Source: Rhodovulum steppense
GTDB taxonomy: Bacteria > Pseudomonadota > Alphaproteobacteria > Rhodobacterales > Rhodobacteraceae
Direction of reading: 5' to 3'
Assembly (NCBI RefSeq): GCF_004339675.1
Contig: NZ_SLVM01000008.1
Location: 1-64,000, forward strand
Length of the DNA stretch: 64,000 nt
The position numbers and the translations under genes are program-made. The notes below the pieces were generated by a model that saw only the letters and a program-made list of their open reading frames with translations, ran no database searches and was not told the origin of the DNA. How positions within the stretch are numbered: position 1 is the stretch's first letter; each line of letters starts with the position of its first letter. Below, piece by piece: positions 1 to 64,000 of the stretch.

Positions 1-49
1 ACCCGCACTCAGGGCTGAAAATGCGCTCGCCCCGCGAGGTCATCGCAGC

Positions 50-136
50 TCAAACCGCAACCGCCTGAGTGTCCGGTGAAACGGGGGCAAGACCAACCCC
101 GTGGCGCGACGGCGAAAGGAAGGCGGACAGTTTCAT
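50..136 (-). pseudogene. possible integrase N-terminal remnant beside tRNA-Ser
   Basis: A short minus-strand frame begins with ATG at 136 and encodes about 28 residues starting MKLSAFLSPSRHGV before it ends. That opening resembles, from memory, the first residues of some tyrosine integrases in Rhodobacterales, where a YYFRWP-type segment would follow; here the frame diverges straight after GV. It lies about 70 bases beyond the 3' end of tRNA-Ser, where an integrase of a tRNA-targeting element would sit. I read it as a decayed integrase start. The similarity rests on few residues, so it may be chance. Confidence 0.25.
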
Positions 137-203
137 GGGCGTGGTGCTCCACTTTGTGTCGCACTTGCCTGCCCAACTCTTAAGCTGCTGATTTAAAAGG
201 AAA

Positions 204-293
204 TGGCGGAGAGACAGGGATTCGAACCCTGGAGACAGTTTCCCGCCTACACGCGTTCCAGGCGTGCGCCTTCGACCACTCGGCCACCTCTCC
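204..293 (-). tRNA. tRNA-Ser (GGA)
   Basis: The reverse complement folds as a class II tRNA with a long variable arm. The acceptor stem GGAGAGG pairs with the 3' strand, the T arm carries GGTTCGAATCC, and the anticodon loop CTGGAAC presents GGA (complement of 257-259). The 3' CCA is encoded (204-206). It reads UCC/UCU serine codons. A second tRNA-Ser lies 475 bases away on the same strand. Confidence 0.96.
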
Positions 294-767
294 ATGAAGA
301 TGGTTCCTAACCTCACCTTATGTGATTGTGCAAGAGAGACTTTGTTGCTTGGTGCGGGCGTTGATGATGTGACCGCCCCCGACGGCGTCGATGTGCCAAG
401 GTGGGTCTGGGCGAAGGCTTCAAGGTCCGCGTCCGTTGCGGGCGGCTGGGCGCGCAGGTGGTCCCAGGGGGCGGCGAGGACAGGATTGCCAGACGGGGGC
501 CGGGCCGAGCAAGGCGGGCAGAGGCGAGGTCACGGACCGCGGCGGCATAGGGGCGGATGCCGGGCCAGGGTCGCGGTGGCGAGTCGGCCTTGGAGGTAGA
601 TCAGGGCCTGAGCCTTCCGGTCAGCGTTGGTCGCCGGGCGACATTCGCAGCGGGGAGACACTAGGGCCGGGCGCGTCATTCCGAAGCAGGATGAGGGCGA
701 AAAGGGGGGATGCCCTTGGGGGCAAATGATAATTTTCGCTTTTAATCAATGCCTTATGGGACTTCTA
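294..767. other. 474-base stretch without an intact gene
   Basis: Apart from the putative tRNA promoter no gene can be supported. Open frames on both strands are short, with arginine- and glycine-rich translations typical of non-coding high-GC DNA. Part of the minus strand (about 350-500) reads like a broken coding sequence, but its frame is interrupted and no family is recognisable. It may be debris of an element once inserted at a tRNA-Ser gene. Confidence 0.5.
304..333 (-). promoter_or_regulatory. possible sigma-70 promoter of tRNA-Ser(GGA)
   Basis: On the minus strand TTGCAC (complement of 328-333) is followed after 18 bases by TAGGAA (complement of 304-309). The -10 lies about 11 bases before the mature tRNA. 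The spacing suits a housekeeping promoter but the -10 is a weak match. Confidence 0.35.
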
Positions 768-857
768 TGGCGGAAGCGGTGGGATTCGAACCCACGATAC
801 GGTCTCCCGTACGCCAGTTTTCAAGACTGGAGCCTTCAACCACTCGGCCACGCTTCC
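768..857 (-). tRNA. tRNA-Ser (UGA)
   Basis: The reverse complement starts GGAAGCGTGGCCGAGTGG and folds as a class II serine tRNA. The anticodon stem CCAGT/ACTGG holds the loop CTTGAAA, giving anticodon TGA (complement of 821-823). A T arm with GGTTCGAATCC and an encoded CCA (768-770) follow. It decodes UCA and, by wobble, other UCN codons. The 858-1144 interval upstream holds no gene I can support. Confidence 0.96.
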
Positions 858-1144
858 CAGCCGATCGGGCGCCCGACGACGAGCCCGGACACGCTGTTCT
901 GCTTGAAAGCATATTCCGGCCCCAGGGTCCAGTACCATGGTGCAGCCGCGATAACGCAAAGGCTGAATGAGCGGGCTGAATTTCGCGCGGGATCAGGTGC
1001 GAGTCTTTCCTTGCCCCGGGGCTGGCGCTATGATGCATGGGCAGGCGGTGCGGGCTGTCCGGGAGGCCGGTTTGTCCCGGTATCACCGGAAGCCCGGCAG
1101 ATAAGGGCACGACGCAGGACACCTGCGCGCAGAGGGGGCAAGGC

Positions 1145-2101
1145 ATGACGGGAAACCGGATCGGGCGGCTGGCCATGGCCTTGGGCATGGCGGCCATCGT
1201 GGCGGGCTGCCAGGACGGTAGCGGACCCTTCGCGGCGTTTCAGGAGCGCGCAGCGGACGCAGAGGCGGTCGCCGATGCGGCGGGTGGCGATGCGATCGGC
1301 CAGGGCGATATCGAGGCGCCCGAGATTTTCTCGACCGCCGAAAGCGGGTTGTGGGACGGTCGACCCTCGCTGGGCGGCGTTTGGATCGCGCATCCCGATG
1401 TGTCCAGCCCTCAGCGGGTGCTTATCCGCAACATGGCGAATGGCAAATCCGTGCAAGGGGCGCTTTTTCGACGCGAGCGCGAGATGCCCGGGCCGAAATT
1501 GCAGGTTTCCTCGGATGCGGCAGCGGCGCTTGCGCTTCTGGCTGGCCAGCCGACCGAACTGCGTGTGGTGGCGCTGCGCCGCCAACGGGCGCCGGAGGCC
1601 GCGACAACCGAAACGACCCCCGCACCGGGTGCCGCCGCAGCCCCCCGTCCGGCGGCTGCGGGATCGACGCCTCCCGCCCCTCGCCCCGCCCGCGCCGCAA
1701 CGCCGCCCGCGACCGGCCCGGCCGCGGCTGCCCCTGCAGCGCCCCCCCGCGCGGCCGCGATGGCACCAGCCGACATCGCCGCCCCCGCCCCAGGAACAGT
1801 CGCGATCCCGGGCGAGGCCCAGGCAGCCCAGACCGCGGCGATGCCCGTCGTCCCGCGTGCCTCGACGCTGGATCGACCCTTCATCCAGGTCGGCATCTTC
1901 ACTGTCGAGCAGAATGCACGCGACGCCGCCCAGACGCTGGGCAAGGCCGGGATCGTGCCCTCGATCCGGGAACAGCGGCGGGGGGGCAAGACCCTCTGGC
2001 GCATCGTCATCGGACCTTCGGTCAGCCGCGAGGATCAGGCCGCGCTGCTTGAGAAGGTCAAGGGGCTCGGCTACACCGATGCCTATTATGTGTCAAAGTG
2101 A
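1145..2101 (+). CDS. SPOR-domain lipoprotein (RlpA-like)
   Basis: A 318-residue envelope protein. The N-terminus is a lipoprotein signal with lipobox VAGC and the lipidated cysteine at residue 22. Residues about 60-140 look like a compact RlpA-type/double-psi-barrel region. An Ala/Pro-rich linker (about 145-245) leads to a C-terminal SPOR domain (about 250-317), which in this family binds denuded peptidoglycan at division sites. I chose ATG 1145 because upstream in-frame starts would bury the signal peptide. It ends 13 bases before the D-Ala-D-Ala carboxypeptidase gene, a common pairing in Rhodobacterales that suggests septal wall work. The SPOR call is firmer than the RlpA-like call. Confidence 0.8.
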   Translation: MTGNRIGRLAMALGMAAIVAGCQDGSGPFAAFQERAADAEAVADAAGGDAIGQGDIEAPEIFSTAESGLWDGRPSLGGVWIAHPDVSSPQRVLIRNMANGKSVQGALFRREREMPGPKLQVSSDAAAALALLAGQPTELRVVALRRQRAPEAATTETTPAPGAAAAPRPAAAGSTPPAPRPARAATPPATGPAAAAPAAPPRAAAMAPADIAAPAPGTVAIPGEAQAAQTAAMPVVPRASTLDRPFIQVGIFTVEQNARDAAQTLGKAGIVPSIREQRRGGKTLWRIVIGPSVSREDQAALLEKVKGLGYTDAYYVSK

Positions 2102-2114
2102 GGCGCTGCGCACC

Positions 2115-3287
2115 ATGGAACAGACCTTCCCGCGAGCCAAGACCCTGACCATGCTTGCGGCGATTGTCGCGCTTGTCTTGGCCGGGCCGGCCCGCGCGGC
2201 CTTCGAGACCCGTGCGACCGCGGCCTATGTCTATGATCCGACCACCGACACCGTGCTTCTGGCCAAGAATGCCGACGAGTCGATGCCGCCTGCCTCGATG
2301 GCCAAGCTGATGACGTTGAACATGCTGTTCGAGGCCTTGCGCGATGGGCGGGTGACACTCGAAACCCGGTTCTCGGTGTCGTCGCGCGCCATGGCGATCG
2401 GCGGCTCGACGATGTTCCTGAACGAACGCGACCGCCCCATGGTCGAGGAACTGATCCGCGGCATCATCGTGCAGTCGGGCAACGATGCCTGCGTCGTGGT
2501 GGCCGAGGGGCTTGCGGGAACGGAAGAGGCCTTCGCCCGACTGATGACCGAGCGCGCGCGCGCATTGGGGATGACCCAATCCACCTTCGCCAATTCCACC
2601 GGCTGGCCGCATCCGAACCAGCGGATGAGCATGCGTGATCTGGGCATCGTGGCCGAGCGGCTGATCGAGGAATTCCCCGAATATTACGGCTATTTCGCCG
2701 AGGCGGAATACCCCTTTGACGGTCGCGCGCCGCAGAACCGGTTCAACCGCAACCCGCTGTTGAAACTCGGGATCGGCGCCGACGGGCTGAAGACCGGCCA
2801 TACGCGCGAGGCAGGCTTCGGGCTTGTCGGCTCGGCGATCCAGGACGGGCGGCGGGTGATCTTCGTGATAACCGGGCTCGAAACCGAGGCACAGCGGGCC
2901 GAGGAAGGCGAGAGGATCGTGAACTGGGCCTTCCGCCAGTTCGTCCAGCGCGAGGTCCTGCGCAAGGGCGAGCGGGTCGCGGCAACCAGGGTCTGGATGG
3001 GCGAGATCGAGCAGGTCGGACTGGTCGCGCCCGACGATATCGCGATCCTTCTGCCCGCGCTGGTGCAGGGTGAGCTTGAGGCCGAGGTGGTTTATCGCAC
3101 GCCCATCCTCGCCCCGATCGAGGCGGGGCAGGAACTGGGCGAACTGGTCATAACGCGGCCCGAGATGGACCCCCTGCGGGTGCCGCTGGTGGCAGAGCGC
3201 GCGGTCGGGCGCGGCGGTTTCGTGCCGCGGCTGCGCAGCGCCAGCGAGGTTCTGATCGGGCTGGGACGGGAGGCCACGGGCCTCTGA
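2115..3287 (+). CDS. D-alanyl-D-alanine carboxypeptidase (PBP5/6 family)
   Basis: A 390-residue low-molecular-weight penicillin-binding protein that trims the terminal D-Ala from peptidoglycan pentapeptides in the periplasm. A cleavable signal ends near residue 28 (GPARA). The three penicillin-binding motifs are present: SMAK (nucleophile Ser61, Lys64), SGN in VQSGNDAC, and KTG in LKTGHTREAG. A C-terminal beta-rich PBP5_C-like domain follows. ATG 2115 gives a complete signal peptide. tmk begins one base after its stop codon, so the run from the SPOR lipoprotein through holB is probably one transcript. Confidence 0.93.
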   Translation: MEQTFPRAKTLTMLAAIVALVLAGPARAAFETRATAAYVYDPTTDTVLLAKNADESMPPASMAKLMTLNMLFEALRDGRVTLETRFSVSSRAMAIGGSTMFLNERDRPMVEELIRGIIVQSGNDACVVVAEGLAGTEEAFARLMTERARALGMTQSTFANSTGWPHPNQRMSMRDLGIVAERLIEEFPEYYGYFAEAEYPFDGRAPQNRFNRNPLLKLGIGADGLKTGHTREAGFGLVGSAIQDGRRVIFVITGLETEAQRAEEGERIVNWAFRQFVQREVLRKGERVAATRVWMGEIEQVGLVAPDDIAILLPALVQGELEAEVVYRTPILAPIEAGQELGELVITRPEMDPLRVPLVAERAVGRGGFVPRLRSASEVLIGLGREATGL

Positions 3288-3288
3288 C

Positions 3289-3915
3289 ATGGGCGGGGCC
3301 GCGCGGTTCATCACCTTCGAAGGCATCGACGGTTCGGGCAAATCCACCCAGGCGCGGCGCCTTGCCGAGGATCTGCGCGCGCGCGGCCGCGAGGTCGTGC
3401 TGACCCGCGAGCCGGGCGGCAGCCCCGGCGCCGAGGAGATCCGGCGGCTGGTGCTGGAAGGCGATCCCGATCGCTGGTCGGCCGAGACGGAAATCCTGTT
3501 GTTCACCGCGGCCCGGCGCGACCATCTGGAAAAGACGATTGAACCGGCGCTGGCCGCGGGCCGGGTGGTGATCTGCGACCGCTTCGCCGATTCCACCCGC
3601 GTCTACCAGGGCATAACGCGGGGCGACCTGCGCCGGGTGGTCGACAAGCTGCACGCGCTGATGATCGGGCGCGAGCCCGACCTGACCTTCGTGCTGGACA
3701 TGGACCCGGGCACCGGGCTGGCGCGCGCGCGGGGGCGCAACGGCACCGAGGAACGGTTCGAGGATTTCGGCGAGGCGATGCAGGTGCGGATGCGGGCGGG
3801 GTTTCTGGATCTGGCACAGGAATTCGCCACGCGCTGCCGGGTGATCGACGCAACCCGCGAGGCCGATGCCATCGCCGCCGAGATTGCCGCGCTGACGCAG
3901 GCGGCGCTGGCATGA
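3289..3915 (+). CDS. tmk: thymidylate kinase
   Basis: A 208-residue dTMP kinase that makes dTDP for DNA synthesis. The P-loop GIDGSGKST is at residues 12-20, followed by the DR motif in CDRFADST and a lid region rich in arginine (RARGRNGTEERFE). Length is normal for the family. Its stop overlaps the holB start by 4 bases (ATGA). The tmk-holB pairing is common in bacteria and places nucleotide supply beside a replisome gene. Confidence 0.96.
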   Translation: MGGAARFITFEGIDGSGKSTQARRLAEDLRARGREVVLTREPGGSPGAEEIRRLVLEGDPDRWSAETEILLFTAARRDHLEKTIEPALAAGRVVICDRFADSTRVYQGITRGDLRRVVDKLHALMIGREPDLTFVLDMDPGTGLARARGRNGTEERFEDFGEAMQVRMRAGFLDLAQEFATRCRVIDATREADAIAAEIAALTQAALA

Positions 3916-5045
3916 GCGACGAGGCCATCCCCGAACCCGACCGCGTCGAGGGCGCCCCCCATCCGCGCGAAACCGCCCGCGTGATCGGGCAAGGTGCGGC
4001 CGAGGCGGCGTTCCTTGACGCCTTCACGGGCGGGCGGATGCATCATGGCTGGCTGCTGACCGGGCCGCGCGGGGTGGGCAAGGCGACGCTGGCCTGGACC
4101 ATCGCGCGGTTCCTGCTGGCCCAGCCCATGGGCGATACGGGGGGCGGGCTGTTCGGCGACGCGCCCCCTGCCCCCGACCGGCTGGACATCGCGCCCGATC
4201 ACCCGGTCGCCCGCCGGATTTCGGCGCTGTCGGACCCGGGGCTGATGATGATCCGGCGCGGCTGGGATGACGAGAAGAAGCGGCTGAAGACCGTCATTAC
4301 CGTGGACGAGGTGCGCCGGTTGCGCGGCTTCTTCGGGATGTCGGCGGCCGAGGGCGGGCGGCGCGTGGTGATCGTGGATGCGGCCGACGAGATGAACGCC
4401 AGCGCCGCGAACGCGCTGTTGAAGCTGCTCGAAGAACCGCCCGCCAACGCGACGCTGCTTCTGGTCAGCCACCAGCCCGCGCGGCTCTTGCCGACGATCC
4501 GCTCGCGCTGCCGCGAGCTGCGGCTTTCACCCCTTTCCCCCGCCGCGATGGCCGAGGCGCTGGCCGCCGCCGGACAGGAGGTGCCGGGCGATCCGGCGGC
4601 CTTGGCCGAGTTGTCGGGCGGATCGGTCGGCGAGGCGATCCGGCTGGCCCAGCTTGAGGGGCTCGCGCTTTATGCCGAGCTTGTGACGATCTTTTCGGAC
4701 CATCCGCGGCTGGACCGGCCCCGCGCGATCCGTCTGGCCGAATCTGCCGCGGGCCGGGCAGCCGAGGCGCGGTTCGACCTGACGCTGCGGCTGATCGAGC
4801 TGATGCTGGCCCGGCTGGCCCGCACCGGCGCCACCGGCACCCCGCCCCCCGAGGCCGCGCCGGGCGAGGCGGCGATGCTGGCACGCCTTGCCCCCGGCCC
4901 CGATGCCGCCCGCGGCTGGTCCGAGGCCGCGCAGATCCTGACCGCCCGCGCGCGACAGGGGCGGGCCGTCAACCTTGACCCTGCCTCGCTCATCCTCGAT
5001 ACGGTTCTCAGAATGGACGAGACCGCCGGCCGGCTGGCCGCCTGA
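3912..5045 (+). CDS. holB: DNA polymerase III subunit delta prime
   Basis: A 377-residue clamp-loader subunit of the AAA+ class. Residues 51-58 form the P-loop GPRGVGKA. The segment ANALLKLLEEPP and the SRC motif in TIRSRCREL are typical of clamp-loader proteins. It starts within the tmk stop and ends six bases before the TatD gene. As in other bacteria it should join DnaX and HolA to load the sliding clamp. Confidence 0.93.
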   Translation: MSDEAIPEPDRVEGAPHPRETARVIGQGAAEAAFLDAFTGGRMHHGWLLTGPRGVGKATLAWTIARFLLAQPMGDTGGGLFGDAPPAPDRLDIAPDHPVARRISALSDPGLMMIRRGWDDEKKRLKTVITVDEVRRLRGFFGMSAAEGGRRVVIVDAADEMNASAANALLKLLEEPPANATLLLVSHQPARLLPTIRSRCRELRLSPLSPAAMAEALAAAGQEVPGDPAALAELSGGSVGEAIRLAQLEGLALYAELVTIFSDHPRLDRPRAIRLAESAAGRAAEARFDLTLRLIELMLARLARTGATGTPPPEAAPGEAAMLARLAPGPDAARGWSEAAQILTARARQGRAVNLDPASLILDTVLRMDETAGRLAA

Positions 5046-5051
5046 GGCGAG

Positions 5052-5861
5052 ATGACCCAACCCACCCCCCGGATCACCGACAGCCATTGTCACCTGGACT
5101 TTCCCGATTTCGGGCACGAGCTTGATCTTGTGGTCAACCGCGCGGTTGCCGCCGGGGTGACGCGGATGGTCACGATCTGCACCCGGCTCAGAAACGAGCC
5201 GCAGGTACGCGGCATCGCCGACGCCTACCCCCCGGTCTTCTACGCCGCCGGCACCCATCCGATGAGCGCGGCCGAGGAACCGATGGCCACGCTGGAGGAA
5301 TTGATCGCACTGGCCCGGCATCCGAAATTCGTCGGCATCGGCGAGACGGGGCTCGATTATCACTACACGGCCGACAGCGCGGCGGTGCAGGAGGAAAGCC
5401 TGCGCATCCATATCGCTGCGGCGCAGGAAACCGGGCTGCCGCTGATCGTTCACGCGCGCGACGCCGATGAGGACATGGCGCGCATCCTGACCGAGGAATA
5501 CCGCGCGCGCCCCTATGGCTGCGTGATGCATTGCTTCAGCTCTGGCGCGGGGCTGGCGCGCGCCGCGCTCGATCTGGGGTTCTACCTGTCGATGTCGGGC
5601 ATCGCGGCCTTCCCCAGATCGCAGGAGCTGCGCGAGATCTTTGCCGCCGCGCCGCTGGACCGGATCCTTCTGGAAACCGACGCGCCCTATCTGGCCCCCC
5701 CGCCCCATCGCGGCAAGCGCAACGAACCGGCCTATACCGTCCATACCGCCCGGGTCGGCGCCGAGCTTTTCGGCCTCGACTATGCCGATTTCGCCGCCCG
5801 GACGCAGGCGAATTTCGATCGGCTGTTCTGGAAGGCCGCACGCTGGCAGGAGGCCGCGTGA
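5052..5861 (+). CDS. TatD family metal-dependent hydrolase
   Basis: A 269-residue TIM-barrel metallohydrolase. The first metal site is the HCH of DSHCHLD at residues 10-16. Further family motifs are IGETGLDYH, a central VMHCFSSG, and LLETDAPYLAP near the C-terminus. TatD proteins act as DNases or DNA-repair hydrolases on 3' ends; the exact substrate is not shown by sequence. Its last bases overlap the GTG start of the next gene (GTGA), indicating translational coupling. Confidence 0.93.
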   Translation: MTQPTPRITDSHCHLDFPDFGHELDLVVNRAVAAGVTRMVTICTRLRNEPQVRGIADAYPPVFYAAGTHPMSAAEEPMATLEELIALARHPKFVGIGETGLDYHYTADSAAVQEESLRIHIAAAQETGLPLIVHARDADEDMARILTEEYRARPYGCVMHCFSSGAGLARAALDLGFYLSMSGIAAFPRSQELREIFAAAPLDRILLETDAPYLAPPPHRGKRNEPAYTVHTARVGAELFGLDYADFAARTQANFDRLFWKAARWQEAA

Positions 5862-6658
5862 GCGGCGCGCTCAGGTTCACCATCCTGGGCTGCGGCTCGT
5901 CGGGCGGCGTGCCGCGGCTGGGCGCGCAATGGGGCGCCTGCGACCCTGACAACCCGCGCAACCGCCGTCTGCGCTGCTCGATGCTGGTCGAGCGCGCGGG
6001 GGTCGAGGGCACGACCCGCGTTCTGATCGACACCTCGCCCGACCTGCGCGAGCAATTGCTTCACGCCGGGATCGGCACGCTGGACGCGGTGGTCTATACC
6101 CATTCCCATGCCGATCATGTCCATGGCATCGACGATTTGCGCCAGATCGTGTTCAACACCCGCCAGCGGCTGGCGGTCTGGGCCGATGGCGCGACGCAGG
6201 ATGCGCTTTATTCCCGCTTCGGCTATGCCTTCACCCAGCCCGAGGGCTCGCCCTATCCGCCGATCCTGACCATGCACACGATCGACGGGCCGGTGCATGT
6301 GGACGGCGCGGGCGGGCGGGTGACGCTGATGCCGTTCCGGGTCAATCACGGTGCCATCGACGCGCTGGGGTTCCGCATCGGGGGGCTGGCCTATCTGCCC
6401 GATGTGGCCGAGATCTATGCCGAAAGCCTGCCGATGCTTCAGGGGCTCGATATCCTCGTGATCGACGCGCTGCGGCGGACGCCGCATCCCACGCATTTCC
6501 ATCTGGAGCGCACGCTTGACTGGATCGAGCGCCTGGCGCCCGCCCGCGCGGTGCTGACCAACATGCATATCGACCTCGATTACGAGACGGTGGCGGCCGA
6601 GACGCCCGCCCATGTCACCCCCGCCCATGACGGGATGGTGCTGAGCCTGCCGGTCTGA
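5858..6658 (+). CDS. MBL-fold metallohydrolase, PhnP-like
   Basis: A 266-residue metallo-beta-lactamase-fold protein. It opens with FTILGCGSSGGVP and carries the metal motif HSHADH at residues 82-87, then a later histidine in FRVNHGA. The layout matches the PhnP/PqqB branch of the superfamily, whose PhnP member is a cyclic phosphodiesterase. The start is GTG 5858, overlapping the TatD stop; no ATG lies near. In Rhodobacterales this gene often follows tatD, so a nucleotide-cleaning role is plausible but not proven. Compare pqqB at 59979, the same fold with a degraded metal motif. Confidence 0.88.
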   Translation: MSGALRFTILGCGSSGGVPRLGAQWGACDPDNPRNRRLRCSMLVERAGVEGTTRVLIDTSPDLREQLLHAGIGTLDAVVYTHSHADHVHGIDDLRQIVFNTRQRLAVWADGATQDALYSRFGYAFTQPEGSPYPPILTMHTIDGPVHVDGAGGRVTLMPFRVNHGAIDALGFRIGGLAYLPDVAEIYAESLPMLQGLDILVIDALRRTPHPTHFHLERTLDWIERLAPARAVLTNMHIDLDYETVAAETPAHVTPAHDGMVLSLPV

Positions 6659-7587
6659 TGCAGGCGCTTCTGGACGTCATCCTGCCGGTCTTTCTGGTGC
6701 TGGGCTTCGGCTATGTCGCGGTCTGGCGCGGGCTGTTCTCAGAGGCGGGCGTCGACGGGCTGATGAAGTTCACCCAGAACTTCGCCATTCCCTGCCTGCT
6801 GTTTCGCGCGGTCTCGACGCTGGATCTGGGGCAGGAATTCGACTGGCGGCTGTTGTCGAGCTTCTATGCCGGGGCGACCATCGGGTTCTTTCTGGGATTG
6901 TTCGGCGCGCGGCTCCTGTTCCGCCGAAGCTGGGAAGACAGCGTCGCCATCGGCTTTGTCGGGCTGTTTTCCAACTCGCTGCTGCTGGGCCTGCCGATCA
7001 CCGAACGGGCCTATGGCGCGGAGGCGCTGGCGCCGAACTATGCAATCATCGCGATGCATTCGCCCTTTTGCTACGGGCTGGGACTGACCGCGATGGAGAT
7101 CGTGCGCAATCGCGGCACAGGCGTCCTGGGCACCTCGGGCGCGATCCTCAAGGCGATGTTCCGCAACGCGCTGGTGATCGGGATCGCGCTGGGGCTGGCG
7201 GTGAACCTGACCGGGCTGGCGCTGCCCGGCGTGCTGACGGATGCGCTGGATCTGATGATCCGCGCCGCCCTTCCGGCGGCGCTGTTCGGGCTGGGGGGCG
7301 TTCTTTACCGCTACCGGCCCGAGGGCGATCTGCGCGTGATCGCCTATGCCTGCGCGATCTCTCTGGTGATCCACCCCGCCGTGGTCTGGATGCTGGGCAC
7401 GCAGCTTGAGTTGGAGACTGGGCAGTTCCGCTCGGCCGTCGTGACCGCCGCGATGGCGCCTGGCGTCAACGCCTATATCTTTGCCAACATGTATGGCGCG
7501 GCGCGGCGGGTCGCGGCATCCTCGGTGCTGATGGGAACGGCCGCCTCGATCCTGACCGCGTGGCTGTGGCTGGCGGTGCTTCCCTGA
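6658..7587 (+). CDS. AEC family transporter
   Basis: A 309-residue integral membrane protein with about ten hydrophobic segments, in the two-halved pattern of the auxin efflux carrier family. Typical pieces are the N-terminal VILPVFLVLGFGYVAVW, the first-half motif FSNSLLLGLPI and the C-terminal MAPGVNAYIFA. Relatives move organic acids or similar anions; the substrate cannot be read here. The ATG overlaps the previous stop by one base (TGATG). It converges with the ankyrin gene, only six bases away. Confidence 0.88.
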   Translation: MQALLDVILPVFLVLGFGYVAVWRGLFSEAGVDGLMKFTQNFAIPCLLFRAVSTLDLGQEFDWRLLSSFYAGATIGFFLGLFGARLLFRRSWEDSVAIGFVGLFSNSLLLGLPITERAYGAEALAPNYAIIAMHSPFCYGLGLTAMEIVRNRGTGVLGTSGAILKAMFRNALVIGIALGLAVNLTGLALPGVLTDALDLMIRAALPAALFGLGGVLYRYRPEGDLRVIAYACAISLVIHPAVVWMLGTQLELETGQFRSAVVTAAMAPGVNAYIFANMYGAARRVAASSVLMGTAASILTAWLWLAVLP

Positions 7588-7593
7588 CCGGCG

Positions 7594-8640
7594 TCAGGAC
7601 CGCGCCGGCCAGTCGCGCACCAGTTCAAGCGAGCGTTCCAGCCCCGCGCGATGGGCGTCCTCCTCGGCGCGGTGGGCCAGATGTTCGGCAATCAACATGC
7701 GGAGATAGCTGGCGGTATCCTCGCCCAACCCATCGGTCCTGCGCGGATCAGCACCGTAATCAAGCAGCAGCCGTACCTTGGCCGTGTCATGCCCCGCGAT
7801 CTGCAGGGGCAGCCGACCGGGGGTAAACCAAGGCTGCGACCGCTCGTCGAACGGCGCGTTGGGATCGGCCCCCGCCCGCAGCAGCGCCTCAAGCTCGTCA
7901 GCCGAGCCTTCCAGAACCGCCCGGTGCAAGGGCGTCCAGCCCCAGCTTTCGGTTCGGGCCTCGATATCGCCGCCCATCTTGACCAGTAGATCGGTCAGGA
8001 CCGCCTTGATCGTAGCGCTTTCCCAGCCCCAGGGATAGGCTGCAACGGCATGCAGCGGACGGTAGCCGTCGGCCATGCCCGCATTCGGGTCCGCACCTTG
8101 GGCCAGCAGGAATTCCACCATCGCGACCGACCGGCCCTCGACCGACAGCGCATGGAACAGCGCAGTTTCCTGCAACGGCCCATGGCGCGCGTCGATATCG
8201 GACCCCGCAAGGCAGGCGCGCAGCCGGTCGACGTCATCCGCGGCGATCGCGGCGAACAGTTCCCGCGTCGGTTCGTCTGTCGGCTCGGCCTCGTCTTCGC
8301 GAACGCGCAGCGTTGCCATGATGGCCTTGCCGCGCCGGTAAAGTGCCTCGGACAGCCGCTGGGAAAGCAACGTATCGCCCTCGGCCTCGGCCGCAGCAAG
8401 CGCCGCGCACAACCTGTCGTTCTCGGCAGTGAAACCCGGACTGCGAACCAGTTCGACACGCAACGCGGCAATCCTGCGCCGTGCCCTCGCGGCCTCACCC
8501 CCGATATCCGGCGTCATCGCCTCCACCGCCGCCTCGACCCTTGTCACCAAGTCTTCGAACCGGTCGAATGCACCGCTGCGGGATGCCCCCTCAAGTTCCG
8601 ACAAAAGATCGGCCAGATTCATACCCATACCAGTCACCAA
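7594..8640 (-). CDS. ankyrin-repeat protein
   Basis: A 348-residue protein without signal peptide. The first about 120 residues are helical and charged. From about residue 125 four to five ankyrin-like repeats follow, with motifs such as ETALFHALS, YRPLHAVAAY, WTPLHRAVLEG and GRLPLQIAG. Ankyrin repeats mediate protein binding; no catalytic domain is visible. The start could be 8640 or the Met codons at 8628 and 8622. It is transcribed away from rpoH with about 95 bases between them. Function unknown. Confidence 0.75.
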   Translation of the reverse strand: MVTGMGMNLADLLSELEGASRSGAFDRFEDLVTRVEAAVEAMTPDIGGEAARARRRIAALRVELVRSPGFTAENDRLCAALAAAEAEGDTLLSQRLSEALYRRGKAIMATLRVREDEAEPTDEPTRELFAAIAADDVDRLRACLAGSDIDARHGPLQETALFHALSVEGRSVAMVEFLLAQGADPNAGMADGYRPLHAVAAYPWGWESATIKAVLTDLLVKMGGDIEARTESWGWTPLHRAVLEGSADELEALLRAGADPNAPFDERSQPWFTPGRLPLQIAGHDTAKVRLLLDYGADPRRTDGLGEDTASYLRMLIAEHLAHRAEEDAHRAGLERSLELVRDWPARS

Positions 8641-8736
8641 ACAATACTAGAACGCGTGCCCCCGAGTACGCGTCATAGTTGTGGATTCTGGCAGATTTCC
8701 TGTCGAACCTAGACAAATTTTAGGCATCTTGTCCGG

Positions 8737-9636
8737 TCAATAGGGTTTCAGCATGCCCTTTTCCCGCGCCATCTCCTGCATCCGCTTCTGAAGTTTCTCG
8801 AAGGCACGCACCTCGATCTGGCGAATGCGCTCGCGGCTGACATCGTAGACGCTGGACAATTCCTCCAGCGTCACCGGCTGGTCCTGCAAACGACGCTGCA
8901 GCAGGATGTCCTTCTCGCGCTCGTTCAGCACATCCATTGCCTGCACCAGAAGCGCCCGGCGGCTTTCCAGCTCGTCCCGCTCTGCATAGGCATCGGCCTG
9001 GTCGGCATCCTCGTCCTCAAGCCAGTCCTGCCACTCGGTCGAGGTATCGCCGTCCGCGCCCCCCACCATCGCATTCAGCGACGCATCGCCCCCAGAGAGT
9101 CGGCGGTTCATCGCGATGACCTCGTCCTCGGTCACGTTCAGGTCATGGGCGATGCGCGCGACATTCTCGGGACGAAGGTCGCCCTCTTCCAGCGCACCGA
9201 TCCTGGCCTTGGCCTTGCGCAGGTTGAAGAAGAGCTTCTTCTGCGCGCTGGTCGTACCCAGTTTCACCAGGGACCACGATCTGAGGATGTATTCCTGGAT
9301 CGCGGCACGGATCCACCACATCGCGTAGGTCGCGAGGCGAAAACCTTTCTCCGGATCGAAGCGTTTGACCGCCTGCATCAGCCCCACATTGGCCTCGGAA
9401 ATCACCTCGGCCTGGGGCAGGCCGTAGCCGCGATAGCCCATGGCGATCTTGGCCGCCAGCCGGAGGTGCGAAGTGACCATGCGATGCGCCGCCTCGGTGT
9501 CGTGGTGATCGACCCAGCGCTTGGCCAGCATGTACTCCTCTTCCGGTTCCAGCAGCGGAAACTTGCGGATCTCCTGAAGATAGCGGTTAAGCCCCTGCTC
9601 CGGAGACGGGGCGGGAAGGTTGGCATATGTGCTCAT
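8737..9636 (-). CDS. rpoH: RNA polymerase heat-shock sigma factor RpoH
   Basis: A 299-residue sigma-32-type factor that directs polymerase to heat-shock and stress promoters. Region 2 is clear (LRLAAKIAMGYRGYGLP; the DNA-melting part FRLATYAMWWIRAAIQEYI). The RpoH box is seen as QKKLFFNLR, the segment tied to sigma-32 identity and turnover. Region 4 ends with the helix-turn-helix YDVSRERIRQIEVRAFEKL. The N-terminus MSTYANLPAPSPEQGLNRYL is typical of the Rhodobacter RpoH-I type. It is preceded by 177 bases that hold a candidate promoter. Confidence 0.95.
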   Translation of the reverse strand: MSTYANLPAPSPEQGLNRYLQEIRKFPLLEPEEEYMLAKRWVDHHDTEAAHRMVTSHLRLAAKIAMGYRGYGLPQAEVISEANVGLMQAVKRFDPEKGFRLATYAMWWIRAAIQEYILRSWSLVKLGTTSAQKKLFFNLRKAKARIGALEEGDLRPENVARIAHDLNVTEDEVIAMNRRLSGGDASLNAMVGGADGDTSTEWQDWLEDEDADQADAYAERDELESRRALLVQAMDVLNEREKDILLQRRLQDQPVTLEELSSVYDVSRERIRQIEVRAFEKLQKRMQEMAREKGMLKPY

Positions 9637-9671
9637 GTCTATCCCTTTTGCTCCCTCGTGCGTTTCTTGAC

Positions 9672-9699
9672 GATCTAGAAACTGAACCGATCAGTTCAA
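9672..9699 (-). promoter_or_regulatory. candidate rpoH promoter with overlapping palindrome
   Basis: On the minus strand TTGAAC (complement of 9694-9699) is separated by 16 bases from TAGATC (complement of 9672-9677), ending about 35 bases before the rpoH ATG. The -35 lies inside an interrupted palindrome, TGAAC...GTTCA with a central GATC (9683-9698), which could bind a dimeric regulator. The match to sigma-70 is moderate. Confidence 0.35.
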
Positions 9700-9813
9700 G
9701 TTATGTCGATTCACTTTCCATTCACCTGTTCACGCAGAATGGACCGGATTCCGTCGAGAAGGGATAAAGATCCGGTAAACATGTCAGCGGATCACGCAGG
9801 ATTGCGCAGGTTG

Positions 9814-10854
9814 TCAGAATCGTAGCGCCGCGGCAAGCAGGGCCATGTCTTCGGGCAGCGCGGACTCGAATCGCATCTTCTCGCCCGTTCCCGGGTGAAC
9901 GAAGCCCAGCGTCGCGGCATGCAGTGCCTGGCGCGGAAACTCCGCCGCCGCCGCCGACGCATCCGTCCCCACTGCCCGCTCGGACAGACGCCGCCGCCCG
10001 CCATAGACCGGATCGCCGATCAGACCGTGGCCCGCATGGGCCAGATGCACGCGAATCTGGTGGGTGCGGCCGGTCTCCAGCCAGCATTCGACCAGCGCCG
10101 CCGTCGGCGGCGCGCCAAAGGTCTCGACCACGCGGACCCGCGTGACCGCATGCCGACCACCCGAGTTCAGAACGGCTTGGCGCTGCCGGTCCGAAGGATG
10201 GCGCCCGATCCGGGTGGCGATCCGCATGACCCCGCCTGGCTCGAAACTGATAGCGTCAAGGCCCCGCAGGCGCGGATCGCCCGGATCCGGGACCCCGAAG
10301 ACCAGCGCGTTGTAGTGCCGCTCGACGCTGTGGGCGGCGAATTGCGCGGACAGCGCGGCATGCGCCTTGTCGGTTTTCGCGATCACCAACAGCCCGCTCG
10401 TCTCCTTGTCGATGCGATGCACGATGCCCGGCCGCTTCTCGCCGCCGATCCCCGACAGGCTGTCACCGCAATGGGCCAGCAACGCGTTGACCAGCGTCCC
10501 CGAGGGCGAGCCCGGCGCGGGATGAACGACCATGCCCGCGGGCTTGTCGATCACGATCAACTCGTCATCCTCATGGACGACATTCAGGGGAATCGCCTGG
10601 GCCGAGGTCGCGACCTCGGTCGGTTCGGCAAAGGCGATCTCGATCTCGTCGCCCTCGGCCACCCGCGCGCGGGCTTCGCTCAGTACGGCCCCGCCGCGCG
10701 CCACGCCGCCCGCCGCGATCAGCTTGGCCAGCCGCGATCGCGTCAACCCCTCGGCCTCTGGCACATCGCGGGCCAGCGCCTTATCAAGGCGGTCAGGCGG
10801 GTTCGGTCCGATGACGACCGTCAGCCGCCGCGGCGTGGAGATGGGCGTGGACAT
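9814..10854 (-). CDS. rluD: RluD-type 23S rRNA pseudouridine synthase
   Basis: A 346-residue RluA-family enzyme. Residues about 20-80 form an S4 RNA-binding domain. The catalytic block HRIDKETSG holds the nucleophile Asp149. The C-terminal HPAPG and QIRVHLAHAGHGLIGDPVYGG stretches are typical. Family members isomerise uridines in helix 69 of 23S rRNA. I placed the start at ATG 10854, since longer frames give a low-complexity head with no homology. This start overlaps, in the opposite direction, the start of the small membrane gene at 10853: the four bases CATG serve both. Confidence 0.92.
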   Translation of the reverse strand: MSTPISTPRRLTVVIGPNPPDRLDKALARDVPEAEGLTRSRLAKLIAAGGVARGGAVLSEARARVAEGDEIEIAFAEPTEVATSAQAIPLNVVHEDDELIVIDKPAGMVVHPAPGSPSGTLVNALLAHCGDSLSGIGGEKRPGIVHRIDKETSGLLVIAKTDKAHAALSAQFAAHSVERHYNALVFGVPDPGDPRLRGLDAISFEPGGVMRIATRIGRHPSDRQRQAVLNSGGRHAVTRVRVVETFGAPPTAALVECWLETGRTHQIRVHLAHAGHGLIGDPVYGGRRRLSERAVGTDASAAAAEFPRQALHAATLGFVHPGTGEKMRFESALPEDMALLAAALRF

Positions 10855-11155
10855 GAACGATTCCCCGGAGCCGGAGGCCCTGCCCCCGAACCTGAAACTG
10901 CTGCGCGTGCTGGTCACCGTGCTGATGGTCACCATGATCGCAGGCTTTCTAGTCATCGTCGCGCTGTTTGTCATCCGGATGCCTGGGGGCGGCACATTGC
11001 CATTGCCCGAGGCGGTGCGCCTGCCCGATGGCGCGACGGCCACGGCCTTCACCCGCGGGCGCGACTGGGTCGCGGTGGTCACCGCCGACGACCGCATCCT
11101 GATCTTCGACGCCGAAACCGGTGCGCTGCGCCAGACCGTCCGGATCGAGAGGTAG
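10853..11155 (+). CDS. small single-pass membrane protein (DUF6476-like)
   Basis: A 100-residue protein with a proline/glutamate N-terminus, one strong membrane helix (about residues 18-42) and a C-terminal domain of about 55 residues that looks like one beta-propeller blade (WVAVVTADDRILIFDAETGAL). Small proteins of this type sit divergent from rluD in many Rhodobacterales; I assign the DUF6476-like label from memory. The ATG lies head-to-head on the rluD ATG. An in-frame ATG at 10841 is an alternative start. Function unknown. Confidence 0.75.
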   Translation: MNDSPEPEALPPNLKLLRVLVTVLMVTMIAGFLVIVALFVIRMPGGGTLPLPEAVRLPDGATATAFTRGRDWVAVVTADDRILIFDAETGALRQTVRIER

Positions 11156-11236
11156 CGGCCGCACGGGACGCGTTGCATTCCACCCGCTTTCGGGCATAAC
11201 CGGCGCGCCAGCCGAAACAACCGCCGGAGCCTGCCC

Positions 11237-11956
11237 GTGATCCTCTACCCCGCCATCGACCTGAAGGACGGCCAATGCGTGCGCCTGCTGCGCGGCGAGA
11301 TGGACAAGGCCACGGTCTTCGGCGACGACCCTGCGGCACAGGCCCTGGCCTTCCAGAAGGCGGGCTGCGAATGGCTGCATCTTGTCGATCTGAACGGTGC
11401 CTTCGCGGGACAGCCCGTGAACGGCGCGGCGGTCGAGGCGATCCTTGCGGCGGTCAACCTGCCCGCACAGCTTGGCGGCGGCATCCGCGACATGGCCACG
11501 ATCGAGGGCTGGCTGTCGCGCGGCATCGCCCGGGTGATCCTCGGCACCGTGGCGGTGGAGAACCCGGCGCTGGTGCACGAGGCTGCGCGTGCCTTTCCGG
11601 GTCGCGTGGCGGTGGGCATCGACGCGCGTAAAGGCAAGGTGGCAACCAGGGGCTGGGCCGAAGACACCGACGTGACGGCCACGGATCTCGCCCGGTCCTT
11701 CGAGGACGCCGGCGTGGCGGCGATCATCTACACCGATATCGACCGCGACGGAGCGATGGCTGGACCCAATATCGCCGCGACGGAAGACCTGGCCCGGGCC
11801 GTGGCGATTCCGGTGATCGCCTCGGGCGGCGTGTCGTCGCTGGCCGACCTGATCGGCTTGCGCGATACCGGCGTGATTTCCGGCGCGATCTCCGGGCGCG
11901 CGCTCTATGACGGGGCGCTCGACCTCGCCGCGGCGCTGGTCGCGCTGCGCAGCTGA
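11237..11956 (+). CDS. hisA: HisA, ProFAR isomerase
   Basis: A 239-residue (beta/alpha)8 barrel catalysing the Amadori rearrangement in histidine synthesis. The first catalytic aspartate is in PAIDLKDG (Asp8) and the second in VGIDARKG (Asp129). Phosphate-binding loops LGGGIRD and IASGGV are present. Length is normal. hisF and hisE follow on the same strand after an interval filled by a large inverted repeat. Confidence 0.96.
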
Positions 11957-11963
11957 AGCCGCG

Positions 11964-12080
11964 AAGGGGGGCGCTGCCCCCCGTCCTTCGGACTCCCCCC
12001 GGGATATTTCCGGCCAGAAGAAGCCCCTTTGCAACTTCTTCTGGCCTCAAATATCCCGGGGTGCGGGGCAGCGCCCCGCC
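11964..12080. repeat. nested inverted repeat between hisA and hisF
   Basis: The core is a near-perfect inverted repeat: left arm 11997-12023, right arm 12035-12061, 27 bases each with two adjacent mismatches around an 11-base loop. Outside it lie two GC hairpins (about 11964-11982 and 12062-12079) that are also inverted copies of each other (GCGCTGCCCC against GGGGCAGCGC). The whole can fold into one long cruciform or hairpin. Similar GGGATATTT...CAGAAGAAG intergenic repeats occur, as far as I recall, in Rhodobacterales genomes. It may end or process the hisA transcript, or be a dispersed repeat. Confidence 0.8.
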
Positions 12081-12136
12081 TCCGACGCTTTCAACTCGCG
12101 CGCGCCCGGGCTATGAGGGCACCAAAGGAGCCGTGC

Positions 12137-12895
12137 ATGCTCAAGACCCGCATCATCCCCTGCCTCGACGTGGCCGATGGCCGCGTGGTCAAGGGCGTGA
12201 ATTTCGTGAACCTCGTCGATGCCGGCGATCCGGTCGAGGCGGCCAAGGCCTATGACGCGGCCGGTGCAGACGAATTGTGCTTCCTCGACATCCACGCCAC
12301 GCACGAGAACCGGGGCACCATGTTCGACGTGGTCCGGCGGACGGCGGAACAATGCTTCATGCCGCTGACGGTGGGCGGGGGCGTGCGCACGGTCGAGGAT
12401 GTGCGCGCGCTGCTGCTGGCGGGCGCGGACAAGGTCAGCTTCAACTCGGCGGCCGTGGCCAACCCCGACGTGGTGCGCGAGGCCGCCGAGCAGTTCGGCA
12501 GCCAATGCATCGTCGTCGCCATCGACGCCAAGCGCGTCACTCCCGACAAATGGGAGATCTTCACCCATGGCGGCCGCAAGGCGACGGGGATCGACGCGGT
12601 GGAGTTCGCGAAGACCGTGGTGGCGAAGGGCGCGGGCGAGATCCTGCTGACCAGCATGGACCGCGACGGGACCCGGGCGGGGTTCAATATTCCCCTGACA
12701 CGAGCCATTTCGGATGCGGTGGACGTACCGGTGATCGCCTCGGGTGGTGTGGGCACGCTCGACCATCTGGTCGAGGGCGTGACGGAAGGCGGCGCCAGCG
12801 CCGTGCTGGCGGCCTCGATCTTCCATTTCGGTGAGTTTACCATCAGCGAGGCCAAGGCCCACATGGCCGCCGCCGGCATTCCGGTGCGGCTGTGA
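12137..12895 (+). CDS. hisF: HisF, imidazole glycerol phosphate synthase cyclase subunit
   Basis: A 252-residue barrel protein paralogous to HisA. It uses ammonia from HisH to close the imidazole ring, yielding imidazole glycerol phosphate and AICAR. Catalytic Asp11 lies in PCLDVADG and the second in [16 protein letters not shown] and ASGGVGT bind phosphate. ATG 12137 is preceded by a strong ribosome site (AAAGGAG, 12124-12130); longer frames run back into the repeat. No hisH lies in the window. The stop overlaps hisE by 4 bases. Confidence 0.96.
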
Positions 12896-13206
12896 TGACG
12901 GTTCTTGAACGGCTGGCGGACATCATCGAGGCCCGCAAGGGCGCCGACCCCGAGAGTTCATGGACCGCCAAGCTTCTGGCCAAGGGGCCCGAGAAATGCG
13001 CCGAGAAGTTCGGCGAAGAGGCGATCGAGGCAGTGATCGAGGCGGTGCGGGGCGACCGCGACCGACTGACCGCCGAGGCTGCGGATGTGCTGTATCATCT
13101 GCTTGTGATGTTGGCGGCGCGTGACGTCACGCTGGATGCGGTGCTGGCCGAGCTTGAGCGGCGCGAGGGAACGGGAGGACTCGCCGAGAAGGCGGCGCGG
13201 CGCTGA
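12892..13206 (+). CDS. hisE: phosphoribosyl-ATP diphosphatase
   Basis: A 104-residue all-helical pyrophosphohydrolase of the MazG-like superfamily that removes pyrophosphate from PR-ATP in the second step of histidine synthesis. The metal-binding pattern is seen in [16 protein letters not shown] and the later [13 protein letters not shown]. It is a stand-alone HisE, not fused to HisI. The overlap with hisF (ATGATG) suggests coupled translation. Confidence 0.94.
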
Positions 13207-13218
13207 GGTCCTTTGCAC

Positions 13219-13241
13219 CCCAATTATCTGGAGATATTGGG
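13219..13241. terminator. possible terminator between convergent hisE and CoA-binding gene
   Basis: An inverted repeat with arms CCCAATTATCT and AGATATTGGG (one bulged T, loop GG) lies in the 67-base gap between two convergent genes. A short A run follows on the plus strand, so on the minus strand the stem is preceded by Ts. It is modest as an intrinsic terminator. Confidence 0.35.
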
Positions 13242-13273
13242 AAAATCGTCGTCAGGATGTCTCCGAGTGGTCC

Positions 13274-13750
13274 TCAGAGGCGGGAGGAAATGATCCCCGT
13301 TGCGAACCCGCCCATGCGCAATTCGCCGAACAGCCGCTGATACTCGATCTTGGGGCAACGGTTCTGGATCACCCGCTTGCCCGCCGCCTCTGCCTGCGCC
13401 GCAGCTTCCGCATTCGTGACGCCGATCTGCATCCAGACCGTCGTCAATGCGGGCAGATGCGTCAGCGCCTCGTCGACAATCGGAGGGACATGGTCGGAGC
13501 GACGGAAGATATCCACCATGTCGACCGGGATCCCGGCGGGAATCGCGGCAAGATCGGGCAGGATCGTCTCGCCGAACAGCGTCTTGCCGACATGGGCGGG
13601 GTTGACCGGGATCACCCGCTTGCCGCGCAGCCCGAGATAGCGCGCGACATAATGGCTTGGCCGCACCGGATCGGGCGAGACGCCCACCACCGCGATCACC
13701 CGCGAGCGGATCAGCGTCTCTTTCAGGAAGTCGTCGGAATAGACACTCAT
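13274..13750 (-). CDS. CoA-binding domain protein (YccU-like)
   Basis: A 158-residue single-domain Rossmann protein. The nucleotide-binding stretch VIAVVGVSPDPVRPSHYVARYL begins near residue 17, and the conserved VIPVNPAHVGKTLFGE follows. It is the stand-alone version of the CoA-binding domain of succinyl-CoA synthetase. Relatives are widely conserved but lack a defined reaction. The start at 13750 (MSVYSDDF) fits the domain; a longer frame would run through the upstream terminator. Confidence 0.88.
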   Translation of the reverse strand: MSVYSDDFLKETLIRSRVIAVVGVSPDPVRPSHYVARYLGLRGKRVIPVNPAHVGKTLFGETILPDLAAIPAGIPVDMVDIFRRSDHVPPIVDEALTHLPALTTVWMQIGVTNAEAAAQAEAAGKRVIQNRCPKIEYQRLFGELRMGGFATGIISSRL

Positions 13751-13766
13751 GGCACGAAGCCTAACA

Positions 13767-13800
13767 CAAAAAGGCGCCCGGGCGAGTTGCTCCCGGGCGC
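13767..13800 (-). terminator. rho-independent terminator (minus strand)
   Basis: The perfect stem GCGCCCGGG/CCCGGGCGC (13773-13781 and 13792-13800) around a 10-base loop is followed on the minus strand by five Ts. It should end transcripts coming from rlmB before the CoA-binding gene. Confidence 0.7.
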
Positions 13801-13952
13801 GAGTCGCGGAACGAGGGACAGTGAAGCAGGACAAGACCGTTCCGGGGCCTTGCCCTCTGGTTGATCAGATAGGAAGCGCGCGCCCCGGCTTCCAGTGCGC
13901 TCAGCGAACTGTGATCGGGCCGTGTCGAGGGAGCGCAATGTCGCGGCATGGC

Positions 13953-14738
13953 CTATCCGGCCGGATCGGCGGTTGCGGCATAAAGCGCCACGGCCGCCGC
14001 GTTCGAGACGTTGAGCGAGCCGAACGCCCCCGCCGCCGGGATTCGGGCCAGCGCATCGCAGCTTTCGCGCGTCAGTTGCCGAAGCCCCGGCCCCTCGGCC
14101 CCAAGCACCAGCCCCACCGGCCCATCCGCCTGATCCGCCAGCGCCTGCGCCAGCGTCGCCTCGGCCGCGCCATCGAGCCCGATCAGCCGGTAGCCGATTT
14201 CCTTCAGTTCCTCCATCGCGCGGGCCAGATTCGGCACCCGCAGATAGGGCTGGCGTTCCAGCGCACCCGAGGCGGTCTTGGCCAGCGCGCCGGTCTCGGG
14301 CGCGGAATGGCGGTGCGGGGCGATCACGGCGGCCGCGCCGAACACCTCGGCCGAGCGCAGGATCGCGCCCACATTATGCGGATCGGTCACCCGGTCGAGC
14401 AGCACGACCCGCCCCCGCGGCCCCGCGACGCACAGATCGGCAAGCCGCCCCCAATCCAGCGGCCGCACCTCGAGCGCTGCGCCCTGATGCACCGAACCGG
14501 GATCGAGCGGCGCCTCGAAGCGGCGCGGGTCGCAGATCTCGGGGACGATTCCGCTGGCCGCGATGGCCTCGGCCAGCCGGTCGGCCGCGTTCTTGGTCAC
14601 CATCAGCCGCAGCTTTTCACGGCGTGGGTTTTCCAGCGCATCGCGCACCGCATGCAGCCCGAACAGCCACACCGTCTCGGCCGCCGCCGCGCGCCGGGCG
14701 CGTTCCTTCTCGATCACCCATGTGGGTTTCTTCGCCAC
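13953..14738 (-). CDS. rlmB: 23S rRNA 2'-O-ribose methyltransferase (TrmH/RlmB family)
   Basis: A 261-residue SPOUT methyltransferase. The N-terminal substrate-binding domain contains VWLFGLHAVRDALENPRR. The SPOUT motifs follow: DRVTDPHNVGAILRSAEVFGA (motif 1), LVLGAEGPGLRQL (motif 2) and GSLNVSNAAAVALYA (motif 3), which form the knotted SAM site. The E. coli relative methylates G2251 of 23S rRNA. The first residues MAKKPTWVIEKERARRAAAA are basic, as usual. It is divergent from tRNA-Tyr. Confidence 0.9.
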   Translation of the reverse strand: MAKKPTWVIEKERARRAAAAETVWLFGLHAVRDALENPRREKLRLMVTKNAADRLAEAIAASGIVPEICDPRRFEAPLDPGSVHQGAALEVRPLDWGRLADLCVAGPRGRVVLLDRVTDPHNVGAILRSAEVFGAAAVIAPHRHSAPETGALAKTASGALERQPYLRVPNLARAMEELKEIGYRLIGLDGAAEATLAQALADQADGPVGLVLGAEGPGLRQLTRESCDALARIPAAGAFGSLNVSNAAAVALYAATADPAG

Positions 14739-14806
14739 GTCCAGTCCCCTTGCAAGGTGGCGCGGACCTTGCGGCCTTGGTCCGTCCTCCGCAAGGGATT
14801 TTCCTG

Positions 14807-14835
14807 TTGACGCGCCCCGGGCCCCGGCGTATCCA
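14807..14835 (+). promoter_or_regulatory. sigma-70 promoter of tRNA-Tyr
   Basis: TTGACG (14807-14812) and TATCCA (14830-14835) are separated by exactly 17 bases and end 12 bases before the mature tRNA. Spacing and position fit a strong stable-RNA promoter. Confidence 0.6.
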
Positions 14836-14847
14836 CCCGCTCACTCA

Positions 14848-14931
14848 GGGCGACGCGCTGCAAGGTGCGGCAGCGGACTGTAAATCCGCCGGGGAGACCC
14901 ATGCCTGGTTCGATTCCAGGGTCGCCCACCA
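14848..14931 (+). tRNA. tRNA-Tyr (GUA), integration site of the satellite
   Basis: The 7-bp acceptor stem GGGCGAC/GTCGCCC, discriminator A and encoded CCA (14929-14931) are intact. The anticodon stem GCGGA/TCCGC holds loop CTGTAAA, so the anticodon is GTA. A 14-base variable arm and T arm CCTGG-TTCGATT-CCAGG complete a class II tRNA. Position 8 reads G and position 14 reads C, in place of the near-universal U8 and A14. The 3' end doubles as the left attachment site of the neighbouring element and stays functional after insertion. Confidence 0.9.
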
Positions 14932-14933
14932 TT
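14917..14933 (+). repeat. attL: 17-bp direct repeat at tRNA-Tyr 3' end
   Basis: CAGGGTCGCCCACCATT spans part of the T arm, the 3' acceptor strand and the CCA. An identical copy lies at 26598-26614. Identity stops on both sides, as expected for the crossover core of a tyrosine integrase. Confidence 0.92.
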
Positions 14934-15010
14934 TCCATTTTTAATTGAGATAAATCAACGCCCTGCGGGGCGGTTTTGTCAACCTACGGGTTAGGTTTGA
15001 CAGGTAGTGT

Positions 15011-16078
15011 TCACTGTTCTTTCCGTCCCAATGCCGCAACAGCACGTTCGGCAAGATGGATTCTGTTGGCCGCGACAGTGTATCGAGTCACTTCGGCAAG
15101 CGTTTGGTGGCCGCTGATGGACATGATTTCATGCGCGCTGCATCCCGCCTCGGCCAACCTCCGGCACGTTGCCTTGCGCAAGCCGTGCGGCGACAGACCA
15201 TCGGGAAGCAATCGGTTGCCGTCCTTGTCCACAACTGCCTTCACCATCTTGTTAAACCAGTTGGTGAACCCCTCGGGAGTCAGCGGCTTGCCGCGATCCG
15301 ACAGAATGAAAGTCAGGTTGTCCTTCGGCAAACTGTCCAGAGATGCCCGAAGTTCCGGGTGCAACGGGATGCTCACTTCCTGACCTGTTTTCTGTTGAAC
15401 GATGGTTAGGACTCCAGCTTTCACATGCTGTCGGCCCATGCGCACCACGTCGCCGCGTCGCTGCCCCGTGTGGAGCAGGAGCGACAAGGCCAAATGCGCG
15501 CGGGTGCCGGGCTTATGGTGGTCGAGGAAGGCTGCGATGTGGTCTTCCTGCCAGGTTTCGAAGCCTTCCGACCTGTGCCGCATTTTCTTAATGCCCAAGG
15601 TCGGATCGTCGCGGCGCCAGCCCAGATCGACGGCATGAACCATGAGGCTTCGAAGCAACCTAAGCAGTCGGTTCGCTGCATCAGGCGTGCTCACCTTCTC
15701 AGCCAAGATCCTTTGGACGTGCCGCTTTTCCATGTGTGCTACCCGCTTTTCGCCATGTTCGGCGCGAAAGCGTTCAAGGATGTTCCTGACTGCGCGTTTC
15801 GTGGATTCAGCAAGGCCAATGAACTCGGCGCTGCGATAGTAGCTGGCAACAAGTGCGGCTACGCTACCCGGCGCGACCTTTGCTTTTCCGACTTCTGCTT
15901 TATCCGATTCCATTGCATCGGAATAAGCTGCCATGAACTGCGGAGACCACGGCAGGCCCGGCAGCGGGCGGCGTTGGAAGCCAGGGCGTCGAAAGTACCA
16001 GCGCATTTTGCCGTGTCGATCTTCGAAGCCTTGGCAATACTTGGGTGGTTTTCGGAGTTGCTTCATGCTCAGTCCCAA
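15011..16078 (-). CDS. int: tyrosine-type site-specific integrase
   Basis: A 355-residue tyrosine recombinase. Residues about 70-150 form the core-binding SAM-like domain; the catalytic domain follows. The active-site set is complete: Arg207 in HTGQRRGDV, Lys230 in QQKTGQ, His298 and Arg301 in SPHGLRK, His324 in SGHQTLAE and nucleophile Tyr333 in VTRYT. It should recombine the tRNA-Tyr 3' end. The start at 16078 overlaps the upstream AlpA-like gene by 10 bases; Met 5 (16066) is an alternative. About 80 bases separate its stop from attL, the usual place for an integrase. Confidence 0.96.
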   Translation of the reverse strand: MGLSMKQLRKPPKYCQGFEDRHGKMRWYFRRPGFQRRPLPGLPWSPQFMAAYSDAMESDKAEVGKAKVAPGSVAALVASYYRSAEFIGLAESTKRAVRNILERFRAEHGEKRVAHMEKRHVQRILAEKVSTPDAANRLLRLLRSLMVHAVDLGWRRDDPTLGIKKMRHRSEGFETWQEDHIAAFLDHHKPGTRAHLALSLLLHTGQRRGDVVRMGRQHVKAGVLTIVQQKTGQEVSIPLHPELRASLDSLPKDNLTFILSDRGKPLTPEGFTNWFNKMVKAVVDKDGNRLLPDGLSPHGLRKATCRRLAEAGCSAHEIMSISGHQTLAEVTRYTVAANRIHLAERAVAALGRKEQ

Positions 16079-16317
16079 TCATTGGTTTCGGGTTCTGTAG
16101 CGTCGCCCGAAAGTGCTTCAAACGCCAAGTCCAAAGCGCGCACATCCCAGATATTCCGGCTGCATATGCGCTTGGGGCCAGGCATCTCGCCTGCGGCAAT
16201 CAGCTTGTCGAAGGTGGAAGGGCTGACTCCGATGTAGCCCGCCGCCTCGGCTCGCGATAATCCGCGCCGGAACGGCGGTTGTATCACTTGCGAAGGCTGG
16301 CGGGCTTGGCTTTGCAT
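16069..16317 (-). CDS. AlpA/excisionase-like DNA-binding protein
   Basis: An 82-residue protein whose centre (about residues 19-50, LSRAEAAGYIGVSPSTFDKL then GEMPGPKRI) is a winged helix-turn-helix of the AlpA/Xis (MerR-like) type. The C-terminus is acidic. Such proteins act as recombination directionality factors or as satellite transcription activators. It is translated into the integrase gene (10-base overlap), so the two are coupled. I chose ATG 16317 because upstream residues in the frame are arginine-rich nonsense opposite the neighbouring gene. Confidence 0.82.
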   Translation of the reverse strand: MQSQARQPSQVIQPPFRRGLSRAEAAGYIGVSPSTFDKLIAAGEMPGPKRICSRNIWDVRALDLAFEALSGDATEPETNDWD

Positions 16318-16321
16318 CGGT

Positions 16322-16654
16322 TCAGAACGCCGACAGGCGAACGGCAACACTGCCGGTCGTCGCGGCAGCAGCTTCGACGGCAACGCCAAGTTTGACGTTC
16401 GTGCCTTCGTCGTCGTCGATCGTGACCAGGGATTCGCCGGCGTCATAGTAGACGGCAGCGCCCAAAGTGATGTTGTCGGCTGCGACTTTGGGAAGCCGGA
16501 ACACTCCGGTAGTCACAACGTCAACCTTGGCGCCGATCGCGGCGGAACCGGCAGCGATGCCCCGGATCTCGCCAGCGATGACAACGCCTCCAGAGACCAC
16601 GGCAGCGGGTGCAGGGATCGTCAGGTTCGATCCGGCTTGTTCAAAGTTCTTCAT
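16322..16654 (-). CDS. capsid decoration protein (DUF2190-like)
   Basis: A 110-residue beta-rich protein, Ala/Gly/Val-rich, with TIPAPAAVVSGGVVIAGEIRGIA near the start and LPKVAADNITLGAAVYYDAG in the middle. These are hallmarks of DUF2190 proteins, which sit beside capsid genes and are thought to decorate or stabilise heads, like lambda gpD. A good ribosome site (AAAGGA) precedes ATG 16654. It lies just downstream of the head-joining gene. Confidence 0.78.
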   Translation of the reverse strand: MKNFEQAGSNLTIPAPAAVVSGGVVIAGEIRGIAAGSAAIGAKVDVVTTGVFRLPKVAADNITLGAAVYYDAGESLVTIDDDEGTNVKLGVAVEAAAATTGSVAVRLSAF

Positions 16655-16656
16655 GT

Positions 16657-16872
16657 TCAGAGTCCTTTCGATGTTTGGGGAAGGATGCGAGAGGCAGGGC
16701 GCCTGTGCATCGACTCAATCTCGGCATCGATCGCAGCGAGCGCCCGTGCCATTTCCGAGTCCGACTTGTAGAAGACAGACTCGCCGTTGCTGTCCCGGAC
16801 TTCGCGGAGCCCGCCGTAGCGGGACTCCTGAAGCCGGGTGCGCCATTCGGTCAGTTGCGCAAGCGTCGCCAT
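16657..16872 (-). CDS. gpW-like head-tail joining protein
   Basis: A 71-residue protein of the phage head-tail joining (gpW-like) type. The pattern LAQLTEWRTRLQESRYGGLREVRDSNGESVFYKS..MARALAAIDAEI is the usual one: helix, short beta hairpin, helix. gpW plugs filled lambda heads and makes the site for tail attachment. The ATG at 16872 overlaps the capsid stop by one base (TGATG); a GTG one codon earlier is possible. In this element it is the natural hand-over point to a helper tail. Confidence 0.8.
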   Translation of the reverse strand: MATLAQLTEWRTRLQESRYGGLREVRDSNGESVFYKSDSEMARALAAIDAEIESMHRRPASRILPQTSKGL

Positions 16873-18620
16873 CACGCGGCCGAATAGTAGGCGCCGCGCC
16901 AGTCGAGCCAGCCGCAGCCAAAGTCGAGGAAGGCCCGGAACGACATTCCGAGGGTTTCCCAGGATTCCATGCGCTGGATTTGGACGCCCGGCGCGGCCGC
17001 AAGATAGGCGTATTGGAGCGACGCCAGCCGCGCCGGATCCGCCATCAGGAACCAGCCTGCGCCGGTCAAGCGGGGCTCGATGACCAGTTCCAACTTCCCT
17101 GCAAACGGGTTCGCGTCGTCAGTTTTCGGGGCGTAGATCGCGGACAGAAAACGTTCAGCGTCGGTTTCCATCGCCGGCGAAACGATCAGGTACTTCGGCG
17201 CGGCATCGATGATGGTTTTGCCGTCGAGTCCCTTCACTGTGCGCATGTGGGCGCGCGCCGACGCGACTTCGTCGAAGAGTCCCGCTTGATTGAAATCGAC
17301 CGTGCCCAGGTTGCCCCGGCTGGCGTCGAAGACCGGCGTTCCGTCGCTCAGGTCCGGGTTTGCCGTCAGCAGCGAAACCAGTTCGTCCGCTTCAGTCTGC
17401 GCTGCGGCCTGCCCCATCGCGGCGGTCATGTCGCCCAGAAGGTTCAGGTCATCATCGATCATCAGCTTTCGGCTGACGTTGATCTTGCGGCCGAAGGTGC
17501 GAAGGTGAAGCGTCTCGCCGTTCTCGGCACGGGACGTGGCCTTGAACTCGCCTTGCTCCGTCATCTCTTCGAGTCGACCCATCTCGCCAAGGCGGATCGA
17601 CGTCGACTCCTTGAAGTTCGGCAGGGTGCGTTGCCGCGCCAGCGCCTTCAGCGGGCTTTCGGCTGCCCGGTAGGCTTCAGCCGCGACCTTGCCCATGGCG
17701 TTGCTCACAACCAGGGGGAAGTCGGACGTGCCATGCGCTGCGCGCTGAAACAGTTCGTCGGTCGAAAGTCCGCGGACGGACACGCCCGAACGGGCCAGGG
17801 CATCGGCAGCCATTTCCTTCAGGCTCAGGCCCACGAAATCACGGCTCGCTTCGGGCAGCTCGCCACCGGCCATGCGGAATGCAAGTGCATCGGCCTGCCG
17901 CGTGCGCAGGGCTGCTGGATCGTCGGAAGAATGCCCAACGCGGATCTGCGGAAGGCTGCGGCGCCGGGTCAGGGCTTCGTCGCGGCCCGACTGCCGGATT
18001 TCGTCGTCGGTCAGTTCGTCGGCGGCTTCGGTCATGCGGGTTGCCCAATCTTCGGGAAGGGCATGGGCACTGCGGATGCGCTGAATCAGCTCGGCGCGGT
18101 CGTTTTCATTGTCTAGGGGCATGGGGGTTCCACTCCTGAAAGTTGCGCCGGGGTCGGCAGCGATTGCGACGGCGCTGGCTTCGTGAATCTGCCAGGCGAC
18201 GGCGGTTCGAACCCGCTGGCCTTGCCCATCTCGGGACTCCTGCCAACGGGTCACGCGGTATCCGACTGACACGCCGCGAAGGGTGCCCTCAGAAATTCGT
18301 TCGATGATCGGCGCTGCATCGGCGGCGCCGGAAAGGCGGAAGGTTGCGACAAGCTGTCCGCTCTCCATCCGGTGAGTTTCCAAAACGCCGATAACGTCGC
18401 GGGCACTGCCCTGCCGGTGCCCGTCCAGTAGCGGAACGCCTGTCAGGTTCGACAGGTCGAGGCCGGCGGGGTCGAGACGTTCGACATAGGCGCCGCGCGC
18501 ATCGCGCCGGGTCACGTCCGCGAAGGTGGAAATGGTCGCTTCAACCGTGCGGGCGTCAGCGTCGAAGCTGCCGATCGACAAAGACGCTGACCGATGCAGG
18601 GCAATATCATGTCCGGTCAT
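16872..18620 (-). CDS. fused prohead protease and HK97-fold major capsid protein
   Basis: A 582-residue fusion. Residues about 1-165 are a U35-type prohead protease, with the catalytic pattern PLLDGH (His68), SEGTLRGVSVGYRV (Ser118) and IHEASAVAIAADPGA. A charged, scaffold-like linker (about 170-270) follows. Residues about 285-582 look like an HK97-fold major capsid protein (for example EMTEQGEFK, TFGRKINVSRKLMIDDDLN, KYLIVSPAMETDAE and the ending GWLDWRGAYYSAA). Protease and shell would be made as one chain and presumably self-cleave. I chose ATG 18620; 18641 is an alternative. It overlaps the small ORF upstream by 14 bases. Confidence 0.9.
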   Translation of the reverse strand: MTGHDIALHRSASLSIGSFDADARTVEATISTFADVTRRDARGAYVERLDPAGLDLSNLTGVPLLDGHRQGSARDVIGVLETHRMESGQLVATFRLSGAADAAPIIERISEGTLRGVSVGYRVTRWQESRDGQGQRVRTAVAWQIHEASAVAIAADPGATFRSGTPMPLDNENDRAELIQRIRSAHALPEDWATRMTEAADELTDDEIRQSGRDEALTRRRSLPQIRVGHSSDDPAALRTRQADALAFRMAGGELPEASRDFVGLSLKEMAADALARSGVSVRGLSTDELFQRAAHGTSDFPLVVSNAMGKVAAEAYRAAESPLKALARQRTLPNFKESTSIRLGEMGRLEEMTEQGEFKATSRAENGETLHLRTFGRKINVSRKLMIDDDLNLLGDMTAAMGQAAAQTEADELVSLLTANPDLSDGTPVFDASRGNLGTVDFNQAGLFDEVASARAHMRTVKGLDGKTIIDAAPKYLIVSPAMETDAERFLSAIYAPKTDDANPFAGKLELVIEPRLTGAGWFLMADPARLASLQYAYLAAAPGVQIQRMESWETLGMSFRAFLDFGCGWLDWRGAYYSAA

Positions 18621-18765
18621 CGATCGACTCCTTTTGAGCATCGGCCATGGGTCGCCCATCGCGGTCGAGGTATTGCCCGGTTCGCGGCACGAATATCCGG
18701 GTTGCCCGCTCAACGTTCACAGTGAAGCGGCGCCGCAGTTCGGTCGGTTCAATCTTCGCTCGCAT
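18607..18765 (-). CDS. small head-gene-cluster ORF
   Basis: A 52-residue basic protein, beginning MRAKIEPTELRRRFTVNVER, with a TRIFVPRTGQYLDRDGRPM centre. It overlaps the portal end by 17 bases and the protease-capsid start by 14, so it fits exactly between two head genes. Lambdoid clusters often have a tiny gene here, but I see no recognisable domain. Longer reading from 18798 is possible. Confidence 0.55.
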   Translation of the reverse strand: MRAKIEPTELRRRFTVNVERATRIFVPRTGQYLDRDGRPMADAQKESIDDRT

Positions 18766-20095
18766 TGGGCGTCCTTTCGGCTGCGATTTCGTCTTCAAGG
18801 TCGTCGGGAACCCATCCGCGTTCCGCTATTGCCTTGCGGCGACTTGTCAAACCCGCTTCGATTTCAGCGACAGTCGCGTTGATGTCTTTCAGCGGATCGA
18901 CTTGCAGCGGTTTCGGCGGCAGCCAATCCGCGCGCAAATAGTGGCCGGGATTCTGTTCGAAATCCGGCGCATCGATTTGGTCCGTCAGGATTCCGTGCCG
19001 AATGACTGCCCGCCAGGTCGGCGCCAGGAGTTGCGGCACAAGAATCTGATACTGGATCTGTTCGACGCGCTGCCGAAACGGAAGCAGACCAGCGCGCAAT
19101 GAACTGTAATTCGCTCCTGTCAGATCGCCGGAAAGCAGATGATCGGGCAGCCCAAGACCGGCGGCAAGCTGGCGCAGGTTCAACTTCAGAAACGAGTCGA
19201 TCTGTTGCGCCTGTTGCGGGCTGGCGAATTTAATATCCCATCCGCCCCCTAAGCGTTGCAGGGTGCCAGGTTCGAGTGACGGCACGTCTTCGCCTTCAAA
19301 CGGGTCTTCCCCACCAACAGCGTTTTGATTTGTGACGAATGCGCAGAACATGGCGGCGGTCTTCGCCCCGACTAGGAGCGCATCGCAAAGTTGATCGAAA
19401 TCGGATGCCGGCAACACGACTGGCGCCAGCCAAGACACGCCGCGGAGTTGTCCCGGCGCGATCGGCCGGAAGACGTGCAAGACGTTTGCGGCGTCGATAC
19501 GCTGCGCCGGGGCATAGTTCGCGAAGACCGAAGCCGGGCGTTCGGGGATGATCCAGAAGGCATCGCGACGCCCGTTCGCGTCAACTTCCACGCCTGCGAA
19601 GATCGCGCGACCCTCGGGCAACTCGGCAGTTCTGCTTTCGTCCAGAAGTTCGGGCGGCAGGGCGCGCAGGCGTGGCCCTTCGTCAGTGTCGATCAGCAGC
19701 GCCAGACCTTCGCCCGCAGTGACCATCGATTGCGCAATCTGCGCCTGAATGCCCCAAAAGTCGGCCCGCCCTTCGGCGTCCGCCTCAGTCGCCCACGCTT
19801 CAAAATACGCATTCAGCGCGCGACGCGTTGCCTTGTCAGGGTGCCGCGAAGTCGGTTGGATGCCGGCGCCGACAAGCGCCCCGGTCCAGTTCGCCACGCC
19901 TTGGGAAAGCCAAGGGTTGTTGTTCGCCAGATAGGCCGCGCGGCTGCGGAGCGATGCACCGGCAGCGGCGACTTCCGGGTTGATCTTGCCAAAACTGCCC
20001 ATGCCCGATGCGCGCCGGCCCCCGGCCGCACCGTCGAAGCGGCGAATGGCTGGCGGTTCAGCTTTGCGGGTGAAGAGGCGCGAAAGAAGGCCCAT
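18749..20095 (-). CDS. phage portal protein (lambda gpB family)
   Basis: A 448-residue portal, the dodecameric ring through which DNA enters and leaves the head. Family features are the N-terminal ASLRSRAAYLANNNPWLSQGVANWTGALVGAGIQP, the central VTAGEGLALL and the SFLKLNLRQLAAGLGLPDHLLSGDLTGANYSS block. It is shorter than lambda gpB, mainly at the C-terminus, and still ends in a charged tail. Its ATG shares a base with the stop of the upstream regulator-like gene. Confidence 0.92.
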   Translation of the reverse strand: MGLLSRLFTRKAEPPAIRRFDGAAGGRRASGMGSFGKINPEVAAAGASLRSRAAYLANNNPWLSQGVANWTGALVGAGIQPTSRHPDKATRRALNAYFEAWATEADAEGRADFWGIQAQIAQSMVTAGEGLALLIDTDEGPRLRALPPELLDESRTAELPEGRAIFAGVEVDANGRRDAFWIIPERPASVFANYAPAQRIDAANVLHVFRPIAPGQLRGVSWLAPVVLPASDFDQLCDALLVGAKTAAMFCAFVTNQNAVGGEDPFEGEDVPSLEPGTLQRLGGGWDIKFASPQQAQQIDSFLKLNLRQLAAGLGLPDHLLSGDLTGANYSSLRAGLLPFRQRVEQIQYQILVPQLLAPTWRAVIRHGILTDQIDAPDFEQNPGHYLRADWLPPKPLQVDPLKDINATVAEIEAGLTSRRKAIAERGWVPDDLEDEIAAERTPNASED

Positions 20096-20631
20096 CAGAC
20101 TTCAGACTCGTGCAAGGCGGCATGAAGCGGCAGCGCGATAGAAGTGAACCGGATATACAGTGCACCTTCGATCGTTCCTGAAACACTTACAGTGTCAGGC
20201 GCCAGCGGATCAGCAGCGCCGCGGCGCATCCGCACTTCATCCCGCAGCCAGTTGCCGTAAACGCCAGCGCTTTCTTGCTCGGGAACGCGAATCCAACTAA
20301 TTTCAATCAGCCACAGCGAAGGTTGCGCGGCTGACAGGTCAGTAATCGCCCGTTCCATCAGGGCTTTGTCGTCCAGATCAGAACCCAGCTTTGCCAAGTT
20401 CTCGGATGACAGCCCCATATCGATCGCTGCCATCAGGACGCGCGCCCGGAACAGTTCTGACGCCGTGAACAGAAGCGCCCCCTTCGGCCCGTAGCGGTCA
20501 GGCAACGGGCGCATGAGCCCGCGCGCAGCAAGACCCTTTAACTGATTGAATACCTTTTCGGTATTCGGCCGTTTCTCGGTTTCACTGATAACCGTTGTGA
20601 AGTCGCGCAGTGTGTAAATCCGGGTTTGCAT
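20095..20631 (-). CDS. putative MerR-like regulator leading the head operon
   Basis: A 178-residue protein of unknown family. Residues about 12-75 (KVFNQLKGLAARGLMRPLPDRYGPKGALLFTASELFRARVLMAA) suggest a MerR-type winged helix-turn-helix; the rest is a mixed C-terminal domain. ATG 20631 has a strong GGAGG ribosome site and lies 24 bases from a candidate -10. As first gene of the minus-strand operon (portal, capsid, joiner, decoration, AlpA, integrase) it is well placed to control it. The regulator role is inference. Confidence 0.6.
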   Translation of the reverse strand: MQTRIYTLRDFTTVISETEKRPNTEKVFNQLKGLAARGLMRPLPDRYGPKGALLFTASELFRARVLMAAIDMGLSSENLAKLGSDLDDKALMERAITDLSAAQPSLWLIEISWIRVPEQESAGVYGNWLRDEVRMRRGAADPLAPDTVSVSGTIEGALYIRFTSIALPLHAALHESEV

Positions 20632-20655
20632 GGCGGAACCTCCGTTGTTCCGGCC

Positions 20656-20685
20656 AGCATACCGATACGCAAAATGATGAGTCAA
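20656..20685 (-). promoter_or_regulatory. promoter of the satellite head operon
   Basis: On the minus strand TTGACT (complement of 20680-20685) and TATGCT (complement of 20656-20661) are separated by 18 bases, upstream of the GGAGG site and ATG at 20631. It is the best sigma-70-like promoter in the element. Confidence 0.5.
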
Positions 20686-20839
20686 CATCAAAGATTCTGC
20701 TGGATTTACTAATTCCGAATGTGCTAGAAGGGTGTTGCTGCATCATGGGAGTGATGTTGCCATGTCTGCCAACGCGGGCGGCGGGGCTTAAGACTCGTCA
20801 TCCTCGGCCCTGCCGCCCGCACCCTCACGGAGTTGACCC

Positions 20840-21007
20840 ATGCCAAATGCCAAACGACGCGCGGTCCGGAACTACGCAAAGGCGTTGAACGCTTCCGGGG
20901 TGCCCTTCGAGTTCGCGGCAGCATGTGTCGCAAAATGGCTGCAAACACGCGGGCTTCCGATCACGGGTGAGAATCTGGACATTGCATTCTGCGCCTTCTA
21001 CGATTGA
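20840..21007 (+). CDS. 55-residue plus-strand ORF in the satellite control region
   Basis: The frame starts MPNAKRRAVRNYAKALNASG and ends ENLDIAFCAFYD. It is basic at the N-terminus, helical in prediction (FEFAAACVAKWLQTRG), and opposite in strand to almost all other element genes. A CGGAG sequence lies about 9 bases before the ATG. The composition looks like a real small protein, perhaps a DNA-binding or anti-repressor-like factor, but no family is recognised. Confidence 0.5.
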   Translation: MPNAKRRAVRNYAKALNASGVPFEFAAACVAKWLQTRGLPITGENLDIAFCAFYD

Positions 21008-21008
21008 T

Positions 21009-21032
21009 TCACTTATTAAGTGACGATCACTT
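21009..21032. promoter_or_regulatory. operator-like array of three alternating half-sites
   Basis: TCACTT (21009-21014), AAGTGA (21018-21023) and TCACTT (21027-21032) alternate in orientation at a 9-base period with 3-base spacers ATT and CGA. Each neighbouring pair makes a 15-bp palindrome. The site lies between the two plus-strand small genes and 65 bases before the second. This is what a cooperative dimeric regulator site would look like. Confidence 0.55.
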
Positions 21033-21096
21033 TAGACGTCCGTAGGAATGTTGGGCGAATCTGCTAAGCTGGACTTCTCAGAAGAAGGAGTCGCAG

Positions 21097-21360
21097 ATGT
21101 TTGCACCGATCATATCAATTCCGATAAACGAAATCGAACCGGAGTCCGTTGTATGGCGTGGCCCGTGGTTCGGAGATGCGCTTGAAGCGTCGGCCGGACA
21201 AGCCGCCGTCCTTCAAGGCGACGCAGGGATGATGCCGGGTTACTTTGCCGGCAACGGCTTTATCTCACGCGCCGACTTAGCCTGTGCCTCACTTTCGGAG
21301 GCAAGCGTGCGAGCAAAGGAGCTCGCTCAAGCGATGTGCTGTTCTAAAAAGGCATCGTAA
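21097..21360 (+). CDS. 87-residue plus-strand ORF in the satellite
   Basis: A hypothetical protein starting MFAPIISIPINEIEPESVVW, with a mixed middle and a helical, alanine-rich end (SLSEASVRAKELAQAM). A strong ribosome site (AGAAGGAG, about 21082-21089) precedes the ATG, supporting translation. The upstream half-site array suggests regulated expression. No domain is recognised; its place fits a satellite accessory or control gene. Confidence 0.55.
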   Translation: MFAPIISIPINEIEPESVVWRGPWFGDALEASAGQAAVLQGDAGMMPGYFAGNGFISRADLACASLSEASVRAKELAQAMCCSKKAS

Positions 21361-21380
21361 TCGGATGTGTCGCAAATTAC

Positions 21381-21590
21381 CTAGTAACCAAGATATTTCG
21401 CTACTCCATCTACAGCTTCGCAGAATACCTTCGCATCTTCATGCGAAAGGCAAATGCTCTGTCCGTTTAGGTTCAAGTAGAGTTGTGGGCCGTTGCCCAT
21501 GGCTCCCGAAGTACCGAGTTCCAAATCTACCTCTTTTCCCGAAAAGTTATCTACAACCTTCCGATTTCCGAAATGCATAATTGTACCCAT
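21381..21590 (-). CDS. small hypothetical protein after the large terminase
   Basis: A 69-residue protein beginning MGTIMHFGNRKVVDNFSGKE and ending AVDGVAKYLGY. It reads as a small alpha/beta fold. The start lies five bases after the terminase stop, suggesting one transcript. The codon choice is less GC-biased than in neighbouring host genes. It converges with the plus-strand ORF ending at 21360. Function unknown. Confidence 0.5.
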   Translation of the reverse strand: MGTIMHFGNRKVVDNFSGKEVDLELGTSGAMGNGPQLYLNLNGQSICLSHEDAKVFCEAVDGVAKYLGY

Positions 21591-21594
21591 TTTC

Positions 21595-23352
21595 TTATCT
21601 CCCCATCCAATGTGATCGACTAACTCTAGACTTTGCTTTTGGTGCCGCAGGACTCGCCAGTTCTGCTGCCCGTGCCTCAACCTTCTGCCCGATCAAATGC
21701 CGCGCTGCCCAAGAGTAAACCGTCGCATCCAGTGACTCCGCCCGTTTCCCTTTGATCCGCTCAAACCGAGCTTGCGGCGTTCCTCGCGTATATCGCACCA
21801 CGCGACGTTCACTTGTCAACTGTTCAAAGTATACACTTTCCAACGCATCGCCAAACCGGACACCTTGCCCGCGCGAAAGGCGGTTGAACAACTGCGATTT
21901 TATCGCATCGACGCCAGCGAGCCAAAGCGGGCTGCCCTTCGACCCAGATCGCTGAAGGAACGGGCGGCTGAAGCCCTGAACGCCCTTGATACTGACCACA
22001 CGGCGCCCGAACCGCGGTGCCGTGAAGCCGTGCACAATCTCAGTGTGCCCGCCGTCGCCACTATCGACGCAGGCGGCATCAATGCCGATCGTGCCGCCCT
22101 TCGGGTGCTTCCAACGTTCCCGCAACAGGTAGTCCAGGTCCGCCCAGATCGCTTCGCCGTCGATCGGCCCCCAGAACACTTCATGCGACAGAATAAACAG
22201 GTCAGACTCGCCGTGCCCCATAATGACAGCCTCAAGCCGATCGTCTTGGCAATCGACTCCTACTGTCAGGAACAAGACTTCCGGCGGCAATGCCTCCAGG
22301 TTGAAAGTCTCCCGCTGTTCGAACAGGGCGCGTTCGTCCAGATCCTCACCTTCGGTCTTCCACGGTTCGCCTAGAACCAGGTTCGTGAACGTTTGAAGTG
22401 TATCGGGGCTACGCTTCGCCTTCAGGAACTCGGCCACCAGCTTGCCCCATCGGGCATTGAAATGCGGGCTGACAAGGGCGTTGATCCTGAAGCCCGCATG
22501 TCCCTTCACGTCCGGCGCCGTTGCTCGCCAACGCCCTGCCGCGACCATCGCAGGCTTGTGCCGCTCTTCCACGATGCAGCCGTTCGACGGACAAACCCAA
22601 TGCGCCGAGTCCGGGTCGCCTTCGGTCCATCGCAAATCAGCCCACCGGACTTCCGCAAAATCGCCGCAACTCGGGCAGCACACTTCAAAAACCCGCTTGT
22701 CGGATTGATCGTAAAGCCGCGTCGCAGGCCCGAAATCGAAGACGGGAGTCGATCCTGCAATGATTTTCCGATCGCGAAAAGTCAGTGTGCGCATGGTCGC
22801 CAGTTCGATCGGGTCGCCTTCCTGGCTGACTTCGAATCCGTCTATTTCGTCCATTATCAGCAGCTTGGAAGTGTGCCGTCGCAAATTTCGGGGCGACTTG
22901 GCCGCGACGAATTTTAGGCTTCCCCCTGCGAACCTGCGGTTGAGCATGGTCGAGCGGCCGGACTCGTCGGCTTCGTCGGACAGCAGGCCGCGAAGTTCCG
23001 GCGAAGCTTCGAAGATGCCTTCCAGATCGACGGCATAATCTCGGGCATCGTCACTGGTCGGCAGAACTGACAGGATCGGGCAAGGCGTGTTCGCCACATG
23101 CGCCGCGATGATACCCGACAGGAGCGCGGTATAGCCGATGCGCGCTGACTTCAGGACTGTGACACGCTCAATTTCAGGATCGTCGATCGCATCGCAGATG
23201 CCGCGCTGATAGGCCCAGAGTTGCATTTTTCCGGGCAATGCCGATGCAGTCTGTGGAAGGTAGATGTTTGACTCGATCCAGTCGGCCAGCGGAATGGCTG
23301 GCGGCGGGCGTAGGGCTTGCAGCGCGTTGCTTGCGGTCAGTTCAATTCCCAT
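21595..23352 (-). CDS. terminase large subunit (GpA family)
   Basis: A 585-residue packaging motor and nuclease of the lambda gpA type. The N-terminal adaptor is followed by the deviant Walker A of this family, KSARIGYT (68-75), and Walker B-like LLIMDEIDGF. A zinc-ribbon-like pair (CCPSCGDF and WVCPSNGC) follows. The nuclease part begins at TVGVDCQDDRLEAVIMGHG. I chose ATG 23352, which overlaps the small terminase stop by 11 bases; the longer frame would overlap it further. It belongs to the right-hand minus-strand operon starting with the primase. Confidence 0.93.
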   Translation of the reverse strand: MGIELTASNALQALRPPPAIPLADWIESNIYLPQTASALPGKMQLWAYQRGICDAIDDPEIERVTVLKSARIGYTALLSGIIAAHVANTPCPILSVLPTSDDARDYAVDLEGIFEASPELRGLLSDEADESGRSTMLNRRFAGGSLKFVAAKSPRNLRRHTSKLLIMDEIDGFEVSQEGDPIELATMRTLTFRDRKIIAGSTPVFDFGPATRLYDQSDKRVFEVCCPSCGDFAEVRWADLRWTEGDPDSAHWVCPSNGCIVEERHKPAMVAAGRWRATAPDVKGHAGFRINALVSPHFNARWGKLVAEFLKAKRSPDTLQTFTNLVLGEPWKTEGEDLDERALFEQRETFNLEALPPEVLFLTVGVDCQDDRLEAVIMGHGESDLFILSHEVFWGPIDGEAIWADLDYLLRERWKHPKGGTIGIDAACVDSGDGGHTEIVHGFTAPRFGRRVVSIKGVQGFSRPFLQRSGSKGSPLWLAGVDAIKSQLFNRLSRGQGVRFGDALESVYFEQLTSERRVVRYTRGTPQARFERIKGKRAESLDATVYSWAARHLIGQKVEARAAELASPAAPKAKSRVSRSHWMGR

Positions 23353-23974
23353 CCGACAACCTTTCAAGTGAGCGCCGGATCTCTCGGTCGATCTCGGCAA
23401 GGTCATGCGCGGTCAGGTGCGGCAGCTTGGCGCCAACTCTGGACGGCACCGCCAGAAGCCCGGCCCGAACATCGCGCAGGATCGATGCCCACTGCCGTTC
23501 GACGGCGGTTGCCTCCAGCAGTTCGCCGCGCGATGCAGCGTTCTTCAGTTCTTGCGCGTCGGCCTGCGCCCGCTTCACTCGGATCGATTCCGCTTTCAGA
23601 TCGCGATTGGCTTCCTCTTGCCCCTGTCTGCCGCCGCGCGACGCGGCATCGCGCAACTGCGCCAGGTAACGTGCAAGGCTGGCCCGAACATCGTACCGGC
23701 CGCGCCCCGATCGGATCAGGATTCCGTCGCGTGCCTTCGTGCGGATCTGACTTGCTCCAATTCCCAGAAGCGCCGCCATGCCCGACTCGTCGGTAATCGC
23801 AGGAATGGGCTCAGGAGGCCCTTCAGGCGCGGCGGGTCCACCGGCAGCGGATTGCCCCGAGTCATCGTTCCTTGAAGTTCCCATTAAGCGGGGCGGCACA
23901 TGGCGGCTGCCGGGTTCCGGTTCATCCCCTAGCAGTTCGCCCAAGTCGTCAATGAAGGTCACAGGTCCTGACAT
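23342..23974 (-). CDS. terminase small subunit (Nu1-like)
   Basis: A 210-residue protein. After an acidic, Pro/Gly-rich head (1-60), residues about 62-110 resemble a winged helix-turn-helix (MAALLGIGASQIRTKARDGI then GRYDVRASLARYLAQL), as in lambda Nu1. A charged coiled-coil segment follows (EEANRDLKAESIRVKRAQADAQELKNA), with a helical C-terminus. It should bind the satellite packaging site and recruit the large subunit. Its place directly upstream of a GpA-type gene supports the call. Confidence 0.82.
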   Translation of the reverse strand: MSGPVTFIDDLGELLGDEPEPGSRHVPPRLMGTSRNDDSGQSAAGGPAAPEGPPEPIPAITDESGMAALLGIGASQIRTKARDGILIRSGRGRYDVRASLARYLAQLRDAASRGGRQGQEEANRDLKAESIRVKRAQADAQELKNAASRGELLEATAVERQWASILRDVRAGLLAVPSRVGAKLPHLTAHDLAEIDREIRRSLERLSDGN

Positions 23975-24171
23975 ATCGGACTCCCAAGATTGAAAATTTC
24001 TGAAGAGCGGTTTTTTTCGCGGTCGGAGTCCCCCGCGTGGCCGCCCCCGAGGCAAGGACCCGCTGCCGATGCGACTGAATGCAGGATCGAACCAGTTGCA
24101 TGATCGATTTCAGCCAACGTTCGCGGTTCATGCGACGCGGCATCCGTGGTGCAGATCGGCAGGGGGATCAT
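23959..24171 (-). CDS. possible tiny gene between primase and terminase
   Basis: A 70-residue frame begins at an ATG overlapping the primase stop by 4 bases (ATGA) and ends 16 bases inside the small terminase start. That tight fit suggests a real coupled gene. The sequence (MIPLPICTTDAASHEPRTLA...) shows no known domain. A competing minus-strand frame (23949-24143) covers much of the same DNA, so neither is certain. Confidence 0.35.
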   Translation of the reverse strand: MIPLPICTTDAASHEPRTLAEIDHATGSILHSVASAAGPCLGGGHAGDSDREKNRSSEIFNLGSPICQDL

Positions 24172-26471
24172 GAAACCATCCCCTCTATCTCAACCGAACT
24201 CAGGGCATCGACGCGACGCGACAACGCGACAGCCCTAAAGGGCTGCTGTCGCGTCGGTCGCGCTGGCGCATCGGTTTGCCGGGTGGCGACAATCGCGACT
24301 TGTCGCGCTTCTGTCGCGTCGTGTCGCGCTGTCGCGTCAGCGACAAACTCTGTGTCCAAGTCGTCGAAGTCGTCGGGGATGCAGTAGAACCCATCTTTAA
24401 ACTTGATGCGTCCCTTTTCCAGAAGCCCCCGGATCGCCCTAGTTGCAACGTCGCGACGCGACTTTGCGTTGTCGGACGCCGACACGTCGCGCCCGCTCGC
24501 CATGACGTCCTTGTAATCTGCTTCAGGCAATCTGCCGCCCTCACGCTCTAGAACGTCCAGCGCCGCTTGTTCCGACCTTGGCAGTTTCTCGAATGCGTAG
24601 CTTGCAGCGGCCGAACATGGCGCGGCGTAGGGCAACCGGATTTCGTCGCCGTCTTCATCTGTCCCGCCGGCAATCGTGCCAATGGTAAACGCGATATCCC
24701 TGTCGCATGGCCCGTTGCGGTTTTTGGTCAGCCGGCCCCGCACCACGCCTGACTCGTCGCGCTTGATATGCAGCGCCACGTCAAGAGCGCCATTCAGCAA
24801 GCTATGGCCCCGCGGCAGTCCCTGTTGCCCGTCTTTTGTATCGTGGTGTATCAAAAGCACGGCAGCGCCCCATCTGGTCAACTTTCGCGCGACGCTGACA
24901 ACCCGGCCCATTCCTTCCGCGCTGTTCTCTTCGAGTCCGGGAAACGCCATTGCCAGCGTGTCGAGGAAGATCAATGCGGGGCGTTGCGCCTTCACAGCTT
25001 CCAGAAGCGCGACCAAATCGGGCGACTCCTTCGCCAGAAGATCGGACACGCCTGCGACAAGCTGGAACTCGGGTGCATCGCCATAGATGGATTTCAGCGC
25101 CTTCACCCTGCCGCGCATCCCGTGCGGATCCTCGGCCGCGACATAGAACACGCCGCCCGCCCTCGCGCGCATTCCGAAGACCTCCCGGCCCTGTGCAACG
25201 GCATATCCAAGGAAGGGCGAGAGCAGCGACTTGCCGGCGCCCGGTGCCCCCACAATGCACCCCACGTCGCCCGGTGCCAGGAAGCCCTTCAGGACATAGC
25301 CGCGCGACGGGGCAGCTTCGCATTCGGAAGGGCTCAGGAATGACAGGCGCGACTTGGCGCGCGGAAGTTCCGGCAGGTCTTCGAAGTCGGAGTCACTGAT
25401 TTCCATCTCGGGCCAGGACCAGCCGTGCGCCTTCGCCTCGGCAACAAGGCTCGCCAGCGTGATCGCAGCGCGGCCGTTCGGCGGCGTCACCTTGCGGCGT
25501 TGCCATTCCTTGGCAACTTCCTTCGCGTCATAGTCGGGACCGATCTTCCTTGCCCATGAGTGCAGGATTTCGAGTCCTTCAGCATCGCCGCTGAACTGGT
25601 GCTTTAGCGCCAGCGTGACGGTTTCCTTCCGGTGCCAGCGGTCAGCATCATTCGGGTTCGGCAGGTGTTCAATCAGATCGCGGACCTGTGCGGCTGTCAG
25701 CGACAGCGGCCGTTGTTCCGTGGCAATCGGCGCGGGCGTGTCTGGCCCTAGCAGCTCGGCAAGGTCATCGATCGGCGCCGCCCGTTTGCCGATGCGCGGC
25801 AGGTCGGTTGCATGGTCGATCGTTCGCCCATCGATCATGTGGATCTCGGGCGGCGCGTTGCCCCTGACACGTCCGAAGAAGTAGCAGCGCGACGGGTCAA
25901 AAGACTCCTTGCCGGCAATGCCCCCAAGGGCGCCGTTGACACGTTCCACCAGGACCGCGGACGCTGCCGGGCTCACGGGGGCAGCGGTTGGCAGTAGAAC
26001 ACGCCACCGGGGCTTGTCGGGTGTATGGCTTGAAGAGGTGAAAACGACAGCGGCGAGTCCTGCCGCCCGCAACCTTGCCGCGGCTTCGTTCGGAGTCACC
26101 TCGCCCGCGTCATAGTCGATTTCGACTCCGTGGCGTGCGGTCAGGTGTTCGGCCTTCCTGCCGCCTTTGAACGTGCCCAGCTTCACCAAAGGCAGCTCGG
26201 CCTTCTCATCGGCAAAGACGCTGCCGGCCCGTTCGACAAACTGGCGCAGTGTCAGCGTTTCGTTTTGGGGCGTCGTGTCGGTCTTGCTGCAGAAGAAAGT
26301 GAGTGACAACGGCAGGTCTAGCGACGAGTCCGGGCTTGTGCTATGTTCCGTGGTGTCAATATTTCCATCGATCTTTGCGCCGTTCCGGGGTCCAGCCGGG
26401 GCGGCGTTTTCCTTTTCAGCCCTTGGCGGTCCCAGAAGATCCGCAAGGTCGAGTTGGTTCATGTAGGTCAT
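24168..26471 (-). CDS. primase-helicase replication protein
   Basis: A 767-residue multidomain protein. Residues about 70-225 resemble an archaeo-eukaryotic primase-like domain: VEIDYDAGE (Asp119, Asp121) and SSSHTPDKPRWRVLLP. Residues about 255-355 look like a PriCT-type segment (WHRKETVTLALKHQF...LEILHSWARKIG). A RepA-like RecA-fold ATPase follows, with Walker A GAPGAGKS at 408-415, Walker B LIFLDTLAM and sensor LLIHHDTKDG. The C-terminus has a helix-turn-helix-like part. It should start satellite replication. ATG 26471 has a GAGG site about 7 bases upstream. It leads the right-hand operon. Confidence 0.88.
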   Translation of the reverse strand: MTYMNQLDLADLLGPPRAEKENAAPAGPRNGAKIDGNIDTTEHSTSPDSSLDLPLSLTFFCSKTDTTPQNETLTLRQFVERAGSVFADEKAELPLVKLGTFKGGRKAEHLTARHGVEIDYDAGEVTPNEAAARLRAAGLAAVVFTSSSHTPDKPRWRVLLPTAAPVSPAASAVLVERVNGALGGIAGKESFDPSRCYFFGRVRGNAPPEIHMIDGRTIDHATDLPRIGKRAAPIDDLAELLGPDTPAPIATEQRPLSLTAAQVRDLIEHLPNPNDADRWHRKETVTLALKHQFSGDAEGLEILHSWARKIGPDYDAKEVAKEWQRRKVTPPNGRAAITLASLVAEAKAHGWSWPEMEISDSDFEDLPELPRAKSRLSFLSPSECEAAPSRGYVLKGFLAPGDVGCIVGAPGAGKSLLSPFLGYAVAQGREVFGMRARAGGVFYVAAEDPHGMRGRVKALKSIYGDAPEFQLVAGVSDLLAKESPDLVALLEAVKAQRPALIFLDTLAMAFPGLEENSAEGMGRVVSVARKLTRWGAAVLLIHHDTKDGQQGLPRGHSLLNGALDVALHIKRDESGVVRGRLTKNRNGPCDRDIAFTIGTIAGGTDEDGDEIRLPYAAPCSAAASYAFEKLPRSEQAALDVLEREGGRLPEADYKDVMASGRDVSASDNAKSRRDVATRAIRGLLEKGRIKFKDGFYCIPDDFDDLDTEFVADATARHDATEARQVAIVATRQTDAPARPTRQQPFRAVALSRRVDALSSVEIEGMVS

Positions 26472-26517
26472 CGCGGTTCCTCGCTCTGAGGCCCCGCAGA
26501 GGGTTTGACAATCTCTG

Positions 26518-26535
26518 GAAATTTACTTGAATTTC
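26518..26535. promoter_or_regulatory. inverted repeat upstream of the primase gene
   Basis: GAAATT and AATTTC are separated by 6 bases in the 126-base AT-richer gap between the primase start and attR. It may be an operator or part of a replication origin. The gap also holds two TTTGACA copies (26504-26510 and 26556-26562). Confidence 0.35.
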
Positions 26536-26597
26536 AGCAAGCCGACTCTGGGTCGTTTGACACTCTAAGCACTTGTATTCGCTTAACTGTGTCATAT

Positions 26598-26614
26598 CAG
26601 GGTCGCCCACCATT
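26598..26614 (+). repeat. attR: second copy of the 17-bp att core
   Basis: CAGGGTCGCCCACCATT, identical to 14917-14933. It is not followed by, or part of, a second tRNA: only the tRNA 3' end is duplicated. It marks the right end of the element. Confidence 0.92.
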
Positions 26615-26645
26615 CCCCTTTGAAATCATTGGATTTTTTTAGAGA

Positions 26646-26682
26646 TTGGTGACTCTGCCTTAGGATTGCCTAAGGCAACCAA
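26646..26682. repeat. inverted repeat just outside attR
   Basis: TGCCTTAGG (26656-26664) and CCTAAGGCA (26669-26677) form a perfect 9-bp stem with loop ATTG; outer TTGGT/ACCAA arms extend it imperfectly. There is no T run after it, so it is more likely a protein-binding site or remnant than a terminator. It lies 113 bases before the HEPN-like gene. Confidence 0.5.
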
Positions 26683-26794
26683 CTGGGCGACTTCAAACCA
26701 TAGCAGCCCGGAAACACTCACGCTTTCGTGAATCGTTCGCTTGCCCGAAGCTTCGGTTGCGCTGCATCATTGTCGCCGAAGCGCAGGGTGTGTC

Positions 26795-27310
26795 ATGGAC
26801 AGCAATCAACTCAACCGCGAAATTGAAGCCGGAAACTTCAAGCTTCCGCTAAAAACCATACACCGCGAAGCCATGCTTGATCTAGTTCTTGCATGGGGAA
26901 CACTTGACGGTGCTCTAGCAATGCTTCTAGCCACGGTCATGGGTCTTCCATATCACGAAGCCGCCGATACCATCGGAAAGCAAAGCGGTTCGGGAAAGCT
27001 TGCAGAAGCGATCCGCTTGATAAAGGAAGGCGGTCCTGCCGAAGAAGCGGTCAACTTTCTGAAAAAACATAAAAAATCTTACGAACGACATTCCAAATCT
27101 AGAAACAAAATAGCCCACGGGCATTGTGCAGGCTATCTGACGGCTGATGAAAATTTTGTTGTTTTCGCAATCTTTGAAAGGGTTGGTAACGAAAACTTGG
27201 CCGTTGACGCCGTTCCAGTCGAAGAAATGAAACGTGCGACGAAATGGGGCGAAGCGTTTACATCCTTCATCGTCCAGATGCTCGATCGTCTTGATAGCGA
27301 AGAAGCATAA
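26795..27310 (+). CDS. HEPN-like protein next to the insertion site
   Basis: A 171-residue helical protein with no signal peptide. The motif SRNKIAHGH gives Arg103-x4-His108, the R-x4-6-H signature of HEPN domains, which are often RNA-cutting effectors in toxin and abortive-infection systems. The preceding helices (LDLVLAWGTLDGALAMLLA) fit a HEPN bundle. Base composition is clearly more AT-rich than the flanking host genes, suggesting transfer. I chose ATG 26795 over an upstream start at 26741. It lies outside attR, so it is not cargo of the present element. The role is inferred from one motif. Confidence 0.6.
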   Translation: MDSNQLNREIEAGNFKLPLKTIHREAMLDLVLAWGTLDGALAMLLATVMGLPYHEAADTIGKQSGSGKLAEAIRLIKEGGPAEEAVNFLKKHKKSYERHSKSRNKIAHGHCAGYLTADENFVVFAIFERVGNENLAVDAVPVEEMKRATKWGEAFTSFIVQMLDRLDSEEA

Positions 27311-27314
27311 AAAA

Positions 27315-27336
27315 GCCCCCAGCCGAAGCCGGGGGC
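27315..27336 (+). terminator. terminator after the HEPN-like gene
   Basis: GCCCCC (27315-27320) and GGGGGC (27331-27336) pair, with GC/GC inner pairs around a CGAA loop and one A-C mismatch. The stop codon is followed by an A run and the stem by AGGTAGTTT. A weak U tract makes this a moderate call. Confidence 0.5.
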
Positions 27337-27509
27337 AGGTAGTTTCCACGGCCCTGTGGAACTGGTCAGGCGTCGGCAGGCGGCACAAGGGCCGTATGGG
27401 GATCAACCCGGCTGGCCGTCGCGCGATTTGCATTGGCGAGCGAATACCATGCAAGCCTTTGGCGCGATTTGCCTATAGTAGCGCCGAAAGACGGGCAGGA
27501 CAGGGACGG

Positions 27510-27796
27510 ATGGCAGGGAGCAGGACGGAAACGGGCGACCGGTTCGATGTCGTGATCGTCGGCCAGGCCGGACGGCTGCAATACGAGGCGGTGTTGTTCG
27601 CCGCCGCGCTGCGCGCCTCGGATCCGGATTTCGCGGGCAGCCTGATCGTGGCCGAGCCGCAGCCGGGGCCGCTCTGGCCCGCCGATCCGCGCATGGACGA
27701 TCCCGGCGCGCGTTGCTGGGCGAGTTCGGGGCCCTGCCCCGGCGCGAACAGGCGATCCGCAGCATTCTGAAACGGCACACTCTCTGGATGCGCTGA
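27510..27796 (+). pseudogene. internally deleted, frameshifted host gene
   Basis: The frame from ATG 27510 opens with a good N-terminal domain (FDVVIVGQAGRLQYEAVLFAAALRASDPDF, then PLWPADPRMDDPGAR). From about 27710 the sensible reading shifts frame to LLGEFGALPRREQAIRSILK and ends RHTLWMR at 27796, which looks like a natural C-terminus. About 95 codons remain of a protein I would expect, from memory of a glycosyltransferase-like family in Rhodobacterales, to be near 300. The middle has been lost. Exact family unsure; the mosaic is visible in the sequence. Confidence 0.6.
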
Positions 27797-27958
27797 GCGG
27801 GACAGGCGGATGATCGGACCGGCCGGACCAGCGCCGCAGGGCCAGCGTTCCGGCCCGGGCGGCAGCCGCGGAAGGCTGTCCTTTTGCCCGGCCCCATGTT
27901 GCCGGGTTGCGGGCGATGGCCTAATGCTGGCGGCAAACGGACAACAGGGAGAGTTCCG

Positions 27959-29245
27959 ATGAGCGAGGCTCCGCAATACGGTTTCGACACGTTGCAGGTG
28001 CATGCGGGCGCGCGCCCCGACCCGGCCACCGGCGCGCGGCAGACGCCGATCTACCAGACCACGGCCTATGTGTTCCGCGATGCCGACCATGCCGCGGCTT
28101 TGTTCAACCTTCAGGAAGTAGGCTATATCTACTCGCGGCTCACCAATCCCACGGTGGCCGTGCTGGCGGAACGCATCGCCACGCTTGAGGGCGGCGTGGG
28201 CGGTGTCTGCTGTTCCTCGGGACATGCCGCGCAGATCATGGCGCTGTTCCCGCTGATGGGGCCGGGGCGCAATGTCGTCGCCTCGACCCGGCTTTACGGC
28301 GGCACGGTCACGCAGTTCAGCCAGACGATCAAACGCTTCGGCTGGTCTGCGAAATTCGTGGATTTCGACGATCTGGACGCGGTGCGGGCCGCCATCGACG
28401 AGGACACCCGCGCGATATTCTGCGAGGCGATCGCCAACCCGGGCGGCTACATCACCGATCTTGACGCCATCGCGGGCGTGGCTGACGCCGCCGGCCTGCC
28501 GCTGATCGTCGACAACACCTCGGCGACGCCCTATCTGTGCCGCCCGATCGAGCATGGCGCGACGCTGGTTGTTCATTCGACCACAAAATACCTGACCGGC
28601 AACGGCACCGTGACCGGCGGCGCCATTGTGGATTCGGGCAGGTTCGACTGGTCGGCCTCGGACAAGTTCCCCTCGCTCGCCGCCCCCGAACCCGCCTATC
28701 ACGGGCTGAAATTCCACGAGACTTTCGGACCGCTGGCCTTCACCTTCCACGGCATCGCCGTGGGCTTGCGCGATCTCGGCATGACGATGAACCCGCAAGC
28801 GGCGCATTACACCCTGATGGGGATCGAGACGCTGTCGCTGCGCATGCAGCGCCATGTCGAGAATGCGGTCAAGGTCGCAAGCTGGCTGGAAACCCATCCC
28901 AAGGTGGCCCGTGTGACCTATGCCGGGCTGCCCTCCTCGCCCTGGCACGAGAGGGTTGCGCGGATCTGTCCCAAGGGTGCCGGTGGGCTGTTCACCTTCG
29001 CGCTGAAGGATGGCTATGAGGCCTGTGTCCGGCTGGTCGGCGCGGTCAACCTGTTCAGCCATGTGGCGAATCTCGGCGACACGCGCTCGCTGATCATCCA
29101 CCCGGCCTCGACCACGCACCGGCAGTTGAGCGAGGCGCAGCAGGTCGCCGCCGGTGCCGCTCCCGATACGCTGCGCGTTTCGATCGGGATCGAGGACGCC
29201 GCCGACATCATCGCCGACCTGGAACAGGCGCTGGCCAGGGTCTGA
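27959..29245 (+). CDS. metY: O-acetylhomoserine sulfhydrylase (PLP-dependent)
   Basis: A 428-residue Cys/Met-metabolism PLP enzyme that makes homocysteine from O-acetylhomoserine and sulfide. The N-terminus FDTLQVHAGARPDPATGARQ and YIYSRLTNPTVAVLAERIA are typical. The PLP lysine is Lys210 in HSTTKYLTGNG. The C-terminal HPASTTHRQL is also conserved. Length (about 430) favours MetY over the shorter cystathionine enzymes. A GGGAGAG site lies just before ATG 27959. I looked for a known SAM riboswitch in the 160 bases upstream and could not identify one. Confidence 0.92.
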   Translation: MSEAPQYGFDTLQVHAGARPDPATGARQTPIYQTTAYVFRDADHAAALFNLQEVGYIYSRLTNPTVAVLAERIATLEGGVGGVCCSSGHAAQIMALFPLMGPGRNVVASTRLYGGTVTQFSQTIKRFGWSAKFVDFDDLDAVRAAIDEDTRAIFCEAIANPGGYITDLDAIAGVADAAGLPLIVDNTSATPYLCRPIEHGATLVVHSTTKYLTGNGTVTGGAIVDSGRFDWSASDKFPSLAAPEPAYHGLKFHETFGPLAFTFHGIAVGLRDLGMTMNPQAAHYTLMGIETLSLRMQRHVENAVKVASWLETHPKVARVTYAGLPSSPWHERVARICPKGAGGLFTFALKDGYEACVRLVGAVNLFSHVANLGDTRSLIIHPASTTHRQLSEAQQVAAGAAPDTLRVSIGIEDAADIIADLEQALARV

Positions 29246-29253
29246 GGCAGTCC

Positions 29254-29281
29254 GGGCGGGGCGCGGTGGCGCGCCCTGCCC
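29254..29281. terminator. terminator hairpin between metY and the SIMPL gene
   Basis: GGGCGGGGCGCG (29254-29265) pairs with CGCGCCCTGCCC (29270-29281) around loop GTGG, 12 bp with one G-T pair. It lies between two convergent stop codons. The U tract is short, so termination may be weak or rho-assisted. Confidence 0.55.
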
Positions 29282-29290
29282 TTCTCGGGA

Positions 29291-29977
29291 TTACTCGCCC
29301 AAGGCAAAGACCATCCGGACCCGCGCCTCGATGGCCAATTCACCCGGCGCGACGGGGACCGCGTCGCCCCCCATCCGGGCGGCCTCGAACCTGACCGGAT
29401 GCGGCATGTCGGCACCTTCTTCTTCAAGAGACAGCACCGGACCCAATGCCAGCCCGGCAGCATCGGCCAACAGCGCGGCCTTGCGCAGCGCCTCTGCCAC
29501 GGCGCGGCGGCGGGCCTCGTCGCGCAGGGGATCGGGGTTCTGCATTCCGAAGCTCAGCCCCTGGAACCGGTTCGCGCCCTCGGAAATCACCCGGTCGAGC
29601 GTCCCGCCCAGATTGTCCAGTTCGCGCACCCGCACGCTCAACGTGTTCGAGGCGGAATAGCCGGTGATCCGCGACCGCTGGCCCTGCTCGTGCCCGCTCC
29701 AGACAGGCGACAGCGAGAGCCCGGCCGTCTGCAGGTCGCGCGGCTCGATTCCCGCGGCGCGCAGGCTGTCGAGCACCGCCGCCAGATCGGCCGAAACCCG
29801 GTCCATCGCCGCCTCGGCGGTCTCGGCCTCATGCGTGACGCCCAGGGTGATCGTTGCCATGTCGGGCACGGCCTCGGCCAGACCTTCGCCGACGACGGTC
29901 ACCCGGGCAGGGGTGTCGGCGGTGGCCGGGAAGGCAAGCACGGCAAGGATCACCAGAAGGGCGAGCGGTCGTGTCAT
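29291..29977 (-). CDS. SIMPL (DUF541) periplasmic protein
   Basis: A 228-residue exported protein of the SIMPL/DUF541 family. The signal peptide MTRPLALLVILAVLAFPATA ends near residue 20. The mature part starts with RVTVVGEGLAEAVPDMATITLGV, followed by the YSASNTLSVRVRELDNLGGTLD motif. Relatives (for example E. coli YggE) protect against oxidative stress or bind membranes, by an unknown mechanism. The start at 29977 gives a clean signal peptide. It is convergent with metY. Confidence 0.88.
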   Translation of the reverse strand: MTRPLALLVILAVLAFPATADTPARVTVVGEGLAEAVPDMATITLGVTHEAETAEAAMDRVSADLAAVLDSLRAAGIEPRDLQTAGLSLSPVWSGHEQGQRSRITGYSASNTLSVRVRELDNLGGTLDRVISEGANRFQGLSFGMQNPDPLRDEARRRAVAEALRKAALLADAAGLALGPVLSLEEEGADMPHPVRFEAARMGGDAVPVAPGELAIEARVRMVFALGE

Positions 29978-30146
29978 GGTCGTGGTCCTGTGATTGGAAA
30001 TCGGGCCGAGCATCGCGCGGCGCGGAATCCGCGGCAAGGCATTTCCCCTGAATTTCTCGCGAGGCTCTTCTAAGCCTCGGCGGTTTCCTGCTATACTCCC
30101 CCGACACTGGTTTGGAACCGGCTGGCGACCGGTTTAGAAGGCAGTA

Positions 30147-32882
30147 ATGAAACCAGGCTTCGCGCTCACGCTCTCCGAGGACGGGATCGGGCTTCTGCAC
30201 CGCACAAGGGGCGGATGGCGGCGGCTGGGCGATGTGTTACTCGACGATCCGGGGCTTGGCGAAACGCTGCGGTTGATGCGCGGTACAGCCGAGAGCCTCG
30301 CGGGCGGGCGGCTTCTGACCAAGCTGGTCATCCCCGACAGCCAGGTGCTTTACACCACATTGCCCTTCGTCGGCGACAGTCCGGCCGAGAAGAGGACAAG
30401 CCTGCGGCGCGGGCTGGACGGGCTAACACCCTATGTGCTGGACGATCTTGTCTTCGACTGGCAGGAAGTCGGCGCGGGCACCGCCCGGCTGGCCGTGGTC
30501 GCGCGCGAGACTCTGGCCGAGGCCGAGGCTTTTGCCACACTGCACATGTTCAACCCGGTCTGCTGGGTGGCCGCCCCCCCGGATGACAGGTTCGAGGGGG
30601 AGGCCTTCTTCGGCCCGACTGCGCTTGCGGCGACTCTGCTTCCGAAGGGGGAGACACCCGAACCCGAGGGACCGGCGGCCCATCAGGAAGGCCGGGCCAT
30701 GCCCGAAACGGGCGGCGATCGCCCCGCTGCAAGCGCGTCCACGGCAGCCAGAACTTCAACCTTGCCCGCGCATAAGCGCAAGACAAGGGCTGAACCCAAG
30801 CTTGCCTCCTCTTCGCAACCGGCTGCACCCGCTGCATCGACGCCGCCCCCGTCGGCGCCTTCTGCTGCGGATCCGGTAGAAACGGCGCTTTCGTTCGCCT
30901 CGACGCACCGCCCCGAGGACGCCCCCCCAGCACCGGCCGATAGCCGCCCGCCCAGGGCAACCGCGACCACCAGACTGACGCTGAACAAGCCCGATGAGCC
31001 GGATGGCGGTGACGCCCGTACCGCGACATCCGCCACGCAGGCTGACATCGAGGAGGCGGTCCGGGCTGCCCCCCCGCCCACGCCCACAACCCGCGCGGCA
31101 CCGGTCAGCGGGATACCGACAGATCCCGGGCGGGACGCCATACCTGCCACCCCGACAGCCCCGCGCGCAAGACCACCTTCCCCTTGGCCGCTGGGCAAGG
31201 ATGAGCCCGTATCGGCGGTCAAGGACGGTAAATTGCGGCTTGGCCTGGCATTGACGGGCGGCCTGGTGGTGGTGATGGCGGTCGTGGTGCTCTGGTCGCT
31301 GCTCCCCAGCGGAGAGAAAAGCGCCGACGCGCCAAGCACAATTGCCGAGTCGGCGGCCGCCCCCGACACCCCGTCCACAGGGGCCGCCGTGGAATTCGCG
31401 GCCCAGTCCGACCCAACCGAGGAAGCGTCGGATGCGGATATCGTGGCGCTGCCAGCGCTTAGTGAAACCGAGGCTGCGGAAAGCTATGCCACGACCGGAC
31501 TGTGGCAGCTTGCGCCCGATCCAATGACGGCGCCGCCGCCCGGGCGGATCGACGACCTGTTCGTCGCCGCACTCGACCCCTCCATCCGTCCGCCCGTCTC
31601 ATCCACGCTGCCCGATTCCCAGCTTGGCCGGGCCCTTGATCTGCCGCTGGCGTTGCAGGCCGATCCACCCGGGCACGATCAGGTCTTCGTGCTGGACGAC
31701 AGGGGCCTTGTCGCCGCGACCCCCGAGGGTGCGTTGACGCCGGACGGCGTGATGGTCTTTGCCGGCCAGCCTCCCCTGTTGCCGCGCGGCCGGGCAGCCG
31801 ACCCCGCCGCGGCTCCCGAAGCCGTCACCGCCGAAATACCCGAGCCCGCACCCGCAGACCGTATCGAAACCGCGGCAGACGCCGCCGCGATATCGGAGGT
31901 CCCCGCCGCGGAGGCCGGAGGCGAAGACGCCGGATCCGGGCTGGCCGAGGCGACGAGGGGGGGCGAGGAAGGCGTCACCGTCATTGAGGGAGCGCCCACA
32001 GTCACCCCGCCCGAACGTCCCGAGTTCGTCGTGCCGGTCGTCATGGGACGCCCCCCGGTCACGCCGCCAGAACGCTCGCAGCCAGAGCCGATTACCGCCC
32101 CGGCCGAGATCGAGACTCCGACGGCGCCCGACACGACAACAGAGCCCGACGCAAGGTCCGACCCTGAACCCGGCACCGGAGACGAGGTCAGGGTGGCTCC
32201 GCGAGCTGGAACCGGCGCGAACGCGGCAAGTCTCGAGGCAGACTCCGCGGCCCTGCCGGACGCCGCGGCGCTGATCTCCGACCCGGCCGTCGCGACACGG
32301 CTTGCCGCGTATCGTCCGCGCCTGCGTCCGAGCGATCTGGCAACCGAAGCCCAGGCCACCACCACGGCAAGCGTGAACGTACCCGCTCTGCGCCCGGCCC
32401 CGCGACCGGCGGCGCTGGCAGCCGCTGCCCCCCCGCCAATGGCCGATCGCTCGACCGATATCGAGGCCGCCCTCGCCGCCGCCCTCGCCGCCGAGGAAGC
32501 CGCAGCGGATGAGGCCGCGGAATCGGATCTTGCGATCGCCCGCTCGATCCGTCCCTCGTCCCGCCCCTCGGATCTGGGCAGCAGCACCGCTCCTGCCATT
32601 CCTGTCACTGCCGCTGCCGCCGCGCCGCGCATTCCGACCACGGCCAATGTTGCGCGGCAAGCCACAGTGCCCAAGGCGATCAACCTGCGCCAGATCAACC
32701 TGATCGGGGTCTATGGCGCGTCAGGCGACCGACGTGCGCTGGTCCGCCTGGCGAACGGGCGCTACGAGAAGGTCAAGGTCGGCGACCGGCTGGATGGCGG
32801 TCGCGTCGCCGTAATCGGGGAAAACCAGTTGCGCTATGTCAAGAATGGACGCAATTTGGTGCTGGACCTGCCGGGGCGCTGA
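30147..32882 (+). CDS. inner-membrane protein with GspL/PilM-like head and PilP/GspC-like end
   Basis: A 911-residue protein. Residues 1-170 form a globular cytoplasmic domain (LPFVGDSPAEKRTSLRRGLDGLTPYVLDDL) resembling the actin-like heads of GspL/PilM. A long Ala/Pro/Thr-rich disordered region follows. One membrane helix lies at about 362-386 (LALTGGLVVVMAVVVLW). A second, periplasmic, disordered region of about 450 residues leads to a compact C-terminal domain (NLRQINLIGVYGASGDRRAL... VKVGDRLDGGRV) like the PilP/GspC homology region. Plausibly an assembly-platform protein; function unproven. Flanked by unrelated genes. Confidence 0.65.
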   Translation: MKPGFALTLSEDGIGLLHRTRGGWRRLGDVLLDDPGLGETLRLMRGTAESLAGGRLLTKLVIPDSQVLYTTLPFVGDSPAEKRTSLRRGLDGLTPYVLDDLVFDWQEVGAGTARLAVVARETLAEAEAFATLHMFNPVCWVAAPPDDRFEGEAFFGPTALAATLLPKGETPEPEGPAAHQEGRAMPETGGDRPAASASTAARTSTLPAHKRKTRAEPKLASSSQPAAPAASTPPPSAPSAADPVETALSFASTHRPEDAPPAPADSRPPRATATTRLTLNKPDEPDGGDARTATSATQADIEEAVRAAPPPTPTTRAAPVSGIPTDPGRDAIPATPTAPRARPPSPWPLGKDEPVSAVKDGKLRLGLALTGGLVVVMAVVVLWSLLPSGEKSADAPSTIAESAAAPDTPSTGAAVEFAAQSDPTEEASDADIVALPALSETEAAESYATTGLWQLAPDPMTAPPPGRIDDLFVAALDPSIRPPVSSTLPDSQLGRALDLPLALQADPPGHDQVFVLDDRGLVAATPEGALTPDGVMVFAGQPPLLPRGRAADPAAAPEAVTAEIPEPAPADRIETAADAAAISEVPAAEAGGEDAGSGLAEATRGGEEGVTVIEGAPTVTPPERPEFVVPVVMGRPPVTPPERSQPEPITAPAEIETPTAPDTTTEPDARSDPEPGTGDEVRVAPRAGTGANAASLEADSAALPDAAALISDPAVATRLAAYRPRLRPSDLATEAQATTTASVNVPALRPAPRPAALAAAAPPPMADRSTDIEAALAAALAAEEAAADEAAESDLAIARSIRPSSRPSDLGSSTAPAIPVTAAAAAPRIPTTANVARQATVPKAINLRQINLIGVYGASGDRRALVRLANGRYEKVKVGDRLDGGRVAVIGENQLRYVKNGRNLVLDLPGR

Positions 32883-32904
32883 TCCTCGGCGATAAAGGAA
32901 AACG

Positions 32905-32935
32905 AAAAGGCCGCGGCGCGAGGCCGCGGCCTTTT
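32905..32935. terminator. bidirectional rho-independent terminator
   Basis: AAAAGGCCGCGGC (32905-32917) and GCCGCGGCCTTTT (32923-32935) form a 13-bp stem with a 5-base loop, with A/T runs on both ends. It serves the convergent 911-residue gene and carD. Confidence 0.88.
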
Positions 32936-32955
32936 CAGTTCCTGCGAAAGCCGGG

Positions 32956-33465
32956 TCAGGCCGCGCGCGAAACCAAGACCTCGTCAACCTGCTTCTGCGC
33001 ACCGGCCTCGTCCACGCCCGAAACGGCCGCAACTTCGCGAGTCAGACGCTCCAGCGCAGCCTCGTAGAGCTGGCGTTCCGAATAGGACTGTTCGCGCTGA
33101 TCATCGGCACGGTGCAGGTCGCGGACCACCTCGGCGATCGAGATCAGGTCGCCCGAATTGATCTTCTGCTCGTATTCCTGGGCGCGGCGCGACCACATCG
33201 CGCGCTTGACCTTGGCCTTGCCCTTCAACGTAGCCATGGCCTTGGACACGATATCCGGCGTCGAGAGCGAACGCATCCCGATCTCGGTCGCCTTGTTGGT
33301 AGGCACGCGAAGCGTCATCTTGTCTTTCTCGAACGAGATCACGAAAAGTTCGAGCGGAATGCCCGCGATCTCCTGCTCCTCGATCGACACGATCTTGCCC
33401 ACGCCATGCGCGGGATAGACGACGAAGTCGTTGGGGCGGAACTCGGCTCTCTTGGTCTTCGACAT
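32956..33465 (-). CDS. carD: CarD-family RNA polymerase-binding regulator
   Basis: A 169-residue CarD/CdnL protein. The N-terminal Tudor-like RNA-polymerase-interacting domain (residues about 9-65) contains FVVYPAHGVGKIVSIEEQEI. The helical C-terminal domain carries MWSRRAQEYEQKINSGDL, which includes the tryptophan used to stabilise open promoter complexes. In Rhodobacter CarD is a broad activator of many promoters. The gene lies alone, with 271 bases without another gene upstream. Confidence 0.93.
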   Translation of the reverse strand: MSKTKRAEFRPNDFVVYPAHGVGKIVSIEEQEIAGIPLELFVISFEKDKMTLRVPTNKATEIGMRSLSTPDIVSKAMATLKGKAKVKRAMWSRRAQEYEQKINSGDLISIAEVVRDLHRADDQREQSYSERQLYEAALERLTREVAAVSGVDEAGAQKQVDEVLVSRAA

Positions 33466-33736
33466 TCAGTTCTTCCTCGCATGGACCCCTGCACAGCACC
33501 AAAGCTTCGCCGGGAAAGCATTTTTTCCGGCCATCTGGGCACTTTGGCGCTGAAAAACCACCCCGCAGACGACATGTTCTGCGCGTGGCGATCAGGATTC
33601 GGTCGGCCATTTATTAAGGCAACGTAACATAAAAAACGGCGCAGGAAAAGCACCGTAGCTCTGCGCCGACACCAAGAGCTTGGGCAGCAAGGTCATTTCA
33701 TGCCCGAAAACGGGCCGACTGGCCGCCGACGGGGCG

Positions 33737-34075
33737 TCAGCCGCCCTCGCCCGGCACCTCGGAGAAATATTTCTCGCGCTTGCCGGTCTCGCCGTCACGT
33801 TCCGTCGCTTCGGGCAGCGGGTCCTTGCGGGTGATGATGACGGGCCAGACCTGGGAATACTTTCGGTTGAACTCGACCCATTCGTCCATGTCCGGCTCGG
33901 TATCCGGCCGGATCGCGTCGGCGGGGCACTCGGGCTCGCACACGCCGCAGTCGATGCACTCGTCGGGGTGGATCACCAGCATGTTCTCGCCCTCGTAGAA
34001 GCAGTCCACGGGGCAGACCTCGACGCAGTCGGTGTATTTGCAGGCGATGCAGTTGTCGGTGACGACATAGGTCAT
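33737..34075 (-). CDS. fdxA: 7Fe ferredoxin FdxA
   Basis: A 112-residue ferredoxin with one [3Fe-4S] and one [4Fe-4S] cluster. Ligands lie in [21 protein letters not shown] and [16 protein letters not shown]. The C-terminal about 50 residues ([20 protein letters not shown]) are typical of the FdxA type. It is an electron carrier in the cytoplasm. It is adjacent to the S4-domain gene and the large helicase, a conserved Rhodobacterales order. Confidence 0.95.
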
Positions 34076-34126
34076 GTGCAGGCTCTCGATTTCCTTGTCG
34101 GGCAGGAACTAGAACACCGGGGCGGA

Positions 34127-34507
34127 TCATTCAAGCGGGGGTTTGTCCCGGCGCTCGATCTGCCGACGGTCCTTTTTCGTAGGGCGCCCGTTGCCCTCAT
34201 ATCGTGGGTTTTCGGGTGGGCTTGCCTTGATCGGGGTCAAGTCCTCGTAAAGGGTGCGCGCCTCGGTCGCGGGACCGCGGCGCTCGCCGGGCGCAAGGAT
34301 GCGCACCACGCGGATTTCATGGCCCTGCGGGAATGTCAGCGTGTCGCCGGGCCCCACGCGGGCGCCCGGCTTGTCGGTACGGTTGGCATTGACCCGCACA
34401 TGCCCGCCCGCGACCAGCGCGGCGGCCAGCGTGCGCGACTTGACGAACCGCGCCTGCCAGAGCCACTTGTCCAGCCTTATCGTTGGGCTTGGGCCGGAAT
34501 CGCTCAC
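34127..34507 (-). CDS. S4-domain RNA-binding protein (Hsp15-like)
   Basis: A 126-residue protein whose N-terminal half is an S4 domain: IRLDKWLWQARFVKSRTLAAAL, VNANRTDKPGARVGPGDTL. The basic C-terminus (KKDRRQIERRDKPPLE) suits RNA binding. E. coli Hsp15 rescues nascent-chain-bearing 50S subunits. The stop-to-start gap from the helicase is 4 bases, so they are probably co-transcribed. Confidence 0.9.
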   Translation of the reverse strand: MSDSGPSPTIRLDKWLWQARFVKSRTLAAALVAGGHVRVNANRTDKPGARVGPGDTLTFPQGHEIRVVRILAPGERRGPATEARTLYEDLTPIKASPPENPRYEGNGRPTKKDRRQIERRDKPPLE

Positions 34508-34511
34508 GCGG

Positions 34512-37262
<2,751 letters not shown>

Positions 37263-37283
37263 CTTCTGCCCTTTCGCCCAGCC

Positions 37284-37844
37284 TCAGAGCGTGCGGCCAG
37301 AGGTCAGCAACTCCAGCCGCTCGACGGCTCCTTCTAGGTCGGGATCGTGGGGATGTATAGCGCGGGCTGCCAGATAGGCGTCGCGCGCGGCCAGCAACTG
37401 GCCGCTCTCCTCGAGAATCGCGCCAAGCCCCGAAAGCGCGCCGAAATGGCGCGGGTTGAGTTCCAGCGTGCGCGCCAGATCGGCGATGGCGGGGCCGTAA
37501 AGCCCGGCGCGGAAATAGGCCAACGCCCGCGCGTTGTAGCCTTCGGCGAAATCCGGCGCATGGTCGGTCAGCGCGGTCAGATGCGCAATCGCGGTCTCGA
37601 ACGCGCCCACGGTGATCGCTTCGCGCCCCCGCTTGAGCAGCAGATCCATCGAAGGCGAGCCGGATTTCGCCCATTCCTCCCAGACCTCGCGCTCGACCTG
37701 TTTCCAGTTCGGCAGATCGGGCCGCTGCAACTCGTCCAGCAGCGTGTCCGCCCGGTCCTCTTGCGCCCAAGCGGCGGCCGACAGGCAGAATGCTGCGCAA
37801 ATTGCCGTGACGAGAGGATTGAGAATGTTCCGCCGCATGCCCAT
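37284..37844 (-). CDS. exported TPR protein
   Basis: A 186-residue protein with a signal peptide (MRRNILNPLVTAICAAFCLSAAAWAQ). It is followed by two to three tetratricopeptide repeats (LLLKRGREAITVGAFETAIAHLTALTDHAP; AEGYNARALAYFRAGLYGPAI; PRHFGALSGLGAILEESGQ). TPRs are protein-docking units, so it is likely a periplasmic scaffold. I placed the start at 37844 (or 37838) because longer frames run over the divergent SCP2 gene. It ends 22 bases before the helicase gene. Confidence 0.85.
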   Translation of the reverse strand: MGMRRNILNPLVTAICAAFCLSAAAWAQEDRADTLLDELQRPDLPNWKQVEREVWEEWAKSGSPSMDLLLKRGREAITVGAFETAIAHLTALTDHAPDFAEGYNARALAYFRAGLYGPAIADLARTLELNPRHFGALSGLGAILEESGQLLAARDAYLAARAIHPHDPDLEGAVERLELLTSGRTL

Positions 37845-37910
37845 AACCAGAAAGATTAGCGCAACCTGCGGGAAAAGCGATATCCCCGCATTCACGACCG
37901 GAGGATTTCC

Positions 37911-38198
37911 ATGAGCGACGTGATAGAAAAGGCAGTCGAGACCCTGAACGCGAAGATCGACGGGGGCTTCGACGGCGTCGCCAAGTTCGTGATCGAGGAC
38001 GAAGGCGCGATCATGGTCGATTCTGAGGGTGCCCATGCCGGCGACACGCAAGCCGAGGTGACGTTGACCGCCTCTCTCGACACGTTCCGCGACATGATGG
38101 AAGGCGATCTGAATCCGACCACCGCCTTCATGACCGGCAAGCTGCGGATCGAGGGCGACATGGGCAAGGCGATGCAGCTTGCTCATATCTTCACCTGA
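37911..38198 (+). CDS. SCP2 sterol-carrier-like protein
   Basis: A 95-residue single SCP2 domain (residues about 5-93). It ends with the family motif FMTGKLRIEGDMGKAMQLAHIF. Such domains bind lipids or acyl-CoA in a hydrophobic tunnel. A GGAGG site (37900-37904) precedes ATG 37911. The lysophospholipase-like gene follows 17 bases later, hinting at shared lipid metabolism. Confidence 0.92.
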   Translation: MSDVIEKAVETLNAKIDGGFDGVAKFVIEDEGAIMVDSEGAHAGDTQAEVTLTASLDTFRDMMEGDLNPTTAFMTGKLRIEGDMGKAMQLAHIFT

Positions 38199-38215
38199 TC
38201 GAGCGCAAGGAAACG

Positions 38216-39196
38216 ATGGACCGCGCGCCCTTTCACAACGACATCGCCGAAGGCCCCGGGGACACCGCCGCGTTCTGGGTCATGGCTCCCGACGGGGTTC
38301 GCATCCGCGTGGCGGTCTGGGGGGCGGCGCAGGCGCGGGCAACCGTGCTGCTGTTTCCCGGGCGCACCGAATATGTCGAGAAATATGGCCGCGCGGCTGG
38401 CGAGCTGGCGGCGCGCGGTTTTGCCACGGTAGCCGTCGACTGGCGCGGTCAGGGACTGGCCGACCGGCTGCATGACGATCCGGTGCTTGGTCATGTCGAC
38501 CGGTTCGACACCTACCAGCGCGATGTCGCGGCGATGCTGGATGTTGCACAGGCTTTGGACCTGCCCCGGCCGTTTCACCTGCTGGCTCATTCCATGGGCG
38601 GCTGCATCGGTCTGCGCGCGCTGCATGAGGGGCTGGATGTGGCCTCGGCCGTGTTTACGGCGCCGATGTGGGGTATCCGCTTTTCGCCGCTGATGCGCCG
38701 CGCCGCCTGGGCGCTGAGCGCGGCAAGTCGACCGCTGGGGCTGGACCGACGGGTCACACCGACCAAGGGGGGTAGGACCTATGTGCTGGCCTGCCACTTC
38801 GACGACAACGAGTTGACCGGCGATCCCGAGATGTTCGGTTACATGCGGCGCCAACTGGCCGCACGGCCCGAACTGGCGGTTGGAGGGCCCAGCCTGGGCT
38901 GGCTGCACGAGGCGCTACGCGAGACGCGCCTGTTGGCGCGGATACCGCCGCCGAGCGTGCCCACGCTGACCTATCTGGGCAGCGACGAGCGGATCGTCTG
39001 TCCGAACGCGATCCGCACGCTCAAGGGCGCCTGGCCCGCGGGCACGCTGCGCGAGATCGAGGGCGCCCGCCACGAGGTGATGATGGGAGACGCGCCCACC
39101 CGCACCCGCGTCTTTGACGAGGCGGCGGCGCATTTCACGCACTACGCCGCGCCGCGCCCGCCCATGCGCGTTCTCGACCGCATCGGCCAGTTGTAA
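38216..39196 (+). CDS. alpha/beta hydrolase, lysophospholipase-like
   Basis: A 326-residue serine hydrolase of the PldB/monoacylglycerol-lipase type. The nucleophile Ser126 sits in LLAHSMGGC, after the oxyanion segment LLFPGRTEYVEKYG and DWRGQGLADR. The late Asp and His are expected in YLGSDERIV and EGARHEVMM. It probably hydrolyses lysophospholipids or monoglycerides; the substrate is inferred. No signal peptide is seen. Confidence 0.9.
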   Translation: MDRAPFHNDIAEGPGDTAAFWVMAPDGVRIRVAVWGAAQARATVLLFPGRTEYVEKYGRAAGELAARGFATVAVDWRGQGLADRLHDDPVLGHVDRFDTYQRDVAAMLDVAQALDLPRPFHLLAHSMGGCIGLRALHEGLDVASAVFTAPMWGIRFSPLMRRAAWALSAASRPLGLDRRVTPTKGGRTYVLACHFDDNELTGDPEMFGYMRRQLAARPELAVGGPSLGWLHEALRETRLLARIPPPSVPTLTYLGSDERIVCPNAIRTLKGAWPAGTLREIEGARHEVMMGDAPTRTRVFDEAAAHFTHYAAPRPPMRVLDRIGQL

Positions 39197-39236
39197 TCCG
39201 GTGGCCCGGTCGGCCGCCCGACCCATATTGCGTTCC

Positions 39237-40244
39237 ATGTCCGTCCTAACCTTCACCGAGCGCGGCATCTTCTGCCCGGTCGGCAACTTCTTCATCGACC
39301 CCTGGGCGCCCGTGGACCGCGCACTGATCACGCATGGCCATTCCGACCACGCCCGCCCCGGCCATCGCCGCTATCTGGCCACCGCCCCGGCTGCCCCGGT
39401 GATCCGCCACCGGCTGGGCGGCATCGCGCTGGACACGATCGCCTATGGCGAGCGCCGCCGGATCGGCGATGCGCTCGTGTCCTTTCACCCCGCGGGCCAT
39501 GTGCCCGGTTCGGCCCAGATCCGGATCGAGGTGGCGGGCGAGGTCTGGGTCGTCTCGGGCGATTACAAGACCGAGGCGGATGGCCTGTCTGAACCGTTCG
39601 AGCCGGTCCGGGCGCATGCCTTCGTCAGCGAATGCACCTTCGGGCTGCCGGTCTTCAACTGGGCGCCGCAGGCGCAGGTTCTGGCCGGGATCGACGACTG
39701 GTGGGCTGCCAATGCCGCCGAGGGACGCTTCAGCCTGCTGGGCGCCTATGCGCTGGGCAAGGCGCAGCGGCTTCTGGCGGGTGTGGATGCCGGGATCGGC
39801 CCGATCCTGACCCATGGCGCGATCGAGGCCACCTGTGCGGTGATGCGCGCGCAGGGGATCGCCCTGCCCCCGACCGTGCCGGTCACGCCCGAAACCGATC
39901 TCAAGGCACATGCCGGTGCGCTGGTGCTGGCCCCGCCCTCGGCGCTGGGCGGGCCCTGGGCGCGGCGCTTCGGGGCGGCGGCGACGGGCTTTGCCTCGGG
40001 CTGGATGGCGCTGCGCGGCGTGCGGCGCAGGCGCGGCGCGGATCGCGGCTTCGTGCTGTCCGATCATGCGGACTGGTCGGGGCTGAACACCGCGATCCGC
40101 GAGACGGGCGCCGAGCGGGTTTTCGTGACCCACGGCTATACAAGCGTCTTCCGCCGCTGGCTGGCCGATCAGGGCTACGACGCCGAGATCGTGCGCACCG
40201 CCTACGAGGGCGAAACCCTCGACAGCGCCGAGGACGCACCATGA
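39237..40244 (+). CDS. ligase-associated MBL-fold DNA exonuclease
   Basis: A 335-residue metallo-beta-lactamase protein with metal motif HGHSDH (33-38). Later blocks are FHPAGHVPGSAQI, VSGDYKTEADGL and the C-terminal VLSDHADW plus VFVTHGYT, in the order of the beta-CASP-like ligase-associated exonuclease family. It overlaps the DNA ligase by 4 bases. In many bacteria the pair works with an Lhr-type helicase and a phosphoesterase; those partners are missing here. Confidence 0.92.
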   Translation: MSVLTFTERGIFCPVGNFFIDPWAPVDRALITHGHSDHARPGHRRYLATAPAAPVIRHRLGGIALDTIAYGERRRIGDALVSFHPAGHVPGSAQIRIEVAGEVWVVSGDYKTEADGLSEPFEPVRAHAFVSECTFGLPVFNWAPQAQVLAGIDDWWAANAAEGRFSLLGAYALGKAQRLLAGVDAGIGPILTHGAIEATCAVMRAQGIALPPTVPVTPETDLKAHAGALVLAPPSALGGPWARRFGAAATGFASGWMALRGVRRRRGADRGFVLSDHADWSGLNTAIRETGAERVFVTHGYTSVFRRWLADQGYDAEIVRTAYEGETLDSAEDAP

Positions 40245-41833
40245 AACGCTTCGCCGCCCTGTTCACCGCGCTGGACCGGACCACCCGCACCAATGCCAAG
40301 ATCGAGGCGCTGGCCGCCTATTTCACGGATGCGCCCCAGACCGACCGGCTCTGGACCGTGGCACTTCTGTCGGGCCGCCGCCCGCGCCGGGCGGTCACGA
40401 CCACGCGGCTGCGCGAATGGGCGGCGGAACGGGCGGGGCTGCCGCTCTGGCTGTTCGAGGAATGTTACCCGGTGGTCGGCGATCTGGCCGAAACCATCGC
40501 GCTGGTGCTGCCGCAAGCAGGCGGCACCAGCACGGCCAGCCTGTCGGACCACATGGCCGAGATCGCGGCCCTGGCACAGATGGACGAGCCCGCGCGCAAG
40601 GCGCATATCCTGACTGTCTGGGACAGGCTCGACGGCACGGAACGCTTGCTGTTCAACAAGCTCATCACCGGGGGGTTTCGCGTCGGTGTCAGCCAGACGC
40701 TGATGACCCGCGCGCTGGCCCGGGCCACCGGCATCGCCGAGGCCGATCTGTCGCATCGGCTGATGGGCGACTGGACGCCCGCGACGACCACATGGGCCGC
40801 GCTGATCGAAACGCCCGACCCGACGGCCGCGCTGTCGCGGCCCTACCCCTTCTACCTTGCCTATCAGATCGAGGGGGACCCGCAGGCGCTGGGCGATCCC
40901 GCCGACTGGTGCGCGGAATACAAGTGGGACGGCATCCGCGGGCAACTGATCGTCCGGGGCGGGACGCATTTCCTGTGGTCGCGCGGCGAGGAACTGATGA
41001 CCGACCGCTTCCCCGAACTGGCTCAGGCCCGCGATTTCCTGCCCCAGGGCACCGTGATCGACGGCGAGATCCTTGGCTGGGCCGATGGCCGCCCCCTGCC
41101 CTTTGCCGCGCTTCAGAAACGCATCACCCGCAAGAGCCTGTCGAAACGGCTGCTGGCCGAGACGCCGGTGGTGCTGAAAGCCTATGACCTGCTAGAAGAG
41201 AACGGCACCGATCTTCGCCCCCGCCCGCTGGCCGAGCGCCGCGCCCGGCTGGAGGCGTTGTTTGCCTGCCTGCCCGACCGCGCGCCGCTGCGCCTGTCGC
41301 CGCTTCTGCCCTTTGTCGACTGGACGGCGCTGGCCGAGACCCGTGCCGCCGCCCGCGCCGCGGGGGCCGAGGGCGTGATGCTGAAACGCGCCGCCGCGCC
41401 CTATCTGGCGGGGCGGAAGAAGGGCGATTGGTGGAAATGGAAGCTCGACCCGCTGACGGTCGATGCGGTGATGATCTATGCTCAGGCGGGCCATGGCCGG
41501 CGCGCGACGCTCTACACCGATTTCACCTTTGCGGTCTGGGACGGGGGCGATCTGGTGCCCTTCACCAAGGCCTATTCCGGCCTGACCGATGCCGAGTTCC
41601 GCGAGATCACCGCCTGGGTGCGCCGGAACACTCTGCAACGCTTTGGCCCGGTGCGGCAGGTCAAACCCGAGCATGTCTTCGAGATCGCCTTCGAGGGCAT
41701 CCAGAGAAGCCCGCGCCACAAGTCGGGCATCGCGCTGCGCTTTCCGCGCATGGCGCGCTGGCGCCGCGACAAGCCCCCGGCCGAGGCGAACACGCTGGAC
41801 GACCTGCGCGCGCTGCTGGCCAGCCACGGCTGA
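40241..41833 (+). CDS. ATP-dependent DNA ligase
   Basis: A 530-residue ligase of the LigB/Lig1-like group. Residues about 1-190 are the N-terminal DNA-binding domain. The nucleotidyltransferase core has Lys228 in EYKWDGIRG (motif I), and VIDGEILGW and EGVMLKR (motifs IIIa-IV region). KWKLDPLTVDAVMI opens motif V and an OB domain closes the protein. It seals nicks using ATP and is separate from the essential NAD ligase. It is translationally coupled to the upstream exonuclease, suggesting a repair role. Confidence 0.93.
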   Translation: MKRFAALFTALDRTTRTNAKIEALAAYFTDAPQTDRLWTVALLSGRRPRRAVTTTRLREWAAERAGLPLWLFEECYPVVGDLAETIALVLPQAGGTSTASLSDHMAEIAALAQMDEPARKAHILTVWDRLDGTERLLFNKLITGGFRVGVSQTLMTRALARATGIAEADLSHRLMGDWTPATTTWAALIETPDPTAALSRPYPFYLAYQIEGDPQALGDPADWCAEYKWDGIRGQLIVRGGTHFLWSRGEELMTDRFPELAQARDFLPQGTVIDGEILGWADGRPLPFAALQKRITRKSLSKRLLAETPVVLKAYDLLEENGTDLRPRPLAERRARLEALFACLPDRAPLRLSPLLPFVDWTALAETRAAARAAGAEGVMLKRAAAPYLAGRKKGDWWKWKLDPLTVDAVMIYAQAGHGRRATLYTDFTFAVWDGGDLVPFTKAYSGLTDAEFREITAWVRRNTLQRFGPVRQVKPEHVFEIAFEGIQRSPRHKSGIALRFPRMARWRRDKPPAEANTLDDLRALLASHG

Positions 41834-41895
41834 GCCCTTGCAATCCGTCCCCCGACGCGGTTGATCGGGGCCGAACCCCGCGACAGGAGACGAGA

Positions 41896-43263
41896 ATGGG
41901 CGCCCTTGCCGAGATTGCCGACATCCTTGGCCCGCGGCTATCGACCGGAGAGTCGGTGCGCGCGCTGCATGGCCGGAACGAGGCGCATTTCCCGCCGACG
42001 CTGCCCGAGGCGGTGGCTTTCCCCGAAACCACCGCCGAGATCGCCGCGATCATGCGCGCCTGCGCCGCGCATGGCCTGCCGATCACGGCCTTCGGCACGG
42101 GCAGTTCGCTGGAAGGCCAGCATCTGCCGATCCGGGGCGGGCTGAGTCTGGATCTGTCGCGCATGGACCGCGTGCTTGCGATCCATCCCGAAGACCAGAT
42201 CGCAATTGTCCAGCCGGGCCTGACCCGCACCCGCCTGAATGCCGATCTGCGCGCCACGGGGTTGTTCTTTCCGGTCGATCCGGGCGCCGATGCCTCGCTA
42301 GGGGGCATGGCAGCGACGCGGGCCAGCGGCACGACGACGGTGCGCTATGGCACGATGCGCGAAAACGTCCTCGCGCTCGAGGCGGTGATGGCGGATGGCG
42401 CGGTGATCCGCACCGGCAGCCGGGCGCGGAAATCCTCCGCCGGGTATGACCTGACCCATCTTCTGGTGGGCAGCGAGGGGACGCTGGGCATCATCACGGA
42501 ACTGACGCTGCGCCTGCATCCCCAGCCCGAGGCGATCTCGGCCGCGATCTGCCGCTTTGCCAGCGTGGCGGCGGCCGTCGATTGCGTGATCGCGGTCATC
42601 CAGTCGGCCATTCCGATGGCCCGAATCGAACTGGTCGATGAAACCATGGTGCGCGGATTTAACCTGCATTCCGGCACCGATCTGCCTGAAAACCCACATC
42701 TTTTCCTTGAATTCCACGGCAGCCCCGCCGCTGTCGCCGAACAGGCCGCCGCCTTCCGCGAGATTGCGGACGGGTTCGGCGTCGCAGGCTGGCAGGACGC
42801 CACCACGACAGAGGCGCGCAACGCGCTCTGGGCGATGCGCCACAACGCCCACCACGCCACCGGCGCGCTGGAGCCGGGCAAGCGGACGCTGGCCACCGAT
42901 GTCTGCGTGCCGATCTCGAAACTCGCCGAAGCGGTGGTCGAGGCGCAGGATCTGGCCCGCGCCATGGGCCTGACCAGCGCCATCGTCGGCCATGTCGGCG
43001 ACGGAAATTTCCATTGCGGCGTGCGGGTCGATCCTGACGACGCCGCCGAGATGGCCCGTGCGCTGGAGTTTTCGGGGCGGCTGGCCGAAACCGCGCTGCG
43101 GCTGGGCGGCACGGTGTCGGGCGAGCACGGGATCGGGATCGGCAAGCAGAAATACATGGCCGCCGAGCACGGCGCCGCGCTGGACTGGATGCGCACGCTC
43201 AAGGCGGCGTTCGATCCGGCCTGCATCCTGAATCCCGGCAAGATGCTGCCGCCCGAAGGCTAA
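41896..43263 (+). CDS. FAD-linked oxidase (D-lactate/glycolate dehydrogenase type)
   Basis: A 455-residue flavoenzyme of the GlcD/DLD group. Residues about 35-210 are the FAD_binding_4 domain, with PITAFGTGSSLEGQ and PGADASLGGMAATRASGTTT. The C-terminal FAD-oxidase domain ends with GTVSGEHGIGIGKQKYM and FDPACILNPGKML. It probably oxidises D-lactate or a similar 2-hydroxy acid; the exact substrate is not deducible. A CAGGAGA site precedes ATG 41896. It appears to be a single-gene unit. Confidence 0.92.
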   Translation: MGALAEIADILGPRLSTGESVRALHGRNEAHFPPTLPEAVAFPETTAEIAAIMRACAAHGLPITAFGTGSSLEGQHLPIRGGLSLDLSRMDRVLAIHPEDQIAIVQPGLTRTRLNADLRATGLFFPVDPGADASLGGMAATRASGTTTVRYGTMRENVLALEAVMADGAVIRTGSRARKSSAGYDLTHLLVGSEGTLGIITELTLRLHPQPEAISAAICRFASVAAAVDCVIAVIQSAIPMARIELVDETMVRGFNLHSGTDLPENPHLFLEFHGSPAAVAEQAAAFREIADGFGVAGWQDATTTEARNALWAMRHNAHHATGALEPGKRTLATDVCVPISKLAEAVVEAQDLARAMGLTSAIVGHVGDGNFHCGVRVDPDDAAEMARALEFSGRLAETALRLGGTVSGEHGIGIGKQKYMAAEHGAALDWMRTLKAAFDPACILNPGKMLPPEG

Positions 43264-43601
43264 GTCCGGAGGCAGGATCGGCCCGGACGCCAAGGCTTCG
43301 CATGTGCAGCATCACGTCGGGCCTACCGAGCCGGGAACGAAGTCGCGAACCGCCCCCGGAATCGCCGGGACAGCATGTCCTTGAGCAGATTTCCGCCTAT
43401 CAGGCAGGGGTTTAGCGGGCAATTCAATCATGCGCGCCGAATGTAACATTGCAGCCGCTGAAAGATTCACCACATTCCGCCGACAACGCCCGCGGGAACG
43501 GCGTGATTCTGCCGTGCAGCATGTCGGAATTGCGACATCCCGGGACAGGGCGCGTTTCTTGTGGCAACCAGTGATGCAGGCCGCGGCGCAGGAGGTACCT
43601 G
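43264..43601. other. 338-base region upstream of opgG
   Basis: No gene can be supported. The last 20 bases hold the strong AGGAGG ribosome site of opgG (about 43590-43595). I see no clear promoter or hairpin, though regulation by osmolarity of the opg operon would be expected to act here. Confidence 0.5.
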
Positions 43602-45218
43602 ATGACAGAAGGCTTTCCCACCTCGGGACGATGGACCGCCGTGGCGAATGTGACGCGCCGAAAGGCACTTGGCGGACTTGCCTGCTCGGTCGCCGCAGCG
43701 GCCTTGCTGCCCAGTCATGCCCTGGCGCAGCAGGACATGTCCCCCCTGCCCGAACCCGAGACCTTCTCGTTCGATATCCTTGCCGAGCGGATGCGCGCGC
43801 GCGCCGTCGGCGCCTATATCCCCGCCGCCCAGCATGAGGGCCTGATCGCCGGGCTCGATTACGACGCCTATCGCCGGATCCGGTTCCGGCCCGACCATGC
43901 CCGCTGGCAGGGCGAGGGCTCGTTCTTCCGGCTGCATGCCTTCCACCCGGGCTGGCTGTTCAAGACGCCGGTCGCGGTCCACGAGGTGGTTGACGGGGTG
44001 GTGCAGCCGATGGGCTTCTCGGCCGAGGATTTCGAGTATGAGGGCACGCTCGCCGACCGGGTTCCTGCCGACATGGCGCTGCCCACGGTGGCGGGCTTCC
44101 GGCTGCATGCACCGTTGAACCGTGCCGATATCTTCGACGAGGTCGTGGCATTCCTGGGCGCCAGCTATTTCCGTGCGCTCGGACGCGGCAATGTCTACGG
44201 GATCAGTGCGCGCGGGCTGGCCGTCAACACCGCCATCGGCGGACCCGAGGAATTCCCGCTCTTCAGCGAATTCTGGATCGAACGCCCGGCCCCCGGCGCG
44301 ACCGCCGTCACGCTGTTCGCGGCCCTCGACAGCCCCTCGGTGACCGGCGCCTACCGATTCGAGATCGTGCCGGGCGAGACCACGGTGATGGAGGTAACGG
44401 CCCGGCTGTTCCTGCGCGAGGATGTCGCGCAACTTGGCGTCGCGCCGCTGACCTCGATGTATCTGCTGGGCGACAACGACCGCGGCGCCTTCGACGATTT
44501 CCGTCCGCGGGTGCATGACAGCGAGGCGCTGGTGCTGAACACCCGCAGCGGCGACACCTATATCCGGCCACTGAACAACCCGCCGCGGCTGGCCAGTTCC
44601 TATCTGGGCGCGCGCAACCCGGCCTCGTTCGGGCTGATCCAGCGCGACCGCGCCTTCGACAGCTATCTCGACGCGGGCGCGCATTACGAACTGCGCCCCT
44701 CGCTGATCGTCGAGCCGCTGGGCGACTGGGGCAAGGGCTCTGTGCGGCTGGTCGAGATCCCGTCGGATCTGGAAGGAAACGACAATATCGTGGCCTTCTG
44801 GGTGCCCGAGGGCAAGGTCCGCAGGGGCGATGCGCTGGAGGTCGCCTACCGGCTGCACTGGGGCATGACACCGCCGGGCGATGGGTGCGTCGAACGCGCG
44901 CGCATCGTCCGCACCCGGGTCGGCAAGGGTGGCGTCGCGGGTGTGCGCAACGTCCATGACCGCCGGAAGTTCGTGATCGACTTCGAAGGCGGCACCCTGT
45001 CCGGGTTGCCCGCCGACGCCAAGCTCGAGCCCGAAGTCCATGCCGGCGGCGGCGAGATCGTCGAGACCGTGCTGTCCCGGGTCTCGGGAACGAATAAATG
45101 GCGGCTGGTGATCGAGGCCAGCGCCCCCGATGGCGGACTGGTCGAATTGCGCGCGGGCATCACCGGCTTCGGGCGCGACCTCAGCGAAACCTGGCTTTAC
45201 CAATGGATCAAGGAATGA
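43602..45218 (+). CDS. opgG: periplasmic glucan biosynthesis protein OpgG
   Basis: A 538-residue periplasmic protein needed to build osmoregulated periplasmic glucans. Residues 18-43 are a twin-arginine signal (TRRKALGGL, Arg19-Arg20; cleavage after ALA near 42). The mature part has the MdoG beta-sandwich features (FRLHAFHPGWLFKTPV, FGRGN-like LGRGNVYGISARGLAVNTA, YRLHWG). The start ATG 43602 has an AGGAGG site. Its stop overlaps opgI by 4 bases. The order opgG-opgI-opgH-opgC is that of the Rhodobacter sphaeroides operon. Confidence 0.95.
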   Translation: MTEGFPTSGRWTAVANVTRRKALGGLACSVAAAALLPSHALAQQDMSPLPEPETFSFDILAERMRARAVGAYIPAAQHEGLIAGLDYDAYRRIRFRPDHARWQGEGSFFRLHAFHPGWLFKTPVAVHEVVDGVVQPMGFSAEDFEYEGTLADRVPADMALPTVAGFRLHAPLNRADIFDEVVAFLGASYFRALGRGNVYGISARGLAVNTAIGGPEEFPLFSEFWIERPAPGATAVTLFAALDSPSVTGAYRFEIVPGETTVMEVTARLFLREDVAQLGVAPLTSMYLLGDNDRGAFDDFRPRVHDSEALVLNTRSGDTYIRPLNNPPRLASSYLGARNPASFGLIQRDRAFDSYLDAGAHYELRPSLIVEPLGDWGKGSVRLVEIPSDLEGNDNIVAFWVPEGKVRRGDALEVAYRLHWGMTPPGDGCVERARIVRTRVGKGGVAGVRNVHDRRKFVIDFEGGTLSGLPADAKLEPEVHAGGGEIVETVLSRVSGTNKWRLVIEASAPDGGLVELRAGITGFGRDLSETWLYQWIKE

Positions 45219-45388
45219 GTGCCGAACGTCTGATCGACTCCCAGACCGTGACTGCGGTCGAGGCCGCGCATTGGGCTCCGCCCGTCGCGCCGATGGACAT
45301 GCCGCGCCAGTTGCTGGAAGCCCCTCACCACGCGGGCGTGATCGCCTGGCTGACGCGGCTTCTGCTGCGTCCGGTCCAGCACGGCTGA
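45215..45388 (+). CDS. opgI: small Opg operon protein OpgI
   Basis: A 57-residue protein (MSAERLIDSQTVTAVEAAHW... ending LRPVQHG) encoded between opgG and opgH, overlapping opgG by 4 bases and ending 10 bases before opgH. Position and size match opgI of Rhodobacter sphaeroides, whose function is unknown. The middle has a Pro/Met stretch (PPVAPMDMPRQ) and the end one short amphipathic helix. No signal peptide or clear membrane span. Confidence 0.8.
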   Translation: MSAERLIDSQTVTAVEAAHWAPPVAPMDMPRQLLEAPHHAGVIAWLTRLLLRPVQHG

Positions 45389-45398
45389 GTCCCCCGGC

Positions 45399-47171
45399 AT
45401 GGCCCGTGTTCCCGTCCCCGACTTCCCGACGCTGACGCTGAGGACCGCCGCGATCGGCTTCGCCGTGCTTGCGGCGGGGGCAGCTGCGGCCTTGCTGGCC
45501 GCCGCCTCGACCGAGGACGGGGTGCATCTGTGGGATGTGGTGCGCACCACGCTGATCTTCGTGACCACGGCCTGGCTTGCCTGGGGAGCGGCGGGGGCCT
45601 TTGTCGGCTTGCCGAACCGGCGCCACCGCTCCGTGCCGCCGCCATTGACCCTCCCGCAACCACCGACCGTGGTGCTGGTGCCGATCTGCAACGAGGACCC
45701 GGTGACGACCTTTGCCCGGATCGCTGCAATGGACGGCTCGATCCGGGCCGCAGGGCTGAGTGTGGACATCGCGATCCTGTCGGACACCCGTGACGACCTG
45801 GCCGCGGCGCGCGAGCGGGACACCTTCGCCCGCCTTCTGGCCGAGACCGACGGCGCGGGGCGGTTGTTCTATCGCCGCCGCATGGACAACCGTGGCCGCA
45901 AGGCCGGCAATATCGAGGATTTCATCCGCACCTCGGGCGGTGCCTACCATTTTGCCGTTATCCTCGACGCCGACAGCCTGATGGAGGGCGAGACGATCCG
46001 CCATCTGATCGCGCGGATGCAGGCCGACCCGAAACTGGGGCTATTGCAGACATTGCCGAAAATCATCGGCGCGCGTTCGCTGTTTGGCCGTGCGATGCAG
46101 TTCTCCGCCGCCTTCCACGCGCCGGTTTTCGCCCGCGGGCTGGCGCGGATGCAGGGCGCGACCGGGCCGTTCTGGGGGCACAACGCCATCGTCCGGGTCA
46201 AGGCCTTCGCCGAAAGCTGCGGACTGCCCGCGCTGGACGGCCCGCCCCCGTTCGGTGGGCACATCCTCAGCCACGACTATGTCGAGGCGGCGCTGCTGGC
46301 GCGGGCGGGATGGAAGGTAGAACTCGACGAGACCATCGAGGGATCGTTCGAGGAAGGCCCCGACAACATCCTTGCCCATGCGCGGCGCGACCGCCGCTGG
46401 TGCCAGGGCAACCTCCAGCATGCGCGTCTTCTGGCGGCCCCAGGCCTTGCACCGTGGAGCCGGTTCGTCTTTGTCCAGGGCATCTTTGCCTATGTCGCAT
46501 CGCTGTTCTGGGGCGCGTTCCTTGTCGCCTCGATCGCGGCCACCGTCACGGCACCGCCGCCGAACTATTTCCCCGAACCCTATCAGCTTTTCCCGGTCTT
46601 CCCCTCGGACCGGACCAAGGAAATCGTGACGCTTGCGCTGGGGATCGTGGGGCTTTTGCTGCTGCCCAAGCTTTCGATCCTGGGGGCTGCGGCGCTGTCC
46701 GACCGGACAAGGCGCTTTGGCGGAAAGGCACGGGCCGCAGGCTCGGTACTGGCCGAGATCGTGCTGTCCTCGCTGCTGGCCCCGGTGATGCTGATGTATC
46801 AGTCCCGTGCGGTGATGCAGGTGCTGGCGGGGCGCGATGGCGGCTGGCCCGCAAACCAGCGCGGCGAGGGGCGTCTGGGCCCTGGCCAGAGCCTGGTGGC
46901 AGGGTTCTGGATCTTTGCCGGGGGCGCGATCGCGCTGGCCGCGGTCAAGATGCTCGCCCCGTCGCTGGCGATCTGGCTGCTGCCGATCTGCCTGCCGATG
47001 CTGGCCGCACCATTTCTGATCTGGGCCAGTTCGCACCCGATTGCCCGCGGTCTTTTCACCACCCCCGAGGAGACCGACCCCAGCCCGGTGATCCGCTCCT
47101 TCCACCGCTGGCAGGCGTGCTTGAGCCAGCCCGCCGCGCAGCCGAGGGAGGCACTCGATGCGGCCGCGTGA
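45399..47171 (+). CDS. opgH: glucan glucosyltransferase OpgH
   Basis: A 590-residue inner-membrane glycosyltransferase of family 2 that elongates the periplasmic glucan backbone. Two N-terminal membrane helices precede the catalytic domain, which contains VVLVPICNEDP, the DAD of VILDADSLMEG, HDYVEAALL and the RRDRRWCQGN signature. Several C-terminal membrane helices follow. It is shorter than E. coli OpgH (about 850), lacking much of the N-terminal extension, as in alphaproteobacteria. It overlaps opgC by 14 bases. Confidence 0.95.
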   Translation: MARVPVPDFPTLTLRTAAIGFAVLAAGAAAALLAAASTEDGVHLWDVVRTTLIFVTTAWLAWGAAGAFVGLPNRRHRSVPPPLTLPQPPTVVLVPICNEDPVTTFARIAAMDGSIRAAGLSVDIAILSDTRDDLAAARERDTFARLLAETDGAGRLFYRRRMDNRGRKAGNIEDFIRTSGGAYHFAVILDADSLMEGETIRHLIARMQADPKLGLLQTLPKIIGARSLFGRAMQFSAAFHAPVFARGLARMQGATGPFWGHNAIVRVKAFAESCGLPALDGPPPFGGHILSHDYVEAALLARAGWKVELDETIEGSFEEGPDNILAHARRDRRWCQGNLQHARLLAAPGLAPWSRFVFVQGIFAYVASLFWGAFLVASIAATVTAPPPNYFPEPYQLFPVFPSDRTKEIVTLALGIVGLLLLPKLSILGAAALSDRTRRFGGKARAAGSVLAEIVLSSLLAPVMLMYQSRAVMQVLAGRDGGWPANQRGEGRLGPGQSLVAGFWIFAGGAIALAAVKMLAPSLAIWLLPICLPMLAAPFLIWASSHPIARGLFTTPEETDPSPVIRSFHRWQACLSQPAAQPREALDAAA

Positions 47172-48360
47172 GCCCGAACCCCGGTTCAAGCGGCCACGCG
47201 ATCCGCGGATCGACGCATTCCGCGGCCTCGCGCTGGTGATGATCTTCATCAACCACGCGCCCAGGAACCCCTACGAGCAGTTCACCAGCCGGAATTTCGG
47301 CTTCTCCGACGCGGCCGAGGCGTTTTTCGTGATGTCGGGCATCGCGGCAGCGCTGGCCTATTCGGCGCGGTTCGAGAGGGGCGCGCTGGCGCAGAACGGG
47401 CTGTGGGCGGCGGTCCGGCCGGTCTGGGGGCGGGCCTGGACGCTGTATCTGACGCAGATCTTCCTGACGGCCTGGGCCATCGCGATCTTCGCCTGGGGAG
47501 CAACCACCTTCGGGCTGCCGGAACTGCTGACCAAGATCAACCTGAGGCAGGTCTTCCAGAACACCGAAGCGGCGCTGATCGGCATTCCGGCGCTTATGCA
47601 CCAACTGGGCTATGTCAACATCCTGCCCGCCTATGCGGTGTTGCTGCTGGCCACGCCGCTGGCCATCTATATCGGGCTGCGCAGCACGGTTGGACTAGCG
47701 CTGATTGCGGCGGTCCTTTGGTTCTGCGCGGGGTTCTACCGGATCAACCTGCCGAACTATCCCAATCCGGGCGGCTGGTTCTTCAACCCGCTGTCCTGGC
47801 AGGCACTGTTCTTCACCGGCCTTCTGATCGGGCTGCGCTTGCGCGAGGGCAAGCGGCTGGTGCCGAAATCGGCGATCCTTTTCGCGCTGGCGGCGGGCTA
47901 TCTGGTCTTCGTGATCTGCTGGATGAAGATCGGGCCGCTGGGCCAGTGGATGAACAACCAGCTTTGGCAGCTTGGCAAGGCCGGGGCGCCGTTCCACCTG
48001 ATCTCGCACAACAAGACTTATCTGGCCCTGCCCCGCCTTCTGCATATCCTGGCGCTCGTCTATGTGCTGTCCTGCATTCCGGCCGTCACGCGCCTAACGG
48101 GAAGTGTCGCGTTGGCGCCGCTCAGGCTGCTGGGACGGCAGGGATTGTTGACCTTCGCCGCGGGCACGCTGATCGCGCTGTTCCTTCAGGTGATCTTCCA
48201 GGGCTATCCCGATGAGGTCTGGCTGCGCTGGGTGCTGCCGCCGCTGGGGGTTCTGGCCTTGCTGGCAATCGCGGCGCTGCGCGAGGCCGCGTCCCGGCCG
48301 CGATCCCGCCCCGAGGCTGCGCCGCACGCCTCCGCCGGGGTGACGGTTCCGGCCGAATAA
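47158..48360 (+). CDS. opgC: OpgC, glucan succinyl-modifying membrane protein
   Basis: A 400-residue OpgC-family membrane protein with about ten helices. The N-terminus RDPRIDAFRGLALVMIFINHAP is the family mark. In Rhodobacter sphaeroides opgC is required for O-succinylation of the glucans. It is the last gene of the operon, overlaps opgH by 14 bases, and converges on the caspase-like gene only 4 bases away. Confidence 0.93.
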   Translation: MRPREPEPRFKRPRDPRIDAFRGLALVMIFINHAPRNPYEQFTSRNFGFSDAAEAFFVMSGIAAALAYSARFERGALAQNGLWAAVRPVWGRAWTLYLTQIFLTAWAIAIFAWGATTFGLPELLTKINLRQVFQNTEAALIGIPALMHQLGYVNILPAYAVLLLATPLAIYIGLRSTVGLALIAAVLWFCAGFYRINLPNYPNPGGWFFNPLSWQALFFTGLLIGLRLREGKRLVPKSAILFALAAGYLVFVICWMKIGPLGQWMNNQLWQLGKAGAPFHLISHNKTYLALPRLLHILALVYVLSCIPAVTRLTGSVALAPLRLLGRQGLLTFAAGTLIALFLQVIFQGYPDEVWLRWVLPPLGVLALLAIAALREAASRPRSRPEAAPHASAGVTVPAE

Positions 48361-48364
48361 CCGT

Positions 48365-50173
48365 TCAGGGCGCAGGCCGGACGACGCGCATCCCGACATT
48401 CGCCTGCCGCTGCGCTGCGGGGATGCCCACGCGGTAGGTGACGCGCAGATTGGCCAGCGGATCGTCCCAGGATCCGCCGCGCAAAACGCGGCTGGAACAC
48501 AGTCCCTCGGTGCGTGCGCTGCCATCGGCGGCTGCGCCCCGGTGGCTGTCGTTCCAGCAATCCGCCGTCCATTCCCACAGGTTGCCGGCAAGATCGAATA
48601 GCCCGTAGGCATTCTGCGGAAACGACCCGCGCATGGCGATATCGGGCGCGCCATCGTCGCAGGCGGTGTTGCGCCAGCGAAACCGCGACGAGGCATCGGC
48701 CGCATTGGCATGGCCGCAGGCGTTCTCGGCGCCGCCATCCCAAGGATAGGGGCCGTCCCCCCCTGCCTTCAACGCGAATTCGAACTCGGCCTCGGAGGGC
48801 AGCCGATAGCCCGCGCCCGGCGCCTGTTCGTTCAACCAGGCAGTGATGCGCATGGCGTCCTCCCAGTTCAGGCAGGCGGCAGGCGAGGCATCCGTCACGT
48901 CATAGCCGGGCGCGCGCCAATAGGCCGCCCGGTCCATCCGCATGCGCCCATCCGCCGTCCAGACATAACAGCCGCGCGGAATCGTATGGCCGGTCTCGGC
49001 CTCGTAGCGGCGGACAAGCCCGACCGAGACCTCGTGCTCGGCCATCAGGAAGGGGGCGAGCGTCTGGGGGGTGGCGGGCCGCTCGGCGGCGGGAGCCTGC
49101 GGGTCGGGCGAGCCCAGCACTGTCGCGCCGCCGGACACGCGGACCATGGTCGGACAGAACTCGCACTCGCGCGTCGGGTCAACGGCGACCGGCGCAGGCG
49201 CAGGTTCCAGGGGGGGATCGGACGAGGTCAGCGCGCCCCGTTCGGGCAGGAGGGCCGCCAGTTCGATCGCGCCCAGCCGGTCGCGCGCGACCTCGGCGAA
49301 CAGCCCGTGCGGGAAGGCGTCGAGATAGGCGCGCAATGCCTCTTCCCCGGCCGCTTCGCCCAAACCCTGCCACATCGCGATATCCTGCGCCGTGTCGTCG
49401 GCCGGCGGGGGCGCTGCGGGGGAAAGGTAGACCTCGCGCAGCAGCGATGAGGTCGACCAGGGGCGTTGCCGCCCGGCAGTCGTCTCGAACACATCTGCCC
49501 GCACTCGGGTCATCATCGCGTTGATCTCCAGCCCCGCGGTCGCGACATGATCCAGTACCGCCTCGGTGAAAGGACTGTGCCGCCCTGCCCCATCAAAGGC
49601 GACGCGGCCCGGATCGGTGGCGAATCCCACGAACAAACCTCCGGCCGTCTCGACCGGCGCCAGCCCGCGGCCCAGAAGCGCCGTGGACCGCGCCTGCCCC
49701 ATGGCGCGTGAAAGTTGCGTCTCGAACGGGTTGTCGCGGCAGGCGTCCAGCAGCACGATATTGGTCTTGGCGCTTCGCTCCATCTCGGCGATCACCAGAT
49801 CCAGCGGCATGGCGTAAAGGTCCAGATCTCCCTCGCGTTCCAGCGCCGCATCGGTCGGGATCAGGTAGTTCCGCCCCGCCATCTGGATACCGTGGCCAGC
49901 ATAGAAGAACAGCGCCAGATCCGCCCCCTCTGCCTGCCGACCGAAATCGCGGATGCGCGCGCGCATCGCCGCGCCGTCCAGATCGAGCCCGCGTTCCACC
50001 TCGAAGCCGATCCGCTCCAGTGCCGCAGCGACCGCTTCGGCGTCATTGCCCGGGTTCGGAAGCGCGGGCGCCATGGCATAGGCCCCGTTGCCGACCACCA
50101 GCGCGACGCGCCGCTCTGCCCGCCCTGGCAGGGCCGCAAGGAAAAGGATCACGATCCCGACGATGATCCGCAT
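48365..50173 (-). CDS. caspase-like peptidase fused to formylglycine-enzyme-like domain
   Basis: A 602-residue exported protein. A signal peptide (1-19) leads to a metacaspase-like C14 domain (about 20-245), with the catalytic pair His94 (FFYAGHGIQM) and Cys145 (LLDACRDNPF). A linker (about 250-360) is followed by an FGE-sulfatase domain (about 365-602): VSVGLVRRYEAETG, GAGYRLPSEAEFEFAL, NLWEWTADCW, SRVLRGGSWDD. The latter fold often serves as a ligand-binding module without enzyme activity. The signal suggests a periplasmic job. Such proteins may act in stress or defence; the role is open. Confidence 0.85.
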   Translation of the reverse strand: MRIIVGIVILFLAALPGRAERRVALVVGNGAYAMAPALPNPGNDAEAVAAALERIGFEVERGLDLDGAAMRARIRDFGRQAEGADLALFFYAGHGIQMAGRNYLIPTDAALEREGDLDLYAMPLDLVIAEMERSAKTNIVLLDACRDNPFETQLSRAMGQARSTALLGRGLAPVETAGGLFVGFATDPGRVAFDGAGRHSPFTEAVLDHVATAGLEINAMMTRVRADVFETTAGRQRPWSTSSLLREVYLSPAAPPPADDTAQDIAMWQGLGEAAGEEALRAYLDAFPHGLFAEVARDRLGAIELAALLPERGALTSSDPPLEPAPAPVAVDPTRECEFCPTMVRVSGGATVLGSPDPQAPAAERPATPQTLAPFLMAEHEVSVGLVRRYEAETGHTIPRGCYVWTADGRMRMDRAAYWRAPGYDVTDASPAACLNWEDAMRITAWLNEQAPGAGYRLPSEAEFEFALKAGGDGPYPWDGGAENACGHANAADASSRFRWRNTACDDGAPDIAMRGSFPQNAYGLFDLAGNLWEWTADCWNDSHRGAAADGSARTEGLCSSRVLRGGSWDDPLANLRVTYRVGIPAAQRQANVGMRVVRPAP

Positions 50174-50250
50174 GGTTCCCGCCTGCGCTGTCTCCCTGAC
50201 ACAAGGGTAGCGATTCGCTGGGCGTTTGGCCAAGGCCGTGTTCCCGAGCC

Positions 50251-51210
50251 TCAGCCCCCCTCGGGAAAGAAACAGGCGACCTTGTGGCCATCGCCCTCAA
50301 GATCGGGCCGTTCGGCCCGGCAGCGGTCTTGCGCCTTCCAGCAGCGCGCGGCGAAGGCGCAACCGAGCGGGATGTCCAGCGGCGACGGCAATTCGCCGGT
50401 CAGCTTGATCCGCTCCTTGCGCCGGGCCGGGTCGGCCACCGGCGTCGCGGACAGCAGCGCAAGGGTGTAGGGGTGGCGCGGGCTGTCGAAGACCTGGGCC
50501 TTGGCCCCCGTCTCGACGGCGCGGCCCAGATACATCACCATCACCTCGTCGCAGACATGGCGCACCACCGACAGGTCGTGCGAGATGAACAGGTAGGTCA
50601 GCCCCAGCCGTTCCTGCAATTCCATCAGCAGGTTCAGGATCTGGCTCTGCACCGACAGATCCAGTGCGGATACCGGTTCGTCGAGCACCAGCACCCGGGG
50701 TTCCAGCATCAGCGCGCGGGCGATGGCGATGCGCTGGCGCTGTCCGCCCGAGAACATGTGCGGATAGCGATCGTGGAATTCGGGGCGCAGGCCCACCAGC
50801 GCCATCACCTCGCGCACCTTGGCCTCGCGCTCGGCACGCGACAGGGACTTGCGGTTGATCTTGAGCGGTTCGTCAAGGATCGCGCTGATCCGCTGGCGCG
50901 GGTTGAGCGAGCCGTAGGGGTCCTGAAACACGATCTGCACCGCATCGCGCAGCCCGGCCCAGCGCCCGGGCGTCACGTCGGTGCCGTCGATGGCAAAGCG
51001 GCCCGCGCTGGGCGGCTCGATCATGGTGACGACGCGCGCGAGCGTGGACTTGCCACAGCCCGACTCGCCCACCACGGCCAGCGTCCTGCCGCGGGCGATC
51101 TCGAAACTGACATCCGACAGCGCGCGGATCTCGCGCGGCTTACCGAACAGCCCCCCGCCGATTTCATAGACGCGCGACAGCCCCTCGGCCATCAGGACGG
51201 CGGCGCTCAT
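50251..51210 (-). CDS. dipeptide ABC transporter ATPase (DppF/OppF type)
   Basis: A 319-residue ATPase. Walker A GESGCGKST, signature MFSGGQRQRIAIARAL and Walker B VLVLDEPVSALD are present. The C-terminal oligopeptide-transporter extension with CAFAARCWKAQDRC is the cysteine motif seen in DppF/OppF, which may bind an Fe-S cluster. It overlaps the DppD-like gene by 4 bases and closes the operon. It powers the permease pair encoded upstream. Confidence 0.93.
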   Translation of the reverse strand: MSAAVLMAEGLSRVYEIGGGLFGKPREIRALSDVSFEIARGRTLAVVGESGCGKSTLARVVTMIEPPSAGRFAIDGTDVTPGRWAGLRDAVQIVFQDPYGSLNPRQRISAILDEPLKINRKSLSRAEREAKVREVMALVGLRPEFHDRYPHMFSGGQRQRIAIARALMLEPRVLVLDEPVSALDLSVQSQILNLLMELQERLGLTYLFISHDLSVVRHVCDEVMVMYLGRAVETGAKAQVFDSPRHPYTLALLSATPVADPARRKERIKLTGELPSPLDIPLGCAFAARCWKAQDRCRAERPDLEGDGHKVACFFPEGG

Positions 51211-52172
51211 GCCGGGCCTCCCAGCGGGTAATGGCAGCGCACCAGCCCCTTGGCGGGCGGCTGCACGGGGGGCGGCGTGTTCTGGCAGGTCGCGTCGGCA
51301 AAGGCGCAGCGCGGCGCGAACAGGCAGCCGGGCGGGCGGTCGAACTGCCCCGGCACCACGCCCGGGATCGTCGGCAACAGCCGGGTCGTCGCCCGTTCGG
51401 GCAGCGCGGCCAGCAGCGCCGAGGTATAGGGATGATGGGGCGTGGCGAAAAGCGGGCCGACGGGCTGTTCCTCGACCTTCTGGCCGGCATATTGCACGCT
51501 GACGCGCCGCGCGGTTTCGGCCACCACGCCCATGTCATGCGTGATCAGGATCAGCGCCATGCCGGTCTCGGCCTGCAACGCGGTCAGCAGATCGAGGATC
51601 TGCGCCTGGATCGTGACGTCCAGCGCGGTCGTCGGTTCGTCCGCGATCAACAGCCGCGGGCGGCAGGCGATGGCCATGGCGATCATCACCCGCTGGCTCA
51701 TGCCTCCCGACATCTGGTGCGGATAGGCGCTCAGCCGCCGGACGGGATCGGGGATGCCCACCATCTCCATCAGTTCCAGCGCGCGGGCATGGCGGGCGCG
51801 GGCGTCAAGGCCGAGGTGCTTCTTCAGCCCCTCCTTGATCTGGAAACCGACGGTGAAACACGGATTCAGCGAGGACATCGGCTCCTGAAAGATCATCGCG
51901 ATGTCCTTGCCGATGATCCTGCGCCGGGTGCGCGGCGTCATCGCGCGCAGGTCCTTCCCGTCAAAGCGCATCTCGTCGGCTGTGACGGTCGCGGTCCAGG
52001 GCAGAAGCCCCATCAGCGCCAGCATCGACACCGACTTGCCCGAGCCGCTTTCGCCCACGATGGCCAGGATATCGCCCGGGTCCACCGTCACGTCGATGGC
52101 ATCGACGGCGCGGAAGCTGCCCGAAGCGGTTGCAAACTCGACCGAGAGGTTGCGGATCGACAGAAGCGCCAT
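51207..52172 (-). CDS. dipeptide ABC transporter ATPase (DppD/OppD type)
   Basis: A 321-residue ATPase with Walker A GESGSGKS, signature [15 protein letters not shown] and Walker [16 protein letters not shown]. The C-terminal extension carries [14 protein letters not shown], again the oligopeptide-class cysteine motif. It lies between the permease DppC and the second ATPase and should heterodimerise with the latter. Confidence 0.93.
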
Positions 52173-52175
52173 GCC

Positions 52176-53054
52176 TCAGCTCCGCTTCAGCTTGGGGTCA
52201 AGCGCATCGCGCAGCCCGTCGCCCATCAGGTTGATCGCCAGCACCGTGACCAGGATCGCGACACCGGGAAAGGTCACGACCCACCAGGCGCGCAGGATGA
52301 ACTCGCGCGCCTCGGCCAGCATCGTGCCCCATTCGGGCGTGGGGGGTTGCGCGCCCATACCCAGAAAGCCCAGCGCCGCAGCATCCAGGATCGCGGTGGA
52401 AAAGGACAGCGCCGCCTGCACGATGATCGGCGCAAGGCAATTGGGCAGGACGGTGACGAACATCAGCCGCGGCAGCCTTGCCCCCGCCACTCGCGCCGAG
52501 ACGACGTAATCGCGCGTGCGTTCCGACAGCACAGAGGCGCGGGTCAGCCGGACGTAATGGGGTTGCAGCACCAGCGCGATGGCGATCATCGCGTTCGTCA
52601 GCGACGGGCCCAGGATCGCCACCAGCACCAGCGCCAGCAAGAGCGAGGGGAAGGCAAGGATCACGTCCATCAGCCGCATGATCAGACTGTCCAGCCATCG
52701 CGGCGAGAAGCCCGCGATCAGCCCCAGAAGGATCCCGCCCGAGGCCGCGACCACCACCACCACGATGCCGACGAAGAAGGAATAGCGCGCCCCATGGATA
52801 AGCCGCGAAAGCATGTCGCGGCCCAGGGGATCGGTGCCCAGCGGAAAGGCCCAGTCGCCCCCCGCGATCCAGGCAGGCGGCAGAAGGACGCTCTGGCGGA
52901 ATTGCTGGGTCGGGTCATAGGGGGCCAGCAGCGGCGCGAACAGCGCCACGAAGGCAAAGGCCGCAAAGACCCACAGCCCGATCACCGCGCCGCGGTTTTC
53001 GCGGAAATAGTACCAGAACTCGGCCAGCGGCCCCTGTCGCAGCGCCACGCTCAT
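52176..53054 (-). CDS. dipeptide ABC transporter permease (DppC type)
   Basis: A 292-residue inner-membrane permease with six predicted helices. The N-terminal OppC domain (GAVIGLWVFAAFAFVALFAPLLAPYDP) is followed by GTDPLGRDMLSRLIHGARYS. The EAA-like coupling loop is in RVAGARLPRLMFVTVLPNCLAPI. The true start is ATG 53054, which overlaps the DppB stop by 4 bases. Confidence 0.93.
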   Translation of the reverse strand: MSVALRQGPLAEFWYYFRENRGAVIGLWVFAAFAFVALFAPLLAPYDPTQQFRQSVLLPPAWIAGGDWAFPLGTDPLGRDMLSRLIHGARYSFFVGIVVVVVAASGGILLGLIAGFSPRWLDSLIMRLMDVILAFPSLLLALVLVAILGPSLTNAMIAIALVLQPHYVRLTRASVLSERTRDYVVSARVAGARLPRLMFVTVLPNCLAPIIVQAALSFSTAILDAAALGFLGMGAQPPTPEWGTMLAEAREFILRAWWVVTFPGVAILVTVLAINLMGDGLRDALDPKLKRS

Positions 53055-54061
53055 TTGCGTGCCCGGATCTTGGGGTTGATGAAGCCGTACAGGATGTCGA
53101 CCGTCAGGTTCACCACCATCACCATCGACGCGATCAGCAGCAGCCCCCCCTGAACCACCGGGTAATCGCGCCGGAAGATTGAGTCGACCATCCACTTGCC
53201 GATGCCGGGCCAGGAAAAGATCGTCTCGGTCAGGATCGCGCCGGCCAGCAGCGTGCCCACCGAGAGCCCGATCACCGTGACGACCGGGATCATGGCGTTG
53301 CGCAGCGCATGCAGCCCGTTCACCCGCAGCGGCGACAGGCCCTTGGCGCGGGCGGTGCGGATATAGTCCTCGGACAGCACCTCAAGCATGGCGGACCGGG
53401 TCTGGCGTGCGATCACCGCCAGCGGGATCGTGCCCAGCACGATGGTCGGCAGGATCAGATGCCGCACCGCCGAGCCGAACGCCCCCGACTGCCCCGACAG
53501 CACCGAGTCGATCAGCATGAAGCCTGTCACCGGCTCGAAGAAGTACAGCAGCCCCATCCGCCCCGAAACCGGCGTCCAGCCCAGATTTCCTGAAAAGACG
53601 ATGATAAGCAGCAGCGCCCACCAGAAGATCGGCATCGAATAGCCCACAAGTGCCGTGGACATCAGCGCCCTGTCGAACAGCTTGCCGCGATTGACCGCCG
53701 CGATCACCCCGGCGGGCAGGCCGATCGCGATGGCAAAGACGATCGCGCAGAGCGACAGTTCCAGCGTGGCCGGGAACAGCGCAAAGAACTCGTCCCAGAC
53801 CGGGCGCTTGGTGACATAGGACACGCCCAGATCGCCCTGCAACACCCCCGTCAGATAGGTCCAGAACTGCACCGGCAGCGGCTTGTCGAAGCCGAACTGG
53901 GTGACAAGTTCGGCATAGCGTTCCTCGGTCAGCCCGCGCTCGCCCGCCATCACGATGATCGGATCGCCCGGCAGCACGCGGATGAAGGCGAACGAGATCA
54001 GCGTCACGCCCAGAAAGGTCGGCACGAAGGTCAGGAGCCGGGCAAGCAGATAGCGGATCAT
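53051..54061 (-). CDS. dipeptide ABC transporter permease (DppB type)
   Basis: A 336-residue permease. The N-terminus MIRYLLARLLTFVPTFLGVTLISF and RVLPGDPI are typical of DppB/OppB. The coupling loop is TARAKGLSPLRVNGLHALRNAMIPV, and TETIFSWPGIGKWM closes the domain. It overlaps the M24 peptidase gene by 4 bases at its start, so peptidase and transporter are translated together. Confidence 0.93.
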   Translation of the reverse strand: MIRYLLARLLTFVPTFLGVTLISFAFIRVLPGDPIIVMAGERGLTEERYAELVTQFGFDKPLPVQFWTYLTGVLQGDLGVSYVTKRPVWDEFFALFPATLELSLCAIVFAIAIGLPAGVIAAVNRGKLFDRALMSTALVGYSMPIFWWALLLIIVFSGNLGWTPVSGRMGLLYFFEPVTGFMLIDSVLSGQSGAFGSAVRHLILPTIVLGTIPLAVIARQTRSAMLEVLSEDYIRTARAKGLSPLRVNGLHALRNAMIPVVTVIGLSVGTLLAGAILTETIFSWPGIGKWMVDSIFRRDYPVVQGGLLLIASMVMVVNLTVDILYGFINPKIRARK

Positions 54062-55152
54062 GGCCCGACCACGATCAGTTCGCGGGGGCAGGCTGTCAAT
54101 GACCGGCAGCCGGTATCCGTCACAAGAATGTCGTCCTCGATCCGCACGCCGAAGCCGCCGATCCGGTAAAGCCCCGGCTCGTTGGTAAAGACCATGCCGG
54201 GTTCCAGCACCTGATGGTTGCCGCGCATGATATAGGGGGCCTCATGCACCTCGCGCCCCAGCCCATGGCCGGTCTTGGTGCGGATGCGGTCGGCAAAGGG
54301 CGATGCTTCGAGCACCGAGATCACCGCGTCGTCCACCTCATGCGCGCTCGCCCCCGGACGCGTGTGCGCGTGGCCCGCCTGATTGGCGCGCAGGACGGTG
54401 TCATAGACCTGTTCGGCCTCGTCGGTTGCATGCCCGACAAAGACGGTGCGCGTGATGTCGGCACATAACCCGCCCCAGCGCGCGCCGAAATCCAGAAGCA
54501 GCGCGTCGCCGGGCCGGATCGCGTAATCGGGCCGGGCGCTGGCATGGGGCCGTGCGGAATTGTCGGCCGCGGCCACGATCGGGGCAAAGGCCATGTCCTC
54601 GGCCCCTTGGGCGAACAGCGCCTGCACCAGCAGGCTTTCGACCTGCTTCTCGGTCTGCCCCATGCGCACATTGTCCAGCACATTGGCCAGCGCGCGTTCG
54701 GAAATCGCGATGGCACGCTCCAGCGCGGCGATCTCGGCCGCGGTCTTGCGGATGCGCAGCCCCGAGATCTCGCGCTCGGCATCGACGATGCGCAGCCCCG
54801 GCCATGCTGCCGCCAGCGCAAGCTGGACGAAGACGCGCATCACCTGCCCCTCGACCGCAAGGCTGGCAACCGGAAGATGGCGCGCCAGCGCCGCAAAGGC
54901 GGGCTGATAGCCGTCCTGATCGCGCCAGTCGAAGACCGCGCCGGAAAAGCCCAGCAGATCGAAGGACGCCAGTTCAAGGTTCGGCACCACCGCGGCGGGC
55001 GGCCCGTCGGCGGGGATCACGATCACCAGCGGCCGTTCGTTGGTGTGGAAATCATACCCCGTCATCCGGGCGAAATTCGGCCCCGGCACGATGGCGACCG
55101 CATCCACCCCCAGCCGGGCCGCAAGCCCCGCATAGTCCGACAATCCCGCCAT
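54058..55152 (-). CDS. M24 family Xaa-Pro-type peptidase
   Basis: A 364-residue pita-bread-fold peptidase. An N-terminal creatinase-like domain (about 1-130) precedes the catalytic part. Metal ligands fit the family: Asp in LLLDFGARW and ADITRTV, His in GHGLGREVHEAP, Glu in FTNEPG and Glu in GVRIEDDILV. No signal peptide, so it is cytosolic. It lies between the binding protein and the permease genes, and would trim imported proline-containing peptides or a related dipeptide. It overlaps DppB by 4 bases. Confidence 0.92.
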   Translation of the reverse strand: MAGLSDYAGLAARLGVDAVAIVPGPNFARMTGYDFHTNERPLVIVIPADGPPAAVVPNLELASFDLLGFSGAVFDWRDQDGYQPAFAALARHLPVASLAVEGQVMRVFVQLALAAAWPGLRIVDAEREISGLRIRKTAAEIAALERAIAISERALANVLDNVRMGQTEKQVESLLVQALFAQGAEDMAFAPIVAAADNSARPHASARPDYAIRPGDALLLDFGARWGGLCADITRTVFVGHATDEAEQVYDTVLRANQAGHAHTRPGASAHEVDDAVISVLEASPFADRIRTKTGHGLGREVHEAPYIMRGNHQVLEPGMVFTNEPGLYRIGGFGVRIEDDILVTDTGCRSLTACPRELIVVGP

Positions 55153-55173
55153 GTCCGCGCGCCCCCGTGCAGG

Positions 55174-55201
55174 GGGCGGGGCCCGCTGACAGGCCCCGCC
55201 C
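55174..55201 (-). terminator. strong intercistronic hairpin after the binding-protein gene
   Basis: GGGCGGGGCC (55174-55183) and GGCCCCGCCC (55192-55201) form a perfect 10-bp stem with an 8-base loop; a competing hairpin CGCCCCC/GGGGGCG lies at 55160-55178. There is no U tract. It sits between the abundant binding-protein gene and the peptidase/permease genes, where a partial terminator or RNA-stabilising stem is common. Confidence 0.6.
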
Positions 55202-55217
55202 CGGTTCTTTCAGTGCC

Positions 55218-56810
55218 TTACTGCGAAAGGCCTACATCGGTGAAGATATGCCCGCCCAGCGGATGCACCTTGTAGCCCTCGACCTCGGGGCGCACCGGCA
55301 TGAACACGACCGAATGCGCGATGGTCGCCCAGGGCGCCTGGTCCTTGAAGACCACCTGCGCCTCTTCGTAAAGCGCGGTGCGCTCGGCCACATCGGTCGT
55401 GACCTTGGCCATCTGGATCAGATCCTCGAACGGCTCGTAGCACCATTGCGCGCGGTTCGAACTGCCCCGCCCGTCGCAGCCCAGAAGCACCGCCAGGAAG
55501 TTGTCCGGATCGCCATTGTCCCCGGTCCAGCCCAGAAGCAGCGCGCCATCGCGGTCCAGTTCGCGCGACCGGCTGAGATACTCGCCCCATTCATAGGTCA
55601 CGATCTCGACGCCCACGCCGATCTTGGCGAAATCCTCCTGGATCAGTTCGGCCATGCGGCGCGCATTCGGGTTGTAGGGCCGCTGCACCGGCATCGCCCA
55701 GACCTTCATGTTCAGGCCGCTGACGCCTTCCTCCTCCAGCATCGCCCTGGCGGCCTCGGGGTCGTAGGGATCGTCCTCGACGGCGTCGTTATAGGACCAC
55801 ATGGTTGGCGGGATCGGGTTCTTGGCGATCTCGCCCGAGCCCTGGAACACCACGTCGATGATCGCCTGCTTGTCGATCGCCATGTTCAGCGCCTTGCGCA
55901 CCCTTGCATTGTCGAACGGCGCCATGGTGGTGTTGTAGGCCAGATAGCCCACGTTCAGCCCTTCCTGTTCCAGCACGTTGATGCCCGGATCGTCCTTCAT
56001 CGCCTGGATGTCGGCGGGGTTCGGGAAGGGCATGACATGGCATTCGCCCGCCTTCAGCTTCTGGTAGCGCACCGACGCATCGGGGGTGATGGCAAAGACC
56101 AGATTCTCGACCTTGGGCTTGCCCGCGTCCCAGTAATCGGCATTGCGCTGGTAGCGGATCACCGCATCCTTCTGATAGGCGACAAAGCGGAACGGGCCGG
56201 TGCCCACGGGCTTCTGGTTCAGCATCTCGGGCGTGCCCGCGGCCAGCATCGCATCGGCATATTCGGCCGACAGGATCGAGGCGAAATCCATCGCGAGGTT
56301 CGCGATGAAGGGCGCTTCGGGCCGGTTGAGGACGAATTTCACCGTGTAGTCGTCGACCTTCTCGATCGAGGCGATCAGATCGGCCATCGACATGCCGTCG
56401 AAATATTCCCACGTCCCGCCCGAGGCATTGTGCATGGGATGATCGGCCAGCCGCTGACGTTCAAAGCTGAAGATCACGTCATCCGCATTGAAATCGCGGG
56501 TCGGCGTGAAGCCGTCGACGGAATGGAACCGGACCCCCTGGCGCAGGTGGAACGTGTATTCCAGCCCGTCCTCGGATGCCTCGTAGCTTTCGGCAAGGCC
56601 GGGCACGACATTGGTGGTGCCCGTTTCGAATTCTACAAGCCGGTTATAGACCGGGTGCGAGGAGGCATCGAAGGTCGTGCCCGAGGTGTAAAGCGCCGGG
56701 TCGAAACCTTCGGGCGAGCCCTCGGAGCAATAGACCAGCGTCTGGGCGGACGCCCCGACGCCGATCAGCGCCAGCATGCCGACCGTTACCAAGAGGTTTT
56801 TCAGTGTCAT
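55218..56810 (-). CDS. dipeptide ABC transporter substrate-binding protein
   Basis: A 530-residue periplasmic SBP_bac_5 protein. A signal peptide ends at ASA (about residue 22). The mature protein opens QTLVYCSEGSPEGFDPALYTSG and has the family segment GLEYTFHLRQGVRFHSVDG. A cysteine pair (about 285-300 region and the late CDGRGSSNRAQWCYEPF) is as in DppA. The ribosome site GGGAGAAG precedes ATG 56810. As first gene it delivers peptides or related ligands to the permease pair. The ligand is not certain. Confidence 0.93.
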   Translation of the reverse strand: MTLKNLLVTVGMLALIGVGASAQTLVYCSEGSPEGFDPALYTSGTTFDASSHPVYNRLVEFETGTTNVVPGLAESYEASEDGLEYTFHLRQGVRFHSVDGFTPTRDFNADDVIFSFERQRLADHPMHNASGGTWEYFDGMSMADLIASIEKVDDYTVKFVLNRPEAPFIANLAMDFASILSAEYADAMLAAGTPEMLNQKPVGTGPFRFVAYQKDAVIRYQRNADYWDAGKPKVENLVFAITPDASVRYQKLKAGECHVMPFPNPADIQAMKDDPGINVLEQEGLNVGYLAYNTTMAPFDNARVRKALNMAIDKQAIIDVVFQGSGEIAKNPIPPTMWSYNDAVEDDPYDPEAARAMLEEEGVSGLNMKVWAMPVQRPYNPNARRMAELIQEDFAKIGVGVEIVTYEWGEYLSRSRELDRDGALLLGWTGDNGDPDNFLAVLLGCDGRGSSNRAQWCYEPFEDLIQMAKVTTDVAERTALYEEAQVVFKDQAPWATIAHSVVFMPVRPEVEGYKVHPLGGHIFTDVGLSQ

Positions 56811-57391
56811 CGTCTTCTCCCTTCGGATCGTGATGAGGGTGCATTTTCGTGGCCGCTCGCGGCCCCGATCGTATCAATGGCAGGCGCCGGACCACAGCCC
56901 CACCGCATGGGGCCGACCCGGGCGAACAGAGCGCTGCATCGGTGGGGTTCCACATGGATCCGCCGGGGTCTGCGCCAGTTGCACCAGAGGGCCGGGCCCG
57001 CCCGTCCTGCGCGTTCGATTCGTGCGCCGGGAACGCTGCCCGGTCCCATACGGCCGCCGGGCGGTTCATGCGGATCGGGCTGCCCCGGTGGCGTGCGGCG
57101 CCTTCGGAGCCGTGGGGGGTGGGGTGCGCCTCTGGCGTCATCTGAGTCCTCTCCCGGCGCCTCAATGAACCCCATAGGCGCGCCAAAGAAAACCCGTTTC
57201 TGCATCTCGGCCCCGCGGGCATGGACGGAAACCGAACCGCCCCGGGAACGGGCGCGGACGTCGCGCCGCACCTGGTGGCACGTCCCTCGACCGACGTCCA
57301 TTCCCCGCCCGAGCTGTCAATCCCGTCTTTGGTCTTGCAGCCCCTGCCCGCAATACGCCCTAAGATCGACAAGGGGTCGGGAGTAGAGGAC
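56811..57391. other. 581-base divergent intergenic region
   Basis: This lies between the transporter operon (leftward) and the histidine kinase (rightward). Open frames exist on several strands but their translations are Arg/Pro-rich and look non-coding. I see small GC hairpins (for example CAGCCCCACCGCATGGGGC, about 56893-56911) but no convincing promoter. It must hold the promoters of both units. Confidence 0.5.
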
Positions 57392-59044
57392 TTGGAACAG
57401 CGGCGGGACAGCACCGGACCGTCCAGGACAGCGCGCGACGCTGGGTGGCAGCGCGGTAACTGGCATCCCTTCGCCTCGCTCAAGGGGCGGCTTGCGCTGG
57501 GCGCGGGCATGATAGGACTGGTCGCGATCCTGTCGGGCGCGCTGACGCTTTACGGCATGGGCCAGGTCTCGCAACGCATCGCCGAGTCGCTGCAGGCCGA
57601 ACGACGCATCGCGCGCTATTCGGTGCTGTCCACGCAGATCTCTGCCTTCATCGCGATCTCGGCCGAGGCGATGCAGGCCGGCCTGTCGCTCGACGAACGC
57701 GCCGCGCGGATGGAAACCGCGATCCGGGGACTGGAAGGCACCTTCGCGCTGATGCGCCAGGATCTCGGGGCGGCGGTCGCCCAGGCCCGCGGCCAGGGAC
57801 TGAACGAACAGTCGCGCCGTGCCACGCAAAGCATCGCGATCGCACGGATGGAGGCATTGTTCACGTCCACGCGCGACGGGCTGCTGTCGGGGCAGACCGG
57901 CACGGACGAGGCGCGCGCCTATCTCGCGGGTTTCGCGCAGGCGGTGGAATCCCTGCTGAATGCCGCCGTGGCAGACGAGATGCGCGTCCGCGACCAGATC
58001 GTCGCCGGAATCGGCGACCTGCGCCGCCAACTGACGCTGATGGCCCTGGGTATCTCGGCGTTGGTCGTAGGGATGTTCGGGGCCTTCTATTTCGGCCTTG
58101 TGCGGCCGCAACTGGGCCGTCTCGACCTTGCCCGGGAGGCCGCGCAACGGATCGGGCGCGGCGAGTTCGATGTCACGCTGCCCGAGGATCGCGGCGACGA
58201 GATCGGCCGGTTGTTCGCCGAGACGAACCGCGCGTCCCGTGCGCTAGCCCGCCGTCGCGACGAGGTGGAGGCCGAATGGGCCCGCCTGAACGAAACCATT
58301 TCCGCGCGCACCGAAGAGCTGCGCGCGGCAAACGAGGCGCTGGCGCGGACCGACGAGGAACGGCGCCGCTTCTTCGCCGATATAGGCCACGAACTGCGCA
58401 CGCCCCTGACCGTGATCTTGCTTGAATCCGAACTTGGCCTTAAGGGCGTGGGCGATGCACATGCGGGTTTCGAGACGATCCGCGCCCGGGCCCGCCGTCT
58501 GGGGCAGCGGATCGACGATCTGTTGCGGGTGGCGCGCTCGGAAAGCGGGCGCATTGAACTCACGCGCGAGCCTTGCGACCTGGGACGCATCGCCACCGAC
58601 GCCGTCGCCGATATCCGGGTCGAGATCGAAGCCGCCGCCATGACGGTCGAGGTCGCGGCCGTATCGGGGCTGCAGGTGACGTCCGATCCGGATTGGCTGC
58701 GCCAGGTGATCGCCGGTCTTGCCCAGAACGCGGTGCGCCATGCCGGGTCGGGCGGTCGCCTGTCGATCGACGTCGTCGCCGACAACGGCGCGGGCGTCGT
58801 GCGCGTCACCGATAACGGCCCCGGCGTGCCCACGGACGAGATCGGCCGCGTCTTCACTCGGTTTCATCGTGGCAAGACCGGTCCGCGCGCCGGGGGCTTC
58901 GGCATCGGGCTTGCGCTCGCGAAATGGCTTGTGGAACAGATGGGCGGCAAGATCGCGCTGATCAGCCCGGTGCCCGAGGGGCAGCGCCTTGGCGATGAAC
59001 CCGGCACGCTGGTCGAGGTGCGCCTGCCCTTGATCAAGGAGTGA
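57392..59044 (+). CDS. sensor histidine kinase upstream of pqq genes
   Basis: A 550-residue membrane kinase. Helix one at about 34-56, a sensor region of about 160 residues, helix two at about 214-236, a HAMP domain (AAQRIGRGEFDVTLPEDRGDEIGRLF), a coiled coil, then the phospho-acceptor His333 in FFADIGHELRTPL. The N box is GLAQNAVRHAG, with DNGPGVP and GGFGIGLALAK after it. I prefer TTG 57392, with GGGAG 8 bases upstream; an ATG at 57221 would add 57 low-complexity residues and lacks a ribosome site. The response regulator follows 9 bases later. Confidence 0.88.
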   Translation: MEQRRDSTGPSRTARDAGWQRGNWHPFASLKGRLALGAGMIGLVAILSGALTLYGMGQVSQRIAESLQAERRIARYSVLSTQISAFIAISAEAMQAGLSLDERAARMETAIRGLEGTFALMRQDLGAAVAQARGQGLNEQSRRATQSIAIARMEALFTSTRDGLLSGQTGTDEARAYLAGFAQAVESLLNAAVADEMRVRDQIVAGIGDLRRQLTLMALGISALVVGMFGAFYFGLVRPQLGRLDLAREAAQRIGRGEFDVTLPEDRGDEIGRLFAETNRASRALARRRDEVEAEWARLNETISARTEELRAANEALARTDEERRRFFADIGHELRTPLTVILLESELGLKGVGDAHAGFETIRARARRLGQRIDDLLRVARSESGRIELTREPCDLGRIATDAVADIRVEIEAAAMTVEVAAVSGLQVTSDPDWLRQVIAGLAQNAVRHAGSGGRLSIDVVADNGAGVVRVTDNGPGVPTDEIGRVFTRFHRGKTGPRAGGFGIGLALAKWLVEQMGGKIALISPVPEGQRLGDEPGTLVEVRLPLIKE

Positions 59045-59053
59045 TGCACCGCG

Positions 59054-59746
59054 ATGGCCGAAAACGCCAACAGCATACTGATCGTGGACGACGACCCCGA
59101 GATCACCTCGGCGCTGGCCCGGGGCCTCGGGCTGCATGGATATCGCACGATCTGCGCACATCGCGTCGAAGAGGCACTTATGCGGTTCCGCGAGGACCGG
59201 CCGGGGGCGGCCATCGTCGACGTGATGATCGGCTCCGACAGCGGGATCGAGCTGGTGCGCGCGCTGCGCGCCGAGGGCATCCGCACGCCGATCCTGATGC
59301 TGAGCGCGCTGTCCGAGGTCGAGGACCGCACCGCCGGGCTGGATGCGGGCGCGGATGACTACATCGCCAAGCCCTTTGCCTTTGACGAGCTGGTGACCCG
59401 TCTCAAGGTGCAGGAACGCCGCGCCCGCCGCTCGGACCCCGCCCCTGCCCTGCGGCTCGACCCCGCGATCCGCACCGTCCATGGCCCGGCGACCAGCATC
59501 ACGCTGACCGAGCGCGAATTCGCGCTGTTCGAACTGCTCTGGACCCATCGCGGCGAGGTGCTGTCGCGCGCGGACCTGTTCGACCGGCTCTGGGCGCGCG
59601 AGGGCACCAGTTCCGAGAATGTGGTCGACGTCTATATCGGCTACCTGCGCCGCAAATTAGCGCCAACGCGGGAGTTCGGATTCGAGCTGCGCACGCTGCG
59701 GAACCGCGGCTTCATGCTGGAGCCTGTGGCAGCGCTGGATACCTAA
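59054..59746 (+). CDS. OmpR-type response regulator
   Basis: A 230-residue regulator. The receiver domain has the acidic pair in VDDDPE and the phospho-acceptor Asp56 in AIVDVMIG; the lysine is in YIAKPFAF. The C-terminal winged helix (about 135-225: LTEREFALFELLWTHRGEVLSRADLFDRLW) binds DNA. It is the partner of the kinase just upstream. The pqqA start is 111 bases after its stop, with a repeat pair in between that would suit this protein. Confidence 0.93.
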   Translation: MAENANSILIVDDDPEITSALARGLGLHGYRTICAHRVEEALMRFREDRPGAAIVDVMIGSDSGIELVRALRAEGIRTPILMLSALSEVEDRTAGLDAGADDYIAKPFAFDELVTRLKVQERRARRSDPAPALRLDPAIRTVHGPATSITLTEREFALFELLWTHRGEVLSRADLFDRLWAREGTSSENVVDVYIGYLRRKLAPTREFGFELRTLRNRGFMLEPVAALDT

Positions 59747-59751
59747 GCCAC

Positions 59752-59784
59752 TTTCTTGGAACGGTTTTTATAATTTCTTAGAAC
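59752..59784 (+). promoter_or_regulatory. paired direct repeats upstream of pqqA
   Basis: TTTCTTGGAAC (59752-59762) and TTTCTTAGAAC (59774-59784) are 11-base copies with one difference, 22 bases apart start to start, that is two helical turns. Each also contains TTC-N3-GAA symmetry. OmpR-type regulators typically bind such tandem repeats on one face of DNA. AT-rich sequence lies between them. Confidence 0.6.
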
Positions 59785-59819
59785 AATTCTTTTGACGCGA
59801 AGGCCGCCAGTGCCGAATA

Positions 59820-59838
59820 TTCCCGTATCCTTCGGGAA
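59820..59838 (+). promoter_or_regulatory. hairpin in the pqqA leader
   Basis: TTCCCG (59820-59825) and CGGGAA (59833-59838) form a 6-bp stem with loop TATCCTT, ending 4 bases before the AAGGGAGA ribosome site region of pqqA. It could mark the end of the regulator message, or affect pqqA translation. Confidence 0.4.
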
Positions 59839-59857
59839 CCTTAAGGGAGAACTCATC

Positions 59858-59956
59858 ATGGCCTGGACCAAACCGACCCTCCGCGAGATCGAGTGCGGCA
59901 TGGAAATCAACATGTACGGCCCGGACAGCGGCGACGATCAGGGCGGCCTGTTCTGA
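59858..59956 (+). CDS. pqqA: PQQ precursor peptide PqqA
   Basis: A 32-residue ribosomal precursor of the cofactor pyrroloquinoline quinone. The two residues joined to build PQQ are recognisable as Glu16 and Tyr20 in MEINMY. The N-terminal leader AWTKPTLREIECG is typical, while the C-terminal tail after Tyr20 (GPDSGDDQGGLF, 12 residues) is longer than in short PqqA peptides. The AAGGGAGA site lies well before ATG 59858. PqqD binds it and PqqE makes the cross-link. Confidence 0.93.
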   Translation: MAWTKPTLREIECGMEINMYGPDSGDDQGGLF

Positions 59957-59978
59957 TCGGCTGCGCGCGGAGGCCACG

Positions 59979-60875
59979 TTGGGATTCCGCGCGCATATCC
60001 TCGGGGCGGCTGCCGGTGGTGGATTGCCTCAATGGAATTGCGGCTGCGAGAATTGTCGCCTTGCAAGGCAAGGGTCGATACCGGCCCAGACTCAATCTTC
60101 CCTCGCGGTTACGGGCAACGGCGAGGACTGGACGATCCTGAACGCCTCGCCCGATATCAGACACCAACTCACGGACTGCGCGGCGCTGCACCCCTCCGGC
60201 CTGCGCGAGGTGCCGCTGAAATCGGTTCTCGTGACCAATGGCGATATCGACCATGTCGCTGGCCTGCTGACACTGCGCGAGATGCAGCCCTTTGACCTGT
60301 TCGCCACCGCCGGCATCCACGACGTTCTGGCGCAGAACCCGATCTTCGCGGCGCTGAACAAAAAGGTCGTGACACGCAGGACCGTGACCCTCGGCGTTCC
60401 CTTCCGGCTGGCACCGGGCCTCTGGGCGGACCTGTTCCCGGTGCCCGGCAAGGTGCCGCTTTACCTTGAGGGCGAGACGGTCGAGACCGATCTGGTCGGC
60501 GAGCAGACCGTGGGCGTCCACCTGACCGGCGGAGGTGGCGAGGCGCTTTACATCCCCGGCTGCGCGATGCTGAACGACGAACTGCGCGCGCGTCTGAACG
60601 GGGCGCCGCTGGTGTTCTTCGACGGCACGCTCTGGCGCGACGACGAGATGGTGCGCGCGGGGCTGGGTGAAAAGACCGGCAAGCGGATGGGCCATATCTC
60701 GATGAGCGGGCCGGATGGCTCGATCGCGGCCTTTGCGAGCCTGAACGTGGGCAAGAAGATCTACGTTCACATGAACAACACCAACCCGGTGCTGAACCCC
60801 GAAAGCCTCGAACGGGCCGAGGCCGAGGCCGCCGGGTGGATCATCGGACAGGATGGAATGGAGATCACGCCATGA
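59979..60875 (+). CDS. pqqB: PQQ biosynthesis protein PqqB
   Basis: A 298-residue MBL-fold protein that hydroxylates the cross-linked tyrosine intermediate in PQQ synthesis. It starts FRAHILGAAAGGGLPQWNCGCENC, where the cysteine motif is the known PqqB zinc site. In place of the usual HxHxDH it has TNGDIDH, as expected for PqqB. The start is TTG 59979, with GCGGAGG just upstream. It overlaps pqqC by 4 bases. Confidence 0.95.
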   Translation: MGFRAHILGAAAGGGLPQWNCGCENCRLARQGSIPAQTQSSLAVTGNGEDWTILNASPDIRHQLTDCAALHPSGLREVPLKSVLVTNGDIDHVAGLLTLREMQPFDLFATAGIHDVLAQNPIFAALNKKVVTRRTVTLGVPFRLAPGLWADLFPVPGKVPLYLEGETVETDLVGEQTVGVHLTGGGGEALYIPGCAMLNDELRARLNGAPLVFFDGTLWRDDEMVRAGLGEKTGKRMGHISMSGPDGSIAAFASLNVGKKIYVHMNNTNPVLNPESLERAEAEAAGWIIGQDGMEITP

Positions 60876-61621
60876 CCCAGACCCGCCAGGAATTCGAGGC
60901 GCGGCTGCGCCGCATCGGCGACGAGCGCTATCACGACAAGCACCCGTTCCATCACCTGCTGCACGGCGGGCGCTGCACGCCCGATCAGGTCCGCGCCTGG
61001 GTCATCAACCGCTATTACTACCAGTCCCGCATCCCGATGAAGGACGCCGCGTTCATGTCGCGCGTCGAGGATCCGAAACTGCGCCGCGCCTGGCGCTCGC
61101 GGATCGAGGATCACGACGGCACCGCCGAGAACGAGGGTGGCATCGCGCGTTGGCTGAAACTGGCCGAGGCGGTGGGGCTGGACCCCGATTACGTCGCCTC
61201 GGAGGTCGGCATCCTTCCGGCCACGAAATTCGCCGTCGATGCCTATGTCCGCTTCGTGCGTGACAAGACCCTGCTGGAAGCCGTGGCCTCGTCCCTGACC
61301 GAGCTGTTCGCGCCCAGAATCCATGCCGAGCGGATCGAGGGGCTGTTGAAGAACTACGATTTCGCCAATGATGTCAGCATGTCCTATTTCCGCAAGCGCC
61401 TGACCGAGGCGCCCAAGGATGTGGCCTTTGGCCTGGCCTGGGTGCTGGACCATGCCGACACGCAGGAAAAGCAGGACGCCGCCGCCAACGCGCTGATCTT
61501 CAAGACCGATGTGCTGTGGGCGCAGCTTGACGCGCTGCATTCGGCCTATGTCGAACCGGCCCGCATCCCGCCCGGTGCCTGGGTGCCGGGCGAGGGTCAG
61601 GCGCTGGCACGGGCATCATGA
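60872..61621 (+). CDS. pqqC: pyrroloquinoline-quinone synthase PqqC
   Basis: A 249-residue all-helical cofactorless oxidase that carries out the final ring closure and oxidation. Typical blocks are YHDKHPFHHLLHGGRCTPDQVRAW, NRYYYQSRIPMKDAAFMSR and RIEDHDGT. The ATG overlaps the pqqB stop and the end overlaps pqqD by 4 bases, so the cluster is tightly coupled. Confidence 0.96.
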   Translation: MTQTRQEFEARLRRIGDERYHDKHPFHHLLHGGRCTPDQVRAWVINRYYYQSRIPMKDAAFMSRVEDPKLRRAWRSRIEDHDGTAENEGGIARWLKLAEAVGLDPDYVASEVGILPATKFAVDAYVRFVRDKTLLEAVASSLTELFAPRIHAERIEGLLKNYDFANDVSMSYFRKRLTEAPKDVAFGLAWVLDHADTQEKQDAAANALIFKTDVLWAQLDALHSAYVEPARIPPGAWVPGEGQALARAS

Positions 61622-61893
61622 TCGGCGCGCAGGACATTCCCGTGATCCCCCGCGGCGTGCGCATGCAGTTCGACCGCGTGCGCGACCGCTGGGTGCTGCT
61701 CGCGCCCGAACGCACCGTGGCGCTGGACGAGATCGGCCGCGCGATCCTCTCGGAGATCGACGGCGCGCGCAGCTTTGGCCAGATCACGGCCGGACTGGCC
61801 GCGAGATACGCCGCGCCCGAGGACCAGATCGCCGCGGACAGCCGCGGCTTTCTCGGCACCCTGATCGAGCGCCGGTTCCTGGAGGTGAAATGA
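61618..61893 (+). CDS. pqqD: PQQ peptide chaperone PqqD
   Basis: A 91-residue winged-helix-like RRE (RiPP recognition element) protein that holds PqqA for PqqE. The family shows IPVIPRGVRMQFDRVRDRW, LAPERTVALDEIGRAILSEIDG and QITAGLAARY. It is a free-standing PqqD, not fused to PqqC or PqqE. It overlaps both neighbours by 4 bases. Confidence 0.95.
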   Translation: MIGAQDIPVIPRGVRMQFDRVRDRWVLLAPERTVALDEIGRAILSEIDGARSFGQITAGLAARYAAPEDQIAADSRGFLGTLIERRFLEVK

Positions 61894-62972
61894 CCGTCAC
61901 CCCGCCCATCGCGATGCTGGCGGAACTGACCCACCGCTGCCCGCTGTCCTGTCCCTATTGCTCGAACCCGGTGGAGCTGACCCGCCGGGACGCCGAACTC
62001 GACACCGCGCAATGGGCCGACGTGTTCCGGCAGGCCGCCGATCTGGGCGTGCTGCAACTGCACCTGTCGGGGGGCGAGCCGGTGACGCGGCGTGACCTTG
62101 TCGATCTGGTGATCGCCGCGCGCGAGGCGGGGCTTTACACAAACCTGATCACGTCGGGGATCGGGCTGACCGAGAAACGGCTGAAGGAGCTGGACGAAGC
62201 GGGGCTTGACCATATCCAGTTGTCGCTTCAGGGCACCGATGCCGACATGGCCGACCGGATCGGCGGCTATCGCGGCGGTTTCGCGCGCAAGATGGATGTT
62301 GCCCGCTGGATCGGCGAGATCGGCTTTCCGCTGACGCTTAACGCGGTGCTGCATCGCCAGAACCTGCACCAGTTGCCGCGCGCCATCGAGATGGCCGTCG
62401 AGATGGGCGCCCGCCGGATCGAGGTCGCGACGGTCCAGTTCCACGGCTGGGCGCTGATGAACCGCGATGCGCTGATGCCCACGCGCGAACAGGCGCGCGA
62501 GGCCGATGCCATCGTGGCCGAGGCCCGCGCCCGGCTCAAGGGGGTGCTGGTGATCGACTATGTGCGCGCCGATTACCACAACGATTATCCCAAGCGCTGC
62601 ATGGGCGGCTGGGGCTCGACCGGCATCAACGTGGCCCCCGACGGGCTGGTGCTGCCCTGCCACGCGGCGCAGACCATTCCGGGGCTGGTCTTCGACCGGA
62701 CGCAGGACCGGCCGCTGCGCGAGATCTGGTATGAGGGCAGCGCCTTCAACGCCTATCGCGGCACCGACTGGATGCCCGAGCCCTGCGCCTCGTGCGAGCG
62801 CAAGACCATCGATTTCGGCGGCTGCCGCTGTCAGGCGATGGCGCTGGTGGGCAATGCCTCGGCGACCGATCCGACCTGCATCAAGTCGCCCCATCACGCC
62901 GCGTTGCAGGCCCGGGCCGATGCCTTTGCGGCCGGGCCGACCGAGTTCACCGCACGCGCGGCGGCGGGCTGA
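61890..62972 (+). CDS. pqqE: radical SAM enzyme PqqE
   Basis: A 360-residue radical SAM protein that forms the C-C bond between Glu16 and Tyr20 of PqqA. The [4Fe-4S]-SAM motif is RCPLSCPYC (Cys17, Cys21, Cys24). A C-terminal SPASM region with multiple cysteines follows (RCMGGWG, VLPCHAAQ, PCASCERKTIDFGGCRCQ) and binds auxiliary clusters. It starts within the pqqD end. With pqqA-D it makes the set complete except for a protease (PqqF/G type), which is not in the window. Confidence 0.96.
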   Translation: MTVTPPIAMLAELTHRCPLSCPYCSNPVELTRRDAELDTAQWADVFRQAADLGVLQLHLSGGEPVTRRDLVDLVIAAREAGLYTNLITSGIGLTEKRLKELDEAGLDHIQLSLQGTDADMADRIGGYRGGFARKMDVARWIGEIGFPLTLNAVLHRQNLHQLPRAIEMAVEMGARRIEVATVQFHGWALMNRDALMPTREQAREADAIVAEARARLKGVLVIDYVRADYHNDYPKRCMGGWGSTGINVAPDGLVLPCHAAQTIPGLVFDRTQDRPLREIWYEGSAFNAYRGTDWMPEPCASCERKTIDFGGCRCQAMALVGNASATDPTCIKSPHHAALQARADAFAAGPTEFTARAAAG

Positions 62973-62978
62973 ACGCCG

Positions 62979-64000
62979 TCAGGCCGGTTCCGGCGACCGC
63001 TTGCGGCGGTCATAGGAGGACGGAATTCCCAGCATATCTCGATACTTGGCGACCGTGCGCCGGGCCAGTCGCGCGCCCTCGGCCTCGGCCCGGCGGACGA
63101 TCTCGGCATCGCTGAGCGGATTGGCGGCATCCTCGGCAGCCACGATCCGCCCCACCAGCGCGATCAGCGCATCCTGCGACGGCCCGTCCGCCCCCGATCC
63201 CGGCGTGAAGGCCCGGCTGAAGAACGCCTTGAGCGGCAGCGTGCCGCGCGGCGTCTCGATCATCCGGTGCGCCACCGCGCGGCTGATCGTCGAGGGATGC
63301 AGGCCCAGTTCCGCCGCCGCCTCCTCGGTCGAGAGCGGGCGCAGCGCCGCGGGACCGGCCTCGATGAAGGCGTCCTGGTGACGCACCAGGAAGGCGGCGG
63401 TCAGCAACAGCGTCGCCTGCCGCCGCTCGACCGCGCGCACCAGCCAGCGCGCCCGCGACTGCGCCGAGGACAGCCAAGCCCGCGCCGCCGCATCGCCCGC
63501 AGACCCCGGCCCCGCGGTCACCCGCAGCGTGGGCAGGATCGACCGGTTCAACTCGACCTGCCATCCCTCCTCGCCACGAACCAGCCGCAGATCGGGCGGC
63601 TGCACGGGATGTTCCTGCATCGAAAAGGCCAGCCCCGGCTTGGGATCGAGCCCCCGGATCGACACCAGCGCCGCGCGCACATCCGCGGGCGTGCCATCGC
63701 ACAGATCGGCCAGTTCCTCGATCCGCCCCTCGGCCAGCATCCCCAGATTGTCCAGGATCACCGACAATTCCCAGGTCAGAAGCCCCTTGTCGGCGGCCTG
63801 CAATTTCAGGCACTCGGCCAGATTACGCGCGAACAGCCCGGCGGGCTCAAGCTGCTGAAGCCGTCCCAGCACCGCCTCTGCCACCGCCACCGGAACGCCC
63901 ACATCGCGCGCCACCGTCTCGACCGAGGCACCCAGCCAGCCCGTCGGCTCCAGCGTCTCGACAAAGGCCAGCGCCACGCGCTGCGCCGCAGGCTGCGGAA
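62979..64000 (-). CDS. rpoN: RNA polymerase sigma-54 factor, partial
   Basis: The C-terminal about 340 residues of a sigma-54 factor; the N-terminal part, including the Q-rich activator region, lies outside the window. Seen are the core-binding domain (LQQLEPAGLFARNLAECLKLQ) and the helix-turn-helix EEAAAELGLHPSTISRAVAHRMIETPRGTLPLKAFFSR. The RpoN box appears as ARRTVAKYRDMLGIPSS. Rhodobacterales often carry several rpoN copies; which one this is cannot be said. It converges on pqqE with 6 bases between. Confidence 0.93.
   Translation of the reverse strand, partial: PQPAAQRVALAFVETLEPTGWLGASVETVARDVGVPVAVAEAVLGRLQQLEPAGLFARNLAECLKLQAADKGLLTWELSVILDNLGMLAEGRIEELADLCDGTPADVRAALVSIRGLDPKPGLAFSMQEHPVQPPDLRLVRGEEGWQVELNRSILPTLRVTAGPGSAGDAAARAWLSSAQSRARWLVRAVERRQATLLLTAAFLVRHQDAFIEAGPAALRPLSTEEAAAELGLHPSTISRAVAHRMIETPRGTLPLKAFFSRAFTPGSGADGPSQDALIALVGRIVAAEDAANPLSDAEIVRRAEAEGARLARRTVAKYRDMLGIPSSYDRRKRSPEPA

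Follow-up and report, generated by a model that had tools for sequence, protein, structure and literature searches.

An 11.7-kb element (14917-26614) integrated at a tRNA-Tyr gene of Rhodovulum steppense is very probably an intact-looking, capsid-forming phage satellite, belonging to a lineage of Alphaproteobacteria whose capsid falls outside the Pfam family described for the capsid-forming satellites known as cf-PICIs. We consider it most likely to be a satellite that borrows tails, because it has a head and a packaging motor of its own and no recognisable tail, and because its relatives sit at many tRNA genes. The element lies in a stretch of 64,000 nucleotides, hereafter the window (assembly GCF_004339675.1, contig NZ_SLVM01000008.1, positions 1 to 64,000), and its core genes are all on the minus strand (Table 1).

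The element begins inside the 3' end of the tRNA-Tyr gene (14848-14931, ARAGORN) and is delimited by a 17-bp perfect direct repeat, CAGGGTCGCCCACCATT, which starts at 14917 and 26598 and is nested in a longer 29-bp repeat of 86% identity. The empty form of the site was found in related genomes: of 15 congeners compared, 10 keep the order SpoU, tRNA-Tyr, downstream gene, with 1.3-3.4 kb between tRNA-Tyr and the downstream gene in those 10 compared with 12,953 bp in the window. The corresponding distance in the nearest congener, which is 96% identical there, is 1,499 bp. No tRNA-Tyr was found within the stretch fetched for the remaining five congeners. As a chromosomal island with its own integrase and att sites, the element meets that criterion for a cf-PICI. 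IMG/VR already contains a provirus contig (L032, 11,461 bp) that matches the element, with proteins 99-100% identical. A 65-aa ORF on the minus strand (26416-26613) overlaps attR, and some relatives show matches to it at about this position; it may be a real gene or a mere trace of the att region.

Table 1. Features of the element, with positions in the window.
Feature	Position	Strand	Basis or remark
attL, 3' end of tRNA-Tyr	14917..14933	+	17-bp perfect repeat; empty site in 10/15 congeners
Tyrosine integrase	15011..16078	-	PF00589 3.3e-19; phrog_1 1.9e-40 (stretch searched 15011-16075)
AlpA/excisionase-like HTH protein	16069..16446	-	phrog_25900 5e-10; phrog_66 6e-6
Cement/head decoration protein (DUF2190)	16322..16654	-	PF09956 2e-21; phrog_122 6.4e-26
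gpW-type head-tail adaptor Ad1	16657..16875	-	phrog_2545 2e-10; no Pfam match
Head protease fused to major capsid protein	16872..18713	-	PF25209 6.5e-42; PF04586 2.9e-5; phrog_4523 3.8e-148
Portal, lambda family	18749..20095	-	PF05136 4.8e-80
X, CvkR-like MerR-type regulator, directly before portal	20095..20691	-	predicted fold
Variable low-GC site between terL and X	20692..21594		GC 0.527 vs 0.618 for core
Small ORF at terL-X site	20840-21007	+	
Small ORF at terL-X site	21097-21360	+	
Small ORF at terL-X site	21381-21680	-	overlaps end of terL
Terminase large subunit, GpA family	21595..23406	-	PF05876 8.7e-73; PF20454 3.8e-74
Terminase small subunit, Nu1-like	23342..24055	-	PF07471 3.3e-8; phrog_57 1.7e-26
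Primase-helicase	24168..26471	-	PriCT-2 + AAA_25
attR	26598..26614	+	17-bp perfect repeat

The genes are arranged, in the order of transcription, as primase-helicase, TerS (Nu1-like), TerL (GpA), an AT-richer stretch with small ORFs, X (198 aa), portal, protease-capsid fusion, gpW, DUF2190 cement, AlpA-like protein and integrase, and the core ORFs are all open. The fusion joins an S78 protease to a capsid of the Phage_capsid_4/gpT-like type, which matched PF25209 and gave no match to PF05065 at E 0.1. The AlpA-like protein is weak in Pfam (HTH_17 0.017), and its true start probably lies inside the ORF listed. The ORFs searched against Pfam and PHROGs yielded no match to a tail or lysis family, and no HNH endonuclease was detected among the window proteins searched. 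Neither a CI-type gene nor a head closure or stopper protein was recognised in the element, the gpW adaptor being present. The sequence-only reading had described an element with perfect att repeats, an integrase, an AlpA-like protein, a primase-helicase and a head and packaging set, and without recognisable tail, lysis or CI-type genes. The repeat, the tRNA-Tyr and the empty site bear out the first point, and Pfam and PHROGs identify the genes named; the absences hold for the ORFs searched, with the addition of X, a protein of MerR type by predicted fold.

X itself had no family match in Pfam or PHROGs. The best solved match of its AlphaFold2 model (pLDDT 88) was CvkR (7xn2; Foldseek 9.7e-5), with a Z score of 10.9 and an rmsd of 4.5 over 138 of 148 residues, the next entry reaching a Z score of 6.0. 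According to the model, a wHTH is followed by a CvkR-type C-terminal part, so that the criterion for the CvkR subfamily is met. Judged by its predicted fold, X is a MerR-type (CvkR-like) regulator. CvkR is described, in the accessible part of its report, as a MerR-type protein that represses type V-K CAST systems (PMC9938897). X is not part of a type V-K CRISPR-associated transposon but is situated between terL and portal of the element. In 48 of 53 loci, a count made without a chance control, an ORF of 140-300 aa on the same strand ended no more than 150 nt from portal. The 49 X-like proteins that were aligned proved very divergent in sequence and appear to diverge fast; Pfam MerR_1 was detected in six of them, not including X of the window. 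Control of the portal-capsid operon by X is inferred from its position.

Of the 390 genomes of the order that were searched, 96 contained matches to the capsid, some belonging to satellites and others to prophages. Viral contigs contributed 19 loci when scanned, and genome contigs yielded 217 relatives, the best 80 of which were analysed; these were mostly from Rhodobacterales, with others from Rhizobiales, Sphingomonadales, Caulobacterales and Acetobacteraceae. Thioclava atlantica and Rhodobacter viridis are examples of cultured species that carry a relative. Sufficient sequence on both sides was available for 55 of these 80 loci. Of the 55, 43 are delimited by an exact repeat (14 bp or longer) that overlaps a tRNA and two by a repeat without a tRNA; no bounding repeat was found in the other 10. 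Shuffled left flanks reached a 14-bp repeat in only 3 of 1100 cases. The repeat-bounded relatives are 9,703-13,234 bp long, and the relatives occupy 19 tRNA labels by anticodon, with one locus bearing two. Profiles based on the window detected TerS in 49, TerL in 50, portal in 54, gpW in 54 and cement in 52 of the 55 loci, as well as integrase in 35, primase in 40 and the AlpA-like protein in 20; some integrases that escaped the profile are divergent, with their genes on the opposite strand (L156). The tail-less block is kept over about 38-68% capsid identity, in many cases with an integrase and att repeats. Exceptions to the gene order are L166 and L167, with terS/terL on the opposite strand, and L176, with terS/terL behind cement.

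Closely similar parts of the element occur in different genera, with blocks 90-96% identical. Blocks of 90-94% identity are shared by Salipiger and an uncultured Sulfitobacter; blocks of this identity are also common to Mameliella and Roseivivax, yet the elements of these two are located at tRNA-Ser and tRNA-Phe. Scaffold55 of Falsigemmobacter faecalis (L118/L042), which is 12,094 bp long, has identical 45-bp ends and a RepL-like gene, with no integrase match by profile; it is probably a form of the satellite lineage that exists as a circular plasmid. The window's genome (G000) also contains pieces of a second, diverged relative on contigs C37 (2077-7477) and C51 (1780-3766), the latter with a tRNA-Met at 97-173 and a capsid match interrupted by one in-frame stop. 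This second relative is apparently broken.

Tail proteins of four phages, together with the holin and endolysin of RcBaka, served as probes against 131 loci, a set in which several elements are counted twice because they came from two collections. The probes matched six of eight loci labelled as prophages and had no match in the other 125 of the 131, which include the remaining two prophage-labelled loci (L105 and L106, so labelled although without any tail-probe match); no satellite locus was matched. One of eight further diverged loci (G141) adjoins tail fragments. In G141 (L200, L201), fragments of an RcBaka-type tail tube and chaperone lie next to a truncated satellite-type portal, and recombination between a prophage and a satellite is possible. 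The 301 non-core ORFs of 54 loci formed 221 clusters; 96 of these clusters and 173 of the ORFs are represented by the 100 accessory proteins that were scanned, the remainder being mostly single ORFs. The 17 Pfam families found in these 100 proteins, a complete table, comprise neither a tail or lysis family nor HNH; for PHROGs, 25 of 41 families were among the matches listed.

The same picture could arise from a small autonomous virus with tail genes that have diverged beyond recognition, and some genes of the window, namely X and those at the terL-portal site, are indeed without a family match. The space without an assigned function amounts to only about 1.5 kb, however, and this includes X, for which a MerR-type fold is predicted; the rest is made up of small ORFs, located where relatives have swapped sequence, and no tail or lysis Pfam family was found among the 100 accessory proteins. 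On these grounds we rejected a hidden tail, which we regard as highly improbable.

The capsid tree sets the satellite heads apart from those of phages. In a quick search with 64 rows, 50 satellite-labelled capsids fell on one side of a branch and 14 phage or prophage capsids on the other (SH-aLRT 95). The satellite rows comprise 36 with a tRNA repeat, three with a repeat but no recognised tRNA, and 11 without a repeat (L069, L089, L104, L144, L158, L162, L168, L172, L176, L178 and L185), some of which are on short contigs. The gpW gene follows the capsid in 53 of 55 satellite loci, as in the window, and lies between terL and portal in none of the 55, whereas it lies between terL and portal in the four annotated phages. 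The linker between protease and capsid measures 119-164 aa in the 50 satellites and 174-253 aa in the 14 phages, without overlap and without correction for relatedness, whereas the median domain lengths differ little (108 and 114 aa for the protease, 298 and 301 aa for the capsid). Both the gpW position and the linker length agree with the capsid tree on a separate lineage. The shorter linker is a candidate cause of small capsids, the smaller head being itself inferred.

Phages with a related protease-capsid fusion do exist, such as Rhodobacter phage RcBaka, and the tail fragments adjoining G141 might likewise suggest that the element is a decayed prophage in which the head module was left after loss of the tail and lysis genes. 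We see very little room for such decay and rejected a prophage remnant, given that the core ORFs of the window are all open, that the tail-less order recurs at many different tRNA genes with the same boundaries at independent sites, that the gpW order is unlike that of the phages, and that the satellites form one branch of the capsid tree. The sequence-only reading of a capsid-forming satellite gained support from the recurring tail-less block, with helper dependence inferred from the absence of tail genes. It had proposed a search of relatives for the same gene order at tRNA-Tyr, and the block was found again, at many different tRNA genes; the finding that it would have taken as a refutation, that the same head genes always belong to full-length prophages, did not materialise, with relatives down to about 40% capsid identity being tail-less. 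Prophages of the wider head family revealed tails with the same probes (six of the eight labelled loci) and have another gene order.

The gap between terL and portal is a low-GC swap site that contains restriction-modification genes in some relatives. In its terL half, this gap was AT-richer than the core in all 47 loci measured, with a median GC of 0.498 vs 0.635. Among seven related pairs, five whose elements are otherwise 82-96% identical lost alignment in the gap, at least two of these also losing it elsewhere; of the other two pairs, one aligns through the gap and one has a contig that starts inside it. Larger genes can occupy the gap in a diverged subclade, where the cargo consists of a type I methyltransferase with a specificity subunit in L206 (6453-11295), of type II/III methyltransferases and an HNH restriction enzyme in L069 (6999-10662), and of genes without any family match in L198 (6362-9381). 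Within the cargo set, HNH proteins occur in single members. These assignments rest on the matches listed, which comprise 25 of 237 families for PADLOC and 25 of 28 for Pfam. Members of the diverged subclade have a tRNA-Met no more than 4.3 kb behind the capsid start in six of eight loci. A BNR/sortilin-type repeat protein (1205-2509) is encoded in L206 just past the tRNA-Met that follows gpW and is probably a host gene.

Candidates for a tail donor were sought in the same genomes. Tail tube genes of the RcBaka type are present in 96 of 390 genomes, and they accompany full-length members of the diverged subclade in 15 of 22 genomes (p 1e-5), or in 19 of 27 if partial members are included. The window's subclade did not show such co-occurrence with RcBaka-type tails (2 of 17 genomes, p 0.26; background 94 of 373), the only tail type for which it was looked for, and the window's own genome has no RcBaka-type tail tube. 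The test was not corrected for relatedness of the genomes, subclades were assigned from identities, mostly three candidates per genome were scored, and G000 entered the counts of group A and of 'B all' alike. The window's genome has a siphophage-type prophage near tRNA-Phe on contig C10 (L254/L255), with genes for tape measure, tail tip, portal, head and terminase, and a tail cluster on contig C4 that we take, by homology, to be of the gene transfer agent (GTA) type. Both remain candidates for the helper or tail donor. The C4 cluster raises the idea that the donor is the resident GTA and not a phage, and a GTA-like tail-tip protein is encoded by the RcBaka-type phages, the group whose tails are found together with the diverged subclade. 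We nevertheless find a GTA donor hardly credible, since the host also has an ordinary helper candidate in the C10 prophage and there is no direct evidence for such a role of the GTA.

As far as the available portions of the published accounts allow, the element resembles a cf-PICI in its way of working yet seems to represent a separate lineage. The cf-PICIs encode capsid, protease, portal, connectors, terminases and HNH and need only tails (PMC10690885); their capsids form three radiations (PMC11389934), and 900 published cf-PICI capsids were analysed as PF05065 (PMC13230959). The element resembles them in being chromosomal, in having an integrase, a replication gene and its own terS/terL, portal, protease and capsid, and in lacking a tail (PMC10690885, PMC13230959). 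Whereas the cf-PICI capsid is PF05065 (PMC13230959), that of the element is PF25209/gpT-like with the protease fused to it; the element also differs in its GpA terminase, lambda-family portal and DUF2190, in that no HNH was found and no head closure protein recognised, in the CvkR-like regulator before portal, and in its alphaproteobacterial hosts. The lambda-type set and the fused protease-capsid had been named as differences in the sequence-only reading, and the literature bears this out to the extent that it permits a comparison. Because the criteria of capsid family and HNH fail, we do not call the element a member of the cf-PICIs, although it works alike. New are the gpW gene behind the capsid, the shorter protease-capsid linker, the CvkR-like X before portal and the low-GC swap site.

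Other known systems are more distant. The Vibrio cf-PISP satellite-plasmids, again judged from part of their description (PMC13230959), are comparable with the plasmid-like Falsigemmobacter faecalis Scaffold55; they have a different capsid family, and the window element is integrated instead. The Streptomyces satellites Mulch and Flayer likewise have their own head and packaging genes but, in the sections accessible (PMC10690885), are actinobacterial, with direct terminal repeats, no obvious replicase and virulent helpers. RcBaka and related phages and prophages share the protease-capsid fusion, the terminase and the gpW-like protein; unlike the element, they have complete sets of tail and lysis genes, a gpW gene located between terL and portal, a longer linker and a place on the opposite side of the capsid tree. 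No capsid-forming satellite with such a head set in Alphaproteobacteria was among the matches listed for the open PMC subset, and the term 'satellite' was not found in a study of alphaproteobacterial phages (PMC10783043). Elements of this type may be hidden in the original cf-PICI data.

If the element is a satellite of this kind, its integrase would excise it, with the AlpA-like protein likely acting as excisionase or activator, and the primase-helicase would replicate it. Its portal and protease-capsid fusion would form heads together with gpW and DUF2190, its lambda-type terminase would package its DNA, and a helper phage would supply the stopper, tail and lysis. Excision, replication, small capsids, the role of X in controlling the head operon and the identity of the tail donor are all inferred; helper dependence and mobilisation are inferred from the absent tail genes, and there are no induction, particle or helper data. 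A more far-reaching proposal, which we put forward as improbable speculation, is that of an old lineage independent of cf-PICIs in which the short linker sets a small head, the CvkR-like X senses the helper, and the tails come from GTA-type tail modules that RcBaka-type phages and the resident GTA have in common.

A search keyed to PF05065 would miss the capsid of the window. The linker length, which separates the 50 satellites from the 14 phages compared, offers a hypothesis for capsid size, and the lineage places CvkR-like regulators in a new context and has a fixed cargo site, occupied in some relatives by restriction-modification genes. If the satellite interpretation is true, the strategy of 'own head, stolen tail' exists on a second, non-matching head module, and such satellites are common in a major bacterial class.
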